Assembly: GCF_018860975.1 (NCBI RefSeq)
Contig: NZ_JAHKQI010000008.1
Span: 311,746-375,745 of the forward strand
Source of the DNA: Lentibacter algarum
Lineage (GTDB): Bacteria > Pseudomonadota > Alphaproteobacteria > Rhodobacterales > Rhodobacteraceae
Reading direction: 5' to 3'
Length of the DNA stretch: 64,000 nucleotides
The notes beneath the pieces are model-generated. The model saw nothing but the letters and a program-made list of their open reading frames with translations, had not been told where the DNA came from and did no database searches. The position numbers and the translations under genes are program-made. Positions 1 through 64,000 of this stretch are shown piece by piece (positions within the stretch are counted from its first letter, which is position 1; every line of letters begins with the position of its first letter).

Positions 1-1236
1 GATGCCTTTCAGGTTCCTGTTACGGCTGGATGGTCATCCTTGGCCCGCAAAGACGCTTTGGCGCGCGTGCAGGCAACCGGCCTGCCGTCGCGACGTGACG
101 AATATTGGAAATATACCCGTCCCGAGCGCCTGACAGATGCCACCGCCGCATCTGCTGCGGTATTTCAACATGACGAAGCCCCGGTGTTTGACGGGCTTGA
201 GCGCCTCAAGATCGTTTTCGTTGACGGTGTCTATGATGCCGCGGCTTCTGATGATCTATCGCTTGAAGGTGTCGAGATCAGCCGTTTGGCTGATAGCGGC
301 GATATTTCTTGGGCTTCCGAGTTGTATGGCAAGCTTGAAACTGCCGGGCAAGACCCGGTCGAGCGCCCATTGGCAGCTCTGAATACCGCGGTCGCGACAG
401 ACGGTGTGCTCATCCGTGTGCTCAAAACGCCGTCAAAGCCGGTGAGCTTGATCTATCTTCATGACAGCGACAGTTCGGATGTTGTGATGCATCATGTGAT
501 CAAAGTTGAGAGCGGCGCAGCGCTGACCTTGCTTGAAAATGGCCCCGCTGCTGCGCGCTTTAACTGCGTGCTTGAGGCCGATATTGCAGACAAGGCAGAG
601 TTGCACCATGTGCGGGCGCAAGGCCGCGACCACGAGCGCACCGCCGTGACACACATGTTTGCCCGTTTGGGCACCGAAAGCACCTTCAAGAGCTTCACAC
701 TTACGGTGAACGGCGTGCTAACGCGCAACGAGTGCATTATCGAGCTAACGGGCGATGATGCCTTTGCTCATGTTGCAGGTGCGGCTTTGGGCGACGGTGA
801 CTTCGTGCACGACGACACGGTTTTTGTCACCCATGATGCTGTCAATTGCGAGAGCCGTCAGGTGTTCAAGAAAGTGCTGCGTAACGGTGCGACTGGTGTG
901 TTTCAGGGCAAAATTCTGGTGAAGGCCGGTGCTCAGAAAACCGATGGTTACCAGAAATCGCAGTCGCTTTTGCTAGATGGAGACAGCCAGTTTCTCGCCA
1001 AGCCAGAACTTGAGATATACGCTGATGATGTGGCGTGTTCGCATGGCTCAACCTCGGGCGCGATTGACGAAGAGGCGCTGTTCTACCTTCGCGCGCGCGG
1101 CATTCCAGCGCCGATCGCCACTGATTTTCTCACGCTGGCTTTCCTTGCGGAAGCTGTTGAAGAGATCGAAGATGAAGCGCTTGCAGATGAGATCAATAGT
1201 CGCCTTGAAGGCTGGCTGATCCGTCGTCGCAGCTGA
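1..1236 (+). CDS. sufD: SufD, Fe-S cluster assembly scaffold (5' truncated)
   Basis: SufD subunit of the cytoplasmic SufBCD complex, which builds Fe-S clusters and passes them to apoproteins. The reading frame is open to the first base of the window (visible start D-A-F-Q-V-P), so the true start lies upstream; a TTG at 40 is the first in-frame start codon inside the window but lies within sequence that looks like normal SufD N-terminus. The C-terminal half has the SufB/SufD beta-helix core and the typical ending with DDVACSHGSTSG and a LARGIP-like turn (YLRARGIP). 411 residues are visible. It is followed by two membrane-protein genes and sufS, so the SUF operon runs rightwards from outside the window. 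Confidence 0.95.
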   Translation, partial: DAFQVPVTAGWSSLARKDALARVQATGLPSRRDEYWKYTRPERLTDATAASAAVFQHDEAPVFDGLERLKIVFVDGVYDAAASDDLSLEGVEISRLADSGDISWASELYGKLETAGQDPVERPLAALNTAVATDGVLIRVLKTPSKPVSLIYLHDSDSSDVVMHHVIKVESGAALTLLENGPAAARFNCVLEADIADKAELHHVRAQGRDHERTAVTHMFARLGTESTFKSFTLTVNGVLTRNECIIELTGDDAFAHVAGAALGDGDFVHDDTVFVTHDAVNCESRQVFKKVLRNGATGVFQGKILVKAGAQKTDGYQKSQSLLLDGDSQFLAKPELEIYADDVACSHGSTSGAIDEEALFYLRARGIPAPIATDFLTLAFLAEAVEEIEDEALADEINSRLEGWLIRRRS

Positions 1237-1251
1237 GGTAAGGGCAGGCAC

Positions 1252-1749
1252 ATGTCAGTCGTGATGGACATATTGGCCACGTACAAAGGCCCGGCTAAAG
1301 TGATGCGCAAGCTTACCAGCATCGGCCAGCGTGATGACCGTGCCATTGCGTTGCTGTTGGCGGGGTGTGTGATCTTGTTTGTGTCGCAATGGCCGCCGAT
1401 GGCACGGCAGGCACATGTCAACAACGAGGAACTCGAACCCTTGCTTGGCGCGGCTTTGTTCAACTCGATGATAATCATGCCGCTGGTGCTTTATGCGTTG
1501 GCTTTACTCGTGCATTTTGGTTTTCGAGTGTTCGGCAGTCAGGGCAAGGCCTGGGGGCAGCGGCTTGCGCTCTTTTGGGCCATGTTGGCAGCATCACCTC
1601 TGCTGCTGCTGTTTGGCCTGATGCGCGGGTTTCTCGGAGAGGGCTGGCCCAAAACGCTTATCGGCGCTCTGTGGCTTCTTGCATTTACATGCTTTTGGTT
1701 TGTCGGCAGCTACACCGCCGCAAAGGAGACTGCCGGCAATGCTCAATGA
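1252..1749 (+). CDS. Small integral membrane protein between sufD and sufS (YIP1-like)
   Basis: 165-residue protein with about four hydrophobic segments (roughly residues 31-48, 70-95, 104-124 and 135-155). I infer a YIP1-type membrane protein, a kind of gene often found inside SUF operons of Rhodobacteraceae, but the match rests on hydrophobic layout and position rather than on a motif. It begins 15 bp after sufD, and its stop overlaps the start of the next membrane gene, so the two are probably translated together. Its function is unknown. A role supporting Fe-S assembly would be guesswork based only on operon membership. Confidence 0.75.
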   Translation: MSVVMDILATYKGPAKVMRKLTSIGQRDDRAIALLLAGCVILFVSQWPPMARQAHVNNEELEPLLGAALFNSMIIMPLVLYALALLVHFGFRVFGSQGKAWGQRLALFWAMLAASPLLLLFGLMRGFLGEGWPKTLIGALWLLAFTCFWFVGSYTAAKETAGNAQ

Positions 1750-2356
1750 GTTGGTGAGAAATATGTTTTTGCGTCCGGTTTTGGCCGGTCAACAAATGAT
1801 GGCGATGGGTCTTAAACGTGAAGTGCTCTGGATGGCGCTTGTGCTGGTCGCGTTGCTGAGCGCAATTCAGATGTCAGTGACGTTTCAGTTCGCAGAGTTT
1901 CATATTCCGCCGGACTTGTCGGCCGAAGAGCGCGCGCTGATGGAGTTTGTCATTTCGATCGCTAGCCGCCCGTTTATCCTGACGATGCTGATCGCCGGTT
2001 CACTGATCATCTCGGTGTTCTTCCTACATTGGGTCGGGCGGATGATCGGCGGTCAGGGCACGCTTTCGGAGGTGCTGGCCGTCGTCACACTCTGGCAGCT
2101 TGTCAGTTTCGTCGCCGGTCTGGGGATATTCTTGCTAAGCATATTCATGCTGCCCGTTGCCAGTCTGGTCAACATGGTGCTCAACATCTGGCTGCTTTAC
2201 TCTCTCAGCGGGTTGCTGGCGGCGGCGCACCGGTTCAAAACTCCGCTGGCTGGGCTTGCGACTGTCGTGTTAACCATCTTTGCCGTGGCCTTCGGGCTGC
2301 TCGTAGCCTTCATCATCCTTGGCGTTGGCAGTGGAATTGGAGCCACAAATGTATGA
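1739..2356 (+). CDS. YIP1 family membrane protein
   Basis: 205-residue polytopic membrane protein with about five hydrophobic stretches and the Gly- and Leu-rich look of the YIP1 family. The start at 1739 is preferred over an in-frame ATG at 1679, because AAGGAG lies about 11 bp upstream of 1739 and this start overlaps the preceding stop by 11 bp. The 3' end overlaps sufS by 8 bp. Two adjacent small membrane proteins of similar type may be diverged duplicates. No catalytic motif is seen, and nothing in the sequence ties it directly to cluster assembly. Confidence 0.75.
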   Translation: MLNELVRNMFLRPVLAGQQMMAMGLKREVLWMALVLVALLSAIQMSVTFQFAEFHIPPDLSAEERALMEFVISIASRPFILTMLIAGSLIISVFFLHWVGRMIGGQGTLSEVLAVVTLWQLVSFVAGLGIFLLSIFMLPVASLVNMVLNIWLLYSLSGLLAAAHRFKTPLAGLATVVLTIFAVAFGLLVAFIILGVGSGIGATNV

Positions 2357-3569
2357 TCTCAATGCGATCCGCGCAGAATTTCCCATTCTTTCGCGCGAGG
2401 TGAACGGCAAGCCGCTGGTTTATCTCGACAACGGAGCCTCGGCGCAAAAACCGCAAGTGGTGATTGATGCGGTGACGCGTGGCTATGCCGAAGAATACGC
2501 TAACGTGCACCGTGGACTTCACTACTTGAGCAACCTTGCGACAGACAAGTACGAGGCTGTGCGCGGCATTGTTGCACGCTTCTTGGGTGCGCCAAGTGAG
2601 GACGAGATCATCTTTAACTCGGGAACAACCGAGGGTATCAACATGGTCGCCTATTCATGGGCCGGGCCGCGGATGCAGGCCGGTGACGAGATCATCCTTT
2701 CTGTTATGGAACACCACGCCAACATCGTGCCCTGGCACTTTCTGCGCGAGCGTCAGGGTGTTGTACTCAAGTGGGTTGATACAGATGCAACAGGGGCTTT
2801 GGATGCGGACAAGGTGATCGCTGCGATCGGGCCGAAAACCAAGCTGATTGCAATTACTCAACTTTCGAATGTGCTCGGCACGCAAGTTGATGTGAAACGC
2901 ATTTGCGCAGCCGCGCGCGAGAAGGGTGTTGCAGTGTTGGTTGATGGCTCACAAGGAGCGGTGCATGCACCGGTGAATGTCAGTGACATAGGCTGTGATT
3001 TCTATGCTATCACCGGCCATAAGCTTTATGGCCCTTCAGGCTCGGGCGCGATCTATGTGACGCGTGAACGTATGGAAGAGATGCGCCCCTTTATGGGGGG
3101 GGGTGATATGATCCGCGAGGTCAGCAAAGACGCTGTCAGCTACAATGACCCGCCAATGAAGTTTGAAGCCGGCACGCCGGGGATTGTGCAAACCATCGGG
3201 CTTGGAGCGGCACTGGAATATCTCATGGAGCTGGGCATGGACAATGTCGCCGCACACGAAGCTGATCTGGCGAGTTACGCTAGCGCGCGGCTCACAGGCC
3301 TCAACTGGCTTGGGTTGCAGGGCACCACCGCTGACAAGGCGGCGATTTTCAGTTTCACGATGCAGGGTGCCGCGCATGCGCATGATATCTCGACTATTCT
3401 TGATAAGAAGGGCGTGGCCGTGAGGGCAGGGCACCACTGTGCGCAGCCGCTCATGCAGCATTTAGGTGTGAACGCCACCTGCCGTGCCAGCTTTGGGCTT
3501 TATAACACGCGTGAAGAAGTCGATAAACTGGTCGAGGCGTTGGAACTGGCGCATAACTTACTGGGTTGA
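2349..3569 (+). CDS. sufS: SufS, group II cysteine desulfurase
   Basis: PLP-dependent enzyme that takes sulfur from L-cysteine and feeds it to the SUF scaffold through SufE or SufU. With the start at 2349 the PLP lysine is K225 (ITGHKLYGPSG) and the persulfide cysteine is C364 (RAGHHCAQP), close to the E. coli SufS numbering (K226, C364), which supports this start. GGAG sits 6 bp upstream. The start overlaps the preceding membrane-protein gene by 8 bp, making it the last gene of the visible SUF operon. 406 residues, the usual length for this family. Confidence 0.97.
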   Translation: MYDLNAIRAEFPILSREVNGKPLVYLDNGASAQKPQVVIDAVTRGYAEEYANVHRGLHYLSNLATDKYEAVRGIVARFLGAPSEDEIIFNSGTTEGINMVAYSWAGPRMQAGDEIILSVMEHHANIVPWHFLRERQGVVLKWVDTDATGALDADKVIAAIGPKTKLIAITQLSNVLGTQVDVKRICAAAREKGVAVLVDGSQGAVHAPVNVSDIGCDFYAITGHKLYGPSGSGAIYVTRERMEEMRPFMGGGDMIREVSKDAVSYNDPPMKFEAGTPGIVQTIGLGAALEYLMELGMDNVAAHEADLASYASARLTGLNWLGLQGTTADKAAIFSFTMQGAAHAHDISTILDKKGVAVRAGHHCAQPLMQHLGVNATCRASFGLYNTREEVDKLVEALELAHNLLG

Positions 3570-3614
3570 TTTCGCGATTGCGAGCCGCCGCGAGGGCGGC
3601 TATAGAAACCCAAC

Positions 3615-3691
<77 letters not shown>

Positions 3692-3707
3692 TTTCCCTTG
3701 ATTGAAT

Positions 3708-3772
3708 GCCTACGGCATACAGGTTTTGCGCGGCCTACGGCCACGCCTGTTTTGGGGGACTAGTCCCCCAAA
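3708..3772. repeat. Cluster of palindromes downstream of tRNA-Arg
   Basis: Three palindromic units sit side by side: GCCTACGGC at 3708-3716, a second GCCTACGGC at 3733-3741 inside a larger GC-rich hairpin, and a perfect 22-bp palindrome at 3751-3772 (TTTGGGGGACT and its complement), followed by AACCCCCTAGGATACTT. The arrangement resembles REP/BIME-like intergenic repeats. From memory, similar G-run palindromes followed by AGGATA-type strings occur between genes in other Rhodobacteraceae. Only one copy is present in this window, so repeat status cannot be shown here. Confidence 0.5.
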
Positions 3773-3795
3773 CCCCCTAGGATACTTCCGCCAAG

Positions 3796-3828
3796 AATAA
3801 GGAGCCTCCGGAATGGAAGCCCCTTATT
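3796..3828 (-). terminator. Possible terminator hairpin of acnA
   Basis: AATAAGG (3796-3802) pairs with CCTTATT (3822-3828), with further GC and TCC/GGA pairing inside and two bulges. It lies just after the acnA stop on the minus strand. The U-tract is weak, so it may simply be part of the adjacent repeat cluster. Confidence 0.35.
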
Positions 3829-3844
3829 GGTCGTATGGTTTGGA

Positions 3845-6610
3845 TTACGCTTTGGCGAGGTCGCGCAGCACGTAATGCAGCACGCCTCCGTGCTCGATGT
3901 ATTCGATCTCAATTGCGGTATCGATGCGGCACTTGAGGGTGACCGGTTTCACCTTTCCGTCGGCCATAGTGATGGTGCAGTGCACTTCTTGCAGTGGTTG
4001 AATCGCATCGAGGCCTGAGATGCTAACGCTTTCTTCACCTGTGAGACCGAGTGATGACCGGCTGTCGCCGTTGGTAAACTCAAACGGAATAACCCCCATA
4101 CCCACGAGGTTTGAGCGGTGAATGCGCTCAAAGCTTTCCGCGATCACGGCTTTGACGCCCAAGAGAGCGGTGCCTTTTGCTGCCCAGTCGCGCGATGAGC
4201 CTGCGCCATATTGCGCGCCTCCGAAAATGACCAGCGGGGTGCCCAGCTTTTGATAGGCCATAGCCGCATCATAGATCGACGCTTGCTTGCCGTCGGGGCC
4301 TTTGGTGTAGCCGCCTTCGACGCCATCAAGCATTTCATTTTTGATGCGGATATTGGCGAAGGTGCCGCGCATCATGACTTCGTGATTTCCGCGGCGGGAG
4401 CCGTACGAGTTGAACTCGCGCACCGGAACTTGGTGATCTTTCAAGTAGCGGCCCGCAGGCGTGTCTTCCTTGAAGGAGCCAGCGGGTGAAATGTGGTCGG
4501 TGGTTACAAAGTCACCCAAGACGGCCAAAACACCTGCGTTTTCAATATTGCTGATCTTGCCGGGGTTTTTGTCCATCCCCTGAAAATAGGGAGGGTTCTG
4601 AATGTAGGTCGAGGCCGGGGGCCAGTCGTAAGTTTCGGCAGCCGGAACTTCAACAGCCTGCCATTTGTCGTCGCCCTTAAATACGTCGGCATACTTTGAT
4701 TGGAACGCCTCGCGGGTGACCGTTTTTTCAACCAGTTCTGCGATCTCTTGCGATGTTGGCCAAATGTCTTTGAGGTAAACGTCCTTTCCGGTTTTGTCTT
4801 GGCCGAGAGGGTCCTTGGCCAGGTCAATATTCATGTCGCCCGCAAGCGCATAGGCTACAACCAGCGGAGGTGAGGCCAGATAGTTGGCACGCACATCCGG
4901 TGAGATGCGCCCCTCGAAGTTGCGGTTGCCCGACAAAACCGAGGTTGCAATGATGTCATTGGTGTTGATGGCTTCGCTGAGTTCGGATTGAAGCGGGCCG
5001 GAGTTGCCGATGCATGTCGTGCAGCCGTAGCCGACAAGGTTAAAGCCGATGGCGTCGAGGTCATCCTGCAAGTCAGCCGCTTCAAGATAAGCCGTAACAA
5101 CCTGCGAGCCAGGCGCGAGTGACGTTTTCACCCAAGGCTTGCGGTTGAGGCCAAGCTCGCGGGCTTTTCGGGCCACGAGGCCAGCGCCGATCATCACATA
5201 AGGGTTAGAGGTGTTGGTGCAGGAAGTGATCGAGGCGATGACAATCGTTCCGTCGTGGATGGTGTAGTCTTCGCCTTTCACACGGGCGCGTTTGTGCTTT
5301 CCAATGTCGCCAGGGATGCTGCGTGGTGCAATTGCGCCGCCTTCATCTGCCCACTCGGCTTTGTCTTCTTGTTCGGCCGACCACTCGAGCCGCTCGCCGC
5401 TGATGTATTTGCCAAATGTCTCGGCAGCGGCATCAAGTGGGACAAAGTCTTGCGGGCGCTTTGGCCCTGAGATCGCTGGGACGATGGTGTTCATATCCAA
5501 GCTCAGAGTGCTTGAGTAAATCGGCGCATAGTCGTCGCCGCGCCACAAGCCGTTCTCTTTGGCGTAGGCTTCAACCAGCGCTATGCGGTCTTCATCACGG
5601 CCGGTGGTGCGCATGTAGCGAAGAGTTTCGCCGTCGATCGGAAAGAAGCCGCAAGTTGCACCATACTCTGGCGCCATGTTGGCGATAGTGGCGCGGTCTG
5701 CCAGTGGAAGGCGGTTGAGCCCTTCGCCGAAGAACTCGACAAACTTGCCGACAACGCCGTGTGCGCGCAACATTTCTACGACTTTCAGAACCAAATCAGT
5801 GCCGGTGGTGCCTTCCATCATGTCACCGGTCAGCTCAAAACCGACGACTTCGGGTATCAGCATCGAAATTGGCTGACCAAGCATCGCTGCTTCGGCTTCG
5901 ATGCCGCCAACACCCCAACCGAGCACAGCGACACCATTCACCATTGTTGTGTGGCTGTCGGTGCCGACAAGCGTGTCAGGGTAAGCGACATTCACGCCGT
6001 TCTGGTCTTCGTCCGTCCAGACGGTTTGCGCCAGATACTCAAGGTTCACTTGGTGGCAAATGCCGGTTCCCGGAGGCACGACGCGAAAGTTGTTAAACGC
6101 TGATTGCCCCCACTTGAGGAACTGGTAGCGCTCCATGTTGCGCTCGTATTCACGATCAACGTTCATCTGGAAAGCACGTGGGTTGCCGAACTCGTCGATC
6201 ATTACCGAGTGATCGATCACAAGATCAACAGGGGCCAGCGGGTTGATTTTTTGAGCATCACCGCCGAGGGCTACAATCCCGTCACGCATGGCGGCCAAGT
6301 CAACCACAGCTGGAACGCCGGTGAAGTCTTGCATCAAAACGCGAGCAGGGCGGTAGGCTATCTCCCTCGGGTTTTTGCCGCCATTGGCCCCCCACTCGGC
6401 GAAAGCCTTGATGTCGTCAACCGTGACAGTCTTACCATCTTCATAGCGGAGCATGTTTTCCAGAACCACTTTAAGAGCTGCCGGCAGGCGCGAGAAATCA
6501 CCTAGGCCAGCGGCCTCGGCGGCCTTGACTGAATAGTAGTCAATTGACTGCGTGCCGACCTTGAGTGTTCTGCGTGTTTTGGTGCTGTCTTGTCCTACGG
6601 CGATGGTCAT
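3845..6610 (-). CDS. acnA: Aconitate hydratase A (AcnA)
   Basis: Converts citrate to isocitrate in the TCA cycle, using a [4Fe-4S] cluster. 921 residues, the AcnA/IRP-type length. Cluster ligands are C464 (TSCTNTSNP), C530 and C533 (GCTTCIGNSGP). The C-terminal swivel domain carries the YGAGSSRDWAAKG substrate-binding loop. The ATG at 6610 (MTIAVGQ) is chosen over the open frame to 6640 because GGAGG lies just upstream. It is divergent from acnB, with 226 bp between the two starts, so one gap holds both promoters. Having both types next to each other suggests separate conditions of use. Confidence 0.97.
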   Translation of the reverse strand: MTIAVGQDSTKTRRTLKVGTQSIDYYSVKAAEAAGLGDFSRLPAALKVVLENMLRYEDGKTVTVDDIKAFAEWGANGGKNPREIAYRPARVLMQDFTGVPAVVDLAAMRDGIVALGGDAQKINPLAPVDLVIDHSVMIDEFGNPRAFQMNVDREYERNMERYQFLKWGQSAFNNFRVVPPGTGICHQVNLEYLAQTVWTDEDQNGVNVAYPDTLVGTDSHTTMVNGVAVLGWGVGGIEAEAAMLGQPISMLIPEVVGFELTGDMMEGTTGTDLVLKVVEMLRAHGVVGKFVEFFGEGLNRLPLADRATIANMAPEYGATCGFFPIDGETLRYMRTTGRDEDRIALVEAYAKENGLWRGDDYAPIYSSTLSLDMNTIVPAISGPKRPQDFVPLDAAAETFGKYISGERLEWSAEQEDKAEWADEGGAIAPRSIPGDIGKHKRARVKGEDYTIHDGTIVIASITSCTNTSNPYVMIGAGLVARKARELGLNRKPWVKTSLAPGSQVVTAYLEAADLQDDLDAIGFNLVGYGCTTCIGNSGPLQSELSEAINTNDIIATSVLSGNRNFEGRISPDVRANYLASPPLVVAYALAGDMNIDLAKDPLGQDKTGKDVYLKDIWPTSQEIAELVEKTVTREAFQSKYADVFKGDDKWQAVEVPAAETYDWPPASTYIQNPPYFQGMDKNPGKISNIENAGVLAVLGDFVTTDHISPAGSFKEDTPAGRYLKDHQVPVREFNSYGSRRGNHEVMMRGTFANIRIKNEMLDGVEGGYTKGPDGKQASIYDAAMAYQKLGTPLVIFGGAQYGAGSSRDWAAKGTALLGVKAVIAESFERIHRSNLVGMGVIPFEFTNGDSRSSLGLTGEESVSISGLDAIQPLQEVHCTITMADGKVKPVTLKCRIDTAIEIEYIEHGGVLHYVLRDLAKA

Positions 6611-6784
6611 GGATGGCCTCCAGTGTGTTGGGTTACACAAAAAATGTAGCGCGTATCTTGGGAAAGTGAAGGGGCAAGGGCGACAACTGCATTTTCCAGC
6701 GCATTTTTGTTTGTTTGTTTTAGCAAACCCGTCAAAACACCCTATAGGTTCGGTGGTCAGAGCCTTGCAGTTATAGCCTTATTG

Positions 6785-6800
6785 GTATACCGCTGCATAC
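6785..6800. promoter_or_regulatory. Candidate operator upstream of acnB (matches one upstream of icd)
   Basis: GTATACCGCTGCATAC is an imperfect palindrome of form GTATRC-N4-GYATAC, ending 36 bp before the acnB start. A 14/16 identical copy lies upstream of the isocitrate dehydrogenase gene at 61313-61328. It sits where the acnB -10 region could be (a weak TTGCAG at 6765-6770 is 15 bp from TATACC), so a bound protein could block or recruit polymerase. The regulator is unknown. Confidence 0.45.
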
Positions 6801-6836
6801 AAATCACATCGACATCTATTTACCCACGAGGTTAGC

Positions 6837-9629
6837 ATGAGCTTGTATACAGATTATCTGAACGAAATCGAAGCCCGCAAAGAGCAGGGCCTACACCCAA
6901 AGCCTATAGATGATAGCGCGCTTGTGGAAGAGTTGATCGCTCAGATTAAAGATTCGGGAAATGAGAACCGCGAGGCCTCGCTGAACTTTCTGACATATAA
7001 CACTTTGCCTGGCACCACGAGTGCGGCTGGTGTCAAAGCGCGCTTCCTCAAAGAGGTTATCCTTGGCCAAGCTGTCGTCCCCGAGATCACCCCTGAGTTT
7101 GCCTTCGAGCTGCTTTCGCACATGAAAGGCGGACCATCAGTTAAAGTGCTGCTCGACATCGCGCTTGGTGAGGACGCTGCGCTGGCCGCTCAGGCCGCTG
7201 AGGTTTTGAAAACGCAGGTCTTCCTCTATGAGGCCGATACAGACGCGATTGAAGCCGCTTTTAAAGCTGGCAACACGATTGCCAAAGACTTGCTTGAAAG
7301 CTACGCCAAAGCCGAATTTTTCACCAAGCTGCCGGATGTTGCCGAGAAAATCCAGGTCGTGACTTATGTCGCGGGAGAGGGAGATATCTCGACCGACTTA
7401 CTCTCACCGGGCAACCAGGCGCACTCGCGCGCCGACCGTGAGCTGCACGGCCAGTGCTTTATCTCGCCAACCGCGCAACAAGAAATCGAAGCGCTCAAGG
7501 CGCAACACCCTGACAAACAGGTGATGATCATCGCCGAAAAAGGCACGATGGGTGTTGGCTCCTCGCGGATGTCTGGCATCAACAACGTCGCTCTTTGGGC
7601 GGGCAAGCAAGCCAGCCCCTATGTGCCCTTCGTTAACTACGCACCGATCGTCGCCGGAACCAACGGCATTTCGCCGATCTTCCTCACGACAGTTGGCGTG
7701 ACAGGCGGCATCGGGCTTGACCTTAAGAACTGGGTCAAGAAGCTTGATGCGAACGGAGACCCCGTGCTGAACGATGCAGGCGATGCGGTGCTCGAGCAGG
7801 TCTACTCTGTCGATACCGGCACCGTGCTGACCATCAACAGCAAAACCAAAGCGCTCTACAATGAAGCGGGCGACAAAGAGCTTGTCTCGCTCGAAAAATC
7901 ATTCACGCCGCAAAAAATGGAGTTCATGAAAGCTGGCAGTTCCTACGCCATCGTCTTTGGCAAAAAGCTGCAAACTTTCGCCGCTGAGGCCCTTGGTGTT
8001 AAGCTTGAGTCAGCATATGCTCCGGCAAAAGAGATCAACGTCGAAGGCCAGGGCTTCACCGCTGTTGAAAAGATCTTCAACCGCAATGCTGTCGGTGTTA
8101 AAACCGACAAGCCTCTGCACGCGGGCTCGGATGTGCGCGTTAAAGTCAACATTGTTGGCAGCCAGGACACCACCGGTCTGATGACCAGCCAAGAGCTTGA
8201 AGCTATGGCCGCAACCGTTCTGTCACCGTCAGTTGACGGCGCTTACCAGTCAGGTTGCCACACCGCCTCGGTATGGGACCTCAAAGCACAAGCCAACACG
8301 CCGCGGCTGATGAAATTCATGAATGATTTCGGCCTTGTCACCGCGCGTGATCCTAAAGGCGTCTACCACGCAATGACCGACGTTATTCACAAAGTCCTCA
8401 ATGACATCACGGTTGACGACCGCGCGATCATCATCGGCGGCGATAGCCACACGCGCATGTCAAAAGGCGTGGCGTTTGGGGCTGACTCAGGCACTGTGGC
8501 TCTGGCTCTGGCAACGGGCGAGGCGACAATGCCAATTCCTGAATCTGTCAAAGTGACGTTCAAAGGCAAAATGCAACCTCACATGGATTTCCGTGATGTT
8601 GTGCATGCGACACAATCACAGATGCTCGCCCAACACGGCGACAACGTCTTCCAAGGCCGTATCATCGAGGTGCATATCGGCACATTGCTGGCCGACCAAG
8701 CCTTCACCTTCACCGACTGGACAGCCGAGATGAAGGCCAAAGCCTCGATCTGTATCTCAAACGACGAAACTCTGGTTGCCTCGCTAGAGATAGCCAAAAG
8801 CCGCATCAAGGTGATGATAGAGAAGGGCATGGAGCACGAAAGCGGCATGCTGCAAAACCTTGTTGATATCGCTGACAAGCGTATTGCCGAGATCAAATCA
8901 GGTGAGGTGCCGGCGCTTACGCCAGACGACAACGCCAAGTATTTTGCCGAAGTTGTGGTTGATCTGAGCGTGATCGACGAACCTATGATCGCGGATCCTG
9001 ACGTCAACAACGCCGACGTTTCCAAGCGCTACACCCACGACACTATCCGGCCGATCTCTTTCTATAAGGCCGAGAAGAAGGTTGATCTTGGCTTCGTCGG
9101 ATCTTGCATGGTTCACAAGGGTGATATCAAGATCGTCGCGCAAATGCTGCGTAACCTTGAGGCCCAGAGCGGTAAGGTCGAGTTCAAAGCGCCGCTGGTT
9201 GTTGCCGCGCCAACTTACAACATCATCGACGAACTCAAAGAAGAGGGCGACTGGGAAATTCTCCAGCGTTATTCGGATTTTGAGTTTGATGACTTTGCGC
9301 CCAAAGGCAAAGCGCGCACCGAGTATGAGAATGTTCTCTATCTCGAGCGCCCCGGTTGTAACCTCTGTATGGGCAACCAGGAGAAAGCCGCCAAGGGCGA
9401 CACTGTTCTGGCAACATCAACCCGCCTGTTCCAAGGCCGCGTTGTTGAAGACAGCACCGAGAAGAAGGGCGAAAGCCTCCTGGCCTCGACACCTGTAGTG
9501 GTTCTCGCCGCTATCTTGGGGCGCACACCTACGGTTGAGGAATATAAAGCCGCAGTTGAGGGCATTGATTTGACCAAGTTTGCCCCGCCAAACCAAGTGC
9601 CTTTGGCGGCCAACTCGGCGCACTTCTAA
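6837..9629 (+). CDS. acnB: Aconitate hydratase B (AcnB) / 2-methylisocitrate dehydratase
   Basis: AcnB-type aconitase, a family whose members may also act on 2-methylisocitrate in propionate breakdown. It starts with the AcnB HEAT-like domain (about residues 1-155), then the swivel domain with the GTMGVGSSRMSG loop, then the catalytic domains. Cluster cysteines are C757 (GSCMVHKGD), C841 and C844 (GCNLCMGNQ). At 930 residues it is longer than E. coli AcnB (about 865), and the spacing from C757 to C841 is also longer. No prp genes are nearby, so a methylcitrate role is not supported by context. It is divergent from acnA. Confidence 0.97.
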   Translation: MSLYTDYLNEIEARKEQGLHPKPIDDSALVEELIAQIKDSGNENREASLNFLTYNTLPGTTSAAGVKARFLKEVILGQAVVPEITPEFAFELLSHMKGGPSVKVLLDIALGEDAALAAQAAEVLKTQVFLYEADTDAIEAAFKAGNTIAKDLLESYAKAEFFTKLPDVAEKIQVVTYVAGEGDISTDLLSPGNQAHSRADRELHGQCFISPTAQQEIEALKAQHPDKQVMIIAEKGTMGVGSSRMSGINNVALWAGKQASPYVPFVNYAPIVAGTNGISPIFLTTVGVTGGIGLDLKNWVKKLDANGDPVLNDAGDAVLEQVYSVDTGTVLTINSKTKALYNEAGDKELVSLEKSFTPQKMEFMKAGSSYAIVFGKKLQTFAAEALGVKLESAYAPAKEINVEGQGFTAVEKIFNRNAVGVKTDKPLHAGSDVRVKVNIVGSQDTTGLMTSQELEAMAATVLSPSVDGAYQSGCHTASVWDLKAQANTPRLMKFMNDFGLVTARDPKGVYHAMTDVIHKVLNDITVDDRAIIIGGDSHTRMSKGVAFGADSGTVALALATGEATMPIPESVKVTFKGKMQPHMDFRDVVHATQSQMLAQHGDNVFQGRIIEVHIGTLLADQAFTFTDWTAEMKAKASICISNDETLVASLEIAKSRIKVMIEKGMEHESGMLQNLVDIADKRIAEIKSGEVPALTPDDNAKYFAEVVVDLSVIDEPMIADPDVNNADVSKRYTHDTIRPISFYKAEKKVDLGFVGSCMVHKGDIKIVAQMLRNLEAQSGKVEFKAPLVVAAPTYNIIDELKEEGDWEILQRYSDFEFDDFAPKGKARTEYENVLYLERPGCNLCMGNQEKAAKGDTVLATSTRLFQGRVVEDSTEKKGESLLASTPVVVLAAILGRTPTVEEYKAAVEGIDLTKFAPPNQVPLAANSAHF

Positions 9630-9653
9630 ACTCAACGACGACAAAACAATTTG

Positions 9654-9688
9654 CCCCTTCCTGTCACAACGTGGCGGGGAGGGGTTTT
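9654..9688 (+). terminator. Rho-independent terminator of acnB
   Basis: CCCCTTCC (9654-9661) pairs with GGAGGGG and flanking G (9677-9684), allowing a G-U pair, and is followed by TTTT. It begins 24 bp after the acnB stop. Confidence 0.6.
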
Positions 9689-9739
9689 GCATTGGCGCAC
9701 AAACCCTATATGAAGACGCAACGCAAGCGGACATGAACC

Positions 9740-10933
9740 ATGACAAACGACACCACGATAACACCTGACATGCTGACAGTACCCCGCAAGGTTCCTGACT
9801 ATGGCGGGAAAACCAACATCGTCGGGCTCACACGCGACGCGCTCAAAGCTGCGCTGGTCGAGATGGGCACGCCTGAAAAGCAAGTAAAGATGCGGTTAGG
9901 GCAAATCTGGCAGTGGGTCTATCAGTGGGGCGTGCGCGACTTTCACTTGATGACCAACCTCTCCAAAGCTTACCGCGCCGAGCTTGACGAAGCCTTCGTG
10001 ATCGCTATTCCCGAGCTTGTCAGCAAGCAAGTCTCTGAGGACGGAACCCGCAAATACCTTGTGCGGATCGCGGGTGGCCATGAAGTCGAGATCGTTTATA
10101 TCCCAGAAGAAACCCGTGGCACCCTGTGCATTTCCTCGCAGGTTGGTTGCACATTGACTTGCTCGTTCTGTCACACAGGCACGCAAAAGCTGGTGCGCAA
10201 TCTGACCGCTGGCGAAATCATCGGCCAAGTCATGTTGGCGCGTGATGATCTCGACGAATGGCCAGCACCGGGCGTGAGCACGGCCGACAACGGCCCGCGC
10301 TTGCTGTCTAACGTCGTGCTGATGGGCATGGGCGAGCCACTATACAACTTCAACAATGTGCGTGATGCGATGAAGATCGCAATGGACGGGGAGGGAATCG
10401 CTCTCTCTCGCCGCCGCATCACATTGAGCACTTCTGGAATCGTGCCAGAGATCGCCAAAGCCGCTGACGAGATCGGCTGTTTGCTTGCGGTCAGCTTTCA
10501 CGCCACGACCGATGAAGTGCGCAACACACTGGTGCCGATCAACAAGAAATACAACATCGAGACGCTGCTTGCCGCACTGCGCGAGTATCCGCGCCTCAGC
10601 AATTCCGAGCGCATAACCTTTGAATATGTGATGATCAAAGGCGTTAACGACTCAGAAGAAGACGCGCGCCGCCTTGTTTCGCTTATCAAAGGCATTCCCG
10701 CCAAGATCAACCTTATCCCCTTCAACGAGTGGCCCGGATCGGGGTATGAACGCTCGCATTGGAAGCAAATCAAAAAGTTCGCCGACATTGTGTTTGACGC
10801 AGGGTATGCCTCGCCAATCCGCAAACCCCGCGGCGAAGACATCATGGCTGCTTGTGGCCAACTCAAGTCTGCAACCGAGCGTGAGCGCAAGTCAAAGCGC
10901 CAGATAGAGGCAGAAGTGGGGCTGGGTAGTTAA
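9740..10933 (+). CDS. rlmN: RlmN, 23S rRNA/tRNA adenine-C2 methyltransferase
   Basis: Radical-SAM enzyme that methylates C2 of A2503 in 23S rRNA and A37 in a set of tRNAs. The radical-SAM cluster motif CX3CX2C is C137, C141, C144 ([11 protein letters not shown]). [10 protein letters not shown] and [10 protein letters not shown] follow as in the family, and a conserved C-terminal cysteine is present (ACGQLKS). 397 residues, normal length. It stands alone as a single transcription unit after the acnB terminator. Confidence 0.96.
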
Positions 10934-11057
10934 GCTGCCTTAAAAAGACCTCAAGATTCACGAAGTTTCCATTTTTGCGCTAAATCATCGCCACAGGCAT
11001 TAACCATCCTGAATTCGTAAACAGTTAATTCTTACGAATGAAACGATGGAGACGAAA

Positions 11058-11237
11058 ATGAACATGGATATCGAAACAATCCGCGATGTAGTAATGCGTG
11101 AGCGCCGTTTGGCTGTCTCGGAGCGCGAATGGAAACACCGCCTGCGCGGCTATGGATATGCGATCCGTGATTCTGAGACAGGGTCATACGTGACCTCGGT
11201 TCTCAAAGGCGAAGATCTCTGCGCTTGCCCCGTTTGA
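11058..11237 (+). CDS. Small conserved-type hypothetical protein (paralogue of next gene)
   Basis: About 59 residues, basic and charged, beginning MNMDIETIRDVV. The start at 11058 is favoured over an ATG at 11046 because GGAG lies 6 bp before 11058. The C-terminal half contains GYGYAIRDSETGSYVTSVL and ends CACPV. The neighbouring gene has the matching GFAIRDSGNRKVLTTW and ends ICELG, so the two look like a tandem duplication. No membrane segment or signal peptide. Function not recognised. A TTAACCAT string, a CtrA-like half-site, lies at 11000-11007. Confidence 0.65.
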   Translation: MNMDIETIRDVVMRERRLAVSEREWKHRLRGYGYAIRDSETGSYVTSVLKGEDLCACPV

Positions 11238-11245
11238 GGCAAGTC

Positions 11246-11431
11246 ATGATTCACAAATGCGACGCGGCCACTTTGGCCCAGATCAAAACACTGCTCGCGC
11301 CCATCTTGACGCTGCGCGGTCAGGCCCGACAAGACAAGCTTGCAAGCCTCGGCTTTGCAATACGCGATAGCGGCAACCGCAAAGTGCTGACAACATGGCC
11401 GCATGGTTTGCCGATATGTGAACTAGGTTAA
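11246..11431 (+). CDS. Small hypothetical protein (paralogue of preceding gene)
   Basis: 61 residues from the ATG at 11246, which has GAGG 7 bp upstream; an in-frame ATG at 11225 lies inside the preceding gene. The N-terminal half differs from the preceding protein (IHKCDAATLAQIKTLL helix), while the C-terminal half matches it in the G-[YF]-AIRDS core, a following beta-type stretch and a terminal cysteine motif. It starts 8 bp after the preceding stop, so the two are probably co-transcribed. Function unknown. Confidence 0.55.
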   Translation: MIHKCDAATLAQIKTLLAPILTLRGQARQDKLASLGFAIRDSGNRKVLTTWPHGLPICELG

Positions 11432-11461
11432 TACTTTAAGAGTGCCATTTATAGTATTGCT

Positions 11462-12922
11462 TTAACGTGTTAAAATGCCTCCGCAGCTTAACAGCTTTGC
11501 TTGCTGGTCTGCCCAGCCGTCTGCCTGTTCAAGTTGGCTTGAAAGGGCCATCAACTCGGCATCTTCCCCCATGGCCATTGCCAGATGCACGCCAATCGGT
11601 AACATTTCATCAGTCCAGAACAGTGGCAGCGAGATAGCAGGTTGCCCCGAAGCATTGAATGCTGCCGCGAAGGGCGAATACTCAAAGCAGCCGTTCGGCC
11701 CCGTCCGGTAAGCGACGAAATCTTCAATATCCGGTTTCAGGTGTGCGGTTTTACAGGGCGGCTCGGCTAATGTCGTGGTGAGCAACACGTCGTAGCCCAT
11801 GAAAACAGCGGCCAAGCGTCGCCCGAATGCGTGAATTTCGTTGACGGCGTTCAGGTAATCCATCCCCCCGAGTGTGTCAGCGTAGACAAGTGCGCCGCGG
11901 GTAATGCCTTCGATCAGGCTCTCGTCAAGTTCGCCGCCAGCAACACGTTTGCGCACCGAAAGTGCTGTGCCGCAAGCTACAGTGATGGTCCAGGCCTCCA
12001 TCATCGCCGTCACATCAAGGTTGGCATCCGGTGTATACTGTTCAACGTCATGGCCTAGTTCCTCCAGCAAGCGGGCCGTTTTCATAACCGCAGCATTGCA
12101 ATCCGGATGGGTAGGCAATCCCTCTAGCGTTCCAATAACATAGCCGACTTTCAGCTTGCGCGGCGGGCGCGACATTGCGGCGCTGAAACTTTCGTTCATA
12201 TACGGTGCCGCGTAGGGCGCGCCCAGGTCGGGTCCCGCACAGGCATCCATCAGCGTTGCCGTGTCACGCAGGCTGCGAGTGAGAAACCCGTCGACAGCCA
12301 TTCCTGCCCAGCCTTCACCTGATGCGGGGCCAGCGGGCAGGCGCGCGCGGCTGGGCTTGAGGCCAACAAGCCCGCAGGATGCCGCAGGAATGCGCACCGA
12401 TCCACCGCCATCAGAGCCATGTGCCGCCGGAACAATGCCCGCCGCGACAGCTGCGCCCGAACCACCTGATGAGCCGCCAGAGGTGCGTGTCAGATCCCAA
12501 GGGTTGCATGTCGGGCCACCATAAACCTGCGCGTTTGTGACCGGTCCAACGCCGAGCTCCGGCGATGTCGTGCGTGCAAAGGGCACAATACCTGTGCGAC
12601 GCATGCGGGTGAACATCTCGCTGTCATAGGTCCAATCGTGGTTGGCAAACAGTTTCGAGCCGCTGTTTGTGGGAAACCCGCGAGCTTCGCACTTCAGGTC
12701 TTTCATCAAAAAAGGCACGCCTTTGAACGGCCCGTCAGGCAATCCGGCATCAATCATGGCGCGGGCAGTGTCTTCCCGTTGCATGACAACCGCATTGAGT
12801 GAGGGGTTCAGCTTGGCCGTTTGGGCCAGCGCACAGTCAAGCAACTCATGCGGACTCGCTTGGCCCGTCGCGACAAGCTCCGCCAACCCCGTGGCATCAT
12901 AGTCTGTATAGTCATCATGCAT
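11462..12922 (-). CDS. Amidase signature family hydrolase
   Basis: 486-residue amidase of the Ser-cisSer-Lys type, which hydrolyses amide bonds. The likely triad is K74 (FLMKDLK), S151 in TSGGSSGGSG and nucleophile S175 in GSDGGGSVRIPA. It lacks gatB/gatC neighbours, so it is unlikely to be the Glu-tRNA(Gln) amidotransferase subunit; a catabolic amide or carbamate substrate is more likely but cannot be named. It stands alone on the minus strand, separated from the upstream DUF882 gene by a terminator. Confidence 0.9.
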   Translation of the reverse strand: MHDDYTDYDATGLAELVATGQASPHELLDCALAQTAKLNPSLNAVVMQREDTARAMIDAGLPDGPFKGVPFLMKDLKCEARGFPTNSGSKLFANHDWTYDSEMFTRMRRTGIVPFARTTSPELGVGPVTNAQVYGGPTCNPWDLTRTSGGSSGGSGAAVAAGIVPAAHGSDGGGSVRIPAASCGLVGLKPSRARLPAGPASGEGWAGMAVDGFLTRSLRDTATLMDACAGPDLGAPYAAPYMNESFSAAMSRPPRKLKVGYVIGTLEGLPTHPDCNAAVMKTARLLEELGHDVEQYTPDANLDVTAMMEAWTITVACGTALSVRKRVAGGELDESLIEGITRGALVYADTLGGMDYLNAVNEIHAFGRRLAAVFMGYDVLLTTTLAEPPCKTAHLKPDIEDFVAYRTGPNGCFEYSPFAAAFNASGQPAISLPLFWTDEMLPIGVHLAMAMGEDAELMALSSQLEQADGWADQQAKLLSCGGILTR

Positions 12923-12976
12923 GGCTGTCTCCTTTGATGAACAAAAAAGGTTAGACTGCTTTAGGCGTCAGACAAA

Positions 12977-13002
12977 GAAAAACCCGCCGAGGAGGGCGGG
13001 TT
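12977..13002 (-). terminator. Rho-independent terminator of the DUF882 gene
   Basis: Stem AACCCGCC (12981-12988) pairs with GGCGGGTT (12995-13002); on the minus strand it is followed by TTTTTC. It lies 29 bp past the DUF882 stop. Confidence 0.8.
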
Positions 13003-13030
13003 CTTAGAAGCGTAAGAAGCGTAATCGCTC

Positions 13031-13603
13031 TTACCTGCCCCAAGAGCGAACAGGGCCGCAATCCATATGCACAAAGTTTGAGCCCGAATAACGGCCAACG
13101 CCGCCACCGTGACATGAAACAGCGGCGCGTGACACCTGGCTTACCGAACGTGACGAAAGGCGCAAATCGGCGGCTTGGCCTTTCATGTGCAACGAGTTCT
13201 TGGCAACACCGCTTGAGCGGGCGCGCAGCATAGCGTTGGTCTTCGGGCTGCGATAGCCGGACAGCAACATATAAGGTTCGTTCACATCAAGAATGTTGTG
13301 AGAAGCGGCCATGATGTCGATGGTGCGCAGGTCGATGTATTTCACATCATTGGTGCGCCAGTCGCGCATGAAGTGGTGAACTTCTTTGACCGCATCTTTG
13401 ATATAATCGCCCTCAACCCAGTAGATCATGTCGATCTTTTCACCGGTGCGAGCGGAATACATTTTGAGGCGGCGGATATCGCCGGAGCCTCGCAAATAAC
13501 CTGCGGCTTTTGAATACGTGGGGGCTGCGACCAGTGCTGTTGAGGCAAATGCCCCAAGCAATGCACGCCTGGTCAGGCTCGAAGTGCTCGTTTTTTCAAT
13601 CAT
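13031..13603 (-). CDS. DUF882 (YcbK/MepK-like) M15-type murein peptidase, exported
   Basis: 190 residues. The N-terminus (SLTRRALLGAFASTALVAAP) has a twin-arginine-type signal. The mature part is DUF882, related to peptidase M15: zinc-ligand-like residues are H139 and D146 (SLHMKGQAADLRL) and H179 (NFVHMDCG). The E. coli homologue MepK cleaves 3-3 crosslinks in peptidoglycan. Here it is divergent from an L,D-transpeptidase, the enzyme class that makes those crosslinks, which fits a make-and-cut pair. The biochemical role is inferred from the family. Confidence 0.88.
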   Translation of the reverse strand: MIEKTSTSSLTRRALLGAFASTALVAAPTYSKAAGYLRGSGDIRRLKMYSARTGEKIDMIYWVEGDYIKDAVKEVHHFMRDWRTNDVKYIDLRTIDIMAASHNILDVNEPYMLLSGYRSPKTNAMLRARSSGVAKNSLHMKGQAADLRLSSRSVSQVSRAAVSCHGGGVGRYSGSNFVHMDCGPVRSWGR

Positions 13604-13935
13604 CGTTAGCGTCGTCCCGTCGCTTTACCTGTTTGCACGAGGTCCCAGTTTGGCTCTCGTATGCTGCCTTCATCTCCCCAGATGTGCATCTTCTATGGCA
13701 CATAACGATTCGGAGACCAAGACTTTGCTGCTCAAATTCATATCTCGCCCTCATTTTAGGCAGAAATTTGCTGAAAAAGTGCTAATTCCAGATCAAACCC
13801 TCAATATTGCGTCTTTTCACCCACGGATGGGCTACATCTTGCGATTTCGACGTGAAAGTGAGTGGACAGCGTAGTTTTCCTGACGCACTACCATTGTCGA
13901 ACGTCTGTAAACAATATTCTTCGAGTGGGGGCTTC
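13604..13935. other. 332-bp divergent intergenic region, no gene seen
   Basis: Lies between the DUF882 and L,D-transpeptidase starts. It must hold both promoters, but no convincing -35/-10 pair or operator was found. An open frame extends the transpeptidase upstream to 13807 but has no supported start there. Confidence 0.6.
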
Positions 13936-15576
13936 ATGACCTTTTCCAATTTCCAACCGCGACGCCAGACGAGCCTGCGGGTAAAATCTTCATTACTTTG
14001 CATCGCCATGCTGATGGCAGCCTTCATGGTGTCATTTACACCTGCGCCTGCCAGCGCTCAGGTAACGGCCTTCAAACAAGCCGTGGCCGAAGCCGCATCG
14101 CGTGATAAAGATATCTCGGCATTTTATAAAGCCAACAACTTCAAAGCGATCTGGACAGGCTCCTTCGGAAAAGACGCCTCGCGCCGCAAAGCCCTGTTCA
14201 AAGCGATCGCTCAAGCTGATGCTCACGGCCTGCCGAGTGCGCGTTATGATGCTGCCGGCCTTATGGCCAAGCTCAAAGCCGCTAAAAATCCTCGGGCCCG
14301 TGGCCTCGTTGAAGTTGAGATGAGCAAAGCCTTTCTCGAATTGTCCCAGAACATGCAAACCGGCGCTTTGAAGCCGCGCAGCATTGACAGAAACATTGTG
14401 CGGGCGGTGCCTTACCGCGAGCGTTCAAGTTATCTGGTCAACTTTGCCAAGAGCAACCCGAACTCGTTCTTTAAGGCTCTTGCGCCCAAAACACCTGAAT
14501 ATGCGCGTCTGATGAAAGAGAAAATGCGCTTTGAAAAGATCGTCGCACGCGGCGGCTTTGGCGCAGTTGTACCTGCCAAATCTCTTAAGCCGGGCCAATC
14601 GGGCAACGCTGTTGTTGCTCTGCGGAACCGCCTTGGCGCTATGGGTTATATGGGGCGCTCATCTGCGCAAGCCTATGACGGAAATCTCCAAAAAGCCGTC
14701 CAGCAGTTTCAAATCGCTCATGGACTCGCCGCAGACGGTGTTGCCGGTGCCGGAACGATCAACGAAATCAACAAGCCAGCCACAGCGCGCTTGCAGTCCA
14801 TCATCGTTGCACTTGAGCGCGAACGCTGGGTCAACCAACCACGTGGCAAGCGTCACGTTTTGGTTAACATCACCGACTATACAGCCAAAATCGTCGACAA
14901 CGGCAAAGTTACTTTCAGTACCCGCTCGGTTGTTGGCGCTACGGCGTCTGACCGTGCCACACCCGAGTTCTCGGATGTGATGGAATTCATGGTGATCAAC
15001 CCGACGTGGAACGTTCCGCGCTCGATAGCCACCAAAGAATATCTGCCAATGATGAAGCGCAACCCGAACGCAGCCGGCCACCTCAAGCTCTATGACAGCC
15101 GCGGTCGTCAGGTGTCACGCGGCAACATCAATTTTGCTAAGTATAACGCCAGCAACTTCCCTTACGCGATCAAGCAGCCGCCATCACGCCGCAACGCGCT
15201 TGGGCTGGTGAAGTTTATGTTCCCGAACAAATACAACATCTACCTGCATGACACGCCCTCTAAGAGCCTCTTCGCGCGCGAAACACGCGCGTTCAGCCAC
15301 GGTTGCGTGCGGCTCGGTGATCCGTTTGACTTTGCCTACGCGCTTCTCGCCAAGCAGAGCAATGATCCTAAGGGGCTGTTCCACTCGCACCTCAAGACAA
15401 ACCGCGAGTCTGTTGTGAAGCTTAAGGAAGAAGTGCCGGTGCACATCGTCTACCGCACGGCCTTCACGCAAGCCAAAGGCCCGATCAACTTCCGCCGTGA
15501 CGTTTACGGCCGCGATGCGCGCATCTGGAATGCTCTTGCTAAGGCAGGGGTGGTGCTCCGCGCCGTTCAGGGCTAA
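13936..15576 (+). CDS. L,D-transpeptidase, YcbB/LdtD type, exported
   Basis: 546 residues from the ATG at 13936, which gives a clear signal peptide ending ASAQ (about residue 42); an upstream in-frame ATG at 13807 would bury it. Domains in order: the scaffold domain, a peptidoglycan-binding domain (about 215-280, SLKPGQSGNAVVALRNRLG), then the YkuD catalytic domain with catalytic C457 in FSHGCVRL. It forms 3-3 crosslinks in peptidoglycan or attaches proteins to it. It is divergent from the DUF882 peptidase and 28 bp upstream of lpxD. Confidence 0.93.
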   Translation: MTFSNFQPRRQTSLRVKSSLLCIAMLMAAFMVSFTPAPASAQVTAFKQAVAEAASRDKDISAFYKANNFKAIWTGSFGKDASRRKALFKAIAQADAHGLPSARYDAAGLMAKLKAAKNPRARGLVEVEMSKAFLELSQNMQTGALKPRSIDRNIVRAVPYRERSSYLVNFAKSNPNSFFKALAPKTPEYARLMKEKMRFEKIVARGGFGAVVPAKSLKPGQSGNAVVALRNRLGAMGYMGRSSAQAYDGNLQKAVQQFQIAHGLAADGVAGAGTINEINKPATARLQSIIVALERERWVNQPRGKRHVLVNITDYTAKIVDNGKVTFSTRSVVGATASDRATPEFSDVMEFMVINPTWNVPRSIATKEYLPMMKRNPNAAGHLKLYDSRGRQVSRGNINFAKYNASNFPYAIKQPPSRRNALGLVKFMFPNKYNIYLHDTPSKSLFARETRAFSHGCVRLGDPFDFAYALLAKQSNDPKGLFHSHLKTNRESVVKLKEEVPVHIVYRTAFTQAKGPINFRRDVYGRDARIWNALAKAGVVLRAVQG

Positions 15577-15604
15577 TCATTGGCCCAAATGTAAGGGCAC
15601 TCTG

Positions 15605-16696
15605 ATGAGCTACACAATTGAAGAGATCGCCAAGTCGCTCGGAGCACAAGCTCTGGGCGATTTGTCACTTGAGATAGACGCCGTGAGCGAGCCGCAAGAC
15701 GCTGGCCCACGTGACCTCGCCTTGGCGATGAAGCCAGATTATGCCGAGGCCTTGCCAAAAGGTGGCGCACTGGCGGCGGTGCTTTGGGACGGTGCCGACT
15801 TTGAAAGTTTCGGCCTCAAAGCCGCGATCATTCCTGCACGCCCTCGCTACGCCATGTCCGGCCTGTCAAAACAGTTCGATCCGGGGGAAGGGTTTGCCGG
15901 CGGCGTTCATCCGTCAGCCGTGATCGACGAGGGTGCCAGCATCGGCAAGAACGTCAGCATCGGGCCACTCGCTATTGTCGCCAAAGGCGCACGCATCGGC
16001 GACAACACGGTGATCGGGCCACAGGCCTATGTCGGCACAAACGCGACACTGGGGCAGGGGTGCTTCATTCGGGAAGGTGTGCGCATATGCGCCCGCACAA
16101 CCCTTGGCGATCGGGTCATTGTGCAGCCCGGTGCCGTCATCGGCGGTGACGGTTTCAGCTTTGTAACGCCACAAGAAAGCGCTGTTGAGCGCACGCGCTC
16201 AACGCTCGGTGATCAAGGCGAAAGCGAGAGCCAGCATTGGGAGCGCATTCACTCCATTGGTTCGGTTGTTATCGGTGACGATTGTGAGATCGGCTCAAAC
16301 ACGGCCATCGACCGTGGCACCATCCGCAACACCGAAATCGGCAACCGCACCAAGCTCGATAATCTCGTGCACATCGGCCACAATGTTCAGATCGGCGAAG
16401 ATTGCCTGATATGTGGTCAAGTTGGCATGGCTGGCAGCACCCGCATAGGCAACAATTGCGTCTTTGCCGGACAAGTCGGCATCAACGACAACATCTTTAT
16501 CGGCGACAACGTTATTGCTGGTGGCGCCACGAAAATCTTCACAAATGTGCCACAAGGGCGGGTTATCCTTGGGTATCCGGCGGTAAAAATGGAGCAACAC
16601 GTCGAGGGCTACAAAGCCATCCGCCGTCTGCCCCGTTTGATGAAACAAGTCGCCGAGCTGCAAAAAGCTGTTTTCAAAGGCGGCGATACTGACTAG
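15605..16696 (+). CDS. lpxD: LpxD-type UDP-3-O-acylglucosamine N-acyltransferase
   Basis: Left-handed beta-helix acyltransferase that adds a 3-hydroxyacyl chain from ACP to lipid A precursor. 363 residues from the ATG at 15605: an N-terminal uridine-binding domain, then hexapeptide repeats. H259 in HIGHNVQIG matches the catalytic histidine of E. coli LpxD (H239). It is not in the usual lpxD-fabZ-lpxA-lpxB cluster; instead an ACP and a ketoacyl synthase follow. It may therefore be a second copy or one specialised for a particular acyl chain. Confidence 0.92.
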   Translation: MSYTIEEIAKSLGAQALGDLSLEIDAVSEPQDAGPRDLALAMKPDYAEALPKGGALAAVLWDGADFESFGLKAAIIPARPRYAMSGLSKQFDPGEGFAGGVHPSAVIDEGASIGKNVSIGPLAIVAKGARIGDNTVIGPQAYVGTNATLGQGCFIREGVRICARTTLGDRVIVQPGAVIGGDGFSFVTPQESAVERTRSTLGDQGESESQHWERIHSIGSVVIGDDCEIGSNTAIDRGTIRNTEIGNRTKLDNLVHIGHNVQIGEDCLICGQVGMAGSTRIGNNCVFAGQVGINDNIFIGDNVIAGGATKIFTNVPQGRVILGYPAVKMEQHVEGYKAIRRLPRLMKQVAELQKAVFKGGDTD

Positions 16697-16726
16697 ATCA
16701 ATCACAGCGAGGCTTGGGGGGAGCAA

Positions 16727-16987
16727 ATGGATATTCAAAACAAAGTGATCGAGATTGTCGCCGAACAGGCGGTGCTTGAGCCTTCGGATGTGACACTTGA
16801 AAGCACGCTGGAAAGCCTCGGAATTGACAGCCTCGGCCTTGTCGAGAGCATCTTCTCCATTGAAGAAGCCTTTGATATCTCTGTGCCGTTTAATGCCAAC
16901 GAGCCCGATAAAAGCGAGTTTGACATCTCCACTGTTGCTTCGATCATCAAGGGTATCGAAGGACTGATTGCGGATCAGAAAGCCTAG
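16727..16987 (+). CDS. Specialised acyl carrier protein
   Basis: 86-residue acidic carrier protein with the phosphopantetheine site S35 in LGIDSLGLVE. The sequence after the serine (SIFSIEEAFDISVPFNAN) differs from housekeeping AcpP and recalls dedicated carriers such as rhizobial AcpXL, although this resemblance is by eye only. Its stop is followed directly by the KAS II start, so the two are coupled. It lies 30 bp after lpxD. I infer that it carries acyl chains made by the neighbouring KAS for transfer by LpxD. Confidence 0.88.
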   Translation: MDIQNKVIEIVAEQAVLEPSDVTLESTLESLGIDSLGLVESIFSIEEAFDISVPFNANEPDKSEFDISTVASIIKGIEGLIADQKA

Positions 16988-18199
16988 ATGAAACGCGTTG
17001 TCATCACCGGAGCTGGAACGATCAACGCGCTCGGACACGACGTTGACAGCACGCTTGAGGCCATGCGCGAAGGCCGGTGCGGAATAAGGCAACTGGAGTT
17101 TCGTGACGTCGAGCGCCTCGCCGTGCAGATCGGTGCTCAGGTCAAAGGTTTCTCCCCCGACACGCTGTTCAACCGCCAGCAAATGTCGCTCTATGACCGC
17201 TTCACCCAGTTCACACTTATCGCCGCGCGCGAAGCGATAGCGCAGTCTGGCCTGGAGTTCTCGGGCAATATGGCGGCACGCTCCGGTGTGATCCTTGGCA
17301 ATTCCGGCGGTGGCATGACAACCCTCGATGAGAATTACCGCTCGGTCTATGAAGAGGGCAAAAACCGCGTGCATCCTTTCGTGGTGCCCAAACTGATGAA
17401 CAATGCTGCCGCAAGCCACGTCAGCATGGAGTTTAACCTCAAAGGCCCGAGCTTCACTGTTGCTTCGGCCTGTGCAAGCTCAAATCACGCCATGGCGCAG
17501 GCGTTTCAGATGGTGCATGGCGGTGCATCTCCGGTGATGATCACAGGCGGCTCCGAAAGCATGCTCTGCTTTGGCGGGGTCAAAGCTTGGGAAGGGCTGC
17601 GCGTCATGTCTAAAGACGCTTGCCGCCCGTTCTCCGCCAACCGCAATGGCATGGTTCAAGGCGAGGGCGCAGGGATATTTGTGTTTGAGGAATATGAGCA
17701 CGCCAAAGCCCGCGGTGCGACGATCCTCGCGGAAGTTGCAGGCTTTGCAATGTCTTCAGACGCCGCCGACATTGTTATGCCCTCCAAGCAAGGCGCTGCA
17801 CGGGCAATCAAAGGCGCGTTGGATGACGCCAAGATCAACGCCGATCAAGTCGGCTATATCAACGCTCACGGAACCGGCACGGCAGCGAACGACAAAACAG
17901 AATGCGCGGCTGTTGCAGACGTTTTTGGCACTCACGCTGACAGGCTGATGATCTCGTCCACCAAATCAATGCATGGGCATTTGATCGGTGGCACCGGAGC
18001 TGTCGAACTTCTGGCTTGCATCATGGCATTGCGCGACGGCATCATCGCCCCGACGATCGGCTACCAAGAGCCCGACCCCGAATGCGCCCTCGATGTTGTG
18101 CCAAACGAAGCCCGCGAGGCGCGAGTTGATGTCGCGCTCAGCAATGCCTTCGCCTTTGGCGGGCTTAACGCTGTGCTGGCCCTCAAGCGCGCGCCCTAA
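16988..18199 (+). CDS. Beta-ketoacyl-ACP synthase II (FabF-like)
   Basis: 403-residue condensing enzyme that extends acyl-ACP with malonyl-ACP. The Cys-His-His triad is C162 (ASACASSN), H294 (NAHGTGTAAND) and H329 (KSMHGHLIGGTGA). The start directly abuts the ACP stop. No fabD, fabG or fabZ is nearby, so this is an accessory synthase and not the main fatty acid cluster. The context with lpxD and a dedicated ACP suggests a specialised lipid A or other surface-lipid acyl chain. Confidence 0.92.
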   Translation: MKRVVITGAGTINALGHDVDSTLEAMREGRCGIRQLEFRDVERLAVQIGAQVKGFSPDTLFNRQQMSLYDRFTQFTLIAAREAIAQSGLEFSGNMAARSGVILGNSGGGMTTLDENYRSVYEEGKNRVHPFVVPKLMNNAAASHVSMEFNLKGPSFTVASACASSNHAMAQAFQMVHGGASPVMITGGSESMLCFGGVKAWEGLRVMSKDACRPFSANRNGMVQGEGAGIFVFEEYEHAKARGATILAEVAGFAMSSDAADIVMPSKQGAARAIKGALDDAKINADQVGYINAHGTGTAANDKTECAAVADVFGTHADRLMISSTKSMHGHLIGGTGAVELLACIMALRDGIIAPTIGYQEPDPECALDVVPNEAREARVDVALSNAFAFGGLNAVLALKRAP

Positions 18200-18204
18200 C
18201 CGTA

Positions 18205-18238
18205 AAAAGAAAAAGGCCGCCCCGAAAGGCGACCTTTG
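18205..18238 (-). terminator. Terminator between convergent KAS II and ialB
   Basis: Minus-strand stem AAGGTCGCC / GGCGGCCTT (one G-U pair) with a TTTCGGG loop, then TTTTTCTTTTT. The U-tract favours the minus strand (ialB), but the hairpin may serve both genes. Confidence 0.75.
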
Positions 18239-18261
18239 GAAATCAGCAGAAACTGTGTCTC

Positions 18262-18912
18262 TTACTGCGAAACTTCAGTTGCTTTGTCAAAACCCGACGT
18301 AAAACCAGAGAGTGACATCGTCAGGACAACCTTTTGATCAGGTGCAGGAGCTGGTACCAAAGTGATCTTGGCGTTTGCGCCCTTTTTGAAATTTGCAATG
18401 TCTTCAGCTGTGAAGCCGATCCGCGCAAAGCAACCGATCGGGCTGCAAAAGCTGTATGGGTAACGCTTGGCTTTGGCCCCGTCGACGCTCATTGAAAGCT
18501 GCGCTGAAAGCAAGGTTTCAAGAGGCACAAGAACGTTTGCTCCAGCAACTGCACGTCCGCCATTCTTGAGCTTGAAAATCGTAACTTCTGCAACATTGGT
18601 GCCTTGATCATCTTTGAGTTGCTGCAGCATCTGGCAAGGCTCTTCTTCGCCGTCAACACGCAGGCACTGGATTTGCCAATCGCCGGATGTCTCTCTGACG
18701 TAGGGCTCGGGAACAGCTTCCTCGCCAAGGCTCAACTGGCCTTCCTGCGAAGGCTCTGCTTCTGCTTCGGTCTCTGTCGCAGGCTCTGCATCAGTGGCTG
18801 CTGGCTGCGTTGCTGTTTGGGTTTCTTCGCTTGTTGTCGTGTCTTGTGCCAGAGCAGGTTGCCCGAGGGCAAAAAGAGCAAGAACAAGCGCTGTGCTGGT
18901 ATTTTTAAGCAT
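18262..18912 (-). CDS. Invasion-associated locus B (IalB) family exported protein
   Basis: 216 residues with a signal peptide (residues 1-22, ending ALAQ), then a low-complexity Thr/Glu/Ala linker (about 24-60), then the IalB domain with SGDWQIQCLR, a CQMLQQ motif and the paired-cysteine segment FCSPIGCFARIGF. IalB proteins are widespread periplasmic proteins of alphaproteobacteria; despite the name, a role in invasion is shown only in Bartonella. Two candidate small RNAs lie upstream on the same strand, the nearer ending about 97 bp before this start. Confidence 0.88.
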   Translation of the reverse strand: MLKNTSTALVLALFALGQPALAQDTTTSEETQTATQPAATDAEPATETEAEAEPSQEGQLSLGEEAVPEPYVRETSGDWQIQCLRVDGEEEPCQMLQQLKDDQGTNVAEVTIFKLKNGGRAVAGANVLVPLETLLSAQLSMSVDGAKAKRYPYSFCSPIGCFARIGFTAEDIANFKKGANAKITLVPAPAPDQKVVLTMSLSGFTSGFDKATEVSQ

Positions 18913-19008
18913 GGATATCCCGTTGCATTGATTACGTTACCAGCGCTTTAGCATGGGTGCACGGGCGTGTCAGGCGCAAAACGATGTCGGGTAAGCAGGT
19001 TTCTGCAC

Positions 19009-19079
19009 AAAAAAAGAGAAGCTCGAAAGCTCCTCTCTTCAAAATCGTCTCCCTGCCGGACTGGGCCGGCTTATTATAG
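19009..19079 (-). ncRNA. Candidate small RNA (or leader) upstream of ialB
   Basis: On the minus strand, TTGACG (19114-19109) is 17 bp from TAACAA (19091-19086), giving a start near 19079. The RNA would be about 70 nt: hairpin GCCGG-CCCAGU-CCGGC (19070-19055), a purine-rich linker with AGGGAGACG, then a strong terminator AGAGGAGCU-UUCG-AGCUUCUCU (19036-19015) with a run of seven U. The terminator shows that a transcript ends here. Whether it is free-standing or a leader that partly reads through to ialB cannot be told. A TATAAT at 19078-19073 is an alternative -10. Confidence 0.55.
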
Positions 19080-19152
19080 GATAAATTGTTAGGCCAGCTA
19101 TTGGCCATCGTCAACAGCTAGTCTTTGTCGATACCGAAAAGTGAACGTCAAA

Positions 19153-19248
19153 GAAAAAAAGCCGCACCCGAAGGCGCGGCCAGTCTGACAGGGAGGAAGT
19201 CAGCTTCGCGCCAAGAGGACATGAGGCACGAAGCAGGTTTGATACTGG
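19153..19248 (-). ncRNA. Candidate trans-acting small RNA with anti-Shine-Dalgarno hairpin loop
   Basis: On the minus strand three hairpins follow one another with almost no gap. First, GCUUCGUGCC / GGCGCGAAGC with loop UCAUGUCCUCUU (19234-19203). Second, CUGAC / GUCAG with loop UUCCUCCCU (19203-19185), which exposes the anti-Shine-Dalgarno core CCUCC. Third, a terminator GCCGCGCC-UUCG-GGUGCGGC (19180-19161) followed by seven U. The promoter is less sure: TTGCGC (19283-19278), 17 bp, AACACT. The design recalls the CCUCCUCCC-motif (CcsR, cuckoo) RNAs described in Rhodobacter, but the usual DUF1127 neighbour is absent. No reading frame explains the structure. Confidence 0.6.
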
Positions 19249-19308
19249 CAGATAAGTGTTAAAAGAGTATTTGCAGGGCGCAAGATTCTCGAAAAAAGGG
19301 GCAAAGGC

Positions 19309-20862
19309 TTGTCAGATACTAACATTACAGACATTTTTATGGGCGGTGGCGGTGAAGGCTACGGCGAGAAACAACATCTTGGCCTCAAATATGCCAACCG
19401 CCACGGGCTGATTGCGGGTGCAACAGGCACAGGTAAAACCGTGACACTGCAAATCATGGCCGAGAGCTTTTCAAACGCCGGTGTGCCGGTGTTCATGTCA
19501 GATGTGAAAGGTGATCTTTCCGGCCTCGCCAATGCGGGCTCAGAGGGGGCCAAACTGCATGAACCCTTCATGAGCCGCGCACATACCATCGGTTTTGACG
19601 ACTATATCTACGAGAGCTTCCCTGTCACTTTCTGGGATCTGTTCGGTGAGCAGGGGCATCCGATCCGCACCACGCTCGCCGAAATGGGCCCGCTGCTGAT
19701 CTCACGCTTGCTGGAACTCACCGAGGCACAAGAAGGCATCGTCAATATCGCCTTTCGGGTTGCCGACGAAGAAGGCATGCCGCTGCTTGATCTAAAAGAT
19801 TTTCAAGCCTTGCTGGTGTGGCTTGGTGAGAACCGCGACAAATTGAGCCTGCGGTATGGCAACGTTTCTGTGTCCTCGATAGGCGCCATTCAGCGCCGCC
19901 TGTTGGTGCTTGAGAATCAAGGTGGCGACCAGATGTTTGGCGAGCCGGCCTTGTCACTGTCTGACATGATCTCGATTGACGAAACCGGTCGCGGGCGGGT
20001 GAATATCCTGGCGTCCGATACGCTGATGGGCGCGCCACGGCTTTACTCGACATTCCTGCTTTGGCTGCTCAGCGAGTTGTTTGAAGAGCTGCCCGAAGTT
20101 GGCAACCCAGACAAACCTGTCATGGTGTTTTTCTTTGATGAAGCGCACTTGTTGTTTGACGGAGCACCCAAAGTTCTGGTCGACAAAGTCGAGCAAGTTG
20201 CGCGACTTATCCGCTCCAAGGGCGTTGGTGTGTATTTCATCACCCAGAACCCTGACGACGTGCCAGAAGACATCCTCGGTCAACTTGGCAACCGCGTGCA
20301 ACACGCGCTGCGGGCTTTCACCGCGCGTGACAAGAAGGCGCTCAAGTTGGCGGCTGAAACCTACCGCGAGAACCCGCGTTTTGATATCGAGGAAGCGATC
20401 CGTGAAGTCGGCGTTGGTGAGGCCGTAACCTCGTTTCTGGAAAAGAAAGGCGTGCCCGGTGTCGCCGAACGCACGCTCATTCGCCCACCAAGCTCACAGT
20501 TGGGGCCGATCACCAAAGCCGAGCGCGCCGCAGTGATTGCCGCTTCGCATATTGCTGGGAAATACGAGGCCAAGCTTGATCGCCACTCGGCGTTTGAGAT
20601 CCTGACCGAACGCGCTGCAACTGCTGCCAAAGAGGCTGAAGACGCCGAGCGCCTTGAGGAGGAAGCCGAAGCTGCTGAAGCCGAATACAAAGCGGCACGA
20701 CGCTATTCTGGCAAGCGTGTGTCCCGCTCGACCTCCCGCAGCAGCCGCAAGACAGAAAGCTTCGGCGATGCCTTGACCAAAAGCGTGATCAAAGAACTTA
20801 AAGGCACCACAGGCCGTCGTATCATCCGCGGCATTCTAGGCGGCTTCTTCAAGGGCCGTTGA
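19309..20862 (+). CDS. HerA-like ATPase, DUF853 family
   Basis: 517 residues. Walker A is GATGTGKT at 37-44 and Walker B is VFFFDEAH with D277/E278, followed by FITQNPDDVPEDILGQLGNR, typical of the DUF853 (YjgR) branch of HerA/FtsK-type P-loop ATPases. The C-terminal 90 residues are Glu/Ala-rich and then Arg/Ser-rich, ending in a conserved KGTTGRRIIRGILGG stretch. The start is TTG at 19309; an internal ATG at 19339 would lose only 10 residues. Physiological role unknown. No nuclease or defence partner lies beside it, so there is no sign of an HerA-NurA system. Confidence 0.9.
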   Translation: MSDTNITDIFMGGGGEGYGEKQHLGLKYANRHGLIAGATGTGKTVTLQIMAESFSNAGVPVFMSDVKGDLSGLANAGSEGAKLHEPFMSRAHTIGFDDYIYESFPVTFWDLFGEQGHPIRTTLAEMGPLLISRLLELTEAQEGIVNIAFRVADEEGMPLLDLKDFQALLVWLGENRDKLSLRYGNVSVSSIGAIQRRLLVLENQGGDQMFGEPALSLSDMISIDETGRGRVNILASDTLMGAPRLYSTFLLWLLSELFEELPEVGNPDKPVMVFFFDEAHLLFDGAPKVLVDKVEQVARLIRSKGVGVYFITQNPDDVPEDILGQLGNRVQHALRAFTARDKKALKLAAETYRENPRFDIEEAIREVGVGEAVTSFLEKKGVPGVAERTLIRPPSSQLGPITKAERAAVIAASHIAGKYEAKLDRHSAFEILTERAATAAKEAEDAERLEEEAEAAEAEYKAARRYSGKRVSRSTSRSSRKTESFGDALTKSVIKELKGTTGRRIIRGILGGFFKGR

Positions 20863-20868
20863 AGATAT

Positions 20869-20901
20869 TGTCGGGGCAGAGCTGTGCTATTTGCCCCGAC
20901 A
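20869..20901. terminator. Hairpin between convergent ATPase and RcnB-like genes
   Basis: Perfect 10-bp inverted repeat TGTCGGGGCA / TGCCCCGACA with a 13-nt loop. No U-tract follows on either strand, so termination is possible but not proven. Confidence 0.45.
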
Positions 20902-20916
20902 CGACGTTTGTGCGGA

Positions 20917-21300
20917 TCAGTTGCTAAGGGCCTGCACGAGAAGTGAAGTGGCAAGCACCAAGAACAGATCACCGTTTTGTTCGACATAAACATGTCCTTG
21001 AGCAGGGCGGCGCAATCCGCGCTTGTTCCAGTCTTTGACAACCGCAGCATTGTGCCTGTTAGCGTGGACATGGGTATGCTTCACAACCGTTCTTGTTGTG
21101 GTGCGCTGTGGGGTCTTTGTGACGGTTCGCTGGGTTGAGTGAACCTTTGTTCTTTGTTTTGTCGATGTCTTGCGAGTTTCCCGTTGGGCTTGCTCTGCAA
21201 CTGCACTGTGCTTCAGTTGCTTGTCTGACTTTGCGAAAGCGGGCGCTGCGAAGCTTGTCATTGCAAGCGAGGCGATCAAGGCAATAGAAATGCGGTTCAT
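20917..21300 (-). CDS. RcnB-like exported basic protein
   Basis: 127 residues. Signal peptide 1-23 (ends AFA), then a long Lys/Thr/Arg/His-rich region (about 25-85), then a short conserved C-terminal domain (RGLRRPAQGHVYVEQNGDLFLVLATSLL). The GLRRPxxGxxYVxxxxDxxLV pattern and ending match the RcnB family, named for a periplasmic protein linked to nickel/cobalt efflux in E. coli. No rcnA efflux gene is next to it, so metal linkage is only a family hint. Confidence 0.75.
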   Translation of the reverse strand: MNRISIALIASLAMTSFAAPAFAKSDKQLKHSAVAEQAQRETRKTSTKQRTKVHSTQRTVTKTPQRTTTRTVVKHTHVHANRHNAAVVKDWNKRGLRRPAQGHVYVEQNGDLFLVLATSLLVQALSN

Positions 21301-21419
21301 TGTTTTTTCCTTTTGTCTGTTTCACTGGTTACTGGCGAGTGATACGCGGCATCCCCGGTTTTCCGTCGCCGTTAAGAAAACAGACAGGATGCGTTCGGAA
21401 CCAATTTGAAGGCCCAAAC

Positions 21420-21445
21420 AAAAATCGCGCCCCGAAAGGCGCGAT
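21420..21445 (-). terminator. Terminator of the liv-type ABC operon
   Basis: Perfect stem ATCGCGCC / GGCGCGAT (21424-21431, 21438-21445) with loop CCGAAA-type, followed on the minus strand by TTTTTG. It lies 31 bp beyond the livM stop. Confidence 0.85.
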
Positions 21446-21475
21446 CATTTGGGCAAACTATGAGGCTTGGCAAAC

Positions 21476-22780
21476 CTATTTTTCAGGGATCAACCCGCGC
21501 GGACTGAACCTGAGCACCAGAAGCAAGATAAGCCCCATCGTCAGCAAACGCATATGCGCAACACTGCCCATAAGGTGTTCTTTCAACGCGCTGCCTTCAG
21601 CCATGCCCGAGGTAAGAACGCTGAGCAAACCGTGACCAAGTGGCTCGACCTGCACCCAGAAGAACCAGATCACAAATCCACCAAGCACGGCTCCAAGGTT
21701 GTTGCCCGACCCGCCGACAATCACCATCACCCAGACCAGGAACGTGAAGCGCAGCGGCTGGTAGCTTGTCGGCGTCAACTGCCCGTCAAGTGTGGTGATC
21801 ATCGCGCCGGCAATGCCGCATATCGCCGAGCCAAGGATAAACACCTGCAAATGCCGCGCAGTGACATGCTTGCCCATAGCTTCTGATGAAACTTCATTGT
21901 CGCGAATGGCGCGCATCATCCGCCCCCAAGGACTTTTGAGCGCGGCTTGAACCATTAAGAACAGGATGATCAGCACGACTGCAAACAACCCCGCATAGAG
22001 CAGTTTCACCCAAAGCGTAGAGGCCGTCACAACGTCAAAGCCGAAGCCCTCGGCTTTCTCGATGAAGCTCGCAGAGTTTTGCAAGTCGATCTCATAGGGT
22101 ACAGGGCGCGGCAGGCCGATCACGTTTTTAACACCACGCGCCATCCAGTCCTCGTTTTTCATCACTGCGATGATGATCTCGGCAATGCCCAGTGTCGCAA
22201 TCGCAAGGTAATCAGAGCGCAAGCCCAGTGCTGTTTTACCGATGATCCAAGCTGCACCTGCCGCCAGGAGCCCGCCCACAGGCCAAGCCAGCAAGATAGG
22301 CAGGTTGAGCCCACCAATGTTGCCGGACGTGGCTGGGTTGATCGCCTCAACCGCGTCAACGCCGCCGTCAAAAACTGCGCGGAATGCAAAGAAACCAACC
22401 GCGAGCACGGCAAAGATAGCCACGCCGCGAAGCCGACTCGCGCTCATGCGACGGTAAATCATCACTGCCGACAGAATGCTCATGATCGCAAGCACAAGCC
22501 CTGCAAGGATACGCATCCCGCCTGCATCCCATGCACCGGGAACCGCAGGTGTGGCGACAAGCACAGTTGCCAAACCGCCAAGCGCCACAAAGCCCATGAT
22601 ACCGACGTTAAACAAGCCCGCAAAGCCCCACTGCAGGTTCACGCCCAATGCCATGATCGCCGAAACCAGCCCCATGTTGAGTATGAACAAAGCCGAGTTC
22701 CAGGATTGCACAAAACCGGTGCCGAGGATCAGCGCCGCAACAATGGCAAAGTAGAGAGTGTTTCTAGCTGTATCGCTCAT
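21476..22780 (-). CDS. livM: LivM, branched-chain amino acid type ABC permease
   Basis: 434-residue polytopic inner-membrane permease of the LivM family with about ten membrane segments, including the EAA-like cytoplasmic loop region LKSPWGRMMRAIRDNEVSSEAMG and the LFNVGIMGFVALGG segment near the N-terminus. It pairs with LivH to form the pore. Last gene of the operon livG-livF-hyp-hyp-livH-livM, overlapping livH by 4 bp (ATGA). The substrate is likely a branched-chain amino acid or an amide/urea-type solute; the sequence does not decide. Confidence 0.94.
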   Translation of the reverse strand: MSDTARNTLYFAIVAALILGTGFVQSWNSALFILNMGLVSAIMALGVNLQWGFAGLFNVGIMGFVALGGLATVLVATPAVPGAWDAGGMRILAGLVLAIMSILSAVMIYRRMSASRLRGVAIFAVLAVGFFAFRAVFDGGVDAVEAINPATSGNIGGLNLPILLAWPVGGLLAAGAAWIIGKTALGLRSDYLAIATLGIAEIIIAVMKNEDWMARGVKNVIGLPRPVPYEIDLQNSASFIEKAEGFGFDVVTASTLWVKLLYAGLFAVVLIILFLMVQAALKSPWGRMMRAIRDNEVSSEAMGKHVTARHLQVFILGSAICGIAGAMITTLDGQLTPTSYQPLRFTFLVWVMVIVGGSGNNLGAVLGGFVIWFFWVQVEPLGHGLLSVLTSGMAEGSALKEHLMGSVAHMRLLTMGLILLLVLRFSPRGLIPEK

Positions 22781-23787
22781 ACCGATTGCCCCTTGAACAG
22801 TCCTGTGGGTTTGAAAAGCAGCACGATCAGCAAGATCACAAAGCTCACCGCAAATTTGTAGTCTGTGCTCATAAGTTGCACGAGCCCACTTGGTTCAAGC
22901 CCCTCTGGCAGAGCGTAAACAAGCACCTTTTTCCACGCATAAGTGATCGTCACCTCCGAGAAGGCGATGACAAAACCACCGGCAATCGCCCCGACAGGGT
23001 TGCCAAGGCCGCCGACAATCGCCGAGGCAAAAATGGGCAGCAAGAGCTGGAAGTAGATGAAGGGCTTGAACGTTTTATCAAGCCCGTAAAGCACGCCCGC
23101 AATTGTGGCCAGTGTCGCGACAATAATCCATGTTACCAACACAACCCGCTCGGGGTTGATGCCCGACAAAAGCGCCAGATCTTCATTGTCGGAATAGGCG
23201 CGCATCGACTTGCCCGTGCGTGTGCGGTTGAGGAACCAAAACAGCAGCACAACAACAACAAATGCTGTCACCAGCGTTAGCCCCTGCGTGGTCTTGAACG
23301 CGAGCCCTTCCTTGAGGCCGGTCATATCCTTGAACTCGCGCACCGAGATGATGAAGCGCTCACCATCAGCAAAGCGCTGGTCATCAGGGCCAATGATAAA
23401 CCGCACCAAGCCGTTGATGATGAACATCACCCCCATCGACACGATCACGAAGATCACCGGCTTGGCCTTTTGCTCGCGATAGAATTTGTAAACAACCTTA
23501 TCGGTGAAAAGCACCAGCGCGACGCAGCCCAAAATGCCAAAGGGCAGGGCGAGCAGTGCCGTCGGCAAGGGGCCAAATCCGATGCCCGCGCTTTGCATCC
23601 ACCACGTCACCAAAACAGTGACCATCGAGCCGAAGGCCATCGTGTCACCGTGGGCAAAGTTGGAAAACCGCAAGATGCCGTAAATCAACGTCACCCCGAG
23701 CGCACCAAGCGCAAGTTGTGCGCCGTAAGCCGCCGCGGGGATGAAGACAAAGTTCGCAAACGCGACCAGCGCATTGAGCAGGTCCAT
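22777..23787 (-). CDS. livH: LivH, branched-chain amino acid type ABC permease
   Basis: 336 residues with about eight membrane segments. Family features: GVTLIYGILRFSNFAHGD near the N-terminus and the cytoplasmic loop GKSMRAYSDNEDLALLSGINPERV. Its ATG overlaps the stop of the small secreted protein upstream by one base (TAATG), so it is translationally coupled, and it overlaps livM by 4 bp downstream. Forms the transport channel with LivM. Confidence 0.94.
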   Translation of the reverse strand: MDLLNALVAFANFVFIPAAAYGAQLALGALGVTLIYGILRFSNFAHGDTMAFGSMVTVLVTWWMQSAGIGFGPLPTALLALPFGILGCVALVLFTDKVVYKFYREQKAKPVIFVIVSMGVMFIINGLVRFIIGPDDQRFADGERFIISVREFKDMTGLKEGLAFKTTQGLTLVTAFVVVVLLFWFLNRTRTGKSMRAYSDNEDLALLSGINPERVVLVTWIIVATLATIAGVLYGLDKTFKPFIYFQLLLPIFASAIVGGLGNPVGAIAGGFVIAFSEVTITYAWKKVLVYALPEGLEPSGLVQLMSTDYKFAVSFVILLIVLLFKPTGLFKGQSV

Positions 23788-24146
23788 TAAAACGCTCCTT
23801 CACATGAGCCGAGGTAGGATATCACCAGCGGCCCTTCGTTAGCATGGGTTGTCAGACGCGCACCTTGTGGCGTGATCGACAGTAAATACTCCGCGCCGTC
23901 ACCCGTCGCGAACATGGTTTTGAGGGCAGGGCGCTCCTTCACAGCAACAATGCTGAGGTCGCCAAACTCGGTCTCGAGCTTCTCGCCTTTGATATCGACT
24001 TCGGCTGTAAACGTGGTTTCGCCGCAGGCCTCGGCCTCGAAGCACTCGGTCACAAAGCTGCACCCAAACGCCTCTGCTGTTGTTGGTGAAGCAATGGCAA
24101 AGCTTATCAGCGGGATGAAAACCATAGGCAAAGTGGAGTTGCGCAT
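23787..24146 (-). CDS. Small exported cysteine-containing protein in liv operon (copy 2)
   Basis: 119 residues from the ATG at 24146 (MRNSTLPMVF), preferred over an upstream in-frame start because it gives a clean signal peptide ending near ASPTTAEA and overlaps the preceding stop by one base. The mature protein begins FGCSFVTECFEAEACGE and ends with YLGSCEGAF, so it has four cysteines, probably as disulfides. It shares the FGC-F-C-C start and the YLG/T-x-C end with the preceding gene. Function not recognised. Its place inside an ABC transporter operon suggests a periplasmic accessory, which is inference. Confidence 0.75.
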   Translation of the reverse strand: MRNSTLPMVFIPLISFAIASPTTAEAFGCSFVTECFEAEACGETTFTAEVDIKGEKLETEFGDLSIVAVKERPALKTMFATGDGAEYLLSITPQGARLTTHANEGPLVISYLGSCEGAF

Positions 24147-24508
24147 CAATCTGCCTCCCGATGGCAAGTGCCCGTCAGATACGAGGTTTCTTCACCTTGT
24201 GAATTGAGCGCCGAGAGCCGCGAGACACCCGGCGTCGAGAGCATCAGACGCCTGCGTGTTCCATCATTGCTATAGTCAACGGTCAAAACATCGTCTTGTT
24301 GGCTAATCTGGGCTGGCCAAATGGCGGAGTGCTCAAGACCGTCAACACCGTTTTCACTCAGGCGCAGACTGTCTTGCTGAACATCAAAGGTAAGCCCGCC
24401 CGAAACGGCCTCACACGGCTGTTTGGCGCGGCATGATATGTCAAAGTCGCAGCCAAACACTCCAGTTGCCGCCAATGCCACTCCTACGGTCGAGATCCCT
24501 GTGATCAT
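24146..24508 (-). CDS. Small exported cysteine-containing protein in liv operon (copy 1)
   Basis: 120 residues from the ATG at 24508 (MITGISTVGVALAATG), which lies just after the livF stop with GGAGG overlapping that stop. Short signal peptide, then FGCDFDISCRAKQPCEA and a C-terminus with LMLSTPGVSRLSAL and SYLTGTCHREAD. Four cysteines sit in the same places as in the following gene, so the two appear to be diverged tandem duplicates. No known domain was recognised. Confidence 0.75.
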   Translation of the reverse strand: MITGISTVGVALAATGVFGCDFDISCRAKQPCEAVSGGLTFDVQQDSLRLSENGVDGLEHSAIWPAQISQQDDVLTVDYSNDGTRRRLMLSTPGVSRLSALNSQGEETSYLTGTCHREAD

Positions 24509-24509
24509 C

Positions 24510-25337
24510 TCATCCTCCCAAGAAGCTCTGGCGCACTTCGGGGTTGGCAAGCAGTTCCTTGCCGGTGCCCGTGTGGCCGTTTGCGCCTTGCACCAGGACA
24601 TAGCCTTTGTCAGCGATTTCAAGAGCTTGCCGGGCGTTCTGTTCGACCATCAAGATAGGAATTCCCGTGCGTGCCACGTCGATGATGCGGTCAAACAACT
24701 CGTCCATAACGATAGGTGAAACTCCGGCAGTCGGCTCATCAAGCATCAGCACTTTCGGCTGGGTCATCAATGCACGGCCTACAGCAACCTGTTGGCGCTG
24801 ACCACCTGACAACTCTCCCGCTGCCTGATAGCGCTTGTCCTTTAGAATCGGAAACAGATCATAAATCTGCGTCATCGTGTCTGCGAAATCATCGGTGCGA
24901 ATGAAAGCACCCATTTCAAGGTTTTCTTCGACCGTCATCGAGGTGAATATGTTGTTGGTCTGCGGCACAAAGCCCATGCCCTTCACAACGCGGTCTTGGG
25001 GGCTGAGCGCAGTGATGTCTTCCCCGTCAAGCATCACCGAACCGCTGCGCATATCAAGCATGCCAAACAGCGCCTTCATTCCGGTTGATTTACCCGCGCC
25101 GTTCGGCCCGACGATCACCGCAATCTCGCCCTTCTCAGCGGCAATCGTGCAGTCGTGCAGGATGTCGGGGCCCTTGCCATAGCCCGCTGTCATGTTCTCA
25201 CCGATCAGAAACGGCGTGCCATCGCGCCCGGGTTTTGCCGCGCCACCCTTGCGATAGGGTATCTCGCCAGCACCCTTCGGGTTTCCAATCGAGCGGTCTT
25301 TGTTGCCGCGATTATCTTGATAGGGGTTGGAAGTCAT
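24510..25337 (-). CDS. livF: LivF, ABC transporter ATP-binding protein
   Basis: 275-residue ATPase with Walker A GPNGAGKST, signature LSGGQRQQVAVGRAL and Walker B LMLDEPTAGVSP, the LivF pattern. It has an unusual hydrophilic N-terminal extension of about 40 residues (rich in Asn, Gly, Lys and Arg) before the ABC core. It overlaps livG by 4 bp (ATGA). Hydrolyses ATP to drive the LivHM channel. Confidence 0.95.
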   Translation of the reverse strand: MTSNPYQDNRGNKDRSIGNPKGAGEIPYRKGGAAKPGRDGTPFLIGENMTAGYGKGPDILHDCTIAAEKGEIAVIVGPNGAGKSTGMKALFGMLDMRSGSVMLDGEDITALSPQDRVVKGMGFVPQTNNIFTSMTVEENLEMGAFIRTDDFADTMTQIYDLFPILKDKRYQAAGELSGGQRQQVAVGRALMTQPKVLMLDEPTAGVSPIVMDELFDRIIDVARTGIPILMVEQNARQALEIADKGYVLVQGANGHTGTGKELLANPEVRQSFLGG

Positions 25338-26116
25338 GCGCCCACCTTGTCTTTGTTCTTGAGCCCCGTGCCGAGGTAAGCTTCGATCACTTGCTCGTTG
25401 GCCTTAATCTCGGCCAAAGTGCCTTCCGCAAGCACGTGCCCCTCGGCCATGCAGATCACCGGATCACAAAGCCGTTCGATAAAGTCCATGTCGTGCTCGA
25501 TGACAACGAAAGTATAGCCGCGCTCTTCATTGAGGCGTTTGATGGTGTCGGAAATCGTATAAAGCAGGGTGCGGTTCACACCAGCGCCGACTTCGTCCAG
25601 GAAAACGATCTTGGCATCCACCATCATCGTGCGACCAAGCTCCAGCAGCTTCTTTTGCCCGCCAGAAACCTGCCCGGCTTTGTGGTCGGCAAGGTGTTCA
25701 ATGGTCAAAAACTCCAGCACTTCGTCGGCTTTGGCCTTCAACGCGCGCTCTTCATCGGCAATGCGCTTGCGGCCGAACCACGTGTTCCAAAGCACTTCGC
25801 CGGATTGCGCTGGCGGAACCATCATCAGGTTCTCACGGCACGACATGGAGCTAAACTCATGAGCAATCTGGAAGGTGCGTAGCAAGCCTTTGTGAAACAG
25901 CTCATGCGGCGGCAGTCCGGTGATATCTTCACCATCCATGATAACGCGGCCCGACGTGGGCGGCAGCACACCGGCAATGGCGTTAAACAGCGTGGTTTTG
26001 CCTGCACCATTGGGGCCAATCAGCCCCGTGATAGAGCCGGTCTCGATGCGCATTGTTGCCCCGTCAACAGCCCGAAAGCCGCCAAAGTGCTTATGCAGAT
26101 CATGCACCTCAATCAT
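25334..26116 (-). CDS. livG: LivG, ABC transporter ATP-binding protein
   Basis: 260 residues from the ATG at 26116 (MIEVHDLHKHFGG), with GGGGGAG 6 bp upstream; a TTG at 26131 is in frame but lies in the ribosome binding site. Walker A GPNGAGKTT, signature VSGGQKKLLELGRTM, Walker B IVFLDEVGAGVN, and the typical C-terminal AEGTLAEIKANEQVIEAYLG of LivG. First gene of the tightly overlapping operon; the binding protein gene lies upstream behind a terminator. Confidence 0.95.
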   Translation of the reverse strand: MIEVHDLHKHFGGFRAVDGATMRIETGSITGLIGPNGAGKTTLFNAIAGVLPPTSGRVIMDGEDITGLPPHELFHKGLLRTFQIAHEFSSMSCRENLMMVPPAQSGEVLWNTWFGRKRIADEERALKAKADEVLEFLTIEHLADHKAGQVSGGQKKLLELGRTMMVDAKIVFLDEVGAGVNRTLLYTISDTIKRLNEERGYTFVVIEHDMDFIERLCDPVICMAEGHVLAEGTLAEIKANEQVIEAYLGTGLKNKDKVGA

Positions 26117-26147
26117 GCATGTCTCCCCCAAATAACGTTTAGATAAG

Positions 26148-26182
26148 CAAAACAGCCCGAAGCGCGAACTTCGAGCTGTTTC
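26148..26182 (-). terminator. Terminator between livK and livG
   Basis: AAACAGC (26150-26156) pairs with GCTGTTT (26175-26181), extended inside by CGAA/TTCG pairing with one mismatch, then TTTTG on the minus strand. It would let the binding protein be made in excess over the transporter, as is usual for such operons. Confidence 0.65.
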
Positions 26183-26199
26183 TATCTTAAGTCAAAGAC

Positions 26200-27384
26200 T
26201 TAGCGATAACCAATTGTCGAATACTTGCCATCGGCAAATTCGATTTCTTGGTAGTTGCCTGCTGACTCGCCTGCGCCGATCAGCTCAACCGCTGTCGCAC
26301 CAACATAGTCAACGTCACCGCCAGCAGCGATGATATCAAGCGCTTTACCAAGTTCACCCGGGAAGATCTTTTCGCCCGGTGCGTTGGCAACATTCATGAT
26401 CTGGTCTTTGTAGTCAGCTGAAGCTGTTGATTTGGCAGCCTGCATGGCCATCATCATCAAAGCAGCGGCGTCGTAGCTTTCTGAAGCAAACGCGCTTGTG
26501 CCGTCAAAGCCAGCGGCTTTTGCCATGTCTGCATACTTTGCAGCACCCGGGCTGTCTGTGCCAGGGTAAGCACCGAACGAGCCGTTCAGCTCTTCGCCGA
26601 AGTTCTCATTCAGCTTCGCGCCGACCATGCCGTCAGGGAAGTAGAAGGTTTCAAACGCACCCGAGTCGATAGACGCGCGCACGATGCCCGAGCCACCTTG
26701 GTCAACATAGCCTGCGACAACAAGAACATCGCCGCCTGCTGATGCAAGTGCACCAACTTCAGCCGAGTAGTCGGCTTTGCCGTCTTCGTGTGCTGATACG
26801 ATGGTGACAGTGCCACCAGCCGCTTCAAATTCGGTTTTGATCGCGTCCGCCAAGCCCTTACCATAGTCGTTGTTGGTATAGGTGATGGCGATCGACTTGT
26901 GACCGCGGTCTTGCAGGATGTTGGTCACGATCACGCCTTGGCGCGCATCCGAAGGTGCCGTGCGGAAAAAGAGGCCATCGTCTTCAGCCGTTGAAAGGCC
27001 CGGTGATGTTGCCGATGGTGAAACCATCACAACGCCGTTCGGGCGGGCCACGTTTTGCAAGATCGCGCCAGTTACACCCGAGCAGTCAGCGCCCATGATG
27101 CCGACAACGCCGTCTGACGTTACCAGACGTTCTGCAGCAGCCGTCGCAGCCGCCGCATCGATGCATGTTGAGTCACCGCGCACAGAGACAACTGTTGAGC
27201 CGTCCATGAACTTGCCGCTGTCGGACACTTCTTTCATCGCCAACTCGGCACCAGCACCCATAGCAGGTGTGATTGATTCAAGCGGGCCGGTGAAACCGAG
27301 GATAACCCCGATTTTGACTTCATCAGCAGAAACTGTGCCGGCCATAAGCGCCGTGGCAGCTGTCGCCATAAGAAACTTTTTCAT
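26200..27384 (-). CDS. livK: ABC transporter substrate-binding protein, LivJ/LivK type
   Basis: 394 residues from the ATG at 27384 (MKKFLMATAA), which gives a signal peptide ending VSA (about residue 20) and has GGAG upstream; in-frame sequence to 27408 is not needed. Mature protein starts DEVKIGVILGFTGPLESITP, the periplasmic type I binding fold (Peripla_BP_6). A disulfide-like Cys pair occurs in the STCIDAAAA and GADCSGV region. Captures solute for LivHMGF. Confidence 0.93.
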   Translation of the reverse strand: MKKFLMATAATALMAGTVSADEVKIGVILGFTGPLESITPAMGAGAELAMKEVSDSGKFMDGSTVVSVRGDSTCIDAAAATAAAERLVTSDGVVGIMGADCSGVTGAILQNVARPNGVVMVSPSATSPGLSTAEDDGLFFRTAPSDARQGVIVTNILQDRGHKSIAITYTNNDYGKGLADAIKTEFEAAGGTVTIVSAHEDGKADYSAEVGALASAGGDVLVVAGYVDQGGSGIVRASIDSGAFETFYFPDGMVGAKLNENFGEELNGSFGAYPGTDSPGAAKYADMAKAAGFDGTSAFASESYDAAALMMMAMQAAKSTASADYKDQIMNVANAPGEKIFPGELGKALDIIAAGGDVDYVGATAVELIGAGESAGNYQEIEFADGKYSTIGYR

Positions 27385-27507
27385 TTGTATTCTCCCATAT
27401 TGGAACATTTGGTCCGCTGCGGAGCCTATTGTGAGGAAATTGAAAAGAAAAGCCTGAATTTCTCTTTACCAATGGGAAACTGAAGACCGCCGGCCTCGGC
27501 CATGAGT

Positions 27508-28587
27508 TTAGTCTGGCAAAATCTGATAGCTGCTGAAACTCACAATTGTTTCGCTCATAGGGCCCAGTCTTGCTTTGACACTGCGCAGATGAGCAAGGCT
27601 TAAGCTAACAACTTGCGGTAGCTCAACGATCTCTTTGGTCATCCGTTCAAATGAAAGATGGTTAACACCAGCCCCGTTGGGAATGCTTTTCGAAAGCTCC
27701 TCAGCGCTCAGATCCTCACAATAGGCTATCGCTTCAGGTGAACAGGAAAACACTACAGAGCTTTGCTGTATCTCTACGTTGTCCAGCTTGTAGGTAGAAT
27801 TCCCATCTGTGAAAAAAACCGCATTACCCCCGTCCTTAGTGCGTATACTCAAGCTCCTTGACAAGTGATGCGTCGAAACTCCGTAAGGCAGGGGCAGCGC
27901 GTCCAGTTGCTTTTCCAGTTTCCGCGAGACGGCGTATATATCGGTCGTCGAGCGGTCAACTGGCGGCAAAAAAAGCTCACGTTTGTAAGGCTGCGGATCA
28001 ACCGATTGGCCAATCGGGCCGACCAAATAGGACGCATCTTTCGCCGCCATTGCACGCTGCTCAAGATAGGTTGACTGCGCGACATCCCACCAGACCCGTC
28101 GCGCCACAGGCTGCGCTGCTTCGATGACACCGTTAATATCCATCTTGCCGCGCGAACAGGTCGAACGACCAACAAAATTGCTATTCTGGCGTTCCGGCTC
28201 ATGCAATATTATTGCTTTGGCAGGCTGATTGGTCTGCCCACAGTTCTTCGGGCCTGTCTGAAAAATTTTAGGCACAACGACGTCAAGCTCGCCACGTAGC
28301 GCAAAGGGTAGTGGTTTCGCAGCGAGGGCTTTGGGGGTGAGCACAAACCAACCCGACTTCCCACGCCGTTGATACCAGACATCGCGCAACAAAATGTGCG
28401 GTTCGGCTTCTTTCCCGAGATCAAGGATATCTTGCGTCGTGTATTCAGTCAGACCGTCCCGAACAGCATGTGGCCGTAGACCCATCATTGTCGGGTCAAA
28501 CGCAGCGACAATCATCATAAAGCAGGCCAGCAGAACGACAGCAAAAACACCAAATATGCTTAGCGCGACTTTCCAGCCCCGCGACAT
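27508..28587 (-). CDS. Unknown membrane-anchored protein coupled to an AraC-type regulator
   Basis: 359 residues. One membrane segment near the N-terminus (about 8-30, VALSIFGVFAVVLLACFMMIV) with the remainder predicted outside the cytoplasm, containing several cysteines (NCGQT, STCSRG, VFSCSPEAIAYCEDL). I do not recognise a family. Its ATG shares one base with the stop of the upstream AraC-type gene (TGATG), so it is almost certainly its operon partner. Possible sensor or substrate protein for the regulator; no direct evidence. Confidence 0.7.
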   Translation of the reverse strand: MSRGWKVALSIFGVFAVVLLACFMMIVAAFDPTMMGLRPHAVRDGLTEYTTQDILDLGKEAEPHILLRDVWYQRRGKSGWFVLTPKALAAKPLPFALRGELDVVVPKIFQTGPKNCGQTNQPAKAIILHEPERQNSNFVGRSTCSRGKMDINGVIEAAQPVARRVWWDVAQSTYLEQRAMAAKDASYLVGPIGQSVDPQPYKRELFLPPVDRSTTDIYAVSRKLEKQLDALPLPYGVSTHHLSRSLSIRTKDGGNAVFFTDGNSTYKLDNVEIQQSSVVFSCSPEAIAYCEDLSAEELSKSIPNGAGVNHLSFERMTKEIVELPQVVSLSLAHLRSVKARLGPMSETIVSFSSYQILPD

Positions 28588-29633
28588 CAGATCGTGAGTC
28601 GTGTCGCCTGTGATCCGCGCTCGCGGTAAGGCGTTGTGTTATAGTGGCTGCGGTAGCACTTCGAGAAATGCGAAGGTGAGGCAAAGCCACAGGCCAGCGC
28701 TACGTTGATCACGCTCATATCGGTTTGCATCAATAAGTTACGGGCCTTTTGAAGCCGCAACTCCATATAATAGCGCTTCGGTGAGCGGTTCAGATAGCGC
28801 CTGAACAAACGCTCGAGCTGGCGCGTCGACATCCCGACATCTTTCGCCAGTATCGCCGGGCTGATCGGCTCTTCAATGTTGTTTTCCATCATCTGAATAA
28901 CCAAACTTAGCTTCGGATGCCGCACGCCAATGCGCGTGGGAACAGACAAACGTTGCGTGTCTTGGTCGGTTCTGATCGACGAATAAATCAGCTGGTCCGC
29001 GACCGAATTGGCAAGCTCTTCATCGTGTTCATCAGCAATCAGTTTGAGCATCAGATCAATCGAGCTGGTGCCGCCAGCCGTCGTAAGCCGCGTCTTGTCG
29101 ACCACAAAAACCGACTTTGTAAGGTCAACCTCATCGAACTCCTCGGAAAAGCTGTCTTGGTTCTCCCAATGGATTGTTGCGCGCTTGCCATCAAGCAAGC
29201 CAGCCAGCGCAAGCGAGTAGGCGGCTGTGCATAGCCCGCCGAACGTAGCGCCTTTGCGGGCTTCACGCCGCAGCCACGAGATAAGCTTCTTGCTGGTCGC
29301 GGCTTGAATATCAACACCGCCGCAAAGCAGTACTGTGTCGTCGCGTGTCACTTCGCCCAAGTCGCGGTTGAGCGCAAACTGCGTTCCCGCCGAGCAAGTG
29401 ACGCTCTCGCCGCCTTCACCCATCAACTCCCACTCATACAGCGTTTTGTTCGACATCCGGTTGGCGATCCTGAGCGCTTCGATCGCCGAGGAAAAACTTA
29501 ACAACGAGAAATCAGGCAGCAAAACAAAGATAAACCGACGTGGCTTATCTTGCGTGCTATCAACTCTAACAGTGGGACGTTGTTGGCTCATTGTGCGGGC
29601 TACTCGTTCAAGTTGCGACAGAATATGTCTCAT
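28587..29633 (-). CDS. GlxA family transcriptional regulator (DJ-1/PfpI + AraC HTH)
   Basis: 348 residues. N-terminal DJ-1/PfpI-like domain (about 30-200) with GLCTAAYSLALAGLL at the nucleophile-elbow position, then an AraC DNA-binding domain (about 235-335) with AKDVGMSTRQLERLF and VALACGFASPSHFSKCYR helices. This layout matches GlxA regulators such as GbdR (glycine betaine) and CdhR (carnitine). The regulated genes are not visible, apart from its coupled membrane-anchored neighbour. Start at 29633 or at ATG 29591; neither has a strong ribosome binding site. Confidence 0.9.
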   Translation of the reverse strand: MRHILSQLERVARTMSQQRPTVRVDSTQDKPRRFIFVLLPDFSLLSFSSAIEALRIANRMSNKTLYEWELMGEGGESVTCSAGTQFALNRDLGEVTRDDTVLLCGGVDIQAATSKKLISWLRREARKGATFGGLCTAAYSLALAGLLDGKRATIHWENQDSFSEEFDEVDLTKSVFVVDKTRLTTAGGTSSIDLMLKLIADEHDEELANSVADQLIYSSIRTDQDTQRLSVPTRIGVRHPKLSLVIQMMENNIEEPISPAILAKDVGMSTRQLERLFRRYLNRSPKRYYMELRLQKARNLLMQTDMSVINVALACGFASPSHFSKCYRSHYNTTPYRERGSQATRLTI

Positions 29634-29808
29634 TTGGCTTATCTCACTTGGCCCTAGCTTTTCGGTTAGGTCAAGTCACGAAGTTTTTGAACTGTCCGCG
29701 CCCGACGGGCAATCCGGCATATCCGGCAACAACGCAAAAGAGATATGGCCCTTCGCCATACGTCTCGTTATAAGGCGGTCTTGCACGTAAGATACCGGAG
29801 TAAATACA

Positions 29809-31179
29809 ATGACGGAATGGCTCAAAACTGGCTGGCGCTCAAAACCCCGCGTCCAGATGCCCACATATACGGACACCGCGGCACTGGAGGCTGTTGAAGC
29901 CAAGCTTGCGAAGTATCCGCCGCTTGTTTTTGCTGGCGAGGCGCGCCGCTTGAAAGACGAGCTGGCCGCTGCCGCGCGTGGAGAAGCGTTTTTGTTGCAG
30001 GGTGGCGATTGCGCCGAGAGCTTTGATCAGTTCTCTGCCGACGGCATCCGCGATACCTTTAAAGTCATGCTGCAAATGGCGATGGTGCTGACTTACGGCG
30101 CCAAAGTGCCGGTTGTAAAACTTGGCCGTATGGCGGGCCAGTTTGCCAAGCCGCGTTCAGCTGACACCGAAACGGTTGATGGCGTTGAACTGCCGAGTTT
30201 CCGTGGCGATATTATCAACGAGCTTGATTTCACAGCTGACGCGCGCATTCCGAACCCGGAAAAGATGCTGCAAGCCTATATGCAATCGGCGGCAACGCTC
30301 AACTTGCTGCGCGCTTTCTCGACAGGCGGTTTCGCTGACATGCACCGCGTTCACTCTTGGACGCTGGGCTTCGCTGAAGGGCAGGGCACCGCTAAGTATC
30401 AGGACATTGCCACACGCATTCAGGACAGCATTGATTTCATGGCCGCGGCCGGCATCACTGGCGGCACCACGCATGAGTTCAGCACAGTTGATTTTTATAC
30501 CAGCCACGAGTCGCTTTTGCTTGAATATGAAGAGGCGCTCACACGTCTCGACAGCACATCAGGCAACTGGCTCGCAGGGTCAGGACACATGGTCTGGATC
30601 GGTGACCGCACGCGTCAGCCTGACGGCGCGCATGTCGAGTTCGCAAGCGGTGTTCTCAACCCGATCGGCCTTAAGTGCGGCCCGACAACGACAGCGGAAG
30701 ACCTCAAAGAGCTGATTGCCAAGCTCAACCCCGAGAACGAAGAAGGCCGTCTGACACTTATCGCCCGCTTCGGAGCCGGAAACGTCTCTGAGCACCTGCC
30801 GCGTCTGATCAAAGCCGTTAAGGAAGTTGGCGCCAATGTGCTTTGGGTCTGCGACCCGATGCATGGCAACACAATCAAGTCGGACTCGGGCTATAAGACC
30901 CGTCCGTTCGAGAAGGTTCTGGGCGAAGTGCGCGAGTTCTTTGCGGTTCATGCCGATGAGGGCACAGTGCCCGGCGGTGTGCATTTCGAAATGACAGGTC
31001 AGGATGTGACAGAATGCACAGGTGGTGTTCGTGCGGTCTCCGATGAAGACCTTTCAAGCCGGTATCACACGGCCTGCGATCCACGATTGAACGCATCACA
31101 GTCTCTTGAGTTGGCCTTCCTTGTGGCCGAAGAGTTGACTAAGTTGAGGTCTGAAAACCGTTCAAAAGCTGCGGGTTAA
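29809..31179 (+). CDS. aroG: Class II DAHP synthase (first step of aromatic amino acid pathway)
   Basis: Condenses phosphoenolpyruvate and erythrose 4-phosphate into DAHP. 456 residues of the class II (plant/Mycobacterium-like) type: WRSKPRVQMPTY at the start, LLQGGDCAESF with the metal-binding cysteine, VVKLGRMAGQFAKPRS, WVCDPMHGNT and PGGVHFEMTGQDVTECTGG. Stands alone, with a terminator 18 bp after the stop. Feedback control by aromatic amino acids is known in the class but cannot be judged from sequence here. Confidence 0.97.
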   Translation: MTEWLKTGWRSKPRVQMPTYTDTAALEAVEAKLAKYPPLVFAGEARRLKDELAAAARGEAFLLQGGDCAESFDQFSADGIRDTFKVMLQMAMVLTYGAKVPVVKLGRMAGQFAKPRSADTETVDGVELPSFRGDIINELDFTADARIPNPEKMLQAYMQSAATLNLLRAFSTGGFADMHRVHSWTLGFAEGQGTAKYQDIATRIQDSIDFMAAAGITGGTTHEFSTVDFYTSHESLLLEYEEALTRLDSTSGNWLAGSGHMVWIGDRTRQPDGAHVEFASGVLNPIGLKCGPTTTAEDLKELIAKLNPENEEGRLTLIARFGAGNVSEHLPRLIKAVKEVGANVLWVCDPMHGNTIKSDSGYKTRPFEKVLGEVREFFAVHADEGTVPGGVHFEMTGQDVTECTGGVRAVSDEDLSSRYHTACDPRLNASQSLELAFLVAEELTKLRSENRSKAAG

Positions 31180-31196
31180 ATCTCGTAAGTTGATGT

Positions 31197-31233
31197 GAAA
31201 AGGCGCGCCGGGTTCTCCTCGACGCGCCTTTTT
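31197..31233 (+). terminator. Rho-independent terminator of aroG
   Basis: AAAAGGCGCG pairs with CGCGCCTTTT around a 13-nt loop and is followed by T residues. On the minus strand the same hairpin could end the convergent PAS-protein transcript. Confidence 0.85.
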
Positions 31234-31262
31234 CTAAAGCATCTGCCGTGTCAACAGAGGCT

Positions 31263-31985
31263 TCAGTCTTTTGACCGGATCAGTTTCAAATACGACGGGC
31301 GCGGTTTGCGTCTTAAAGCCGCGTTCCCAACCGGCGCGTTGTTCGTAAACGGCGCTAGATGTTCGGCAAAACCCGCTTCCCGAACAGGATCAACCACCGG
31401 CTCAGTTGGGCGCGCCGTATCAACACCTTCGCGTTGGGCCCGATGTTCAAGTTTGCGCGTTTCCATGTTCATCAACTCAAAACGCCGCGGGGCACGGCCT
31501 ATGGTGCCCAGAGTTTCAAGACAGCCCAGAATGCGGTTCACTTGCCCTGCATCATCATGCAAAGGCAGCAGCAGCATCTTCGCATCAAGCACCGGTTGGC
31601 CCCATTTCCCTTCTCCACGCAGCGTCAAACGCAAGACGGCTGGGCTATGGAGCACGGTTGTCAGTGCTTTGGCAAATCCGTCGCGCGCTTTGGGCACAAA
31701 CAAGCTGCTCGCAGGCATTCCGCGCACTTCCATGCCCATCACGTCACAGAGAAGGGTGCCTGCAATCCGAAAGCGCCCATGACCGGCACCGATCGCTTCC
31801 AGAATGAAGGCATTGCTTAACGCACCTTCAATGCCGCGGGGGTCAATCTGCGAGCGGCCTGGTAACGTCTGTCCAGACCTGAGGCTTTCCCAATAAGCTT
31901 CGACCTGATTACACGCCGTATAGCTTCCAGAGCCTTGTTTCTTATACATATCAATCACTTGCCCAAATGTGTTTATGTCGCTCAT
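31263..31985 (-). CDS. PAS domain protein (PAS_5 type)
   Basis: 240 residues from the ATG at 31985 (MSDINTFGQVIDMYKKQ), with GGAGAG upstream; the frame stays open to 32033. The core (about 25-180) shows the PAS_5 pattern with YWESLRSGQTLPGRSQIDPRGIEGAL and FRIAGTLLCDVMGMEVRGMP, a single-PAS family common in alphaproteobacteria. The C-terminal tail is basic and low complexity (RKPRPSYLKLIRSKD). No kinase, cyclase or DNA-binding domain is attached, so the output is unknown. Confidence 0.8.
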   Translation of the reverse strand: MSDINTFGQVIDMYKKQGSGSYTACNQVEAYWESLRSGQTLPGRSQIDPRGIEGALSNAFILEAIGAGHGRFRIAGTLLCDVMGMEVRGMPASSLFVPKARDGFAKALTTVLHSPAVLRLTLRGEGKWGQPVLDAKMLLLPLHDDAGQVNRILGCLETLGTIGRAPRRFELMNMETRKLEHRAQREGVDTARPTEPVVDPVREAGFAEHLAPFTNNAPVGNAALRRKPRPSYLKLIRSKD

Positions 31986-32216
31986 AGCACTCTCCATACT
32001 GTAATCGAGGCATAAGGCTCGTTTTTGCGACACGGCAATCTGTTAACATTTACCAACACAAACCTTATCGCTTCCTTAACATCGCATAAATTGTCTAAAA
32101 TTCTGAACGAATTTGGTTAGATTGGTTAACGCAATAGTGCAAACCCTTGCGGGGCAGGCAGGTTCACGGGTAGGACGACTGATAAGACCACGCAAAGTAT
32201 CAAGAGGGGATCAGCG

Positions 32217-33104
32217 GTGATTGCATCAATGACAGGGTTTGCTTCGGGCAAAGGCAGCCTCGCTCCACACAGTTGGAGTTGGGAGTTGCGCTCCGTCAAC
32301 GGCAAAGGGCAGGACATCCGCGTGCGAGTTCCTGACTGGGTCACCGGATTGGAAGCCTCTCTGCGCAAGGATGTCGCCGCAGCAACCGCGCGGGGCAACA
32401 TCACCATCGGCCTGCGTCTGATACGTGAAGACGCAACAGCAGCGTTGTGCCTCAATCAAGCCCAGCTTGAGGGCGTTCTCGCTGCCATGCACCAGATCGA
32501 AGAGCAAGCCATGAGCGAAGGGCTGTCACTTGCGCCCAGCACCGCCGCCGACATCGTCGCCCTGCGCGGCGTTATGGACAGCGCCCAAACCGAAGATGAC
32601 CCAGCGCCACTGCTCAAGGCGCTGCAAGCTGATTTCAAGCCCGTGCTCAAGGCATACCTCGAGATGCGCAACAACGAGGGTGCGGCCCTGAACGCGCTGC
32701 TTCAAGAGCAACTCTCAACCATCGAGCGACTTACCGCCGAGGCCATGGCAGCGGCCAAAGCCCGCCAAGCCGAAAGCGATACGGCCTTTCGTGAGAACGT
32801 GAAGCGCATCACCGAAAACAGCGAGCTTGATGAGGCCCGTATCGCTCAGGAACTGGCAATGCTGGCAGTCAAAGCCGACATCACTGAAGAGATCGACCGT
32901 CTCGGCACGCATGCGCAAGCGGCGCGTGAATTGCTCGAAACCGGCGGGCCCGTGGGCCGCAAACTCGACTTTCTCAGCCAGGAGTTCAACCGCGAGGCCA
33001 ACACGCTTTGCTCCAAGTCGCAAAACGCCGCGCTCACCCGTATTGGCCTTGACCTGAAAGCGACGATTGACCAGATGCGCGAGCAAATCCAGAACGTGGA
33101 GTAA
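32217..33104 (+). CDS. yicC: YicC family endoribonuclease-like protein
   Basis: 295 residues starting at GTG 32217 with AGAGGGGA upstream. N-terminal YicC_N signature [31 protein letters not shown]-terminal DUF1732 ending [26 protein letters not shown], both highly conserved. E. coli YicC has been linked to RNA turnover. Located 4 bp upstream of gmk, a common arrangement in proteobacteria. Confidence 0.95.
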
Positions 33105-33108
33105 GCCA

Positions 33109-33759
33109 ATGCCAGAGCTACAAGACAGACGCGGCCTTCTGATCATCCTCAGCTCACCCTCGGGCGCGGGCAAATCAACGCTGTCAAAGCGGCTGATCGC
33201 TTGGGATCCGAGCATCACATTTTCCGTCTCGGCCACAACCCGCGCGCCACGCGACGGCGAAGTTGACGGCGCTGATTATCACTTCCTGTCCGAAGAGGTC
33301 TTCAAAAAGGCTGTGAGCGAGCGCGGTATGCTTGAGCACGCGCATGTGTTTGGCAACTTCTACGGCAGCCCGAGTGAGCCGGTTGAAGAGGCCATAGGGC
33401 AGGGCAAGGACGTGCTGTTTGATATCGACTGGCAAGGGGCGCAGCAGATCAGGCAGTCAGGCCTCGGGGCCCACACGCTCAGCATCTTTATCCTGCCGCC
33501 GTCCATTAAAGAACTGCACCGCCGTTTGGTGAGCCGTGGCCAAGACAGCCAAGAGACGATCGAAAAGCGCATGCGCAAAAGCTGGGATGAAATCTCGCGT
33601 TGGGATGCCTATGATTACGTGCTGATCAACGACGATCTCAACATCACGCTAGGCCGCTTGCAAACCATCATCACATCCCGCCGCCTGCGCCGGTTGCAGC
33701 AGCCACATCTGGTTGACCACGTGCGCAAGTTGCAGGCCGAATTCGAGGACATGTCATGA
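33109..33759 (+). CDS. gmk: Guanylate kinase
   Basis: Phosphorylates GMP to GDP. 216 residues from the ATG at 33109 (MPELQDRRG). P-loop [13 protein letters not shown]-binding [17 protein letters not shown] and the [11 protein letters not shown] segment are all present. It starts 4 bp after yicC and overlaps the next gene by 4 bp (ATGA), so the three form an operon. Confidence 0.97.
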
Positions 33760-34277
33760 CACTTTATGCATTGGGCGACAAAGCCCCGCAACTCGCTGAC
33801 GACACATGGGTCGCCCCCGATGCCAACCTGATCGGTGACATCGTGCTAGAGGAGGGCGCCTCTGTCTGGTTTGGTAGCACATTGCGCGGCGACAACGAGC
33901 GCATCACCATAGGTGCTGGCTCAAACGTGCAGGAAAACTCTGTTATGCATACCGATGCAGGCTACCCGCTGACTGTCGGCGCGAACTGTACCATTGGCCA
34001 TAAAGTCATGCTGCACGGTTGCACTGTTGGTAACAATACCCTCGTCGGCATGGGGGCAATTGTGCTCAACGGCGCAAAGATCGGCAATAATTGCCTGATC
34101 GGCGCTGGCGCGCTGATCACTGAAGGCAAAGTGATCCCCGATGGCAGCTTGGTCATGGGCAGTCCGGGCAAAGTCGTGAAAACACTTGATGTCTCGGCCC
34201 ACGCGATGCTGACTGCGAGTGCATTGCACTACCAGCAAAACATGCGCCGCTTTCGTAACGAATTGCGGGCTCTCTAG
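33756..34277 (+). CDS. Gamma-class carbonic anhydrase family protein
   Basis: 173-residue left-handed beta-helix protein of the YrdA/PaaY/gamma carbonic anhydrase group. Metal-ligand histidines are visible in [19 protein letters not shown], and hexapeptide repeats run through residues 25-130. Many members of this group have no measured carbonic anhydrase activity, so the enzymatic role is uncertain. Overlaps gmk by 4 bp. Confidence 0.92.
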
Positions 34278-34288
34278 CGCCAGCGTGC

Positions 34289-34310
34289 CAGACAGTTTGA
34301 AAACTGTCTG
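34289..34310. repeat. 22-bp perfect inverted repeat after the carbonic anhydrase gene
   Basis: CAGACAGTTT (34289-34298), GA, AAACTGTCTG (34301-34310). It lies 11 bp after the stop. There is no U-tract, so it is either a weak terminator or an operator-like site. A second palindrome, GGCCACGCGTGGCC, lies at 34377-34390. Confidence 0.6.
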
Positions 34311-34408
34311 AGCCAGTGACGTCATCGAGGTTGCCGAGCGCCCATGTTAGCTGCGTCACGGCGCGTGTTTAAGGTAGGCCACGCGTGGCCATTTGCGGCG
34401 CGGTGCCT

Positions 34409-34807
34409 CTATGCAAGTTCGAGGGCGATAGTGTCGTGATAGGCCTTCGCCGTTTGCCCGATCGTGTTGTTGCAACAAATGTCAAAACGCAGCAATGGAA
34501 AGCGTTGTGCTACTTCGCGACAGATCATGGCTTTGTTCGGCAAAGGTTCGCTAAGCGCGATAAGTTGCCCGGCATAGTTTGCGTCAGTCAGTATTTGAGC
34601 AACATCGAAGATATCGTAATCCGGACAAAACAACCACGCCATGACAGCATCTGGGGCCAGCACGTTCACACGGGCGGCGTTCAGATCAGCAATGCTGGTC
34701 GGCGAGTATTGGTTTCGTGTACTCGTTTGTGGGCCACGATCAGTTGTCTCCTTTCGGCTGCAAACACTTAACACATGGCGTTTCTTTGGTGTCGAAATAA
34801 AGCTCAT
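34409..34807 (-). CDS. Hypothetical protein, receiver-like tail
   Basis: 132 residues from the ATG at 34807 (MSFISTPKKRHVL); the frame is open further upstream to 34879. The C-terminal part has a pattern loosely like a response-regulator receiver (MAWLFCPDYDIFDVAQILTDANYAGQLIALSEP, resembling the strand-helix-strand after the phosphoacceptor), but no acidic pocket can be assigned. I do not recognise it. It is divergent from phoR with about 245 bp between starts. Moderately convincing as a real gene because neither strand offers a better frame. Confidence 0.45.
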   Translation of the reverse strand: MSFISTPKKRHVLSVCSRKETTDRGPQTSTRNQYSPTSIADLNAARVNVLAPDAVMAWLFCPDYDIFDVAQILTDANYAGQLIALSEPLPNKAMICREVAQRFPLLRFDICCNNTIGQTAKAYHDTIALELA

Positions 34808-35052
34808 TAACCATCCCCCCCCGGTTTTGGGCAATAATACTGGGCCGGACTTTGTGCATGAAAGCACGAAAAACCGCACAGAATAGGGTTAGATTAGCGT
34901 AGGCCGAGGGCTTATCAATTGCTGATATTGCGGAGTTGCCAAGCCGAAATGTTTGGCTACAATGCACGCGCTTATTGCAGGCTGTTTCGCAACTGGCCTC
35001 AGGCTCTGCTGTGTGGTGGCAATCAACTGGTTGCGAAAAAGAAACGGACCAG

Positions 35053-36090
35053 ATGCCCTTTAAAGTATATCAGCCTTTGCTAGATGCCATGTCGAACCCC
35101 GCTGTTCTGATCGGACAGGATGCTCGCATCTCCGCTGCGAATGCGCCTGCACAGACTTTGTTCGGCGCCCCCTTGGTGGGTGCACATTATGTTACCGTTA
35201 TGCGTCAACCCGAGTTGGTTGAAGCCCTTGGAGCTTGCTTTGAAGGGAAGCCCGCGTGCTCGGTGCAGGTGCGTCAGAGCAGGGCGGAAGGCGACAGCAT
35301 CTTCCAAGCCAACTGCGCTATCGTTGCCGGAGAAAACCCGCCTTTGGTGTTGCTCACCTTTGAAGACATTTCGCAACTTGAGAGCGCCGGAGCGCAGCGC
35401 CGTGACTTCGTCGCCAATGTCAGCCACGAGTTGCGCACGCCTCTGACAGCACTGATGGGGTTTATCGAAACTCTGCGCGGCCCCGCCCGTGACGATGCCG
35501 CTGCCAGAAAGCGCTTTCTGGACATCATGGCGGGGGAAGCTGCCCGCATGGAAGGGCTTGTTGCCGATCTTTTGTCTCTCAGCCGCGTTGAAGGCCAAGA
35601 ACGCCAGCGTCCGCGTGATAAAGTTGATCTAGGTGCCGTGATCGCCGCCGCGGTGAGCACGCTTGCAGGCGCCACAAAGGCCGCGAATGTCACCGTTACC
35701 TGCAATCTACCGAGCACCGGCTTAACGCTCACGGGGGACGGCGAGCAATTGCGACAACTCGTTACAAACCTGATCGAGAACGCCATCAAATATGGCGGGC
35801 AGGGCAAGACCGTGACGATCAGTGCAAGCCAAAGCGAGCACATTGCTGCCTTACGTGGGCCAGCGATCACCCTTTCAGTGCAAGACCAAGGCACCGGCAT
35901 CGACGCTCTGCATATCCCGCGGCTAACCGAGCGCTTCTACCGTGTCGATGATCACCGCTCGCGCGAAGTTGGCGGCACGGGCCTCGGCCTGGCGATTGTA
36001 AAACACATCGTCAACCGTCACCGTGGCCGCCTTGAGATCAGCTCAAAGGAAGGCCAGGGCAGCCTTTTCACAGTTACTTTGCCGCTCTGA
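35053..36090 (+). CDS. phoR: PhoR-like phosphate regulon histidine kinase, no membrane segment
   Basis: 345 residues from the ATG at 35053 (MPFKVYQPLLDAM). PAS domain (about 10-105), HisKA with H125 in VANVSHELRTPLTAL, then HATPase with NLIENAIKYGG (N box), VQDQGTGID (G1) and GGTGLGLAIVKHIV (G2). Context with pstSCAB-phoU-phoB identifies it as PhoR. Unlike E. coli PhoR, no transmembrane helix is seen, and the upstream open frame (from 34936) does not add one. It probably senses Pst/PhoU state in the cytoplasm or by contact. Confidence 0.93.
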   Translation: MPFKVYQPLLDAMSNPAVLIGQDARISAANAPAQTLFGAPLVGAHYVTVMRQPELVEALGACFEGKPACSVQVRQSRAEGDSIFQANCAIVAGENPPLVLLTFEDISQLESAGAQRRDFVANVSHELRTPLTALMGFIETLRGPARDDAAARKRFLDIMAGEAARMEGLVADLLSLSRVEGQERQRPRDKVDLGAVIAAAVSTLAGATKAANVTVTCNLPSTGLTLTGDGEQLRQLVTNLIENAIKYGGQGKTVTISASQSEHIAALRGPAITLSVQDQGTGIDALHIPRLTERFYRVDDHRSREVGGTGLGLAIVKHIVNRHRGRLEISSKEGQGSLFTVTLPL

Positions 36091-36107
36091 CTGCGCAAAA
36101 TCGCCAA

Positions 36108-36136
36108 CCTTCATAAAACTGTTACACAACTGTCAC
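36108..36136 (+). promoter_or_regulatory. Pho box upstream of pstS
   Basis: Direct half-sites with an 11-bp period: CCTTCAT (36108), CTGTTAC (36119) and CTGTCAC (36130), separated by A-rich 4-bp spacers. This matches the PhoB binding consensus CTGTCAT-N4-CTGTCAT. It lies about 80 bp before the pstS start and fits induction of the pst-phoU-phoB genes under phosphate starvation. Confidence 0.9.
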
Positions 36137-36215
36137 AAAAGCATAGCAAGCGGGGCCTAGACCCGCGCTTAAGGCCCTCATCTGCGAGGGTCAGACACAT
36201 AAACAGGAATTTGCT

Positions 36216-37253
36216 ATGTCTCTTATGAAGCTCACAGTCTCAGTCGCCGCATTGGCCGTCGCGACAAGCGCACAGGCCCGCGACAACGTTCAGGTTGCCG
36301 GTTCGTCAACCGTTCTGCCATATGCCTCAATCGTTGCTGAAGCCTTCGGTGAAAACACCGACTTTCCAACACCGGTTGTCGAATCAGGCGGCTCATCAGC
36401 AGGCCTCAAACGCTTCTGTGAGGGTCTCGGCGAAAACACAGTCGATATTGCCAACTCTTCGCGCAAGATCCGCGATAAAGAAGTTAAAGCCTGCGCCGAA
36501 GCTGGCGTGACCGACATCATCGAAGTGCGCTTTGGTTATGACGGCATCGTTTTTGCCAGCCAGAAAACCGGCCCAGATTACACCGCATTCGAGCCCGCCG
36601 ACATCTTCAACGGCCTTGGCGCAAAAGTGATGGTCGACGGCAAGCTCGTTGACAACACCTACACCAAGTGGAGCGACTTCAACGCAGCCCTGCCTGCTGA
36701 AGAGATCGCAGGTTACATTCCGGGCACCAAGCACGGCACACGTGAAGTGTTCGAAATCAAGGTGCTCGAAGTGGGCTGCAAAGCCACAGGCGCATATGAC
36801 GCCTACTTGGCCGAAAACGGCGGCGACAAGAAAGCTGCCTCAAAGTCATGCTACGGCGTGCGTTCAGATGGCCGCTCGGTTGACATCGACGGTGACTATA
36901 CAGAAACCCTCGCGCGCATCGCTTCGAATGCCGCTGGTGTTGGCGTCTTTGGTCTGTCGTTCTACGAAAACAACACCGACAAGCTCAAAGTTGCGACGGT
37001 TTCAGGCGTTGAACCAACAACCGATACCATCGCAACAGGCGAATATCCTGTGTCGCGCCCGCTCTACTTCTACGTGAAGAAAGCCCATATCGGCGTGATC
37101 CCGGGCCTCAAGGAATACGCGCAGTTCTTCATCGCTGAAGAGATCGCTGGCGCAGAAGGCCCACTCGCTGAATACGGCCTCGTCGCCGACCCAGAGCTTG
37201 AAAAAACACAAGCTCTCGTTGCTGACGAAGCCACGCTCGGCTCAAACATGTAA
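36216..37253 (+). CDS. pstS: PstS, periplasmic phosphate-binding protein
   Basis: 345 residues with a signal peptide (1-21, ending AQA). Phosphate-binding segments QVAGSSTVLPYA, ESGGSSAGLKRFCEG and DIANSSRKI are clear. It delivers phosphate to PstCA. First gene behind the Pho box. A strong hairpin lies after its stop, before pstC. Confidence 0.96.
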   Translation: MSLMKLTVSVAALAVATSAQARDNVQVAGSSTVLPYASIVAEAFGENTDFPTPVVESGGSSAGLKRFCEGLGENTVDIANSSRKIRDKEVKACAEAGVTDIIEVRFGYDGIVFASQKTGPDYTAFEPADIFNGLGAKVMVDGKLVDNTYTKWSDFNAALPAEEIAGYIPGTKHGTREVFEIKVLEVGCKATGAYDAYLAENGGDKKAASKSCYGVRSDGRSVDIDGDYTETLARIASNAAGVGVFGLSFYENNTDKLKVATVSGVEPTTDTIATGEYPVSRPLYFYVKKAHIGVIPGLKEYAQFFIAEEIAGAEGPLAEYGLVADPELEKTQALVADEATLGSNM

Positions 37254-37262
37254 ATGATTGGG

Positions 37263-37284
37263 GGCGGCCGGCTGATCGGCCGCC
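37263..37284 (+). terminator. Intercistronic hairpin between pstS and pstC
   Basis: Perfect 8-bp stem GGCGGCCG / CGGCCGCC with a 6-nt loop, just after the pstS stop and before the pstC start at 37308. No U-run follows, so it more likely protects the pstS mRNA 3' end or weakly attenuates, giving more binding protein than permease. Confidence 0.6.
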
Positions 37285-37307
37285 TTCACTCTTTCGCTGG
37301 GGGCGAT

Positions 37308-38777
37308 ATGTCTGCATCTACGCTTATTCTCGTGCTTATTGCACTGGCCGCTTTAGGCTTTTTTCTGGGGCGCAGCCGTGCATTGGCCTCGGCGTCCGGA
37401 AACGCGCAAGCCTTGCACTCGCGCCCGCATTTTTACGGCGCGAATGCGGCACTCATGGTGCTCATACCATCACTGGCTTTGTTCGCGGTCTGGACAGTTG
37501 TTGCTCCGCTCTCAATCAAAGCCGACATCGCACAATCCGTGCCATCAGGATTGGTTGATGAGGGCAAATCGCTTGATCTGTTGATGACAGATGTGCGCAA
37601 TGTCGCCGAAGGGCTTGACCGCGCCGTTGTCGCAGGGGCGCTGACATCAGACGCCGCTTTGAGCATCGACACCGAAACAACGGATGTCCGCGCGCTGCTC
37701 GGTGGTGTCGGGGTTGCTCTCGGAGCGAATGTCGGCCCCGAGGTTTTGAAGCTCGCCAAAACCTATCGCGCTAAAAGCGCCAGCTCGTCCAACATCATGA
37801 CAGGTTTGGTGCTCGCCGCGGCAATGGCTGGGCTTGCTTTTGCCTTCCTGCGCACCAACAAAGATTTCCGCGCCCGAAACACCGTTGAGGCCACCGTGCG
37901 CGCCACTCTGATCTTTGCCGCGATGGTCGCCATTCTCACGACTGTCGGCATTTTCTTTGCGCTGATCTTCAACACGCTTGAGTTCTTTCAGCTCTACAAC
38001 TGGAAAGACTATCTCTTTGGCACCACATGGCACCCGCATTCCGGTGGTGGCTCTGATCAGCCTTTGGGTCTCATCCCGCTCCTTTGGGGCACGATCTACA
38101 TCTCGCTCATCGCCCTTGCAGTTGCGGTTCCAATCGGGCTCTTCGCGGCGATCTACCTCGCAGAATATGCCAGCCCGCGCGTGCGTGGCACGATAAAGCC
38201 GCTACTTGAGGTGCTCGCTGGCATTCCGTCCATCGTCTATGGCCTGTTTGCGCTGCTCACGGTCGGGCCGCTTCTTCTCAAGGTGTTTGGCAATGAAGGC
38301 CTCGGCTGGATGCAGGGCGCATCTTCGGTGATGACGGCGGGCTTGGTCATGGGCATCATGCTCATCCCTTTCGTGTCCTCGCTTTCCGATGACATCATTA
38401 CCGCTGTGCCACAGGCGCTGCGCGACGGCTCACTCGGCCTGGGTGCCACACCCTCAGAAACCATCCGGCAGGTCGTGTTGCCCGCCGCCTTACCAGGCAT
38501 CGTCGGCGCGATCATTCTCGCGACCTCACGCGCCATTGGCGAGACAATGTTGGTGGTGTTCGGGGCAGGGGCCGCAGGCAAGCTGTCGCTCAACCCCTTT
38601 GAAGCCATGACAACCGTGACGGCAAAGATTGTCTCGCAACTTACAGGCGATGCCGACTTTACCGCCCCGGAGGTGTTGGTCGCTTATGCGCTTGGCACGA
38701 CATTGTTTGTGGTCACGCTTTGTCTGAACGTCATCGCCCAGATCATCGTCTCCAAATATCAGGAGCAGTATTCATGA
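37308..38777 (+). CDS. pstC: PstC, phosphate ABC transporter permease
   Basis: 489 residues from the ATG at 37308 (MSASTLILVLIALAALG); an in-frame ATG at 37254 would translate through the hairpin. Longer than E. coli PstC (about 320), because an N-terminal region with two extra membrane segments and a soluble stretch (about 60-150) precedes the BPD_transp_1 domain. EAA loop: PQALRDGSLGLGATPSETI. Overlaps pstA by 4 bp. The long form is usual in alphaproteobacteria. Confidence 0.94.
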   Translation: MSASTLILVLIALAALGFFLGRSRALASASGNAQALHSRPHFYGANAALMVLIPSLALFAVWTVVAPLSIKADIAQSVPSGLVDEGKSLDLLMTDVRNVAEGLDRAVVAGALTSDAALSIDTETTDVRALLGGVGVALGANVGPEVLKLAKTYRAKSASSSNIMTGLVLAAAMAGLAFAFLRTNKDFRARNTVEATVRATLIFAAMVAILTTVGIFFALIFNTLEFFQLYNWKDYLFGTTWHPHSGGGSDQPLGLIPLLWGTIYISLIALAVAVPIGLFAAIYLAEYASPRVRGTIKPLLEVLAGIPSIVYGLFALLTVGPLLLKVFGNEGLGWMQGASSVMTAGLVMGIMLIPFVSSLSDDIITAVPQALRDGSLGLGATPSETIRQVVLPAALPGIVGAIILATSRAIGETMLVVFGAGAAGKLSLNPFEAMTTVTAKIVSQLTGDADFTAPEVLVAYALGTTLFVVTLCLNVIAQIIVSKYQEQYS

Positions 38778-40081
38778 GCCTCTACCTTGAGTCCCCGCGC
38801 ACCAAGAAGCGCAATGCCGCCGAGCGCCGTTTTCAAAGCTACGGTTTGGCCGCGATCGCAGCCGCGTTGTTCTTTCTGGTTGTCCTTCTGGGCCAGATCA
38901 TCGGCAACGGATCCGGCGCGTTCATTCAGACCCGCCTGACAGTTCCGGTCACGCTAGATGCCGCCGCGATAGAGAAGGCCGAAGGCTCGATGATGAAAAC
39001 ATCGGGCTACCGCAAGCTGATCGTCGCCTCTTTGAGCGCCGAAATGCAAGCCAAAGGCATCGAGGCCGAGCTTGACAGCAAAGCCGCCAAAGCGCTGCTC
39101 TCGTCGGGCGCGCCCAACACGCTGCGCCAGCATGTGCTCGCGAATCCAGCTGATATCGGCTCGACCGTCACTCTCAAACTCGCGGGCTCCTCGCGCCTAG
39201 ACGGTTACATGAAGGGCCGCGTGACGCGCGAAAGTATCTCTGATGACAAGGCCATAACGCCTGCGCATCTTGACCTTGCCGACGAGTTGATCGGCGTAGG
39301 GTTACTCAGCAAAGGCTTCAACTGGGGATTTGTCACAGGCAATGACGCCTCTGACCTGCGCCCCGAGCAATCCGGCATGGGCCAGTCAGTGCTCGGCTCA
39401 CTGGCGATGATGCTGGTGGTGCTCGCTGTTTGCCTGCCAATATCAGTCGCGGCCTCGATCTACCTTGAAGAGTTTGCCCCCAAGAACAAGCTCACCCAGT
39501 TCATCGAGGTCAATATCTCAAACCTCGCGGCCGTGCCGTCCATCGTCTTTGGTATCCTCGCGCTGGCCGCCTTTATCCAGTTCGGCGGCGGCACCATCGG
39601 TATCGAAGCCTTCCGCGCCTCGGCGCCGCTTGTGGGGGGGCTCGCTCTGTCGCTCATGACATTGCCGACAATCATCATCGCCACCCGCGCCGCACTCAAA
39701 GCCGTGCCGCAAAGCATGCGCGACGCAGCCCTCGGAGTAGGGGCCTCAAAAATGCAGGCGGTGTTCCACCACGTCCTGCCGCTCGCCATGCCCGGCATCA
39801 TGACCGGAACAATCATCGGCCTCGCCGCTGCCCTCGGTGAAACCGCGCCACTGCTGCTGATCGGCATGGTCGCCTTCGTGCAAACCGACATCTCCGGCGC
39901 AACAAGCTTCTTCACCGATCCAAACGTCGGCATGCCCGCCCAGATCTACATCTGGGCCACCCGCGCTGACGGTGCTTGGTATGAGCGCGCATGGGGCGGC
40001 ATCATCTTGCTGCTGATCTTTCTGGCCTGCATGAACATCGTCGCAATCCTTTTGCGCCGCAAATTCGAACGCCGCTGGTAG
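38774..40081 (+). CDS. pstA: PstA, phosphate ABC transporter permease
   Basis: 435 residues from the ATG at 38774, which overlaps the pstC stop (ATGA). A first membrane helix at about 25-48, a large non-cytoplasmic region with Lys- and Ala-rich segments, then the permease domain with EAA loop [22 protein letters not shown]. Like PstC it carries an extended N-terminal half compared with E. coli PstA. Forms the channel with PstC. Confidence 0.94.
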
Positions 40082-40091
40082 GAGCTTACCG

Positions 40092-40901
40092 ATGTTTGAC
40101 CAACCTTCCAATCTGGCCCCACAAGTGGAGACACCCGTGACCACAGACCATAAAATCACTGCTGAAAACGTCAACGTTCACTACGGCGATACCCATGCCA
40201 TCAAAGACGTCAACGTGAAGATCGACGACAAAACCGTCACCGCTTTCATCGGCCCCTCGGGCTGTGGCAAGTCAACCTTCCTGCGCTGCCTCAACCGGAT
40301 GAACGACACCATCGACATCTGCCGCGTTTCCGGCCTGATCGAGCTTGACGGCGAAGACATCAACCATGCCAAAGTTGACCCTGTTCAACTTCGCGCCAAA
40401 GTGGGGATGGTTTTTCAAAAGCCAAACCCATTCCCAAAGTCGATCTTTGATAACGTCGCCTATGGCCCGCGCATTCACGGCCAAGCGGCAAACAAAGCCG
40501 AACTTGACGAGATCGTCGAGAAATCCCTGCGCAGTGCCGCTCTCTGGAAAGAAGTGAAAGACCGCCTGCATGCGCCCGGAACCGGCCTCTCGGGCGGGCA
40601 ACAGCAACGCCTATGTATTGCACGCGCTGTCGCCACAGCCCCCGAAGTGCTGCTGATGGATGAGCCATGCTCGGCGCTTGACCCGATTGCGACCGCCCAG
40701 GTTGAAGAGCTGATCGACGAGCTGCGTGAGAACTTCTCGGTTGTCATCGTCACCCACTCAATGCAGCAAGCCGCGCGCGTCAGCCAGAAAACCGCCTTCT
40801 TTCACCTCGGCGAGCTTGTAGAATTCGGCGAAACAGGCCAGATTTTCACCAATCCACACGACAGCCGCACCGAAAGCTACATCACAGGCCGGATCGGCTA
40901 A
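40092..40901 (+). CDS. pstB: PstB, phosphate ABC transporter ATPase
   Basis: 269 residues. Walker [17 protein letters not shown] typical of PstB, signature [15 protein letters not shown] and Walker [13 protein letters not shown]. Drives phosphate import with PstCA. Starts 10 bp after pstA and is followed 11 bp later by phoU. Confidence 0.97.
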
Positions 40902-40912
40902 GGAGATAGACC

Positions 40913-41629
40913 ATGCCAGAGAACCACATCGCCTCCGCATTTGACCGCGATCTTGAAGACATTCAGGCCCAGATCATGAAAATGGGCGGGCTTGTCGAGC
41001 GTGCAATCATCGACGCCGCCGACAGCCTCGCCGCTCGTGACGAGGAAAAAGCTGAAGAAATCAGGCTCAAAGACAAAGAGATCGACGCACTTGAAGAGAA
41101 GATCAACGAAGAGAGCGCAACCCTAATTGCCCTGCGCGCCCCCACGGCGATCGATCTGCGCCTCATCCTCTCGGTGCTCAAGATATCGGGCAACCTCGAG
41201 CGTATCGGCGACTACGCCAAGAACATGGCCAAGCGCACCTCAGTTCTGGTGCAGCTCACCGAAATCGACGAGGCACATGTCTCGCTCAAACGTATGGCGC
41301 GGGATGTCTCCTTGATGCTCAAAGACGCGCTCGACGCCTACATTCGCCGCGACGCCGAGCTCGCACACGACGTGATCCGCCGCGACCGCGAGATTGACCA
41401 GCTCTACAACGCACTGTTCCGTGAGTTTCTCACCTTCATGATGGAAGACCCGCGCAACATAACCGCGTGTATGCACTTGCATTTCATCGCCAAGAACACC
41501 GAGCGTATGGGCGATCATGTCACCTCGATTGCCGAGCAAACTGTCTATCTCGTGACCGGTGAAAGGCCTGACGAAGCGCGCCAGAAAGAAGACAGAACGT
41601 CAGTTGACGCCCGCGTGAGCGAGGTCTGA
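40913..41629 (+). CDS. phoU: PhoU, phosphate signalling regulator
   Basis: 238-residue all-helical protein with two PhoU repeats, each with an acidic metal-binding E/DxxxD pattern (DKEIDALEEKINEES; RDREIDQLYNALFREF). It links the Pst transporter state to PhoR and represses the Pho response when phosphate is ample. It sits between pstB and phoB in one transcription unit. Confidence 0.96.
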   Translation: MPENHIASAFDRDLEDIQAQIMKMGGLVERAIIDAADSLAARDEEKAEEIRLKDKEIDALEEKINEESATLIALRAPTAIDLRLILSVLKISGNLERIGDYAKNMAKRTSVLVQLTEIDEAHVSLKRMARDVSLMLKDALDAYIRRDAELAHDVIRRDREIDQLYNALFREFLTFMMEDPRNITACMHLHFIAKNTERMGDHVTSIAEQTVYLVTGERPDEARQKEDRTSVDARVSEV

Positions 41630-41633
41630 AACT

Positions 41634-42329
41634 ATGGCGACACGTAGCTCTCAGCCAACGGTTCTTCTGGTCGAAGACGAGCCTGCCCAGCGTGAGGTTC
41701 TGGCCTATAATCTTGAGGCCGAGGGCTTTGCTGTCGCGCGCGCTTCGGATGGTGAAGAGGCGTTGCTCTCCGTTAAAGAAGCGCTGCCAGACGTCATCGT
41801 GCTCGACTGGATGATGCCCGGCGTTTCGGGAATCGAAGTCTGCCGACGTCTTAAGACTCGTGCTGAAACCCGCGATATTCCGATCATCATGCTCTCGGCA
41901 CGTTCCGAGGAAGTCGACAAGGTCCGCGGGCTTGAAACCGGCGCAGATGATTACATCGTCAAGCCGTATTCTGTCGCCGAGTTTATGGCGCGGGTGCGCA
42001 AAGAGCTCCGCCGCACGCGGCCCTCAACCGTCGGTGAAGAGTTGCGCCATGAGGATATTATGCTCGACGCTCAAACGCACCGCGTTACCCGTGATGGCGC
42101 CGAGGTCAAACTCGGCCCAACGGAGTTCCGCCTGCTGGCAACCTTCCTTGAGCGCCCCGGTCGTGTTTACAGCCGCGAGCAACTGCTCGACCGTGTTTGG
42201 GGCCGCGACATCTATGTCGACACCCGCACAGTTGATGTTCACATCGGCCGTCTGCGCAAAGCCTTGACGCAATTCGGCGGCGATGATCCTTTGCGCACGG
42301 TGCGCGGGGCAGGGTACTCACTTGGCTGA
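41634..42329 (+). CDS. phoB: PhoB, phosphate regulon response regulator
   Basis: 231 residues. Receiver domain with phosphoacceptor D58 (VIVLDWMMPG) and conserved K106-region IVKPYS, then an OmpR-type winged helix with GRDIYVDTRTVDVHIGRLRKAL. It binds Pho boxes such as the one at 36108-36136. Starts 4 bp after phoU and is the last gene of the operon, separated from its kinase gene by the pst genes. Confidence 0.96.
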   Translation: MATRSSQPTVLLVEDEPAQREVLAYNLEAEGFAVARASDGEEALLSVKEALPDVIVLDWMMPGVSGIEVCRRLKTRAETRDIPIIMLSARSEEVDKVRGLETGADDYIVKPYSVAEFMARVRKELRRTRPSTVGEELRHEDIMLDAQTHRVTRDGAEVKLGPTEFRLLATFLERPGRVYSREQLLDRVWGRDIYVDTRTVDVHIGRLRKALTQFGGDDPLRTVRGAGYSLG

Positions 42330-42386
42330 CGGCTTTAACGCTTCGGTAATCCGCGCGCGACGTTAACCTGCATTTTGGCCTCAAAT

Positions 42387-42430
42387 TGTCTGCACGCATT
42401 ATGCACTATGGTATGCACTGCTATATGCAC
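42387..42430 (+). repeat. 44-bp intergenic repeat, copy A (12-bp period TATGCAC iterons)
   Basis: Three exact TATGCAC units start at 42400, 42412 and 42424, a 12-bp period, preceded by TGTCTGCACGCAT. A second copy, 40/44 identical in reverse orientation, lies at 54357-54400. It sits between the convergent 3' ends of phoB and the LysR gene, where no promoter is expected. Confidence 0.75.
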
Positions 42431-42481
42431 AGCATAGGCCTAACAGTAGATTAACCTTAACATGCGAAACCCGCATCAAAC

Positions 42482-43390
42482 CTATCTTGGCAGCATTTCG
42501 TCTTCGTTGATCTCCGTCATCAACCAGTTGCGAAACGCGGTCAGGGCAGGGGCTTTGTGCCGATCTTCCGGCCAGATCAGGTGATAGGCGCCACGGCTGG
42601 GGCAAGGCGGCCCAAAGGCCGGCGCCAGCCGCCCTTCAGCGATCTCTTCTCGCGCCAGATATTCGGGGATCAAAGCGATCCCAAGCCCGTGCCGCGCTGC
42701 TTGCAGGATGGTTGCGAACTGGTCATATCGCGTGCCCGGCAAGACCGACCGTTCTACACCATGCTGCTCAAACCAGTCATTCCAGGCCTCCGGTCGGGTC
42801 TGGATATGCAACAGCGGTTGCTTGCGTAGATCGTCCGGTTCTCGCAGTTGTGTCGCCGCCAGATATTGCGGCGCCGCGACGGGCAAAACTGTTTCGTCCT
42901 CAAGCAACATTGATCGAGTATTCGGCCAATCTGCATTGCCAAAAGATAAAGCAGCATCAAAGGGTTCCAAGCCAAAGTCAATGCGGTTGATGCGGGTTGT
43001 CATGTTCACTGTCACATCAGGATGCGCACGCGCAAAACGCGGCAGACGAGGCACCAACCAGCGCATGCCGAACGTCGGTAAGATCGCCAGGCTCAAAGCC
43101 CCGCCTTCGGGGTTGGTCTGCAACCTGAGAGCCGCGGTTGTCAGCCTATCAAGTGCTTGCCGGACTTCATCGGCGTAGCGCTGTCCTGCTGGTGTAAGCG
43201 CCACACGTTTTTTGGTTCGCACAAACAACTCGACACCAAGTTGCGCCTCAAGCGCCTGCAACTGTCGCGACACTGCACTTTGTGTCAGGTTCAGCTCTTC
43301 AGCGGCGGCGGTGACGCTCTCAAGCCTTGCAAGGGCTTCAAGGGCTGTAAGGCCGGAGGTCGAGGGCAGGTGGCGGCGTGAGAGGTTCAT
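42482..43390 (-). CDS. LysR family regulator, divergent from glutaryl-CoA dehydrogenase
   Basis: 302 residues from the ATG at 43390 (MNLSRRHLPSTSGL). The frame runs open far upstream to 44665, but that part is antisense to the dehydrogenase and has no LysR content. The HTH is at about 20-60 (AAEELNLTQSAVSRQLQALEAQLG), of the GcvA/AmpR-like branch; the rest is the effector-binding domain. The divergent layout with gcdH matches the GcdR arrangement known from other proteobacteria, so control of glutarate/lysine breakdown is likely. Confidence 0.9.
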   Translation of the reverse strand: MNLSRRHLPSTSGLTALEALARLESVTAAAEELNLTQSAVSRQLQALEAQLGVELFVRTKKRVALTPAGQRYADEVRQALDRLTTAALRLQTNPEGGALSLAILPTFGMRWLVPRLPRFARAHPDVTVNMTTRINRIDFGLEPFDAALSFGNADWPNTRSMLLEDETVLPVAAPQYLAATQLREPDDLRKQPLLHIQTRPEAWNDWFEQHGVERSVLPGTRYDQFATILQAARHGLGIALIPEYLAREEIAEGRLAPAFGPPCPSRGAYHLIWPEDRHKAPALTAFRNWLMTEINEDEMLPR

Positions 43391-43489
43391 AGCATTCCGA
43401 TTTTGCATGAAGTCAGGTGAATTTGTTGTTTTACCATGCGATTTATGAATGTTAAACCATAACCAACTCTTAACACAAAGGACGCCACC

Positions 43490-44713
43490 ATGACCGCGCA
43501 ACGCCCTGAACTCAAAGCAAAAGATGCTCCCGACCTGTCGAAATTCGACTGGGAAGACCCGCTTTATCTTGACGCCGAGCTTTCTGACGACGAGCGCATG
43601 ATGGCGGAGGCGGCCAAATCCTATTCGCAGGACAAGCTCGCTCCAAGGGTTACCGAAGCCTATGCAAACGAGACTGTAGCCCCGGAAATCTTTAAGGAAA
43701 TGGGCGGCATGGGTCTGCTTGGCGTCACAATTCCCGAACAATACGGCGGCCTTGGTGGAAGCTATGTGGCTTACGGCCTTGTCGCACGTGAAGTAGAGCG
43801 CGTAGACAGCGGATATCGCTCGATGATGTCGGTTCAGAGCTCGCTGGTGATGTATCCAATTTACGCTTACGGATCGGAAGAACAACGGCAGAAATACCTC
43901 CCGAAACTGTCGTCGGGAGAGTATATCGGCTGTTTTGGTCTCACCGAACCTGATGCTGGCTCGGACCCCGCCGGCATGAAAACCCGCGCCGAAAAAACAG
44001 CAACGGGCTATAAGCTCACCGGTGCCAAGATGTGGATCTCCAACGCGCCGATCGCTGACGTTTTCGTCGTCTGGGCCAAATCTGACGCGCACGACGGCAA
44101 AATCCGCGGCTTTGTGCTCGAGAAAGGGATGAAGGGCCTCAGCGCACCGAAGATCGAAAATAAGATGAGCCTTCGCGCTTCCGTAACCGGCGAAATCATC
44201 ATGGATGGCGTTGAAGTCGGAGATGACGCAATTCTTCCACATGTTCAAGGCCTTAAAGGCCCCTTTGGATGTTTGAACCGAGCGCGCTACGGTATTGCGT
44301 GGGGGGCAATGGGCGCAGCCGAGTTCTGTTGGCATGCGGCGCGTGACTACGGGCTGAGCCGTCATCAGTTCAAACGGCCTCTGGCACAGACACAGCTGTT
44401 TCAAAAGAAACTTGCGGACATGCAAACCGAAATCACCTTGGGTCTTCATAGCGCACTGCGCCTTGGTCGGCTGATGGACGAGGCCAAAGCTGCACCGGAA
44501 ATGATATCGCTTCTCAAGCGTAACAACTGCGGCAAAGCACTTGATATTGCTCGGCATTCTCGCGACATGCACGGTGGCAACGGCATCACGCTTGAATACA
44601 ATGTTATCCGCCATGTGATGAACCTCGAGACTGTTAACACCTATGAAGGCACGCACGATGTTCATGCGCTTATCCTTGGCAGGGCTCAGACCGGATTGCA
44701 GGCGTTTTTCTAA
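43490..44713 (+). CDS. gcdH: Glutaryl-CoA dehydrogenase
   Basis: FAD enzyme that oxidises and decarboxylates glutaryl-CoA to crotonyl-CoA in lysine and tryptophan degradation. 407 residues. Typical start [25 protein letters not shown] site [16 protein letters not shown] and [13 protein letters not shown], catalytic base E386 in [15 protein letters not shown]. The arginine-containing [14 protein letters not shown] region is also as in the family. Divergent from the LysR gene with about 99 bp between. Confidence 0.96.
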
Positions 44714-44735
44714 TAGAGTCTCATTCTAGAGTTCG

Positions 44736-44751
44736 CATAATATGTATTATG
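44736..44751. promoter_or_regulatory. 16-bp inverted repeat upstream of the LuxR gene
   Basis: CATAATA (44736-44742), TG, TATTATG (44745-44751): a perfect AT-rich dyad 79 bp before the luxR start and 23 bp after gcdH. The size resembles a lux-box-type operator, but the sequence does not match the classical lux box. It could bind the LuxR protein itself or another dimeric regulator. Confidence 0.4.
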
Positions 44752-44829
44752 TTAAATATGTGTGTATTGCATTGGCAGACCCGTGCAATTGGTTAACAAT
44801 GCCAAGATAAAACTAGGCAATACACATAT

Positions 44830-45585
44830 ATGACACTCGCTTCCTTTATTGACCGGCTGACGAACACGCAGAGCGTTGAAGAGCTCTGGAAGCTGCATTG
44901 TGAAAAGATGCAATCTTTCGGCTTTGACAAAATCTTCTATGGTTTCACAAACTATCGACTTGGAAGATCACTCGGAGACCCTGAAGATTTCGTTATCCTA
45001 TCGAACCATGAAACCAGCTATCTCGATTGGTTCATCGGCGAAGCTATGTATTTTCATGCACCAATGGTGCGTTGGGCTCTGAAGAACGAAGGCGTGACCA
45101 GTTGGGCGATCGTGCGTTCCATGCTGGAAGCTGGTGAGCTGACGGACAAAGAACAGGATGTTGTGATGCGCAACCAAGCCGAGGGATTTATCAGCGGATA
45201 TACGATCAGCTTCAAATCTGTGTCTCCGCGCTCCAAAGGCGCTATCGCGCTGACGGGCCCTCGCAATGTGCCTCAAGATGTGATCGATGATATCTGGAGG
45301 CGCCACGGAGCCGAGATCGTCGCGATCAATAATGTCGCACATCTCAAGATCTTGTCCCTACCCCACGTTAAACCAACACGTGAGTTAACCAAGCGCCAGC
45401 TTGAGGCCTTGCATTGGGTTGGCGACGGCAAAACGACAGCAGATGTTGCCTTGTTGATGGGCTTAACGTCAGCAACTGTGGAAAAGCACCTGCGGTTGGC
45501 AAGAGATGTGCTGAGTGTCGAAACAACAGCTCAGGCTGTGCTCAAGTCAGCTTTGCAAAACCAGATGTTTGTCGTCGAATATTGA
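44830..45585 (+). CDS. LuxR-type quorum-sensing regulator (solo)
   Basis: 251 residues. Autoinducer-binding domain (about 15-165) and LuxR HTH (about 183-245, ELTKRQLEALHWVGDGKTTADVALLMGLTSATVEKHLRLA). There is no luxI synthase in the window. In the ligand pocket, the tryptophans W69-region (YLDWFIGEAM) and TSW are present, but the Asp of the usual D-P motif appears as Ala in FHAPMVRW and the preceding segment is about three residues shorter, so acyl-homoserine lactone binding may be altered. Alignment was by eye. Confidence 0.88.
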   Translation: MTLASFIDRLTNTQSVEELWKLHCEKMQSFGFDKIFYGFTNYRLGRSLGDPEDFVILSNHETSYLDWFIGEAMYFHAPMVRWALKNEGVTSWAIVRSMLEAGELTDKEQDVVMRNQAEGFISGYTISFKSVSPRSKGAIALTGPRNVPQDVIDDIWRRHGAEIVAINNVAHLKILSLPHVKPTRELTKRQLEALHWVGDGKTTADVALLMGLTSATVEKHLRLARDVLSVETTAQAVLKSALQNQMFVVEY

Positions 45586-45588
45586 AAA

Positions 45589-45627
45589 GGTATGGAATTC
45601 CTGACCCTTGGGTATGGAATTCCTGAC
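45589..45627. repeat. 17-bp tandem direct repeat with GGAATTCC core
   Basis: GGTATGGAATTCCTGAC occurs at 45589-45605 and again at 45611-45627 (period 22 bp), 4 bp after the luxR stop. Each copy contains the palindrome GGAATTCC. A further inverted repeat, GGAACA / TGTTCC, follows within 40 bp. Purpose unknown. Confidence 0.7.
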
Positions 45628-45780
45628 TTCTCGAAACCGGTGAAAAGGAACATTCTAAACATGTTCCGTGAGTGGAGGCTTCAGCCTTGGAACTTGGATC
45701 GTTACCCCCCGAGATTGCGGGGCTCTGCCCTTCCCTGCCGGTATTGAGGTTATTCTTCGCCTAGATGCCGGCAACCCCAA

Positions 45781-45815
45781 ACAAAAACGGCGCCTTCGGT
45801 TAAGAAGGCGCCGTT
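45781..45815 (-). terminator. Rho-independent terminator of rpsB-tsf
   Basis: Perfect 11-bp stem AACGGCGCCTT / AAGGCGCCGTT (45786-45796, 45805-45815), then TTTTTG on the minus strand, 23 bp after the tsf stop. Confidence 0.92.
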
Positions 45816-45838
45816 CCAATGTTTCAAGGAAAGAAAAA

Positions 45839-46714
45839 CTAGCCTTTAGCGGCCTTTGCCACTTCCGCAGCAAAGTCTTCTTCTTTCTTCTCGATACCTT
45901 CGCCAACTTCCATGCGAACAAAGCCCGTGATCGTGGCGCCTGCGTCTTTTGCTGCTTGCTCGACTGTCAGGTCAGGGTTCACAACAAAGGCTTGGCCGAG
46001 AAGCGTGTTTTCCGCCATGAATTTCTTCATGCGGCCAACGATCATCTTCTCGATCACGGCTTCAGGCTTGCCTGATTCACGCGCGATTTCGATCTGGATC
46101 GACTTTTCTTTCTCAACCAGCGCCTGATCAAGCGAAGCTTCGTCGAGTGAGGCCGGGTTTGCCGCTGCGATGTGCATTGCGATCATTTTTCCGAAGCCCT
46201 CGTCGCCGCCTGTCATGCCAACAAGCACACCGATCTTGCCCATACCTGGCACAACGGCGTTGTGGATGTAGGAAACAACAATGTCGCCTTCAACGCTGGC
46301 CATCCGGCGCAATGACATGTTCTCGCCGATGGTGGCGATCTTGTCAGTGATAACTTCTGAAACGGGCTTGCCGTCGATCTTAGCCGCCGCCAGAGCGTCA
46401 ACATCGGCAACGCCGGTTGCCGCATCGGCGATCTTGCCAACCATTTCCTGGAACTCGGCGTTCTTACCGACAAAGTCAGTTTCCGAGTTCACTTCAACGG
46501 CCACGCCCTTTTTGCCGTCAACACTGACAGCGACAAGGCCCTCTGCCGCGATACGGCCAGATTTCTTAGCCGCTTTCGCAAGGCCTTTGGTGCGCAGCCA
46601 GTCAACGGCAGCTTCCATGTCGCCGTTGGTTTCGGTCAGCGCTTTTTTCGCGTCCATCATGCCTGCGGCGGTGCTGTCACGCAGTTCTTTCACCATTGCT
46701 GCTGTAATAGCCAT
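45839..46714 (-). CDS. tsf: Elongation factor Ts
   Basis: Nucleotide exchange factor for EF-Tu in translation. 291 residues. N-terminal domain with [21 protein letters not shown], core with [13 protein letters not shown], both diagnostic. It follows rpsB by 64 bp, the standard bacterial order, and shares a terminator at 45781-45815. Confidence 0.98.
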
Positions 46715-46778
46715 CTTGGTTCTCCTAGAATAAATCAGTGGGGTTGCAGGCGCGCCTCAAAGCACGCCTGCGCAAAGC

Positions 46779-47576
46779 TTAGGCTTTGGCTTCTTCTGCG
46801 GGAGCTTCAGCAACGGCTTCTGCTGGAGCCGCAACTTCTTCAACCGGAGCTTCTTCCATTGCGCCGATGTCGACACCTGCTGCGCCCATTTGGGCTGACA
46901 TGCCGTCAAGCGCCGCACGTGCTACCAGATCTGTATAAAGAGCGATGGCGCGCGCTGCGTCATCGTTGCCCGGGATGATGTAGTCAACGCCGTCTGGTGA
47001 GCAGTTGGTGTCAACCACAGCCACAACAGGAATGCCGAGCTTGTTGGCTTCTGCAATCGCGAGGGATTCTTTCTTAACGTCGATGACGAAGAGAAGGTCG
47101 GGCACGCCGCCCATTTCGCGGATACCGCCAAGAGAGGCTTGCAGCTTCTGTTGGTCACGTTCCATGCCGAGGCGTTCTTTTTTGGTCAGCCCGTCAAAAC
47201 CTGTTTCGAACTTCTCGTCGATTGATTTCAAGCGGTTGATCGACTTTGAAACTGTTTGCCAGTTTGTCAGTGTGCCGCCGAGCCAACGGTGGTTCATGTA
47301 ATACTGAGCACATTTCTCTGCGGCTTCGGCAACAGGCGTAGCAGCCTGACGCTTGGTGCCAACGAAGAGAACGCGGCCGCCTTTGGCAACTGTGTCACGC
47401 ACAGCTGTCAGAGCTTGGTCAAGCATTGGCAATGTTTGTGTGAGGTCCATAATATGGATGCCGTTACGCGCACCATAGATGAACGGACCCATACGTGGGT
47501 TCCAACGCTGTGTTTGGTGGCCGAAGTGTACGCCTGCTTCAAGCAGTTGGCGCATGGTGAACTCTGGAAGAGCCAT
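46779..47576 (-). CDS. rpsB: 30S ribosomal protein S2
   Basis: 265 residues. [33 protein letters not shown] and [13 protein letters not shown] are characteristic. The C-terminus has an Ala/Glu/Pro-rich extension (about residues 233-265), common in alphaproteobacteria. A structured leader precedes it, as expected for a gene that may be controlled by its own product. Confidence 0.98.
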
Positions 47577-47606
47577 GTCTTTTTCCTTTCCGGTTTAGCC
47601 TCGACA

Positions 47607-47659
47607 CGGGGAGAGAAGCGGATGCTTCAACCGGTGGACTGTCAGGGATTTCTCCCCCG
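47607..47659 (-). promoter_or_regulatory. Structured 5' leader of rpsB (candidate S2 autoregulatory RNA)
   Basis: On the minus strand CGGGGGAGA pairs with TCTCCCCG across about 35 nt, with an inner hairpin GAAGC-AUCC-GCUUC and an ACCGGU palindrome in the loop region. It lies between the promoter at 47694-47722 and the start at 47576. Ribosomal-protein leaders often bind their product, so feedback by S2 is a reasonable guess. Confidence 0.5.
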
Positions 47660-47693
47660 ATAGCCCGCCCATGTCTGCGGTATGAATAGCGCG

Positions 47694-47722
47694 CATATAA
47701 GCGAGCCCCCTGCCCTTGGCAA
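47694..47722 (-). promoter_or_regulatory. Sigma-70-type promoter of rpsB-tsf
   Basis: Minus strand TTGCCA (47722-47717), 17-bp spacer, TATATG (47699-47694). Predicted start near 47687, leaving a leader of about 110 nt before rpsB. Confidence 0.7.
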
Positions 47723-47770
47723 GTCCTTTTGTGTCTTGGCATTGACCTCCGTTCGCGGCATCTAAGACTT

Positions 47771-48670
47771 ATGAACAACACGCAACAAGAAATACTCTGC
47801 ATCGGCTCAGTTCTTTGGGACATTATCGGCCGTTCTACCCGCCAGATGCGTCAGGGCTCGGATGTTCCGGGCCGTATCCGGCGTTTGCCCGGCGGTGTGG
47901 CAATGAATATTGCAATGACGCTTGCACGGCACGGCCTTAAGCCGTCATTGCTGAGCGCGCTCGGGCGTGACGCTGAGGGTGATGAGCTTGCCGTGTTCTG
48001 CGAAGGCCGCGGTATTGGCTTTGAGCATATCTACCGCTCCGACAGCTTACCAACCGACAGTTACATGGCCGTTGAAGGCAGCAACGGCTTGATTGCCGCA
48101 ATCGCTGATGCGCATTCGTTAGAGGCCGCTGGCGAGGCCATTCTGGCGCCATTGTTTGATGGCACTTTGGGCAGCGATGATGCGCCTTACATCGGGCCAA
48201 TCGCTCTTGATGGAAATTTGACGGCCGGTTTGCTGGCCAAAATCTGTGAGAGCGCTGCGTTTTCCAAGGCTGATTTGCGTATCGCCCCCGCGTCGCCGGG
48301 TAAAGCGGAACGTCTCAAAGCCGTTATGCAGCACCCCAATGCGACGCTTTATGTGAACTGCGAAGAAGCCGGGTATCTCTGTGACGCCGAGTTTACCGAG
48401 GCCAGAAACGCCGCTCTTGCGCTTGTCGCAACCGGTGCGCACCGCGCAATTGTAACCAACGGCTCGGAGGCGGCCTGTGATTGCTCGCCTGAAGGCACGT
48501 TTGAAGCCCAGCCACCCTCGGTTAAGGCGCTGCAAATCACGGGCGCGGGAGACACTTTTATGGCAGCGCATATCGCTGCAGAACTCGCCGGAGATGCCCC
48601 CGCAGCAGCGTTGCAGGCTGCACAAAACAAAGCCGCCGCCTATGTCGCAGGAGACGAAACCAATGTTTGA
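47771..48670 (+). CDS. psuK: PfkB family kinase, probable pseudouridine kinase
   Basis: 299 residues from the ATG at 47771 (MNNTQQEILCIGSVLWD); the in-frame start at 47729 has no support. Ribokinase fold with GGVAMNIAMTLARHG near the N-terminus and the PfkB signature TGAGDTFMAAH at the C-terminus. The overlap with psuG (8 bp) identifies it as the kinase that makes pseudouridine 5'-phosphate, which PsuG then splits. Together they recycle pseudouridine from RNA breakdown. Confidence 0.9.
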   Translation: MNNTQQEILCIGSVLWDIIGRSTRQMRQGSDVPGRIRRLPGGVAMNIAMTLARHGLKPSLLSALGRDAEGDELAVFCEGRGIGFEHIYRSDSLPTDSYMAVEGSNGLIAAIADAHSLEAAGEAILAPLFDGTLGSDDAPYIGPIALDGNLTAGLLAKICESAAFSKADLRIAPASPGKAERLKAVMQHPNATLYVNCEEAGYLCDAEFTEARNAALALVATGAHRAIVTNGSEAACDCSPEGTFEAQPPSVKALQITGAGDTFMAAHIAAELAGDAPAAALQAAQNKAAAYVAGDETNV

Positions 48671-49586
48671 AATTTCCTTTAGTCCTGAAGTCGTTGAAGC
48701 GCGCAATGCCGGCACACCTGTCGTTGCGCTTGAAAGCACGATCATCACCCATGGCATGCCCTACCCTCAGAACCTTGAGACGGCTCGATTGGTTGAACAA
48801 ACGGTGCGTGAGAGCGGTGCCGTTCCCGCGACAATCGCGGTTATGTCTGGTGTACTGAAAGTGGGCCTGACGGATGCAGAGCTTGAAACGCTGGCGCAAC
48901 TGGAAAACGTCGCGAAGCTTAGCCGCGCCGATTTGCCTGCCTGCATCGCCACGCGCGGCAACGGCGCGACGACGGTTGCGGCCACAATGATCGCCGCTGC
49001 GCGCGCAGGCATCAGTGTTTTTGCCACAGGCGGTATCGGCGGTGTGCACCAAGGTGCGGAGCTTAGCTTCGATATCTCGGCAGACTTGCAAGAGCTCGCG
49101 CAAACTGCTGTCACGGTTGTCGCGGCGGGTGCGAAAGCGATCCTGGATATTCCCAAAACGCTTGAAGTGCTCGAAACGCTTGGTGTGCCTGTCATCGCCT
49201 ATGGGCAAGACCAAATCCCTGCGTTCTGGTCTCGCGCATCGGGCCTGAAAGCCCCCATCCGGATGAACGAGGCCGAAGCGATTGCTGCGGCTCACCTCAC
49301 GCGCGTGGCGATGGAGGTTCCTGGCGGCCAACTTGTCTGTAACCCCGTGCCCGAGGCCAGTGAGATATCACAGGCTGACATGCAGCCCGTTATTGCCCAA
49401 GCGCAGGCCGAGGCGGCAGCTCAAAATGTTGTTGGCAAAGCTGTTACACCCTTCCTGCTTCAACGCATTTTCGAGCTCACAGAGGGCCGGTCGCTTGAAA
49501 CCAATATTGCTCTGGTGCTCAACAATGCGCAGCTGGCGTCTAAAATTGCGGCGCAAATAGCAATGATAGGCCCGAAAAGCAGCTAA
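48663..49586 (+). CDS. psuG: Pseudouridine-5'-phosphate glycosidase
   Basis: 307 residues from the ATG at 48663 (MFEISFSPEVVEARN), overlapping the kinase stop by 8 bp. Family motifs: PVVALESTIITHGMPYP, LPACIATRGNGATTVAATM, FATGGIGGVHQGAE with the lysine/acid active-site context, and ALGVPVIAYGQD-like turn. Converts pseudouridine 5'-phosphate to uracil and ribose 5-phosphate. A longer in-frame extension to 48477 lies inside psuK and is not used. Confidence 0.95.
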   Translation: MFEISFSPEVVEARNAGTPVVALESTIITHGMPYPQNLETARLVEQTVRESGAVPATIAVMSGVLKVGLTDAELETLAQLENVAKLSRADLPACIATRGNGATTVAATMIAAARAGISVFATGGIGGVHQGAELSFDISADLQELAQTAVTVVAAGAKAILDIPKTLEVLETLGVPVIAYGQDQIPAFWSRASGLKAPIRMNEAEAIAAAHLTRVAMEVPGGQLVCNPVPEASEISQADMQPVIAQAQAEAAAQNVVGKAVTPFLLQRIFELTEGRSLETNIALVLNNAQLASKIAAQIAMIGPKSS

Positions 49587-49647
49587 ACTGATTGTTTTGT
49601 AAGACTTTACCTCCTACATGGGATGAGAAGCATGGACGTTTGACCCT

Positions 49648-50388
49648 ATGAACACCCCTTTTGACGAAGAGCCGACATCCTCCAAGAAACGCGGTGGTTT
49701 GTTTTCCAATTTACGCTCGTCATTTCTGACTGGTCTGATTGTGATTGCGCCGATCGCTTTCACGATCTGGCTCTTGTGGTCGTTTATCGGTTGGGTTGAC
49801 GGGTTTGTGCTGCCGTTTGTGCCGCGCAGTTATCAGCCGGAAGAACTTCTGAACCGCTGGCTCGGGCGTGACCGCAATACCGAAGAGTGGATTGTGGTTA
49901 ACATCCGCGGCGTTGGTGTCGTTGTCTTCCTGACGTTTACGATCTTCGTGGGCTATCTTGCCAAGGGCCTTATGGGCCGTTCACTGCTGGCCTATGCCGA
50001 GACACTGCTTGAGCGTGTGCCGGTTGTGCGCACTATCTATAATGCCGTAAAACAGATCGCCGAGACGGTGTTCACCCAGTCAGAGCGCTCGTTTGAGAAG
50101 GCCTGCCTCATTGAGTATCCGCGCAAAGGCATTTGGGCGATCGGCTTTATCTCGACCACGGCCAAAGGCGAGATAAAGGCCAAGGCGCACACGGGCGGTG
50201 AGCTGATGTCGATTTTCCTGCCGACAACGCCAAACCCGACTTCGGGCTTCTTGTTGTTCTTGCCAAAGTCAGATGTGATCGAGCTTGATATGACCGTTGA
50301 AGACGCCGCCAAACTGGTGATTTCCGCGGGTCTCGTCTACCCCAACGGTAAAGATCCGAGCAAGTCGGTTGAAGAAAAACTCAGCTAA
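49648..50388 (+). CDS. DUF502 family membrane protein
   Basis: 246 residues with two membrane segments (about 27-52 and 84-106) followed by a soluble domain with LLERVPVVRTIYNAVKQIAETV and TPNPTSGFLLFLPKSDV, which are diagnostic for DUF502. Widespread in bacteria, function unknown. It converges on the patatin gene, the two overlapping by 8 bp at their 3' ends. Confidence 0.92.
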   Translation: MNTPFDEEPTSSKKRGGLFSNLRSSFLTGLIVIAPIAFTIWLLWSFIGWVDGFVLPFVPRSYQPEELLNRWLGRDRNTEEWIVVNIRGVGVVVFLTFTIFVGYLAKGLMGRSLLAYAETLLERVPVVRTIYNAVKQIAETVFTQSERSFEKACLIEYPRKGIWAIGFISTTAKGEIKAKAHTGGELMSIFLPTTPNPTSGFLLFLPKSDVIELDMTVEDAAKLVISAGLVYPNGKDPSKSVEEKLS

Positions 50389-51406
50389 ACATAGCTCTGA
50401 GGTCAACTGACGAGCGCTTGCCGATATCGGCTTTGTGCTTGGCCAGAAAGGCGCCAGCTGCGTCCTGCCCCGCGATCTTCAACCGTGAGAGGACAGCAGG
50501 AATTGGCATCATTTTGGTGGCAACACTCAGGTCATTCATCAAGGCGTCATCAGCGATCATATGCACACGCAGACGTTTCATGCGCCCCTCGGTAAGTGTG
50601 CCTTCGTCGATCAACCGCGACACAAAGTCTATCGCCCGTAGCTCTCGCAATAGCGAGGTGTTAAAGCTGATCTCGTTGATCCGGTTGCGGATTTCCTGTG
50701 GTGTGCGCGGTATCGCGTCGCGTTCAAGCGGGTTGATGTTGATCACCAGAATGTCGTCAGGCAGCTCTGCGTCATAGAGCGGAAACAACGGCGGGTTGCC
50801 AGTATAGCCGCCGTCCCAATAGGCCTCGGTGCGGCCTGTGTTTGGGTCTTCAATTTCAACCGCGCGGTAGAGTGTCGGCAGGCACGCCGAGGCGAGGATG
50901 GCGTCGGCGCTTATCTCGTTACCTGCGAAAACTCGTGCCTTGCCACTGCGCACATTGGTTGCGCCAACATAAAACGCCGGCCCGACTGAGGCACAAATTC
51001 GCTTGAAATCAAGCTCTTCGACGAGTGCGCGCAACGGGTTGCTGATGACAGGCATGCTGTAGGGCGAGAACATGTTGTTCCACGCATCAGTCATTGCAAA
51101 CATAGGAGAGTTTCCGAGCGCGGCTGAAATTGCCCGGGTTTGCGTCAGGCCGAACCAAGCCGGCAGGTTGCTGTCGTCAATCGCGCCGATCCGCTTCCAG
51201 AGCCACTCCAGGTTTTCACGCGCGCCCTCTGCCCCACCCGTGGCAAGACCGGCCTTAAGTGCCGCCCCGTTGAGTGCGCCAGCCGAGGTGCCGGAGATAC
51301 CTGTGATCTCAATGTCGGGCTCTTGCAGGAGCCGATCAAGCACCCCCCAAGTGAAGGCGCCGTGTGCGCCTCCGCCTTGTAAGGCAAGGTTAAGCTTCAG
51401 GGTCAA
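50381..51406 (-). CDS. Patatin-like phospholipase
   Basis: 341 residues. Oxyanion loop LQGGGAHGAF (about 9-18), nucleophile S41 in GISGTSAG, and catalytic Asp D198 in DGGYTGNPP: the full Ser-Asp dyad. It overlaps bdhA by 4 bp, so the two form an operon; this pairing is common in Rhodobacterales and suggests a link to 3-hydroxybutyrate or polyhydroxybutyrate metabolism. Whether it cuts phospholipids or polyester is unknown. Confidence 0.93.
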   Translation of the reverse strand: MTLKLNLALQGGGAHGAFTWGVLDRLLQEPDIEITGISGTSAGALNGAALKAGLATGGAEGARENLEWLWKRIGAIDDSNLPAWFGLTQTRAISAALGNSPMFAMTDAWNNMFSPYSMPVISNPLRALVEELDFKRICASVGPAFYVGATNVRSGKARVFAGNEISADAILASACLPTLYRAVEIEDPNTGRTEAYWDGGYTGNPPLFPLYDAELPDDILVININPLERDAIPRTPQEIRNRINEISFNTSLLRELRAIDFVSRLIDEGTLTEGRMKRLRVHMIADDALMNDLSVATKMMPIPAVLSRLKIAGQDAAGAFLAKHKADIGKRSSVDLRAMFS

Positions 51407-52176
51407 AGCGCTGTCCAGCCGCCGTCAACGCTGATGGTTGTTCCGGTAATCTGCGCAGCAGCATCAGATGCGAGGAAAACCGCTGTGCCGCCGAGCTGTT
51501 CGACCGTGGCGAACTCTTTAGAGGGTTGGCGTGTGAGCATGACATTCTTGATCACGTCTTCGCGGCTCATGTCATATTCCTTCATCGTGTCGGGAATTTG
51601 CGCTTCAACAAGCGGCGTCAAAACATAACCCGGGCAAATCGCATTGGCGGTGATCGGTTCCTGTGCGGTTTCGAGTGCCGTTGTTTTGGTGAGGCCAACA
51701 ACACCGTGTTTTGCCGCGACATAGGCTGACTTGAAGGGCGAGGCCGTGAGGCCATGCGCCGAAGCGATGTTGATCACCCTACCCCAACCTGCCTTGCGCA
51801 TCATCGGCAATGCAGCAGCGGTGGTGTGGAAGTTCGAGCTCAGGTTGATGGCGATGATCGCGTCCCACTTGCCTTCGGGGAACTCGTCAACAGGCGCGAC
51901 ATGCTGGATACCGGCGTTGTTCACCAGAATATCACAGCGGCCAGCTTTCGTGATCAGCGCACGGCATTGATCACCTTTTGACATATCAGCCTGAATATAA
52001 CGGGCTGTGGTGCCGGTTTCCTTGCTGATCGCATCTGCGATGGCGTGGTCTTCCGGCGTGTCGGTGAAAGAGTTGAGGACAACGTCAGCCCCTGCGCGGG
52101 CCATTTCCCAAGCGACGCCTAGGCCGATGCCCGAGTTTGATCCGGTGATGATTGCGGTTTTGCCTGCGAGTGTCAC
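51403..52176 (-). CDS. bdhA: 3-hydroxybutyrate dehydrogenase
   Basis: Short-chain dehydrogenase that oxidises 3-hydroxybutyrate to acetoacetate with NAD. 257 residues from GTG at 52176, which has AAGGAG 8 bp upstream; an ATG-rich extension to 52239 is not supported. Cofactor motif TGSNSGIG (11-18), NNAG, catalytic S139, Y152, K156 (YVAAK), and the family-specific QHVAPVDEFP. First gene of the operon with patatin. A TGCA-rich stretch (TTGCAACTGCAGCA) lies just upstream, a possible PhaR-like site. Confidence 0.93.
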   Translation of the reverse strand: MTLAGKTAIITGSNSGIGLGVAWEMARAGADVVLNSFTDTPEDHAIADAISKETGTTARYIQADMSKGDQCRALITKAGRCDILVNNAGIQHVAPVDEFPEGKWDAIIAINLSSNFHTTAAALPMMRKAGWGRVINIASAHGLTASPFKSAYVAAKHGVVGLTKTTALETAQEPITANAICPGYVLTPLVEAQIPDTMKEYDMSREDVIKNVMLTRQPSKEFATVEQLGGTAVFLASDAAAQITGTTISVDGGWTAL

Positions 52177-52282
52177 GACGCTCTCTCCTTTATGTTGCAA
52201 CTGCAGCATAGAGCGTTGTAAAGGGGCGTGCCAGACCAAAGCCAGTGAGCAGCTCCTGAGCAGCCCCGCCTACCCTAAAGCC

Positions 52283-52358
52283 AAAAAAAACGCCAGCACA
52301 AGGCTGGCGTCAAGTTATTGAGGCAGGTTTCATACAGGCAAGAAACCTATCGAGCAGT
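52283..52358 (-). ncRNA. Candidate small RNA upstream of bdhA
   Basis: From a good promoter (52365-52393) the minus strand would give an RNA of about 75 nt with two perfect hairpins: AGGUUUC / GAAACCU with a 10-nt loop UUGCCUGUAU (52348-52325), then ACGCCAGC / GCUGGCGU (52310-52290) followed by eight U (52290-52283), a strong terminator. No gene lies on this strand to the right for kilobases, so the terminator has no protein gene to serve. An alternative is a long attenuated leader for bdhA, whose start is 107 bp further on. Confidence 0.6.
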
Positions 52359-52364
52359 GAGACC

Positions 52365-52393
52365 TTTATAAGCTTTCTAAGACGTTAGGCCAA
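52365..52393 (-). promoter_or_regulatory. Promoter of the candidate small RNA
   Basis: Minus strand TTGGCC (52393-52388), 17-bp spacer, TATAAA (52370-52365). The predicted start is about 7 bp downstream, near 52358. Confidence 0.6.
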
Positions 52394-52472
52394 GCTAAAA
52401 GTTTGTATTGGCTTTTACCGCCCGTTAGGGTTTGCGTTAACAAAACAAGGTTGCAGCGGGATTGTCGTCAAA

Positions 52473-54299
52473 ATGAGATCAGTTTTTTTCCAAGTGCTGG
52501 CAGGGATTTGCGGCACAATCTTCAGCTTCTCTCATGCGATTCCCGCGCTCGCTGAGCAGCACGTCGGGCCGCAGCATGGCATAGCTATGTATGGCTCTCC
52601 CGCTCTACCACCAGATTTTGTAGCCCTGCCCTATGTGAACGCAGATGCGCCAAAAGGCGGTGTCTACAAAACCGGCAACACGGGAGGCTTTGACAGCCTC
52701 AATCCGTTCATCCGAAAAGGCACCACGCCATGGCAGCTTCGGTTTATGGCATACGAGTCGTTAATGGGCCGTAACTGGGACGAACCTTTCGCGCTTTACG
52801 GGCTTCTGGCCGAATCGGTCGAGACCGGAAACGACCGCAAATGGGTTGAGTTTACCCTGCGCGAGGAAGCCCGATTCTCTGATGGCAGCCCGGTGACTGT
52901 AGAAGATGTGATCTGGAGCTTCGAGACGCTCGGAACCAAGGGCCATGCGCGGTATCGAGGATTGCACAGCCAGATTGACAGCATCGAACAAACCGGCCCG
53001 CGCAAAGTGAAGTTCACGTTCAATGTGCAAAACCGAGAGTTGGCGCTGATCACCGGATTGCGTCCGATTTTGAAAAAGGCGCAATGGGAGGGTAAGGATT
53101 TCACCAAATCCGGCTTTGATGTCGCTCCGATCGGCTCGGCACCCTATGTGATCGGTGAATATCAACCCAACCGCTTTATGTCGCTCAAACGCAACCCCGA
53201 CTACTGGGGCAAAGACCTGCCGCTCATGCAGGGTGTTGCCAACTTCGACGAGCTGCGCATCGAGTTTTTTGGCGACAGCTCGGTGCAGCTTGAAGCTTTC
53301 AAGGCCGGTGTCTTGAACGTGCAACGAGAGTATAATGCCAACAGATGGCGGGTTTCTTACGACTTCCCTGCCCGCACCCGCGGCGATGTTATCTTGTCAG
53401 AATTTCAAGACGGGAAGCCTTCGGGCATAACTGGGTTTGTGATCAATACACGTAAAGACAAGTTTAAGGACTGGCGGGTTCGGGAAGCTTTGATCCTCGC
53501 ATTTAACTTCGAATTTATGAACGAAGTGGTAACGGGCGGTTCGCAACAACGGATCACCTCGTATTTTTCGGGCACCGAACTGGGCATGCAACACGGCCCG
53601 GCGGAGGGGCGGGTCAAGGCTCTGCTCGAGCCTTTCGCCGAAGATCTGATCCCCGGTGTTATGAGTGGTTATGCCCTGCCTGAAGGTGACGGCAACAAGC
53701 GCAACCGCAAGAACCTCAAGCTGGCGGCGGCGCTGCTAAAGGAGGCTGGCTGGACAGTCACTGATGGTATCCTGCGCAATGCCGACGGCGAGGCCTTCGA
53801 GTTCAGCATTCTACTGCCTTTGGGCGCCGGCGAACTCAAAGCTTTTGGCGAAATCTACGTGCAGGCTTTGGCGCGTTTGGGCATTACCGCGCGTATCGAA
53901 ACTGTTGACAATGCTCAATTTTTTGCCCGTGAAGGCAGCTATGATTTTGACATGACGAGCATCAGACGCGGGTTTACTCTCAGCCCGGGGAACGAGCAGA
54001 TGACATACTGGGGCCACCGCGGCGTTGAGGAGCAGGGTTCGCGCAACCTGATGGGCATGAACGTGCCAGCGGCTGAAGCGATGATCGAAACGATGGTCGC
54101 CACCGACGACAAAGAAGAGTTTGTAGCGGCTGTGCGGGCACTTGACCGTATCCTTACGGCGGGGCGATATGTGATCCCGACTTTTGCTTTTGGCACCACG
54201 CGGATTGCTCATGCTAAAGAGCTTAAACACCCTGAGTATGTGCCTGTGAACGGGGCCGGCTACTGGGTCGCGCCGCCTGTGTGGTGGTATGAAGAGTAA
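52473..54299 (+). CDS. Family 5 extracellular solute-binding protein (YejA-like)
   Basis: 608 residues with a signal peptide (about 1-27, ending ALA). Typical SBP_bac_5 segments: MAYESLMGR, FTLREEARFSDGSPVTVEDVIWSFETL, IGSAPYVIGEYQPNRFMSLKRNPDYWG and VREALILAFNFEFMNE. It resembles YejA, the binding protein of a microcin C/oligopeptide importer. No permease or ATPase genes are beside it, so it must work with a transporter encoded elsewhere. Confidence 0.93.
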   Translation: MRSVFFQVLAGICGTIFSFSHAIPALAEQHVGPQHGIAMYGSPALPPDFVALPYVNADAPKGGVYKTGNTGGFDSLNPFIRKGTTPWQLRFMAYESLMGRNWDEPFALYGLLAESVETGNDRKWVEFTLREEARFSDGSPVTVEDVIWSFETLGTKGHARYRGLHSQIDSIEQTGPRKVKFTFNVQNRELALITGLRPILKKAQWEGKDFTKSGFDVAPIGSAPYVIGEYQPNRFMSLKRNPDYWGKDLPLMQGVANFDELRIEFFGDSSVQLEAFKAGVLNVQREYNANRWRVSYDFPARTRGDVILSEFQDGKPSGITGFVINTRKDKFKDWRVREALILAFNFEFMNEVVTGGSQQRITSYFSGTELGMQHGPAEGRVKALLEPFAEDLIPGVMSGYALPEGDGNKRNRKNLKLAAALLKEAGWTVTDGILRNADGEAFEFSILLPLGAGELKAFGEIYVQALARLGITARIETVDNAQFFAREGSYDFDMTSIRRGFTLSPGNEQMTYWGHRGVEEQGSRNLMGMNVPAAEAMIETMVATDDKEEFVAAVRALDRILTAGRYVIPTFAFGTTRIAHAKELKHPEYVPVNGAGYWVAPPVWWYEE

Positions 54300-54356
54300 A
54301 CACAGCGCACGCTGTGGTTAACGCCGAAATCTGCGAGTCACTCTCATGTGACTTGC

Positions 54357-54400
54357 GTGCATACTGCAGTACATACCACAGTGCATAATGCGTGCAGACA
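54357..54400 (-). repeat. 44-bp intergenic repeat, copy B (12-bp period GTGCATA iterons)
   Basis: On the plus strand GTGCATA at 54357, GTACATA at 54369 and GTGCATA at 54381 keep the same 12-bp period as copy A (42387-42430). The reverse complement matches copy A at 40 of 44 positions, with the first 21 bases identical. It lies 58 bp after the solute-binding-protein gene and 107 bp before the arsR-arsC start. Confidence 0.75.
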
Positions 54401-54506
54401 GTTTCGCTGGCAGTGTATGTCCTTAATTTCTTAAGGCTGCGCGCGCAGCATGTTTTTTACAAAACTATCACTGGCGCATCACATCTATTTCGGGTAATTC
54501 CGAAAT

Positions 54507-55361
54507 ATGAATTATGATCTCGCTTCTCAACTGTCGGCTTTAAGCCATCCGCAACGTCTTGACGTGTTCAAGTTGTTGCTACGGCGCTACCCTGATGAAC
54601 TGCCTGCTGGCGAAATTGCTCAGGTGAGCGGCCTTAAAGCGAGCTCGCTGTCTGATCATCTGGCGGCCCTTCGCAAAGCCGCGCTGGCCAAGGTGCGGCG
54701 CGAGGGCACCAGCTTGCACTACAGTGTTGATCTGGACGGAACGCGCGCCCTCAACAAAGGCCTGTTCAGCGGCTGCTGCCGCAACCGTGCCGATTTGTGT
54801 GATTTCACCCAACCCCTGTCAGGCAACAAGGAGACCCCCATGCCGACACCACCATATAAGGTTTTGTTCATCTGCTCGGGAAACTCGGCACGTTCGATCA
54901 TGGCTGAGACGATCCTGCGTGATCTGGGCGAAGGCCTGTTTGAGGCCTACTCCGCCGGCGCAAAACCAAGCTCGAAGCTCAATGATTTCACTGTCGAGAT
55001 TTTGAGCGCCAAAGGCCATGATGTATCGCCGCTCTACGCCAAGAACCTTAGCGAGTTCCAAAAGACGGATGCGCCGAAGTTCGACTTTGTGTTTACCGTC
55101 TGTGACGATGCCGCAAACGAGGAGTGCCCCGCTTGGCCCGGCCAGCCGGTGACCGCGCATTGGGGCATGCCTGACCCTGTGAAAGCGACGGGAACCGAGG
55201 CTGAAAAGCGGCTGGCGTTTCAGCAAGCCTATGGCACCTTGCAAAACCGTCTGAAGGCCTTTGTGGTTTTGCCGATCGACACACTCAACGCGATTTCACT
55301 GCAACATGCGGCTGATGATATCGGCAAAGGCGCTCTTCTTTCCGAGGATAAAACCCAGTGA
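54507..55361 (+). CDS. Fused ArsR repressor-arsenate reductase
   Basis: 284 residues. Residues 1-100 are an ArsR winged helix (LSHPQRLDVFKLLLRR; ASSLSDHLAALRKAAL) with C90, C91 and C98, a CC-X6-C pattern like the arsenite site of A. ferrooxidans ArsR. Residues 115-284 are a low-molecular-weight-phosphatase-type arsenate reductase with C123 in the CX5R loop (CSGNSARS) and VCDDAANEECPAWPG supplying two further cysteines. One continuous frame, so the fusion is real here. It heads the ars operon and overlaps the next gene by 4 bp. Confidence 0.9.
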   Translation: MNYDLASQLSALSHPQRLDVFKLLLRRYPDELPAGEIAQVSGLKASSLSDHLAALRKAALAKVRREGTSLHYSVDLDGTRALNKGLFSGCCRNRADLCDFTQPLSGNKETPMPTPPYKVLFICSGNSARSIMAETILRDLGEGLFEAYSAGAKPSSKLNDFTVEILSAKGHDVSPLYAKNLSEFQKTDAPKFDFVFTVCDDAANEECPAWPGQPVTAHWGMPDPVKATGTEAEKRLAFQQAYGTLQNRLKAFVVLPIDTLNAISLQHAADDIGKGALLSEDKTQ

Positions 55362-55837
55362 ATATACTTGTTTTATGCACTGGCAATTCGGCGCGCTCAA
55401 TTTTGCTTGAGGCGATACTCACCGCCCAAAGCGGCGGCGCGGTTACGGCCTATTCTGCGGGGTCACAGCCAGCGGGCAAAGTTCATCCTCAATCGCTCAA
55501 GCTGCTCGCACGCGAGGGCTATGATGTGTCGGGTGCGCGCTCCAAGAGCTGGGACGAGTTCGCCCTGCCCGACGCCCCCAAGATGGATGCCGTGATCACG
55601 GTGTGCGGTTCTGCCGCCGAAGAGACCTGCCCGATGTGGCCGGGCGTGCCCCTGCGCACGCATTGGGGTGTTGAAGACCCGGCCGCCGCGCTTGAGCCGG
55701 ACTGGGAAGAGGCTTTTGCCAGCGCTTACGCGACACTCAAACGCCGCGCTGAGGCCTTTCTTGAAGGCCCGATCGAGACGATGAGTGCTGAACAACTGAA
55801 ACGGCATCTTGATGCCTGCGCGACGATTAGCGCGTGA
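55358..55837 (+). CDS. arsC: Arsenate reductase, thioredoxin-coupled type (second copy)
   Basis: 159 residues. CX5R loop with C7 (LCTGNSARS), then VCGSAAEETCPMWPGVP giving the cysteines that pass electrons to thioredoxin. Reduces arsenate to arsenite. It overlaps the fusion gene by 4 bp. The operon thus carries two related reductase domains, only one of which is tethered to a repressor. Confidence 0.9.
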   Translation: MNILVLCTGNSARSILLEAILTAQSGGAVTAYSAGSQPAGKVHPQSLKLLAREGYDVSGARSKSWDEFALPDAPKMDAVITVCGSAAEETCPMWPGVPLRTHWGVEDPAAALEPDWEEAFASAYATLKRRAEAFLEGPIETMSAEQLKRHLDACATISA

Positions 55838-55852
55838 AGATAGGAAAGTAAC

Positions 55853-56866
55853 ATGGGAATTTTTGAACGCTACCTGACCGTCTGGGTCGGGCTTTGCATT
55901 GTCGCCGGGGTGATCCTTGGCAACCTCGTACCAGGTGTGTTTGCTGGCATTGCGGCGCTGGAAGTGGCGCATGTGAACCTTGTGATAGCGGTGCTGATCT
56001 GGGTGATGATCTTCCCGATGATGGTGCAGATAGATTTTGGCGCAATCAAGGATGTGGGCAAGTCACCCAAGGGGTTGATCCTGACTTTGATTGTGAACTG
56101 GCTGATCAAGCCTTTCACCATGGCCGCGCTTGGCTGGTTGTTCTTTCGGGTCTTTTTTGCGGGGTTTGTCGACTATGACACTGCGGGTGAATACATCGCC
56201 GGGATGATCTTGCTTGGTGTGGCGCCCTGCACGGCGATGGTTTTTGTCTGGAGTCAGCTCACCAAGGGTGATCCGAACTACACCTTGGTGCAAGTCTCGG
56301 TGAACGATGTGATCATGATCTTCGCCTTCGCCCCGTTGGCCGCGATTTTGCTCGGCATTTCCGATGTGACAGTGCCTTGGGAGACATTGTTTTTCTCGGT
56401 TGTGCTTTACGTGGTGTTGCCCCTGCTGGCCGGTGTGATCGCGCGCAAGATGCTGGAGCGTGGTGGTGAGCATCAAGTCGAGAGTTTTCTGGTGCGTATC
56501 AAGCCTTGGTCAGTGATCGGGCTGCTTTCAACAGTGTTGATCCTGTTTGGCTTTCAGGCCGAAACCATTCTGGCCAAGCCACAAGCGATTGTGCTGATCG
56601 CCATTCCGCTGATCATCCAGAGCTATGGCATATTTGCGGTGACATATGCTGTCGCGCTGAAGATGAAGCTGCCACACAACATTGCGGCGCCAGCTTGCAT
56701 GATCGGCACTTCCAATTTCTTCGAGCTTGCGGTTGCTGTGGCGATTTCACTGTTTGGCCTGCACTCGGGTGCGGCATTGGCGACAGTCGTTGGTGTGTTG
56801 GTTGAGGTTCCGGTGATGCTGTCGCTGGTCGGTTTTGCCAATCGCACGCGGCATTGGTTCGGTTGA
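55853..56866 (+). CDS. acr3: ACR3 family arsenite efflux permease
   Basis: 337 residues with ten predicted membrane segments. The ACR3 hallmark [15 protein letters not shown] with the essential cysteine is present, as is [19 protein letters not shown]. Pumps arsenite out of the cell. Last gene of the ars operon, 15 bp after arsC, convergent with the XRE-cupin gene (3 bp apart). Confidence 0.95.
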
Positions 56867-56869
56867 AAC

Positions 56870-57496
56870 TCAGCTCAAAGACGTCACCCAAAGCACGGTG
56901 GCGTCTTCGGCACTGACCGACACGAGGTTGTGGCCCATCGAAGCGTCGTAATAGGCGCTGTCGCCGCGGCGCATTTCGACCGGTTCATAGAACTCGGTAT
57001 AGAGCCGCGCGACGCCTGTCAGCACATAGAGAAACTCTTCGCCGTCATGGCGCACCCAGCCGTCAAACTCGCTCATGTCGCGGGCGTGAATGCGCGCACT
57101 ATAGGGCAGCATCTTTTTGTTGCTGATCCCCTCGGCGAGCAGCCCGTGCTCATATGTTGTGGTCAGGTGGCGCGCGCCTTCGCCTGACTTTGTCACGCTC
57201 ATGCGGCCTGTCACCTGGTTGTTTTCCGGCGGCGTAAACAGCTGCGGCACCGAGATTTCAAGGCCGGTTGCCAGCTTTTTGAGCGCTTCAAAAGTCGGAG
57301 ACATCTGGCCATTCTCGATCTTGGAGAGGGTCGAGCGCGCAAGGCCGGCCTGTTTGCTGGCTTGCTCAAGCGTCAGACCAAGCGACTTGCGCAACTCGCG
57401 CACCCGCGCGCCAAGATCAAGCTCGGCTGTATGCGGGCTTTCGCCGTTTTCGCGGGCAATGCGGATGAGTGTCGTCGGGGCGTGTGTATCGGTCAT
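56870..57496 (-). CDS. XRE-cupin transcriptional regulator
   Basis: 208 residues from the ATG at 57496 (MTDTHAPTTL); a TTG start at 57517 is possible but lacks a better ribosome binding site. HTH_3 domain (about 28-85, LGLTLEQASKQAGLARSTLSKIENGQMSPT), then a cupin domain (about 130-205, HDGEEFLYVLTGVARLY and YYDASMGHNLVSV). Such regulators sense small metabolites. It is divergent from an acyl-CoA synthetase gene, its likely target. Confidence 0.9.
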   Translation of the reverse strand: MTDTHAPTTLIRIARENGESPHTAELDLGARVRELRKSLGLTLEQASKQAGLARSTLSKIENGQMSPTFEALKKLATGLEISVPQLFTPPENNQVTGRMSVTKSGEGARHLTTTYEHGLLAEGISNKKMLPYSARIHARDMSEFDGWVRHDGEEFLYVLTGVARLYTEFYEPVEMRRGDSAYYDASMGHNLVSVSAEDATVLWVTSLS

Positions 57497-57554
57497 GGCG
57501 CGTTCATAGGCGTGCAAGCAGGCACTTGCAACTCGCGCGCGTGCGGCCTAGCAC

Positions 57555-59072
57555 ATGAGCATGCTTTCTATATCTGATACCGGCGTGCAAGCGCCCTGCC
57601 CCAGCCCCTTCAACTTTGCTCGACATGTCTTGGCAGGCGCAAAAGGCCGCGAGGCAAAAACCGCCCTTGAAGTGATGTCACACGACCACGACGAGAGCTG
57701 GACTTTTGGCGCGCTCGAACAAGCGGTGCGCGGCATTGGCACAGGCTTGCTTGAAGCCGGATTACGCGAGGGCGACATCGTGTTGTTGCGGCTTGGCAAT
57801 CATGTCAGCTTCCCTTTGGCGCATTTGGCTGCAATCGCCGTCGGGCTTGTGCCTGTGCCGACATCGGCGCAGCTTACCGAGGGCGAGGTCTCCAAGATGA
57901 TCAACGAGTTGTCACCCGCTGCGGTGATCGTTGGCGAGGGTATCACCTGCCCTGAAGGTGACTTCTTGCGGCTCACAGAAACCCAGATGCAAGCGATGCA
58001 TGTGCTTGCGCCTTGTGACTTCTCGATGGGTGATCCCGACAGGCTGGCCTACATCGTTTACACCTCTGGCACCTCGGGCAAACCGCGTGCTGTTATGCAT
58101 GCACATCGCGCCGTTTGGGCGCGGCAAATGATGATCCGTGACTGGTATGAGCTTAGCGACAGTGACCGCCTCTGTCATGCGGGGGCGTTCAACTGGACAT
58201 ACACTCTTGGCACGGGGTTGATGGACCCTTGGAGCGTTGGTGCAACAGCTTTGATACCGGCTGAAGGCGTGATGCCCGAGCAGATTGCCGGCTTGATGAA
58301 AGCGCACAAGGCAACAATTTTTGCCGCTGCACCCGGGGTTTACCGGAAGATGTTAAAGTCGGGAAATGCGCTTGATCTGCCAGACTTGCGACACGGGCTA
58401 TCGGCTGGCGAGAAGCTTAGCGAGACCATCAGGCAAGATTGGCGGGCCGCGACAGGCTGCGAGATCTATGAGGCGTTTGGCATGTCGGAATGCTCGACAT
58501 TCCTTTCCAGTTCCCCCAGCCGGCCCGCGACGAATGCGAGCTTGGGGCATGCTCAGAACGGGCGGTGCGTCGCGATTGTTGGCGATGACGGCCCGCTGCC
58601 GCGCGGTGAAACAGGCCAGATCGCCATTCACCATCAAGACGCGGGTCTGATGCTTGGCTACTTTGGCGCCGAGGCCGAAACCCGCCAGCGCTTTCAAGGC
58701 GACTGGTTTTTGACCGGCGACTTGGGGGTGATGCATGAAGACGGGCAAATAGCTTACAAAGGCCGCGCAGATGACATGATGAATGCAGGTGGTTACCGCG
58801 TTTCGCCTGTTGAAGTTGAACAAGCGTTGCAGGGTTTTGCTGGCCTCACAGCACTGGCCGTGACCGATGTTGAAGTGAAAGCCGATGTGCGCGTTATCGG
58901 CTGCTTTTACACGAGTGAGAGTGACGTTGATGAGGCGGCGCTAAAGGCCTTCGCCCAAGCGACACTTGCAGCTTACAAGCAGCCCAAGCTTTACAGGCGA
59001 CTCGATAGCCTGCCGACGGGGCCGAACAACAAGATCAGGCGCGCGGCGCTTAAGACACTCACGTTGAAGTGA
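57555..59072 (+). CDS. AMP-dependent acyl-CoA synthetase (substrate unknown)
   Basis: 505 residues of the ANL superfamily. ATP loop YTSGTSGKPRAV, then YEAFGMSECST, WFLTGDLGVMHEDG and KGRADDMMNAGGYRVSP, and the C-terminal catalytic lysine near GPNNKIRRAAL. Similar to benzoate- and medium-chain acyl-CoA ligases, but the pocket does not name the acid. The divergent XRE-cupin gene probably controls it. No downstream beta-oxidation genes are adjacent. Confidence 0.9.
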   Translation: MSMLSISDTGVQAPCPSPFNFARHVLAGAKGREAKTALEVMSHDHDESWTFGALEQAVRGIGTGLLEAGLREGDIVLLRLGNHVSFPLAHLAAIAVGLVPVPTSAQLTEGEVSKMINELSPAAVIVGEGITCPEGDFLRLTETQMQAMHVLAPCDFSMGDPDRLAYIVYTSGTSGKPRAVMHAHRAVWARQMMIRDWYELSDSDRLCHAGAFNWTYTLGTGLMDPWSVGATALIPAEGVMPEQIAGLMKAHKATIFAAAPGVYRKMLKSGNALDLPDLRHGLSAGEKLSETIRQDWRAATGCEIYEAFGMSECSTFLSSSPSRPATNASLGHAQNGRCVAIVGDDGPLPRGETGQIAIHHQDAGLMLGYFGAEAETRQRFQGDWFLTGDLGVMHEDGQIAYKGRADDMMNAGGYRVSPVEVEQALQGFAGLTALAVTDVEVKADVRVIGCFYTSESDVDEAALKAFAQATLAAYKQPKLYRRLDSLPTGPNNKIRRAALKTLTLK

Positions 59073-59141
59073 GCCTGCCTGCTTTGGGGCTTTAGCTTCT
59101 CCAATGCTTGGAATAGACAGAATTCAAACAGCGAGGATGCT

Positions 59142-59780
59142 ATGGTCAAACTTGATATTATCTCCGATCCGATTTGCCCTTGGTGCTACATTGGCAAGGC
59201 GCATCTTGATCGCGCTTTGATGCAGCGGCCCGAGCACCCTTTCAACATCGAGTGGCACCCGTTTCAGCTGAACCCCGATATGCCGGCCGAGGGCATGGAC
59301 AGGCGCGCTTATCTGGAAGGCAAGTTTGGCGGTAAAGACGGCGCTTATGCGGCGTATCAGCCGATCGTTGAGCACGCCAAGGCGGCGGGTGTCGACATCG
59401 AGTTTGACCAGATCAAACGCACGCCCAACACGCTCAATGCCCATAGGCTCATTCACTGGGCCGGTATCGAAGGGCGGCAAACGCCTGTCGTTTCGGCGCT
59501 GTTCAAAGCCTACTTCAAGGAAGGCCGCGACATTGGCGACTTCGAAGTGCTGGCCGATGTCGCCGATGGGTTGGGCATGGACGCGGCACTGGTGTCCAAA
59601 CTGTTGAACTCGGACGCTGACCGCGACGATATTATCGCACGCGACAAGCACAGCCGCGAGATGGGTGTGAACTCGGTTCCGACTTTTGTGGTTGCCAGCC
59701 AGCATGCCGTCCCGGGTGCTCAGGGGCCTGAGTTGTGGCTCAAGGTGATTGACGAGATTGTGGCAGGCCAGACGGAATGA
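59142..59780 (+). CDS. DsbA family (FrnE-like) thioredoxin-fold oxidoreductase
   Basis: 212 residues, no signal peptide, so cytoplasmic. The redox motif is C12-P-W-C15 (DPICPWCYIGK), then the long helical insertion and VNSVPTFVVASQHAVPGAQ with the cis-proline, matching FrnE/2-hydroxychromene-2-carboxylate isomerase-like proteins. Function likely thiol-disulfide exchange. Overlaps the ion-channel gene by 4 bp (ATGA). Confidence 0.9.
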   Translation: MVKLDIISDPICPWCYIGKAHLDRALMQRPEHPFNIEWHPFQLNPDMPAEGMDRRAYLEGKFGGKDGAYAAYQPIVEHAKAAGVDIEFDQIKRTPNTLNAHRLIHWAGIEGRQTPVVSALFKAYFKEGRDIGDFEVLADVADGLGMDAALVSKLLNSDADRDDIIARDKHSREMGVNSVPTFVVASQHAVPGAQGPELWLKVIDEIVAGQTE

Positions 59781-60082
59781 CACTGTCAACAAAATCTCTG
59801 TTCGCGTTGTTGTTGATGGTGGTTGGCGTTGGCACGGTGTTTTTTCGCCATGTCGAGGGCTGGAGCTGGATTGACGCCTATTTCTTTACGGTTGTGACGT
59901 TATCAACCGTTGGCTACGGTCAGCTGGTGCCCGCCACGGTGATTGGCAAGATCGGCACCACATTTTTCATTTTCTTCGGGCTCGGGATATTCGCCCTCGC
60001 CATTCAGCAATTTGGCCAGTTCGCCATGTTGCGCCGCCGACGTAAAGCGCTTGAGAAACATTTAGAGAAAACCAATGACTGA
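59777..60082 (+). CDS. Two-helix potassium channel
   Basis: 101 residues: helix 1 (about 6-22), pore loop with the K+ selectivity filter T44-V-G-Y-G48, helix 2 (about 55-80), then a short basic cytoplasmic tail. Minimal KcsA-like channel without a RCK/TrkA domain. It overlaps dsbA-like upstream by 4 bp and the efflux gene downstream by 8 bp, so all three are likely co-expressed. Confidence 0.9.
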   Translation: MTLSTKSLFALLLMVVGVGTVFFRHVEGWSWIDAYFFTVVTLSTVGYGQLVPATVIGKIGTTFFIFFGLGIFALAIQQFGQFAMLRRRRKALEKHLEKTND

Positions 60083-61286
60083 AAAAATTAAAATGTCCAA
60101 AGGTGAGTTCATCGCTTTGATGGCGATGATGATGGCGCTGACAGCTTTCTCGATTGACGCTATGCTGCCTGCCCTGCCGGAAATTGGCCAAGAACTGAGC
60201 CCCGAAGCGCCCAACGCCGCGCAGCTTATCCTCACGTCATTTGTGTTGGGTATGGGGCTCGGCACGTTTTTTACCGGCCCGCTGTCTGATAGCTTTGGCC
60301 GCAAGCCTGTGCTTTATGCGGGCATCCTGCTTTATATCGTTGGTGCGGCCTTGGCCTTTTTTGCCCAAACACTTGAGCTGGTTCTGGCGGCGCGGGTTGT
60401 GCAGGGGCTTGGCATTGCTGGCCCGAGGATCGTCAGCCTTGCGGTTATCCGTGATCTTTTTGAAGGCCGGTATATGGCGCGGTTGATGTCGATCGTGATG
60501 ATGATCTTTACGCTCGTTCCCGCGATTGCACCGCTGATTGGCGATGGCATTATCGGCCTCACGGGGTGGCGCGGTATCTTTGCGGCTTTTGTGGTTTTTG
60601 CGCTGGTGGTGACAAGCTGGTTCGGGCTGCGCCTTGAGGAGACCCTGCCCAAAGAGCACCGCCGGGCCTTTAATGCTCGCAAGCTTTGGAGCGCACTTAA
60701 GGAGATGCTGACATATCCGGTCGTGCGGGTTGTTCTGATCGTTCAGACGCTTTGCCTTGCTGTGTTGTTCGGCGCGCTTTCCAGTATCCAGCCGATTTAT
60801 GACATTACGTTTGATCGTGCCGAGAGCTTTCCTTACTGGTTCGGGCTGGTGGCTATCTGTGCGGGGAGCGCCAGTGTGTTGAACGCCACGCTTGTGGTGC
60901 GCATTGGCATGCGTGCGATGACAACAGCGACGATAGCGGTGCAGGTGGTGCTTTCGGGCGCGATGATCGTGTTGACGACCCTGCCCTTGCCTGATGTTGT
61001 CTACTTCGGCCTTGTGGTGTTCTGGCAGTTCTCGCTGTTCGCTATGGCCGGGCTGACACTGGGAAACCTCAACGCAATGGCGATGGAGCCTTTGGGCCAT
61101 ATAGCCGGTCTGGCGGCGTCAATTCTGAGCGGTGTTTCCACGGTGTTCGCGATGGTTTTCGCGGTGCCGATCGGCCTTGCCTTTGATGGAACGCCGCGGC
61201 CTGTTGCGATCGGGGTATTTGTGCTCTGCGCCTTCGCCCTGTTGTTTATGTTGCGCTTCAAGCGGATCGAAGCGTTGCAGGCCTAG
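60075..61286 (+). CDS. Bcr/CflA family MFS drug efflux transporter
   Basis: 403 residues with twelve membrane segments. The family start FIALMAMMMALTAFSIDAMLPALPEIG, motif A-like GPLSDSFGRKPVL and the GIAGPRIVSLAVIRDLFEG segment are typical of Bcr/CflA. Exports drugs or metabolites such as dipeptides in known members; the substrate here is unknown. Last gene of a three-gene run. Confidence 0.92.
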   Translation: MTEKIKMSKGEFIALMAMMMALTAFSIDAMLPALPEIGQELSPEAPNAAQLILTSFVLGMGLGTFFTGPLSDSFGRKPVLYAGILLYIVGAALAFFAQTLELVLAARVVQGLGIAGPRIVSLAVIRDLFEGRYMARLMSIVMMIFTLVPAIAPLIGDGIIGLTGWRGIFAAFVVFALVVTSWFGLRLEETLPKEHRRAFNARKLWSALKEMLTYPVVRVVLIVQTLCLAVLFGALSSIQPIYDITFDRAESFPYWFGLVAICAGSASVLNATLVVRIGMRAMTTATIAVQVVLSGAMIVLTTLPLPDVVYFGLVVFWQFSLFAMAGLTLGNLNAMAMEPLGHIAGLAASILSGVSTVFAMVFAVPIGLAFDGTPRPVAIGVFVLCAFALLFMLRFKRIEALQA

Positions 61287-61312
61287 GCGGAAATCGTCTC
61301 AAGTTTTTTTAT

Positions 61313-61328
61313 GTATACCTTTGCATAC
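61313..61328. promoter_or_regulatory. Candidate operator upstream of icd (matches one upstream of acnB)
   Basis: GTATACCTTTGCATAC, 14 of 16 bases identical to the site at 6785-6800 before acnB, in the same orientation relative to the gene, 80 bp before the icd start. Both fit GTATRC-N4-GYATAC. Confidence 0.45.
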
Positions 61329-61408
61329 CGTCTTTCCTTTTGCCCGTGTCTGGGCTATGAGGCAGGCAATTCCAGTTGAACAACAACAGCGATCGAGAGG
61401 GATCATAG

Positions 61409-63613
61409 ATGGCTCAGTCAAACACACCCGACATTGTTTACACCAAAGTTGACGAAGCGCCCGAGCTTGCCAGCGCCTCGCTTTTGCCGATCATCCAGCG
61501 CTTTGCAAAGGCGGCTGGTATCACTGTCGGCACCAAGGATATCTCGCTCGCAGGACGTATCTTGGCGACATTTCCCGAGGCCCTGAGCGCTGATCAGCAG
61601 CAATCTGACGATCTGGCTGCACTTGGCGAGTTGGTGAAAACCGCTGAAGCCAATGTGATCAAACTTCCCAATATCTCGGCCTCTGTGCCACAGCTTGTTG
61701 CCGCGATCACCGAGCTTCAAGGCAAAGGCTACGCCCTGCCCGACTACCCTGAAACGCCCGAAACCGCCGAAGAAAAAGCCGTGCGCGCCAAGTATGACAC
61801 GCTCAAAGGCTCGGCTGTGAACCCGGTGCTGCGTGAAGGCAACTCTGACCGCCGCGCCGCCGCCGCGGTTAAGAACTATGCGCAGAACAACCCGCACCGC
61901 ATGGGCAAATGGACGGCCGACAGCAAGACGCGCGTCGCTTCGATGTCAGGCGGAGACTTTTTCTCAAACGAGACATCGGCCACACTCGCCAAAGCTGCCA
62001 CAGCCAAGATCGTGCTGGAAGGCGCATCTGGCGAGACCGTCCTCAAGGACGCCGTGAGCTACCCCGCCGGCACAGTTGTTGACGCGACTTTCATGAGCGC
62101 CAAAGCGCTTGATGCCTTCCTGCTTTCAGAAATCGATAAGACCAAAACCGAAGGCACGCTGTTTTCGTTGCACATGAAGGCGACGATGATGAAAGTCTCT
62201 GACCCGATCATCTTTGGCCACGCGGTCAAAGCCTTCCTCGCACCGGTGTTTGAAAAACACGGCTCGGCGATCGAGGCGCTTGGTGTGAACCCGAACCAAG
62301 GCCTTGGCGCGCTGCTTGAGAAAGTCGCTGACAATGCCGAAATCATGGCTGATATCGACGCTTGCATGGCCGCCCGCCCGCCGATGTATATGGTCGACTC
62401 AGACAAAGGCATCACCAACCTGCATGTGCCGTCTGATGTGATCATCGACGCTTCAATGCCTGCGCTCATTCGCGCTGGCGGCAAAGGATGGGGCCCTGAT
62501 GGCAACGAGTCAGACGCCAACTGTGTGATCCCTGATGACAGCTACGCACCTGTCTATGACGAGGCCGTGAAGTTCTTCAAAGCCAATGGCGCGCTTGATC
62601 CGGCCACTGCTGGCACCGTGCAAAACGTCGGTCTGATGGCGCAAAAAGCCGAGGAATACGGCAGCCACCCAACCACCTTTGAGATGCCGGAAGCTGGCGT
62701 GGTCAAAATGATCCTCGAAGACGGCACAGTGTTGCACGAACTCAAGGTTGAAGCTGGCGACATCTGGCGCTCGGCCAGCGCCAACAAGGCGCCGATTGAA
62801 GACTGGGTGAACCTTGCGATTGCCCGCCAAAAAGCCACCGGCTATCGCAGCATTTTCTGGCTCGACGCCAACCGCGCCCACGATGCCGAGTTGATCGCCT
62901 ATGTGAAGCCGATCCTTGAGGCTCAAGGCGTTGCTGACAAGTTCGAGATCATGGCTCCGCGCGAAGCCACGAAGGCCTCGCTTGAGACCATCACCAAGGG
63001 CGAGAACAGCATCGCCATCACCGGCAACGTGCTGCGCGACTATCTGACCGATCTGTTCCCGATCCTTGAGCTGGCGACTTCGGCCAAGATGCTCTCGATC
63101 GTGAAGCTTATGAATGGTGGTGGCTTGTTTGAAACCGGTGCTGGCGGCTCGGCTCCCAAGCACGTGCAACAGCTTGATGCGGAAAACCACCTGCGTTGGG
63201 ACAGCCTTGGTGAGTTCTGCGCGCTTGGTGAAAGTCTGCAGTTCCTTGCGGAAGCCAAAGGCAACGACAAGGCCCGCATTTTGGGCCAAGCGGTTGACGC
63301 AGCCACGCAGGGCATCCTTGACAACAACCGCTCGCCAAGCCGCAAAGTCGGTGAGCCTGACAACCGCGACAGCCACTACTGGTTTGCCCGTTACTGGGCC
63401 GAAGCCTTGGCGGCTCAGTCAGACGATGCCGCCCTTGCCGCCGAGTTTGCACCCGTCGCGAAAGCGCTGGCCGAAGGTGAAGCAGCCATCGTTGCCGAAC
63501 TGGCCGCCGCTCAAGGCAAGCCTGCCGACACAGGCGGTTACTATACCGCCGACGCTGATAAACTTGCCTCAGTGATGCGCCCGAGCGCGACACTCAACAA
63601 GATTATCGGCTAA
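61409..63613 (+). CDS. icd: Isocitrate dehydrogenase, NADP-dependent, monomeric type
   Basis: Oxidises isocitrate to 2-oxoglutarate with NADP. 734 residues, the large monomeric class. Diagnostic stretches: [48 protein letters not shown] and [21 protein letters not shown]. The start has GAGAGGGA upstream. The stop overlaps the stop of the convergent glutamine amidotransferase gene (63610-63613). Uses the product of the aconitases at 3.8-9.6 kb. Confidence 0.97.
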
Positions 63614-64000
63614 GCAACTTTCGGGCGCGTGGCTGACGCAATGCGCCCGAATTTCCGCAGCTCTTTGGCACCTTTGCGAAGCACCGCCACTGTGCCAGCG
63701 GTTTGGGCTTCCCAGCCCTCTTCCTGTTCAACCAATGGCTCTGACACGACGGCAAAGCCCTGTCGGCTCGCGCTCCAGCGATGGTAGAGCGTTGGCGCCC
63801 TGTCATCTGAGGCATAGCGAAAGGCATAAAGCGTTTCGCCATCTGTCAGCGCTGCTGCAAAACGCATATGCGGGGTTGCGCCCTTCTCGCTTGCCAGCGC
63901 TTCCATTTTGGCTACGGCCTGTTCCACTGCCCCAATCGGATCCTCTTCAAGCCCGAGGCCAGCCGCGATCAGAAACAGCGCTTCGCTGTCGGTCGCGCCT
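63610..64000 (-). CDS. Class II glutamine amidotransferase, C-terminal part (truncated by window)
   Basis: Minus-strand gene entering from the right edge. The frame is open to the last base (visible residues begin G-A-T-D-S-E-A-L-F), and continues through [21 protein letters not shown] and TLYHRW to [13 protein letters not shown]. The TDSEALF motif and the SEPL ending match the YafJ/EgtC-like class II amidotransferases. The catalytic N-terminal cysteine lies outside the window. A GTG at 63927 is an internal codon, not the start. Confidence 0.85.

Follow-up and report, generated by a model that had tools for sequence, protein, structure and literature searches.

The closest described counterpart of the sites discussed here is a gene group that Imam et al. 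(2015, PLoS Comput Biol, PMC4344238) defined as cluster 62 in their regulatory network of R. sphaeroides. In the sections of that article cited here, the genes of the cluster share an inverted repeat, include Icd (RSP_0446 and RSP_1559), malyl-CoA lyase, citrate synthase and NuoA-N, and are ascribed to "an as yet unidentified TF". Among regulators of known structure, Atu1419, a VanR-type GntR/FCD repressor of Agrobacterium, binds the 10-mer ATGTATACAT, in which Arg45 reads a guanine; Asn137, His141, His192 and His214 hold a Zn ion, and the cited sections describe the citrate in the pocket as fortuitous and as not releasing the DNA (PMC7797058). A second member with a solved structure is PmiR of Pseudomonas aeruginosa (7xp0/7xp1), which was published under a title that names it a sensor of 2-methylisocitrate. 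Two regulators of R. sphaeroides, the GntR protein AkgR (RSP_0981) and RSP_1663, also act on central carbon metabolism in the bacterial family considered here. We take RSP_1663 to be CceR.

The site pair in the window

The window, i.e., the whole stretch of 64,000 nucleotides of Lentibacter algarum DNA that was analysed, contains two exact copies of GTATRC-N4-GYATAC: GTATACCGCTGCATAC at 6785-6800 upstream of acnB, and GTATACCTTTGCATAC at 61313-61328 upstream of the gene for a monomeric isocitrate dehydrogenase, icd. The two 16-bp sites are identical at 14 of 16 positions, lie in the same orientation and are separated by 54.5 kb, which confirms the coordinates, orientation and identity given in an earlier note on this DNA. 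The gene names used in that note also hold under family models: acnB (6837-9629, plus strand, 930 aa) is aconitate hydratase B (NF006690, E 1e-290), and icd (61409-63613, plus strand, 734 aa) is a monomeric NADP-dependent isocitrate dehydrogenase (TIGR00178). Both sites are on the plus strand. The acnB site, with boxes at 6785-6790 and 6795-6800, is separated from the acnB start codon by 36 bases; acnA (3845-6610, minus strand), whose name is likewise borne out by a model match, diverges from acnB and, read from the sequence, has its start codon at 6610-6608, the listed open reading frame extending to 6640. The icd site, with boxes at 61313-61318 and 61323-61328, lies 80 bases before the icd start codon. 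A stem followed by a T run, resembling a terminator for the upstream MFS gene (61285-61310, plus strand), ends just before this site.

When up to two mismatches are allowed, the window holds nine matches, with 3.3 expected and none of 100 shuffles reaching that number. A different repeat, near TATGCACT/ATATANCAGTGCATA, is found at 42396-42437, where it separates a PhoB-like gene from its neighbour on the opposite strand. Further copies exist elsewhere in the genome, where at least 12 of the two-mismatch matches to the operator pattern take the form ATATAGCAGTGCATAC or ATATACCAGTGCATAA; this repeat may be an operator or a repeat of another system.

The 3.65-Mb genome contains three exact sites, against four occurrences of the reversed pattern, which served as the control. 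The third exact site, GTATACAGGAGCATAC, occupies the 36-base gap between the genes for a type II citrate synthase and pta. With one mismatch, further sites are found just upstream of sdhC (a Sdh_cyt match) and upstream of the tricarballylate dehydrogenase gene tcuA; another such match (L016) lies inside a coding region and is likely due to chance. The earlier note had raised the possibility that the motif is frequent at random places in the genome, and the three exact sites of the scan turn out to be those at acnB, icd and citrate synthase/pta. The number of exact sites within this one genome is not enriched; their placement and conservation are not chance.

Conservation in the genus and the family

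The site precedes icd in all seven genomes of the genus and acnB in all four with an acnB match, the L. algarum genome being counted in both (the remaining three of the seven gave no acnB match). The motif is therefore conserved before orthologous genes, which the earlier note had proposed to check. The citrate synthase/pta site recurs in three further genomes (L045, L050 and L064). In one of the genus members without an acnB match, a site identical to that of acnB in the window lies 264 bases before a gene that looks like atpH by eye (L046, G002:C48:50775-50790).

We extended the survey to 100 genomes of the Rhodobacteraceae, one per genus. The form GTATAC-N4-GCATAC occurs 108 times in 65 of them, compared to seven times for the reversed control, and 85 of these 108 sites precede genes of central carbon metabolism: idhD (32), acnB (13, two of them shared with acnA), icd (10), acnA alone (7), fumC (6), acs (6), citrate synthase/pta, malate synthase G, pntA, sucC and nuoA (2 each), and malyl-CoA lyase (1). 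Curated models confirmed one example each of fumC, malate synthase G, pntA, sucC and the dimeric NADP-isocitrate dehydrogenase. The acs example, which is a truncated piece, and those of pta and citrate synthase (best model type II) fell below the model cut-off; the example of malyl-CoA lyase gave a sub-threshold match to citE and was named by eye, as was the nuoA example, for which no model matched at 1e-30.

The other sites comprise seven before genes for SPFH- or NfeD-like proteins (by eye), four in a hydroxyacid dehydrogenase/tcuA group, single cases and seven that were left unassigned. The single cases include a trans-aconitate methyltransferase with a match below the cut-off. The single cases tam, thl, prpE, VOC, DUF4170, tcuA and mcl matched queries taken from these same loci or kind, and only mcl is counted among the 85. 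The SPFH-like (L044, L108 and L123) and NfeD/YqiJ-like (L052, L068, L088 and L126) targets, 7 of the 108, have the site 1-20 bases upstream, and these membrane proteins do not fit a TCA-cycle regulon. At four loci (L243, L249, L244 and L043), GTATAC-N4-GYATAC precedes a small open reading frame and a 2-hydroxyacid dehydrogenase gene; tct-, prpF- and tcuAB-like genes belong to the same clusters, joined in some genomes by a GntR gene.

Of 40 further idhD upstream regions that lack the exact form, 20 match GTATRC-N4-GYATAC without mismatch, six with one and one with two mismatches, compared to about 0, 0.05 and 0.55 of 40 in shuffled sequences; the remaining 13 are worse, so that 27 of the 40 promoters have a site with at most two mismatches. 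The site lies 61-91 bases from the idhD start codon. Dimeric and monomeric isocitrate dehydrogenases belong to different protein families, and because both of these unrelated types carry the site, the site follows the reaction, not the gene.

One could dismiss the pair in the window as a chance resemblance without function, given that exact matches in this genome are no more frequent than matches to the control. However, the placement before TCA-cycle genes together with the conservation in genus and family refutes this explanation, and we regard its probability as negligible.

In the genome that we took for R. sphaeroides (G067), nine sites have at most one mismatch, compared to two for the control. 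Both idh genes are preceded by such a site, as are acnA, gltA, fumC and mdh; one more is at the start of a propionyl-CoA-synthetase-like gene, and two are at places that we do not interpret. As in cluster 62, both icd/idh genes and the citrate synthase gene gltA (one mismatch) are preceded by a site (L071, L097 and L222). In contrast to cluster 62, nuoA and the second malyl-CoA lyase gene (RSP_1771) are not among the nine, although nuoA-like and malyl-CoA-lyase-like genes have the site upstream in other genomes of the family. Judged by target genes, cluster 62 probably represents this regulon, which was thus partly predicted in 2015; what goes beyond cluster 62 here are targets such as acn, fumC, acs, mdh, sdh and others, the family-wide view of their conservation, and a candidate for the regulator. 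A later identification of the regulator or the motif was not found in the literature searched; most subscription papers were outside its scope, and one may exist.

Architecture of the site and its position in promoters

Among the 27 idhD sites that were not chosen by the exact pattern, positions G1, A3, T4, C6, G11, A13, T14 and C16 never vary, and the variation is confined to positions 2, 5, 12 and 15. The operator is thus close to GYATRC-N4-GYATRC, which reads better as two abutting palindromic boxes than as one plain inverted repeat. Such GYATRC boxes lie one helical turn apart and would probably be filled by two dimers side by side; since two 10-base boxes, as in Atu1419, would abut exactly, a pair of dimers on the same DNA face is favoured.

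The position of the sites relative to the promoters differs between targets. A scan for sigma-70 promoters found none for acnB or icd at the expected places, and the promoter positions given here derive from motifs alone. Behind the operator, YTTYC-N14..20-CTAD is found in 31 of 58 idhD and 11 of 16 icd promoters, with 0.4 and 0.1 expected from shuffled sequences. In the window, the putative icd promoter (61332-61360, plus strand) consists of a weak -35 element, CTTTCC (61332-61337), a 17-base spacer, and the -10 element CTATGA (61355-61360); placing the start about seven bases after the -10 element would put icd transcription near 61367 and the centre of the operator near -46. In 14 of 15 acnB promoters TTGM lies 10-24 bases upstream of the operator, compared to 1.2 in shuffled sequences. 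For the acnB gene of the window this corresponds to a -35-like TTGCAG at 6765-6770 (plus strand), a spacer of 15 and a putative -10-like TATACC at 6786-6791 (plus strand), i.e., inside the operator. The operator of citrate synthase/pta reaches almost to the two start codons.

Read from position, the site at icd/idh, just upstream of a poor -35 element, would suit an activator; the site at acnB, which seems to take the place of the -10 element, and the one at citrate synthase/pta would suit a repressor. This suggests an effect that depends on position, with activation at icd/idh and repression at acnB and citrate synthase/pta. The earlier note had envisaged a dimeric repressor on GTATRC-N4-GYATAC; the repressor position fits acnB and not icd, and its single inverted repeat would give way to two GntR boxes. 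In a simpler scheme, one dimer would cover all 16 bp, read as a single inverted repeat, and would act as a plain repressor at every target. The symmetry of the logo over about 22 bp is compatible with a single dimer, and the site positions at acnB and citrate synthase/pta are what a plain repressor would use. However, each box is itself palindromic, with an invariant G and C at its two ends, like the 10-mer of a relative, and at icd/idh the site is located upstream of a weak -35 element. We therefore consider this simpler scheme rather unlikely and retain two abutting boxes with an effect that differs between targets.

A candidate regulator of the GntR/FCD group

Several regulators were considered and set aside. 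The motif of AkgR, GTGATCAC, differs from the GYATRC boxes at the sites, and that of RSP_1663 is GTT-N6-8-AAC. According to the sections of the articles cited, class-2 RamB recognises two boxes with an 18-bp spacer (PMC10370305) and CrbR an ACTU motif (PMC5715377). Against a direct-repeat site of a response regulator stands the symmetric logo. A palindromic variant was seen upstream of a LacI gene (L231); this gene was discarded because the variant is equally common in the control. A first clustering of regulator genes located beside the targets yielded nothing but a neighbour of icd/idh that resembles Rrf2/IscR, in two genomes. The window itself encodes XRE-cupin, PhoB-like, LuxR-like, AraC-like and ArsR regulators (by eye; ArsR also by model match). 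The XRE-cupin-like gene (56873-57547, minus strand), 4 kb upstream of icd, diverges from an acyl-CoA-ligase-like gene (by eye).

The operator is also found in tricarballylate/aconitate clusters with tct-, prpF- and tcuAB-like genes (by eye), some of which include a GntR gene. Because tcuA clusters carry the operator beside a GntR gene, we turned to this group of regulators. In the L. algarum genome, the GntR protein of the tcuA cluster, whose gene adjoins such a site, is 44% identical to a core GntR/FCD protein of 215 aa that is encoded outside the window (G000:C1:291717-292361) and is our candidate. It has an N-terminal GntR winged helix-turn-helix (PF00392, 64 bits, cut-off 27) and a C-terminal FCD domain (PF07729, 94 bits, cut-off 24), with which fold matches agree: the predicted structure (pLDDT 84.9) matches DhdR, McbR, PmiR and Atu1419 with Z scores of 18.9-22.1.

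Most of the 100 family genomes encode an ortholog of the candidate at 63-81% identity. In G067, the genome taken for R. sphaeroides, the ortholog lies at C4:468999-469616. It is missing, with a best match of at most 40% or none, from ten genomes (G014, G030, G045, G049, G070, G074, G075, G084, G099 and G106); in G064 the gene is interrupted by a stop, and in G010 and G033 the identity is only 53-55%. The idh site is present in 58 of the 60 genomes with the candidate and in none of the 11 that lack it or have only a broken or diverged version (Fisher 3e-11). This comparison covers 71 of the 74 idhD genomes, G066, G100 and G114 being left out with their nearby site assigned to icd; G077 (gene cut by a contig end) and G088 (despite a stop in its match) count as having the candidate, G064 and the 53-55% cases were placed by judgement among those without, and two of the 11, G014 (82%) and G049 (74%), are incomplete. 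In G036 and G040, which have the candidate but no idh site, the site is located upstream of icd (L107 and L084). Across the full set of 100 genomes, 62 of the 87 that encode the candidate contain exact sites, as do 3 of the 13 that do not, with one site each (Fisher 0.0013). A tree of 51 idhD proteins, whose bootstrap had not settled, requires eight changes of the presence label, at least three of them forced by well-supported branches; the sister genomes G074 (without) and G082 (with) are an example. The site and the candidate protein are lost together.

E32, R43, T44 and R47, invariant in 41 orthologs, match by spacing the DNA-contact residues of Atu1419. N127, H131, H175 and H197 of the FCD metal site are likewise invariant in the 41; they correspond to those of Atu1419 by spacing and, as metal ligands, also by alignment with PmiR, where three His and an Asn/Asp align. 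The operator form GT(N)xAC of the GntR/FCD group is present in the motif that tracks the candidate gene. Atu1419 resembles the candidate in its winged helix-turn-helix and FCD domain, its metal site of an Asn and three His, and its fold (Z 18.9), and its GTATAC operator core recurs in the sites studied here; it differs in that, according to the sections cited, its operators are single 10-mer palindromes and its targets hydroxycinnamate genes (PMC7797058). PmiR is the closest solved sequence (E 4e-27, fold Z 21.5), but it is only about 32% identical and has the regulon and ligand of another pathway.

We infer that the candidate protein binds the site. An alternative explanation accepts the regulon but assigns it to a different transcription factor, such as one of the TetR or XRE type; the GntR protein would then merely have a similar distribution. 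Operators of these types can also be 16-bp palindromes, the GntR gene is distant from the targets and has no such site of its own (2 of 73 loci within two mismatches), and only this one regulator was profiled across genomes, so that another with the same distribution is possible. We nevertheless judge this explanation improbable, given the idh site in 58 of 60 genomes with the protein versus 0 of 11 without, the repeated joint loss on the idhD tree, and the GTATAC core known for the relative Atu1419. The common regulator that the earlier note thought plausible for acnB and icd is well supported by the placement and conservation of the sites, and its guess of a GntR-type protein agrees with the co-occurrence, the domains and the relative's operator core. 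On this sequence evidence, the acnB and icd sites are very probably operators of one TCA-cycle/acetyl-CoA regulon of the Rhodobacteraceae, with the core GntR/FCD protein as its most likely regulator.

Implications for central carbon metabolism

The metal-holding FCD pocket of the candidate may sense a tricarboxylate such as citrate, isocitrate or aconitate. By analogy, a tricarboxylate is the first guess and the probable ligand because PmiR was named a 2-methylisocitrate sensor. One could go further and picture a single metal-dependent, tricarboxylate-sensing FCD regulator as the master switch of acetyl-CoA oxidation in the Rhodobacteraceae, which would bind as paired dimers to abutting boxes, activate either type of isocitrate dehydrogenase and fumarase from a position next to a weak -35 element on its upstream side, and repress acnB and citrate synthase/pta by occluding their promoters. 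As a whole we offer this picture tentatively, as a possibility that falls somewhat short of even chances.

A motif described in 2015 before TCA-cycle genes of R. sphaeroides can now be traced through an abundant family of marine and phototrophic bacteria. The regulon stays with the isocitrate dehydrogenase step even when the enzyme family differs, and it now has a specific, testable GntR/FCD candidate. If the master-switch picture is true, this regulator would set the flux around the citrate-isocitrate node.

Follow-up and report, generated by a model that had tools for sequence, protein, structure and literature searches.

The 64,000-nucleotide stretch of Lentibacter algarum DNA analysed here (the window) carries on its minus strand a candidate pair of co-oriented small RNAs, sRNA1 and sRNA2 (Table 1). 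We consider it probable that sRNA1 is an anti-Shine-Dalgarno (anti-SD) regulator of the alphaR8/Sis/SorX-SorY type and that sRNA2 is a sponge encoded in tandem with it, directed at sRNA1 and sibling RNAs. We read from the sequence the two RNAs with promoter motifs and terminators, and likewise their conservation, linkage and complementarity. An initial annotation of the window had proposed the first RNA; the complementary second one (~19009-19080) was missing from it, and the new element is, in our reading, the conserved sRNA-plus-sponge tandem.

Table 1. Features of the putative tandem locus and its neighbours (window coordinates)
Feature	Position	Strand	Basis and remarks
sRNA1 promoter-like motif	19242..19271	-	AATACT (-35-like, 19266-19271), TTAAC spacer (19258-19262), CAGTAT (-10-like, 19242-19247); promoter role inferred
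sRNA1, candidate anti-SD sRNA, ~82 nt	19154..19235	-	5' end estimated from -10-like box
sRNA1 hairpin 1, loop UCAUGUCCUCUU (19213-19224) with second anti-SD stretch	19203..19234	-	stem pairing across homologues
sRNA1 single-stranded seed CUUCCUCCCUGUCAGACUGGCC	19178..19199	-	final letters run into terminator stem
sRNA1 intrinsic terminator, U7 tail	19154..19181	-	sequence scan
sRNA2 promoter: TTGACG (19109-19114), 17 nt, TAACAA (19086-19091)	19086..19114	-	family consensus and scan match
sRNA2, candidate sponge RNA, ~72 nt	19009..19080	-	5' end estimated; covariance model
sRNA2 pairing module GCCGGCCCAGUCCGGCAGGGAG, 5-bp hairpin plus SD-like AGGGAG	19049..19070	-	complementary to 19178-19199
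sRNA2 terminator GAAGAGAGGAGCUUUCGAGCUUCUCUUUUUUU	19009..19040	-	covarying helix
IalB-family gene, downstream of sRNA2	18262..18912	-	PF06776, E 7.6e-38
HerA_C ATPase gene, divergent neighbour	19309..20862	+	PF05872, E 1e-216

The initial annotation had placed a small RNA at 19153-19290, in a gap devoid of minus-strand genes, and no convincing gene was found there by us either. The minus strand of this segment folds at -47.3 kcal/mol versus -30.4 +/- 3.4 kcal/mol for dinucleotide shuffles (z -5.0, 0/200), and blastn detected homologues in 30 of 60 relatives, a few of the matches covering the terminator only; both results speak for the candidate. The proposed seven-U terminator was recovered as well. 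As for the extent of the transcript, it narrows to 19154-19235: a conserved promoter-like motif is situated at ~19242-19271, so that the 5' third of the annotated span is probably a promoter and the start probably lies close to 19235. Among 128 unique homologues, the upstream consensus reads nnngAncATACAatnTTAACcntTnnntGCCAgtnT, and the arrangement ATACA-N3-TTAACC-N7-GCCA-N3-T was also obtained. The TTAACC of the spacer is strongly conserved in the family, while the window itself has TTAACA (19258-19262, minus strand). The ungapped CtrA variant TTAACCAT begins with the same six letters, TTAACC (PMC6180460), and from this match CtrA may control sRNA1, which we mention as a lead only. A reading frame starting at the AUG of loop 1 was rejected, since it is not conserved (frames 22/22/26). 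A 25-nt copy identical to the sRNA1 terminator is located elsewhere in the genome of the window, designated G000 (G000:C7:220957-220982, plus strand).

Three stacked hairpins had been described, of which hairpin 1 and the terminator stand. In the alignment, the stem of hairpin 1 is variable and its AUGUCCUCU loop often retained. Of the 82 homologues whose loop holds GTCC, 61% had a contiguous stem of at least 8 bp, as opposed to 4.3% with shuffled flanks. Because a MAFFT alignment concealed the covariation, stems were aligned outwards from the loop; five to six pair types were then found at almost all stem positions (49 unique stems). The second hairpin, a 5-bp helix around UUCCUCCCU in the window, is absent from the minimum-energy fold, and its flanks show no conserved pairing (at most two contiguous pairs are possible in 60 of 137 homologues). 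The UUCCUCCCU region is conserved as linear sequence, indicating a single-stranded seed and no loop. Hence the exposed anti-SD sequence is retained as a conserved, single-stranded CCUCCC, though not within a hairpin loop. The seed ACUUCCUCCCUGUCAGACU was near-invariant among 44 diverse homologues. Loss of the stems or of CCUCC in relatives had been named as evidence against the candidate, and neither hairpin 1 nor the CCUCCC motif showed such a loss. That the segment is a mere stable terminator-like structure or a product of transcription noise has hardly any likelihood: the promoter motifs are conserved, the hairpin carries compensatory changes and the seed is invariant across the family.

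Homologues of sRNA1 are widespread. With a degenerate pattern, named genomes of Rhodobacteraceae and relatives (Rhodobacter capsulatus, Roseovarius and Sulfitobacter among them) yielded at least 118 loci, and a covariance model gave at least one match in 58 of 61 family genomes, the counts of this model taking in SorX/SorY-type relatives too. Strong blastn homologues are syntenic, with a HerA_C gene diverging on one side and ialB followed by a ketoacyl synthase gene (KASII) on the other; this context was conserved in 26 of the 30 loci collected first. The HerA-like ATPase proved to be the divergent neighbour, as annotated, and the DUF1127 gene is indeed absent, HerA, IalB and KASII being found instead. 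A small gene of the RcnB family (PF11776) lies convergent with the HerA gene at 20917-21300 (minus strand) of the window.

We then considered to which class sRNA1 belongs. In the whole window, the Rfam gathering score was reached by one tRNA only. sRNA1 scored 29.9 bits with SorX (RF02784; E 1.6e-5, full model), below the gathering score of 46.6, 23.3 bits with SorY (RF02651), below 111, and 23.1 bits with alphaR8/suhB/MmgR (RF00519), below 41, a score which RF00519 reached in none of six tested genomes of the family. In the reverse search of Rhodobacter sphaeroides, the sRNA1 model recovered the sRNA1 orthologue along with SorY and SorX. On account of these forward and reverse matches, sRNA1 would act like an alphaR8/Sis or SorX/SorY RNA, its scores being below the formal thresholds. 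alphaR8 RNAs are defined by a single-stranded UUUCCUCCCU with a hairpin before it and a terminator after it (PMC12559287). The layout of sRNA1 is alike, its UUCCUCCCU core being single-stranded between a variable hairpin and the terminator, and its CUUCCUCCCU agrees with the alphaR8 10-mer in nine of ten letters. In contrast to most alphaR8 members, which are reported beside an N-formylglutamate amidohydrolase gene, sRNA1 lies in the HerA/IalB context; unlinked siblings are known in the alphaR8 family (PMC12559287). Unlike what characterises SorX, a conserved promoter motif of its own precedes sRNA1, and this genome encodes its SorX-like RNA at another place. Taken together, sRNA1 appears to group with those sRNAs of Alphaproteobacteria in which the anti-SD sequence is single-stranded (alphaR8/suhB-MmgR, SisA-D, SorX, SorY), and the best reading is that of a putative trans-acting sRNA with an exposed anti-SD sequence.

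The initial annotation had instead likened the RNA to the CcsR/cuckoo design or suggested a new class. It shares with CcsR1-4 an anti-SD sequence, small size and the family Rhodobacteraceae, and both CcsR/cuckoo membership and a new class of anti-SD RNA with hairpin loops can draw on CCUCCC and the UCCUC of loop 1. We nevertheless rejected the CcsR/cuckoo assignment and regard either version as highly improbable. CcsR/cuckoo RNAs are defined by CCUCCUCCC in hairpin loops (PMC3927594), and CcsR1-4 derive from the 3' UTR of ccaF1 (PMC8625941). CCUCCUCCC is absent from the sRNA1 transcript and CCTCCTCCC from the minus strand of the region, CCUCCC resides in a linker lacking a conserved stem, and neither ccaF1 nor DUF1127 is a neighbour. 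As for a new class, the nearest Rfam models are SorX, SorY and suhB/MmgR, beside which the covariance scores place sRNA1.

The second RNA, the unlisted sRNA2, follows the sRNA1 terminator on the minus strand and precedes ialB. It consists of a hairpin GUCGG..CCGAC with an AGGGAG tail, followed by an A-rich linker and a covarying terminator, and the consensus of its module is AAGUCGGCC(A/G)GUCCGAC(A/G)GGGAG. The TTGAC of its promoter was present in 121 of 121 unique loci, with a spacer of 17 in 116 of them and a -10 box that is mostly TAGCGT. The terminator helix was 92% paired, with double-sided changes at six of ten pairs; the covariation of sRNA2 was equalled in 0 of 500 shuffles. In a sample of one genome per genus of Rhodobacteraceae, a large family with marine and phototrophic members, the covariance model of sRNA2 matched 353 of 395 genomes, mostly in single copy, which places sRNA2 among the most widely retained small RNAs of the family; a second draw from the same family gave 195 of 197. 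Elsewhere in the class, the model yielded only weak matches in other families (up to 26 bits), none of them convincing, and Rfam contained no match to sRNA2. The first loci had been picked through sRNA1, and linkage was therefore examined again in a set of 33 selected solely on sRNA2: sRNA1 was found upstream in 31 (E < 1e-6), ialB in 33 and the HerA gene in 32.

The module of sRNA2 and the sRNA1 seed are close to perfect reverse complements, a single mismatch occurring in ~18-19 nt, the predicted partners being GACAGGGAG and CUCCCUGUC. When up to one mismatch was allowed, the longest complementary run had a median of 19 nt across 121 unique locus pairs versus 8 nt in shuffled pairs (maximum 16), and the mean duplex energy was -37.2 versus -18.0 +/- 3.9 kcal/mol. 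A conserved A-C mismatch breaks up the duplex, and the mismatch-free run is 9 nt, modestly above shuffles; for this reason, the claim of complementarity is founded on the one-mismatch run and the duplex energy. Cognate partners fitted slightly better than partners swapped between genomes (0/20000 permutations). When swaps were made with the nearest relative, 13 pairs were better, 8 worse and 24 equal (sign p 0.19, Wilcoxon p 0.016). As the signal is weak among near relatives, coevolution of the two RNAs is suggestive, not proved.

This weak test, together with the fact that R. sphaeroides retains both RNAs despite poor mutual pairing, might also indicate that sRNA1 and sRNA2 each have their own mRNA targets, their complementarity being an old inverted duplication or an SD/anti-SD-like bias of no present role. 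We find this improbable, given that the complementarity goes well past the SD core (GUC-GACUGGCC), that the complement was found in 121 of 121 unique pairs and that sRNA2 is retained in ~350 genera. A search of the genome for mRNA targets with the pattern GACAGGGAGGAAG returned 82 matches, the reversed control 42; a plausible start codon accompanied few of the matches, and none was convincing. Complementarity to the seed of the target sRNAs, by which a sponge is recognised, is present in sRNA2 as predicted pairing. Because the near-complementary pair is kept almost family-wide, sRNA2 is probably a sponge of sRNA1.

The predicted pairing extends beyond the linked partner. The genome of the window encodes a SorX/SorY-like sRNA at G000:C7:452600-452693 (plus strand; SorX model 49.9 bits, above gathering), which is predicted to bind sRNA2 with -40.4 kcal/mol and 14 contiguous pairs. 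Another CCUCCCUGU sRNA of this genome is likewise predicted to pair with sRNA2, namely a SorX-like RNA at G000:C8 ~109027 (minus strand) with the seed CCUCCCUGUUGGCC. It lies in the 3' region or downstream of a probable OmpR-type response-regulator gene, the same kind of position as that of SorX in R. sphaeroides. Were sRNA2 a sponge of several sibling sRNAs, its predicted pairing with the SorX/SorY-like sRNA, and with SorY of R. sphaeroides (see below), would be expected.

The corresponding locus was also inspected in a genome which, on the basis of a 100% match to the PufX sequence, we take to be that of R. sphaeroides. Its identity was confirmed with the SorY model and with the start site published for SorY (PMC6238624). 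By the same model and start-site position (PMC6238624), a motif match upstream of purL, initially thought to be StsR, turned out to be SorY. The tandem is located on chromosome 1 at ~1.4267 Mb, with the sRNA2 homologue at 1426534-1426606, sRNA1 at ~1426667-1426807 and a catalase-like gene in the place of HerA, a match to which was not found in this genome. It is unlikely that sRNA1 is StsR (RSs0827), since gene numbering puts StsR near SorX (RSP_0847, 2.598 Mb), not at 1.4267 Mb. In R. sphaeroides, the sRNA1 seed is disrupted by an insertion, sRNA2 being intact. Predicted binding of the two (-11.8 versus -8.9 +/- 3.5 for the null) is barely above the null, and SorY is predicted to pair better with sRNA2 than the adjoining sRNA1 does.

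RSP_2779 is the catalase gene (PMC4176601). Because a catalase-like ORF flanks the R. sphaeroides locus, gene numbering indicates that UdsE (RSs2778) is very probably an RNA of the tandem locus, most likely corresponding to sRNA2. The available portion of PMC8625941 describes UdsE as a 5'-UTR RNA detected by Northern blot, with a 5' end generated at a transcription start site, involvement of RNase E and PNPase, a cotranscript confirmed by RT-PCR and growth-phase data. UdsE differs from sRNA2 as interpreted here in that it is presented there solely as a 5'-UTR-derived sRNA, with these processing and growth-phase data; that portion gives no function, no partner and no pairing with sRNA1, SorX or SorY.

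Control might also run in the reverse direction, with sRNA2 (UdsE-like, in the 5' region of ialB) as the target and the CUCCCUGU sRNAs governing how stable it is or how far transcription reads through into ialB, in the manner of StsR on UpsM and the dcw leader. The derivation of UdsE from a 5' UTR, its confirmed cotranscript and the involvement of RNase E (PMC8625941) agree with this, as do the position of ialB after sRNA2 in 33 of 33 loci and StsR-UpsM as a known sRNA-sRNA case in R. sphaeroides. We nonetheless judge it rather unlikely, because sRNA2 closes with a conserved, covarying terminator ahead of ialB, and its pairing module sits at the extreme 5' end, away from the ialB start, and ranks with the best-conserved parts of the locus. 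Control in one direction does not preclude control in the other. StsR-UpsM resembles the tandem in that one small RNA pairs with another; the loci are different, and the UpsM/mraZ leaders contained no GRCRGGGAG module of the sRNA2 kind.

The sponge interpretation assumes the following. The single-stranded CUUCCUCCCUGUC of sRNA1, possibly also the UCCUC of loop 1, would pair with ribosome-binding sites and repress translation of several mRNAs. Just downstream, sRNA2 would be transcribed from its own strong sigma70-like promoter and, carrying the near-complement of the seed (AGUCCGGCAGGGAG plus GGCC), would act as a sponge or decoy titrating sRNA1 and the unlinked SorX/SorY-like siblings, in the way CrfA does for SisA-D in Caulobacter, and would probably trigger their decay. 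Transcription at this locus, formation of the duplex in vivo, translational repression and the direction of control between the two RNAs are what we infer. More tentatively, with confidence that falls somewhat short of even, we propose that the tandem of anti-SD sRNA and sponge is near family-wide, the sponge serving as a hub that titrates linked and SorX/SorY-type sRNAs and sets a repression threshold, with a possible tie to the CtrA phosphorelay. The long complement to anti-SD sRNAs gives sRNA2 a concrete, testable role and would place a sponge beside its own target; if true, the stress sRNAs SorX and SorY gain a common control point.

Among known systems, SorX and SorY of R. sphaeroides have the module ACCUCCCUGUnnGACU-GGCCG and a terminator in common with sRNA1; they differ in their loci and promoters, and sRNA1 remains under their gathering scores. 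Known targets are a spermidine transporter mRNA for SorX and takP for SorY. The logic of the proposed tandem resembles most that of Caulobacter crescentus, in which the alphaR8 RNAs SisA-D carry a single-stranded UUUCCUCCCU with an anti-SD signature; the sponge CrfA pairs with this 10-mer, so that SisA-D become less abundant and their targets are released (PMC12559287). In both cases, a single-stranded anti-SD seed of the UUCCUCCCU type is followed by a terminator, a G/A-rich second small RNA matches the seed, and several siblings share it. In contrast to CrfA, sRNA2 is in tandem with one of the siblings, has another gene neighbourhood, carries a longer complement (18-19 nt) and was found only in Rhodobacteraceae. 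Rhodobacteraceae may thus have their own version of the CrfA-SisA principle, perhaps of separate origin.
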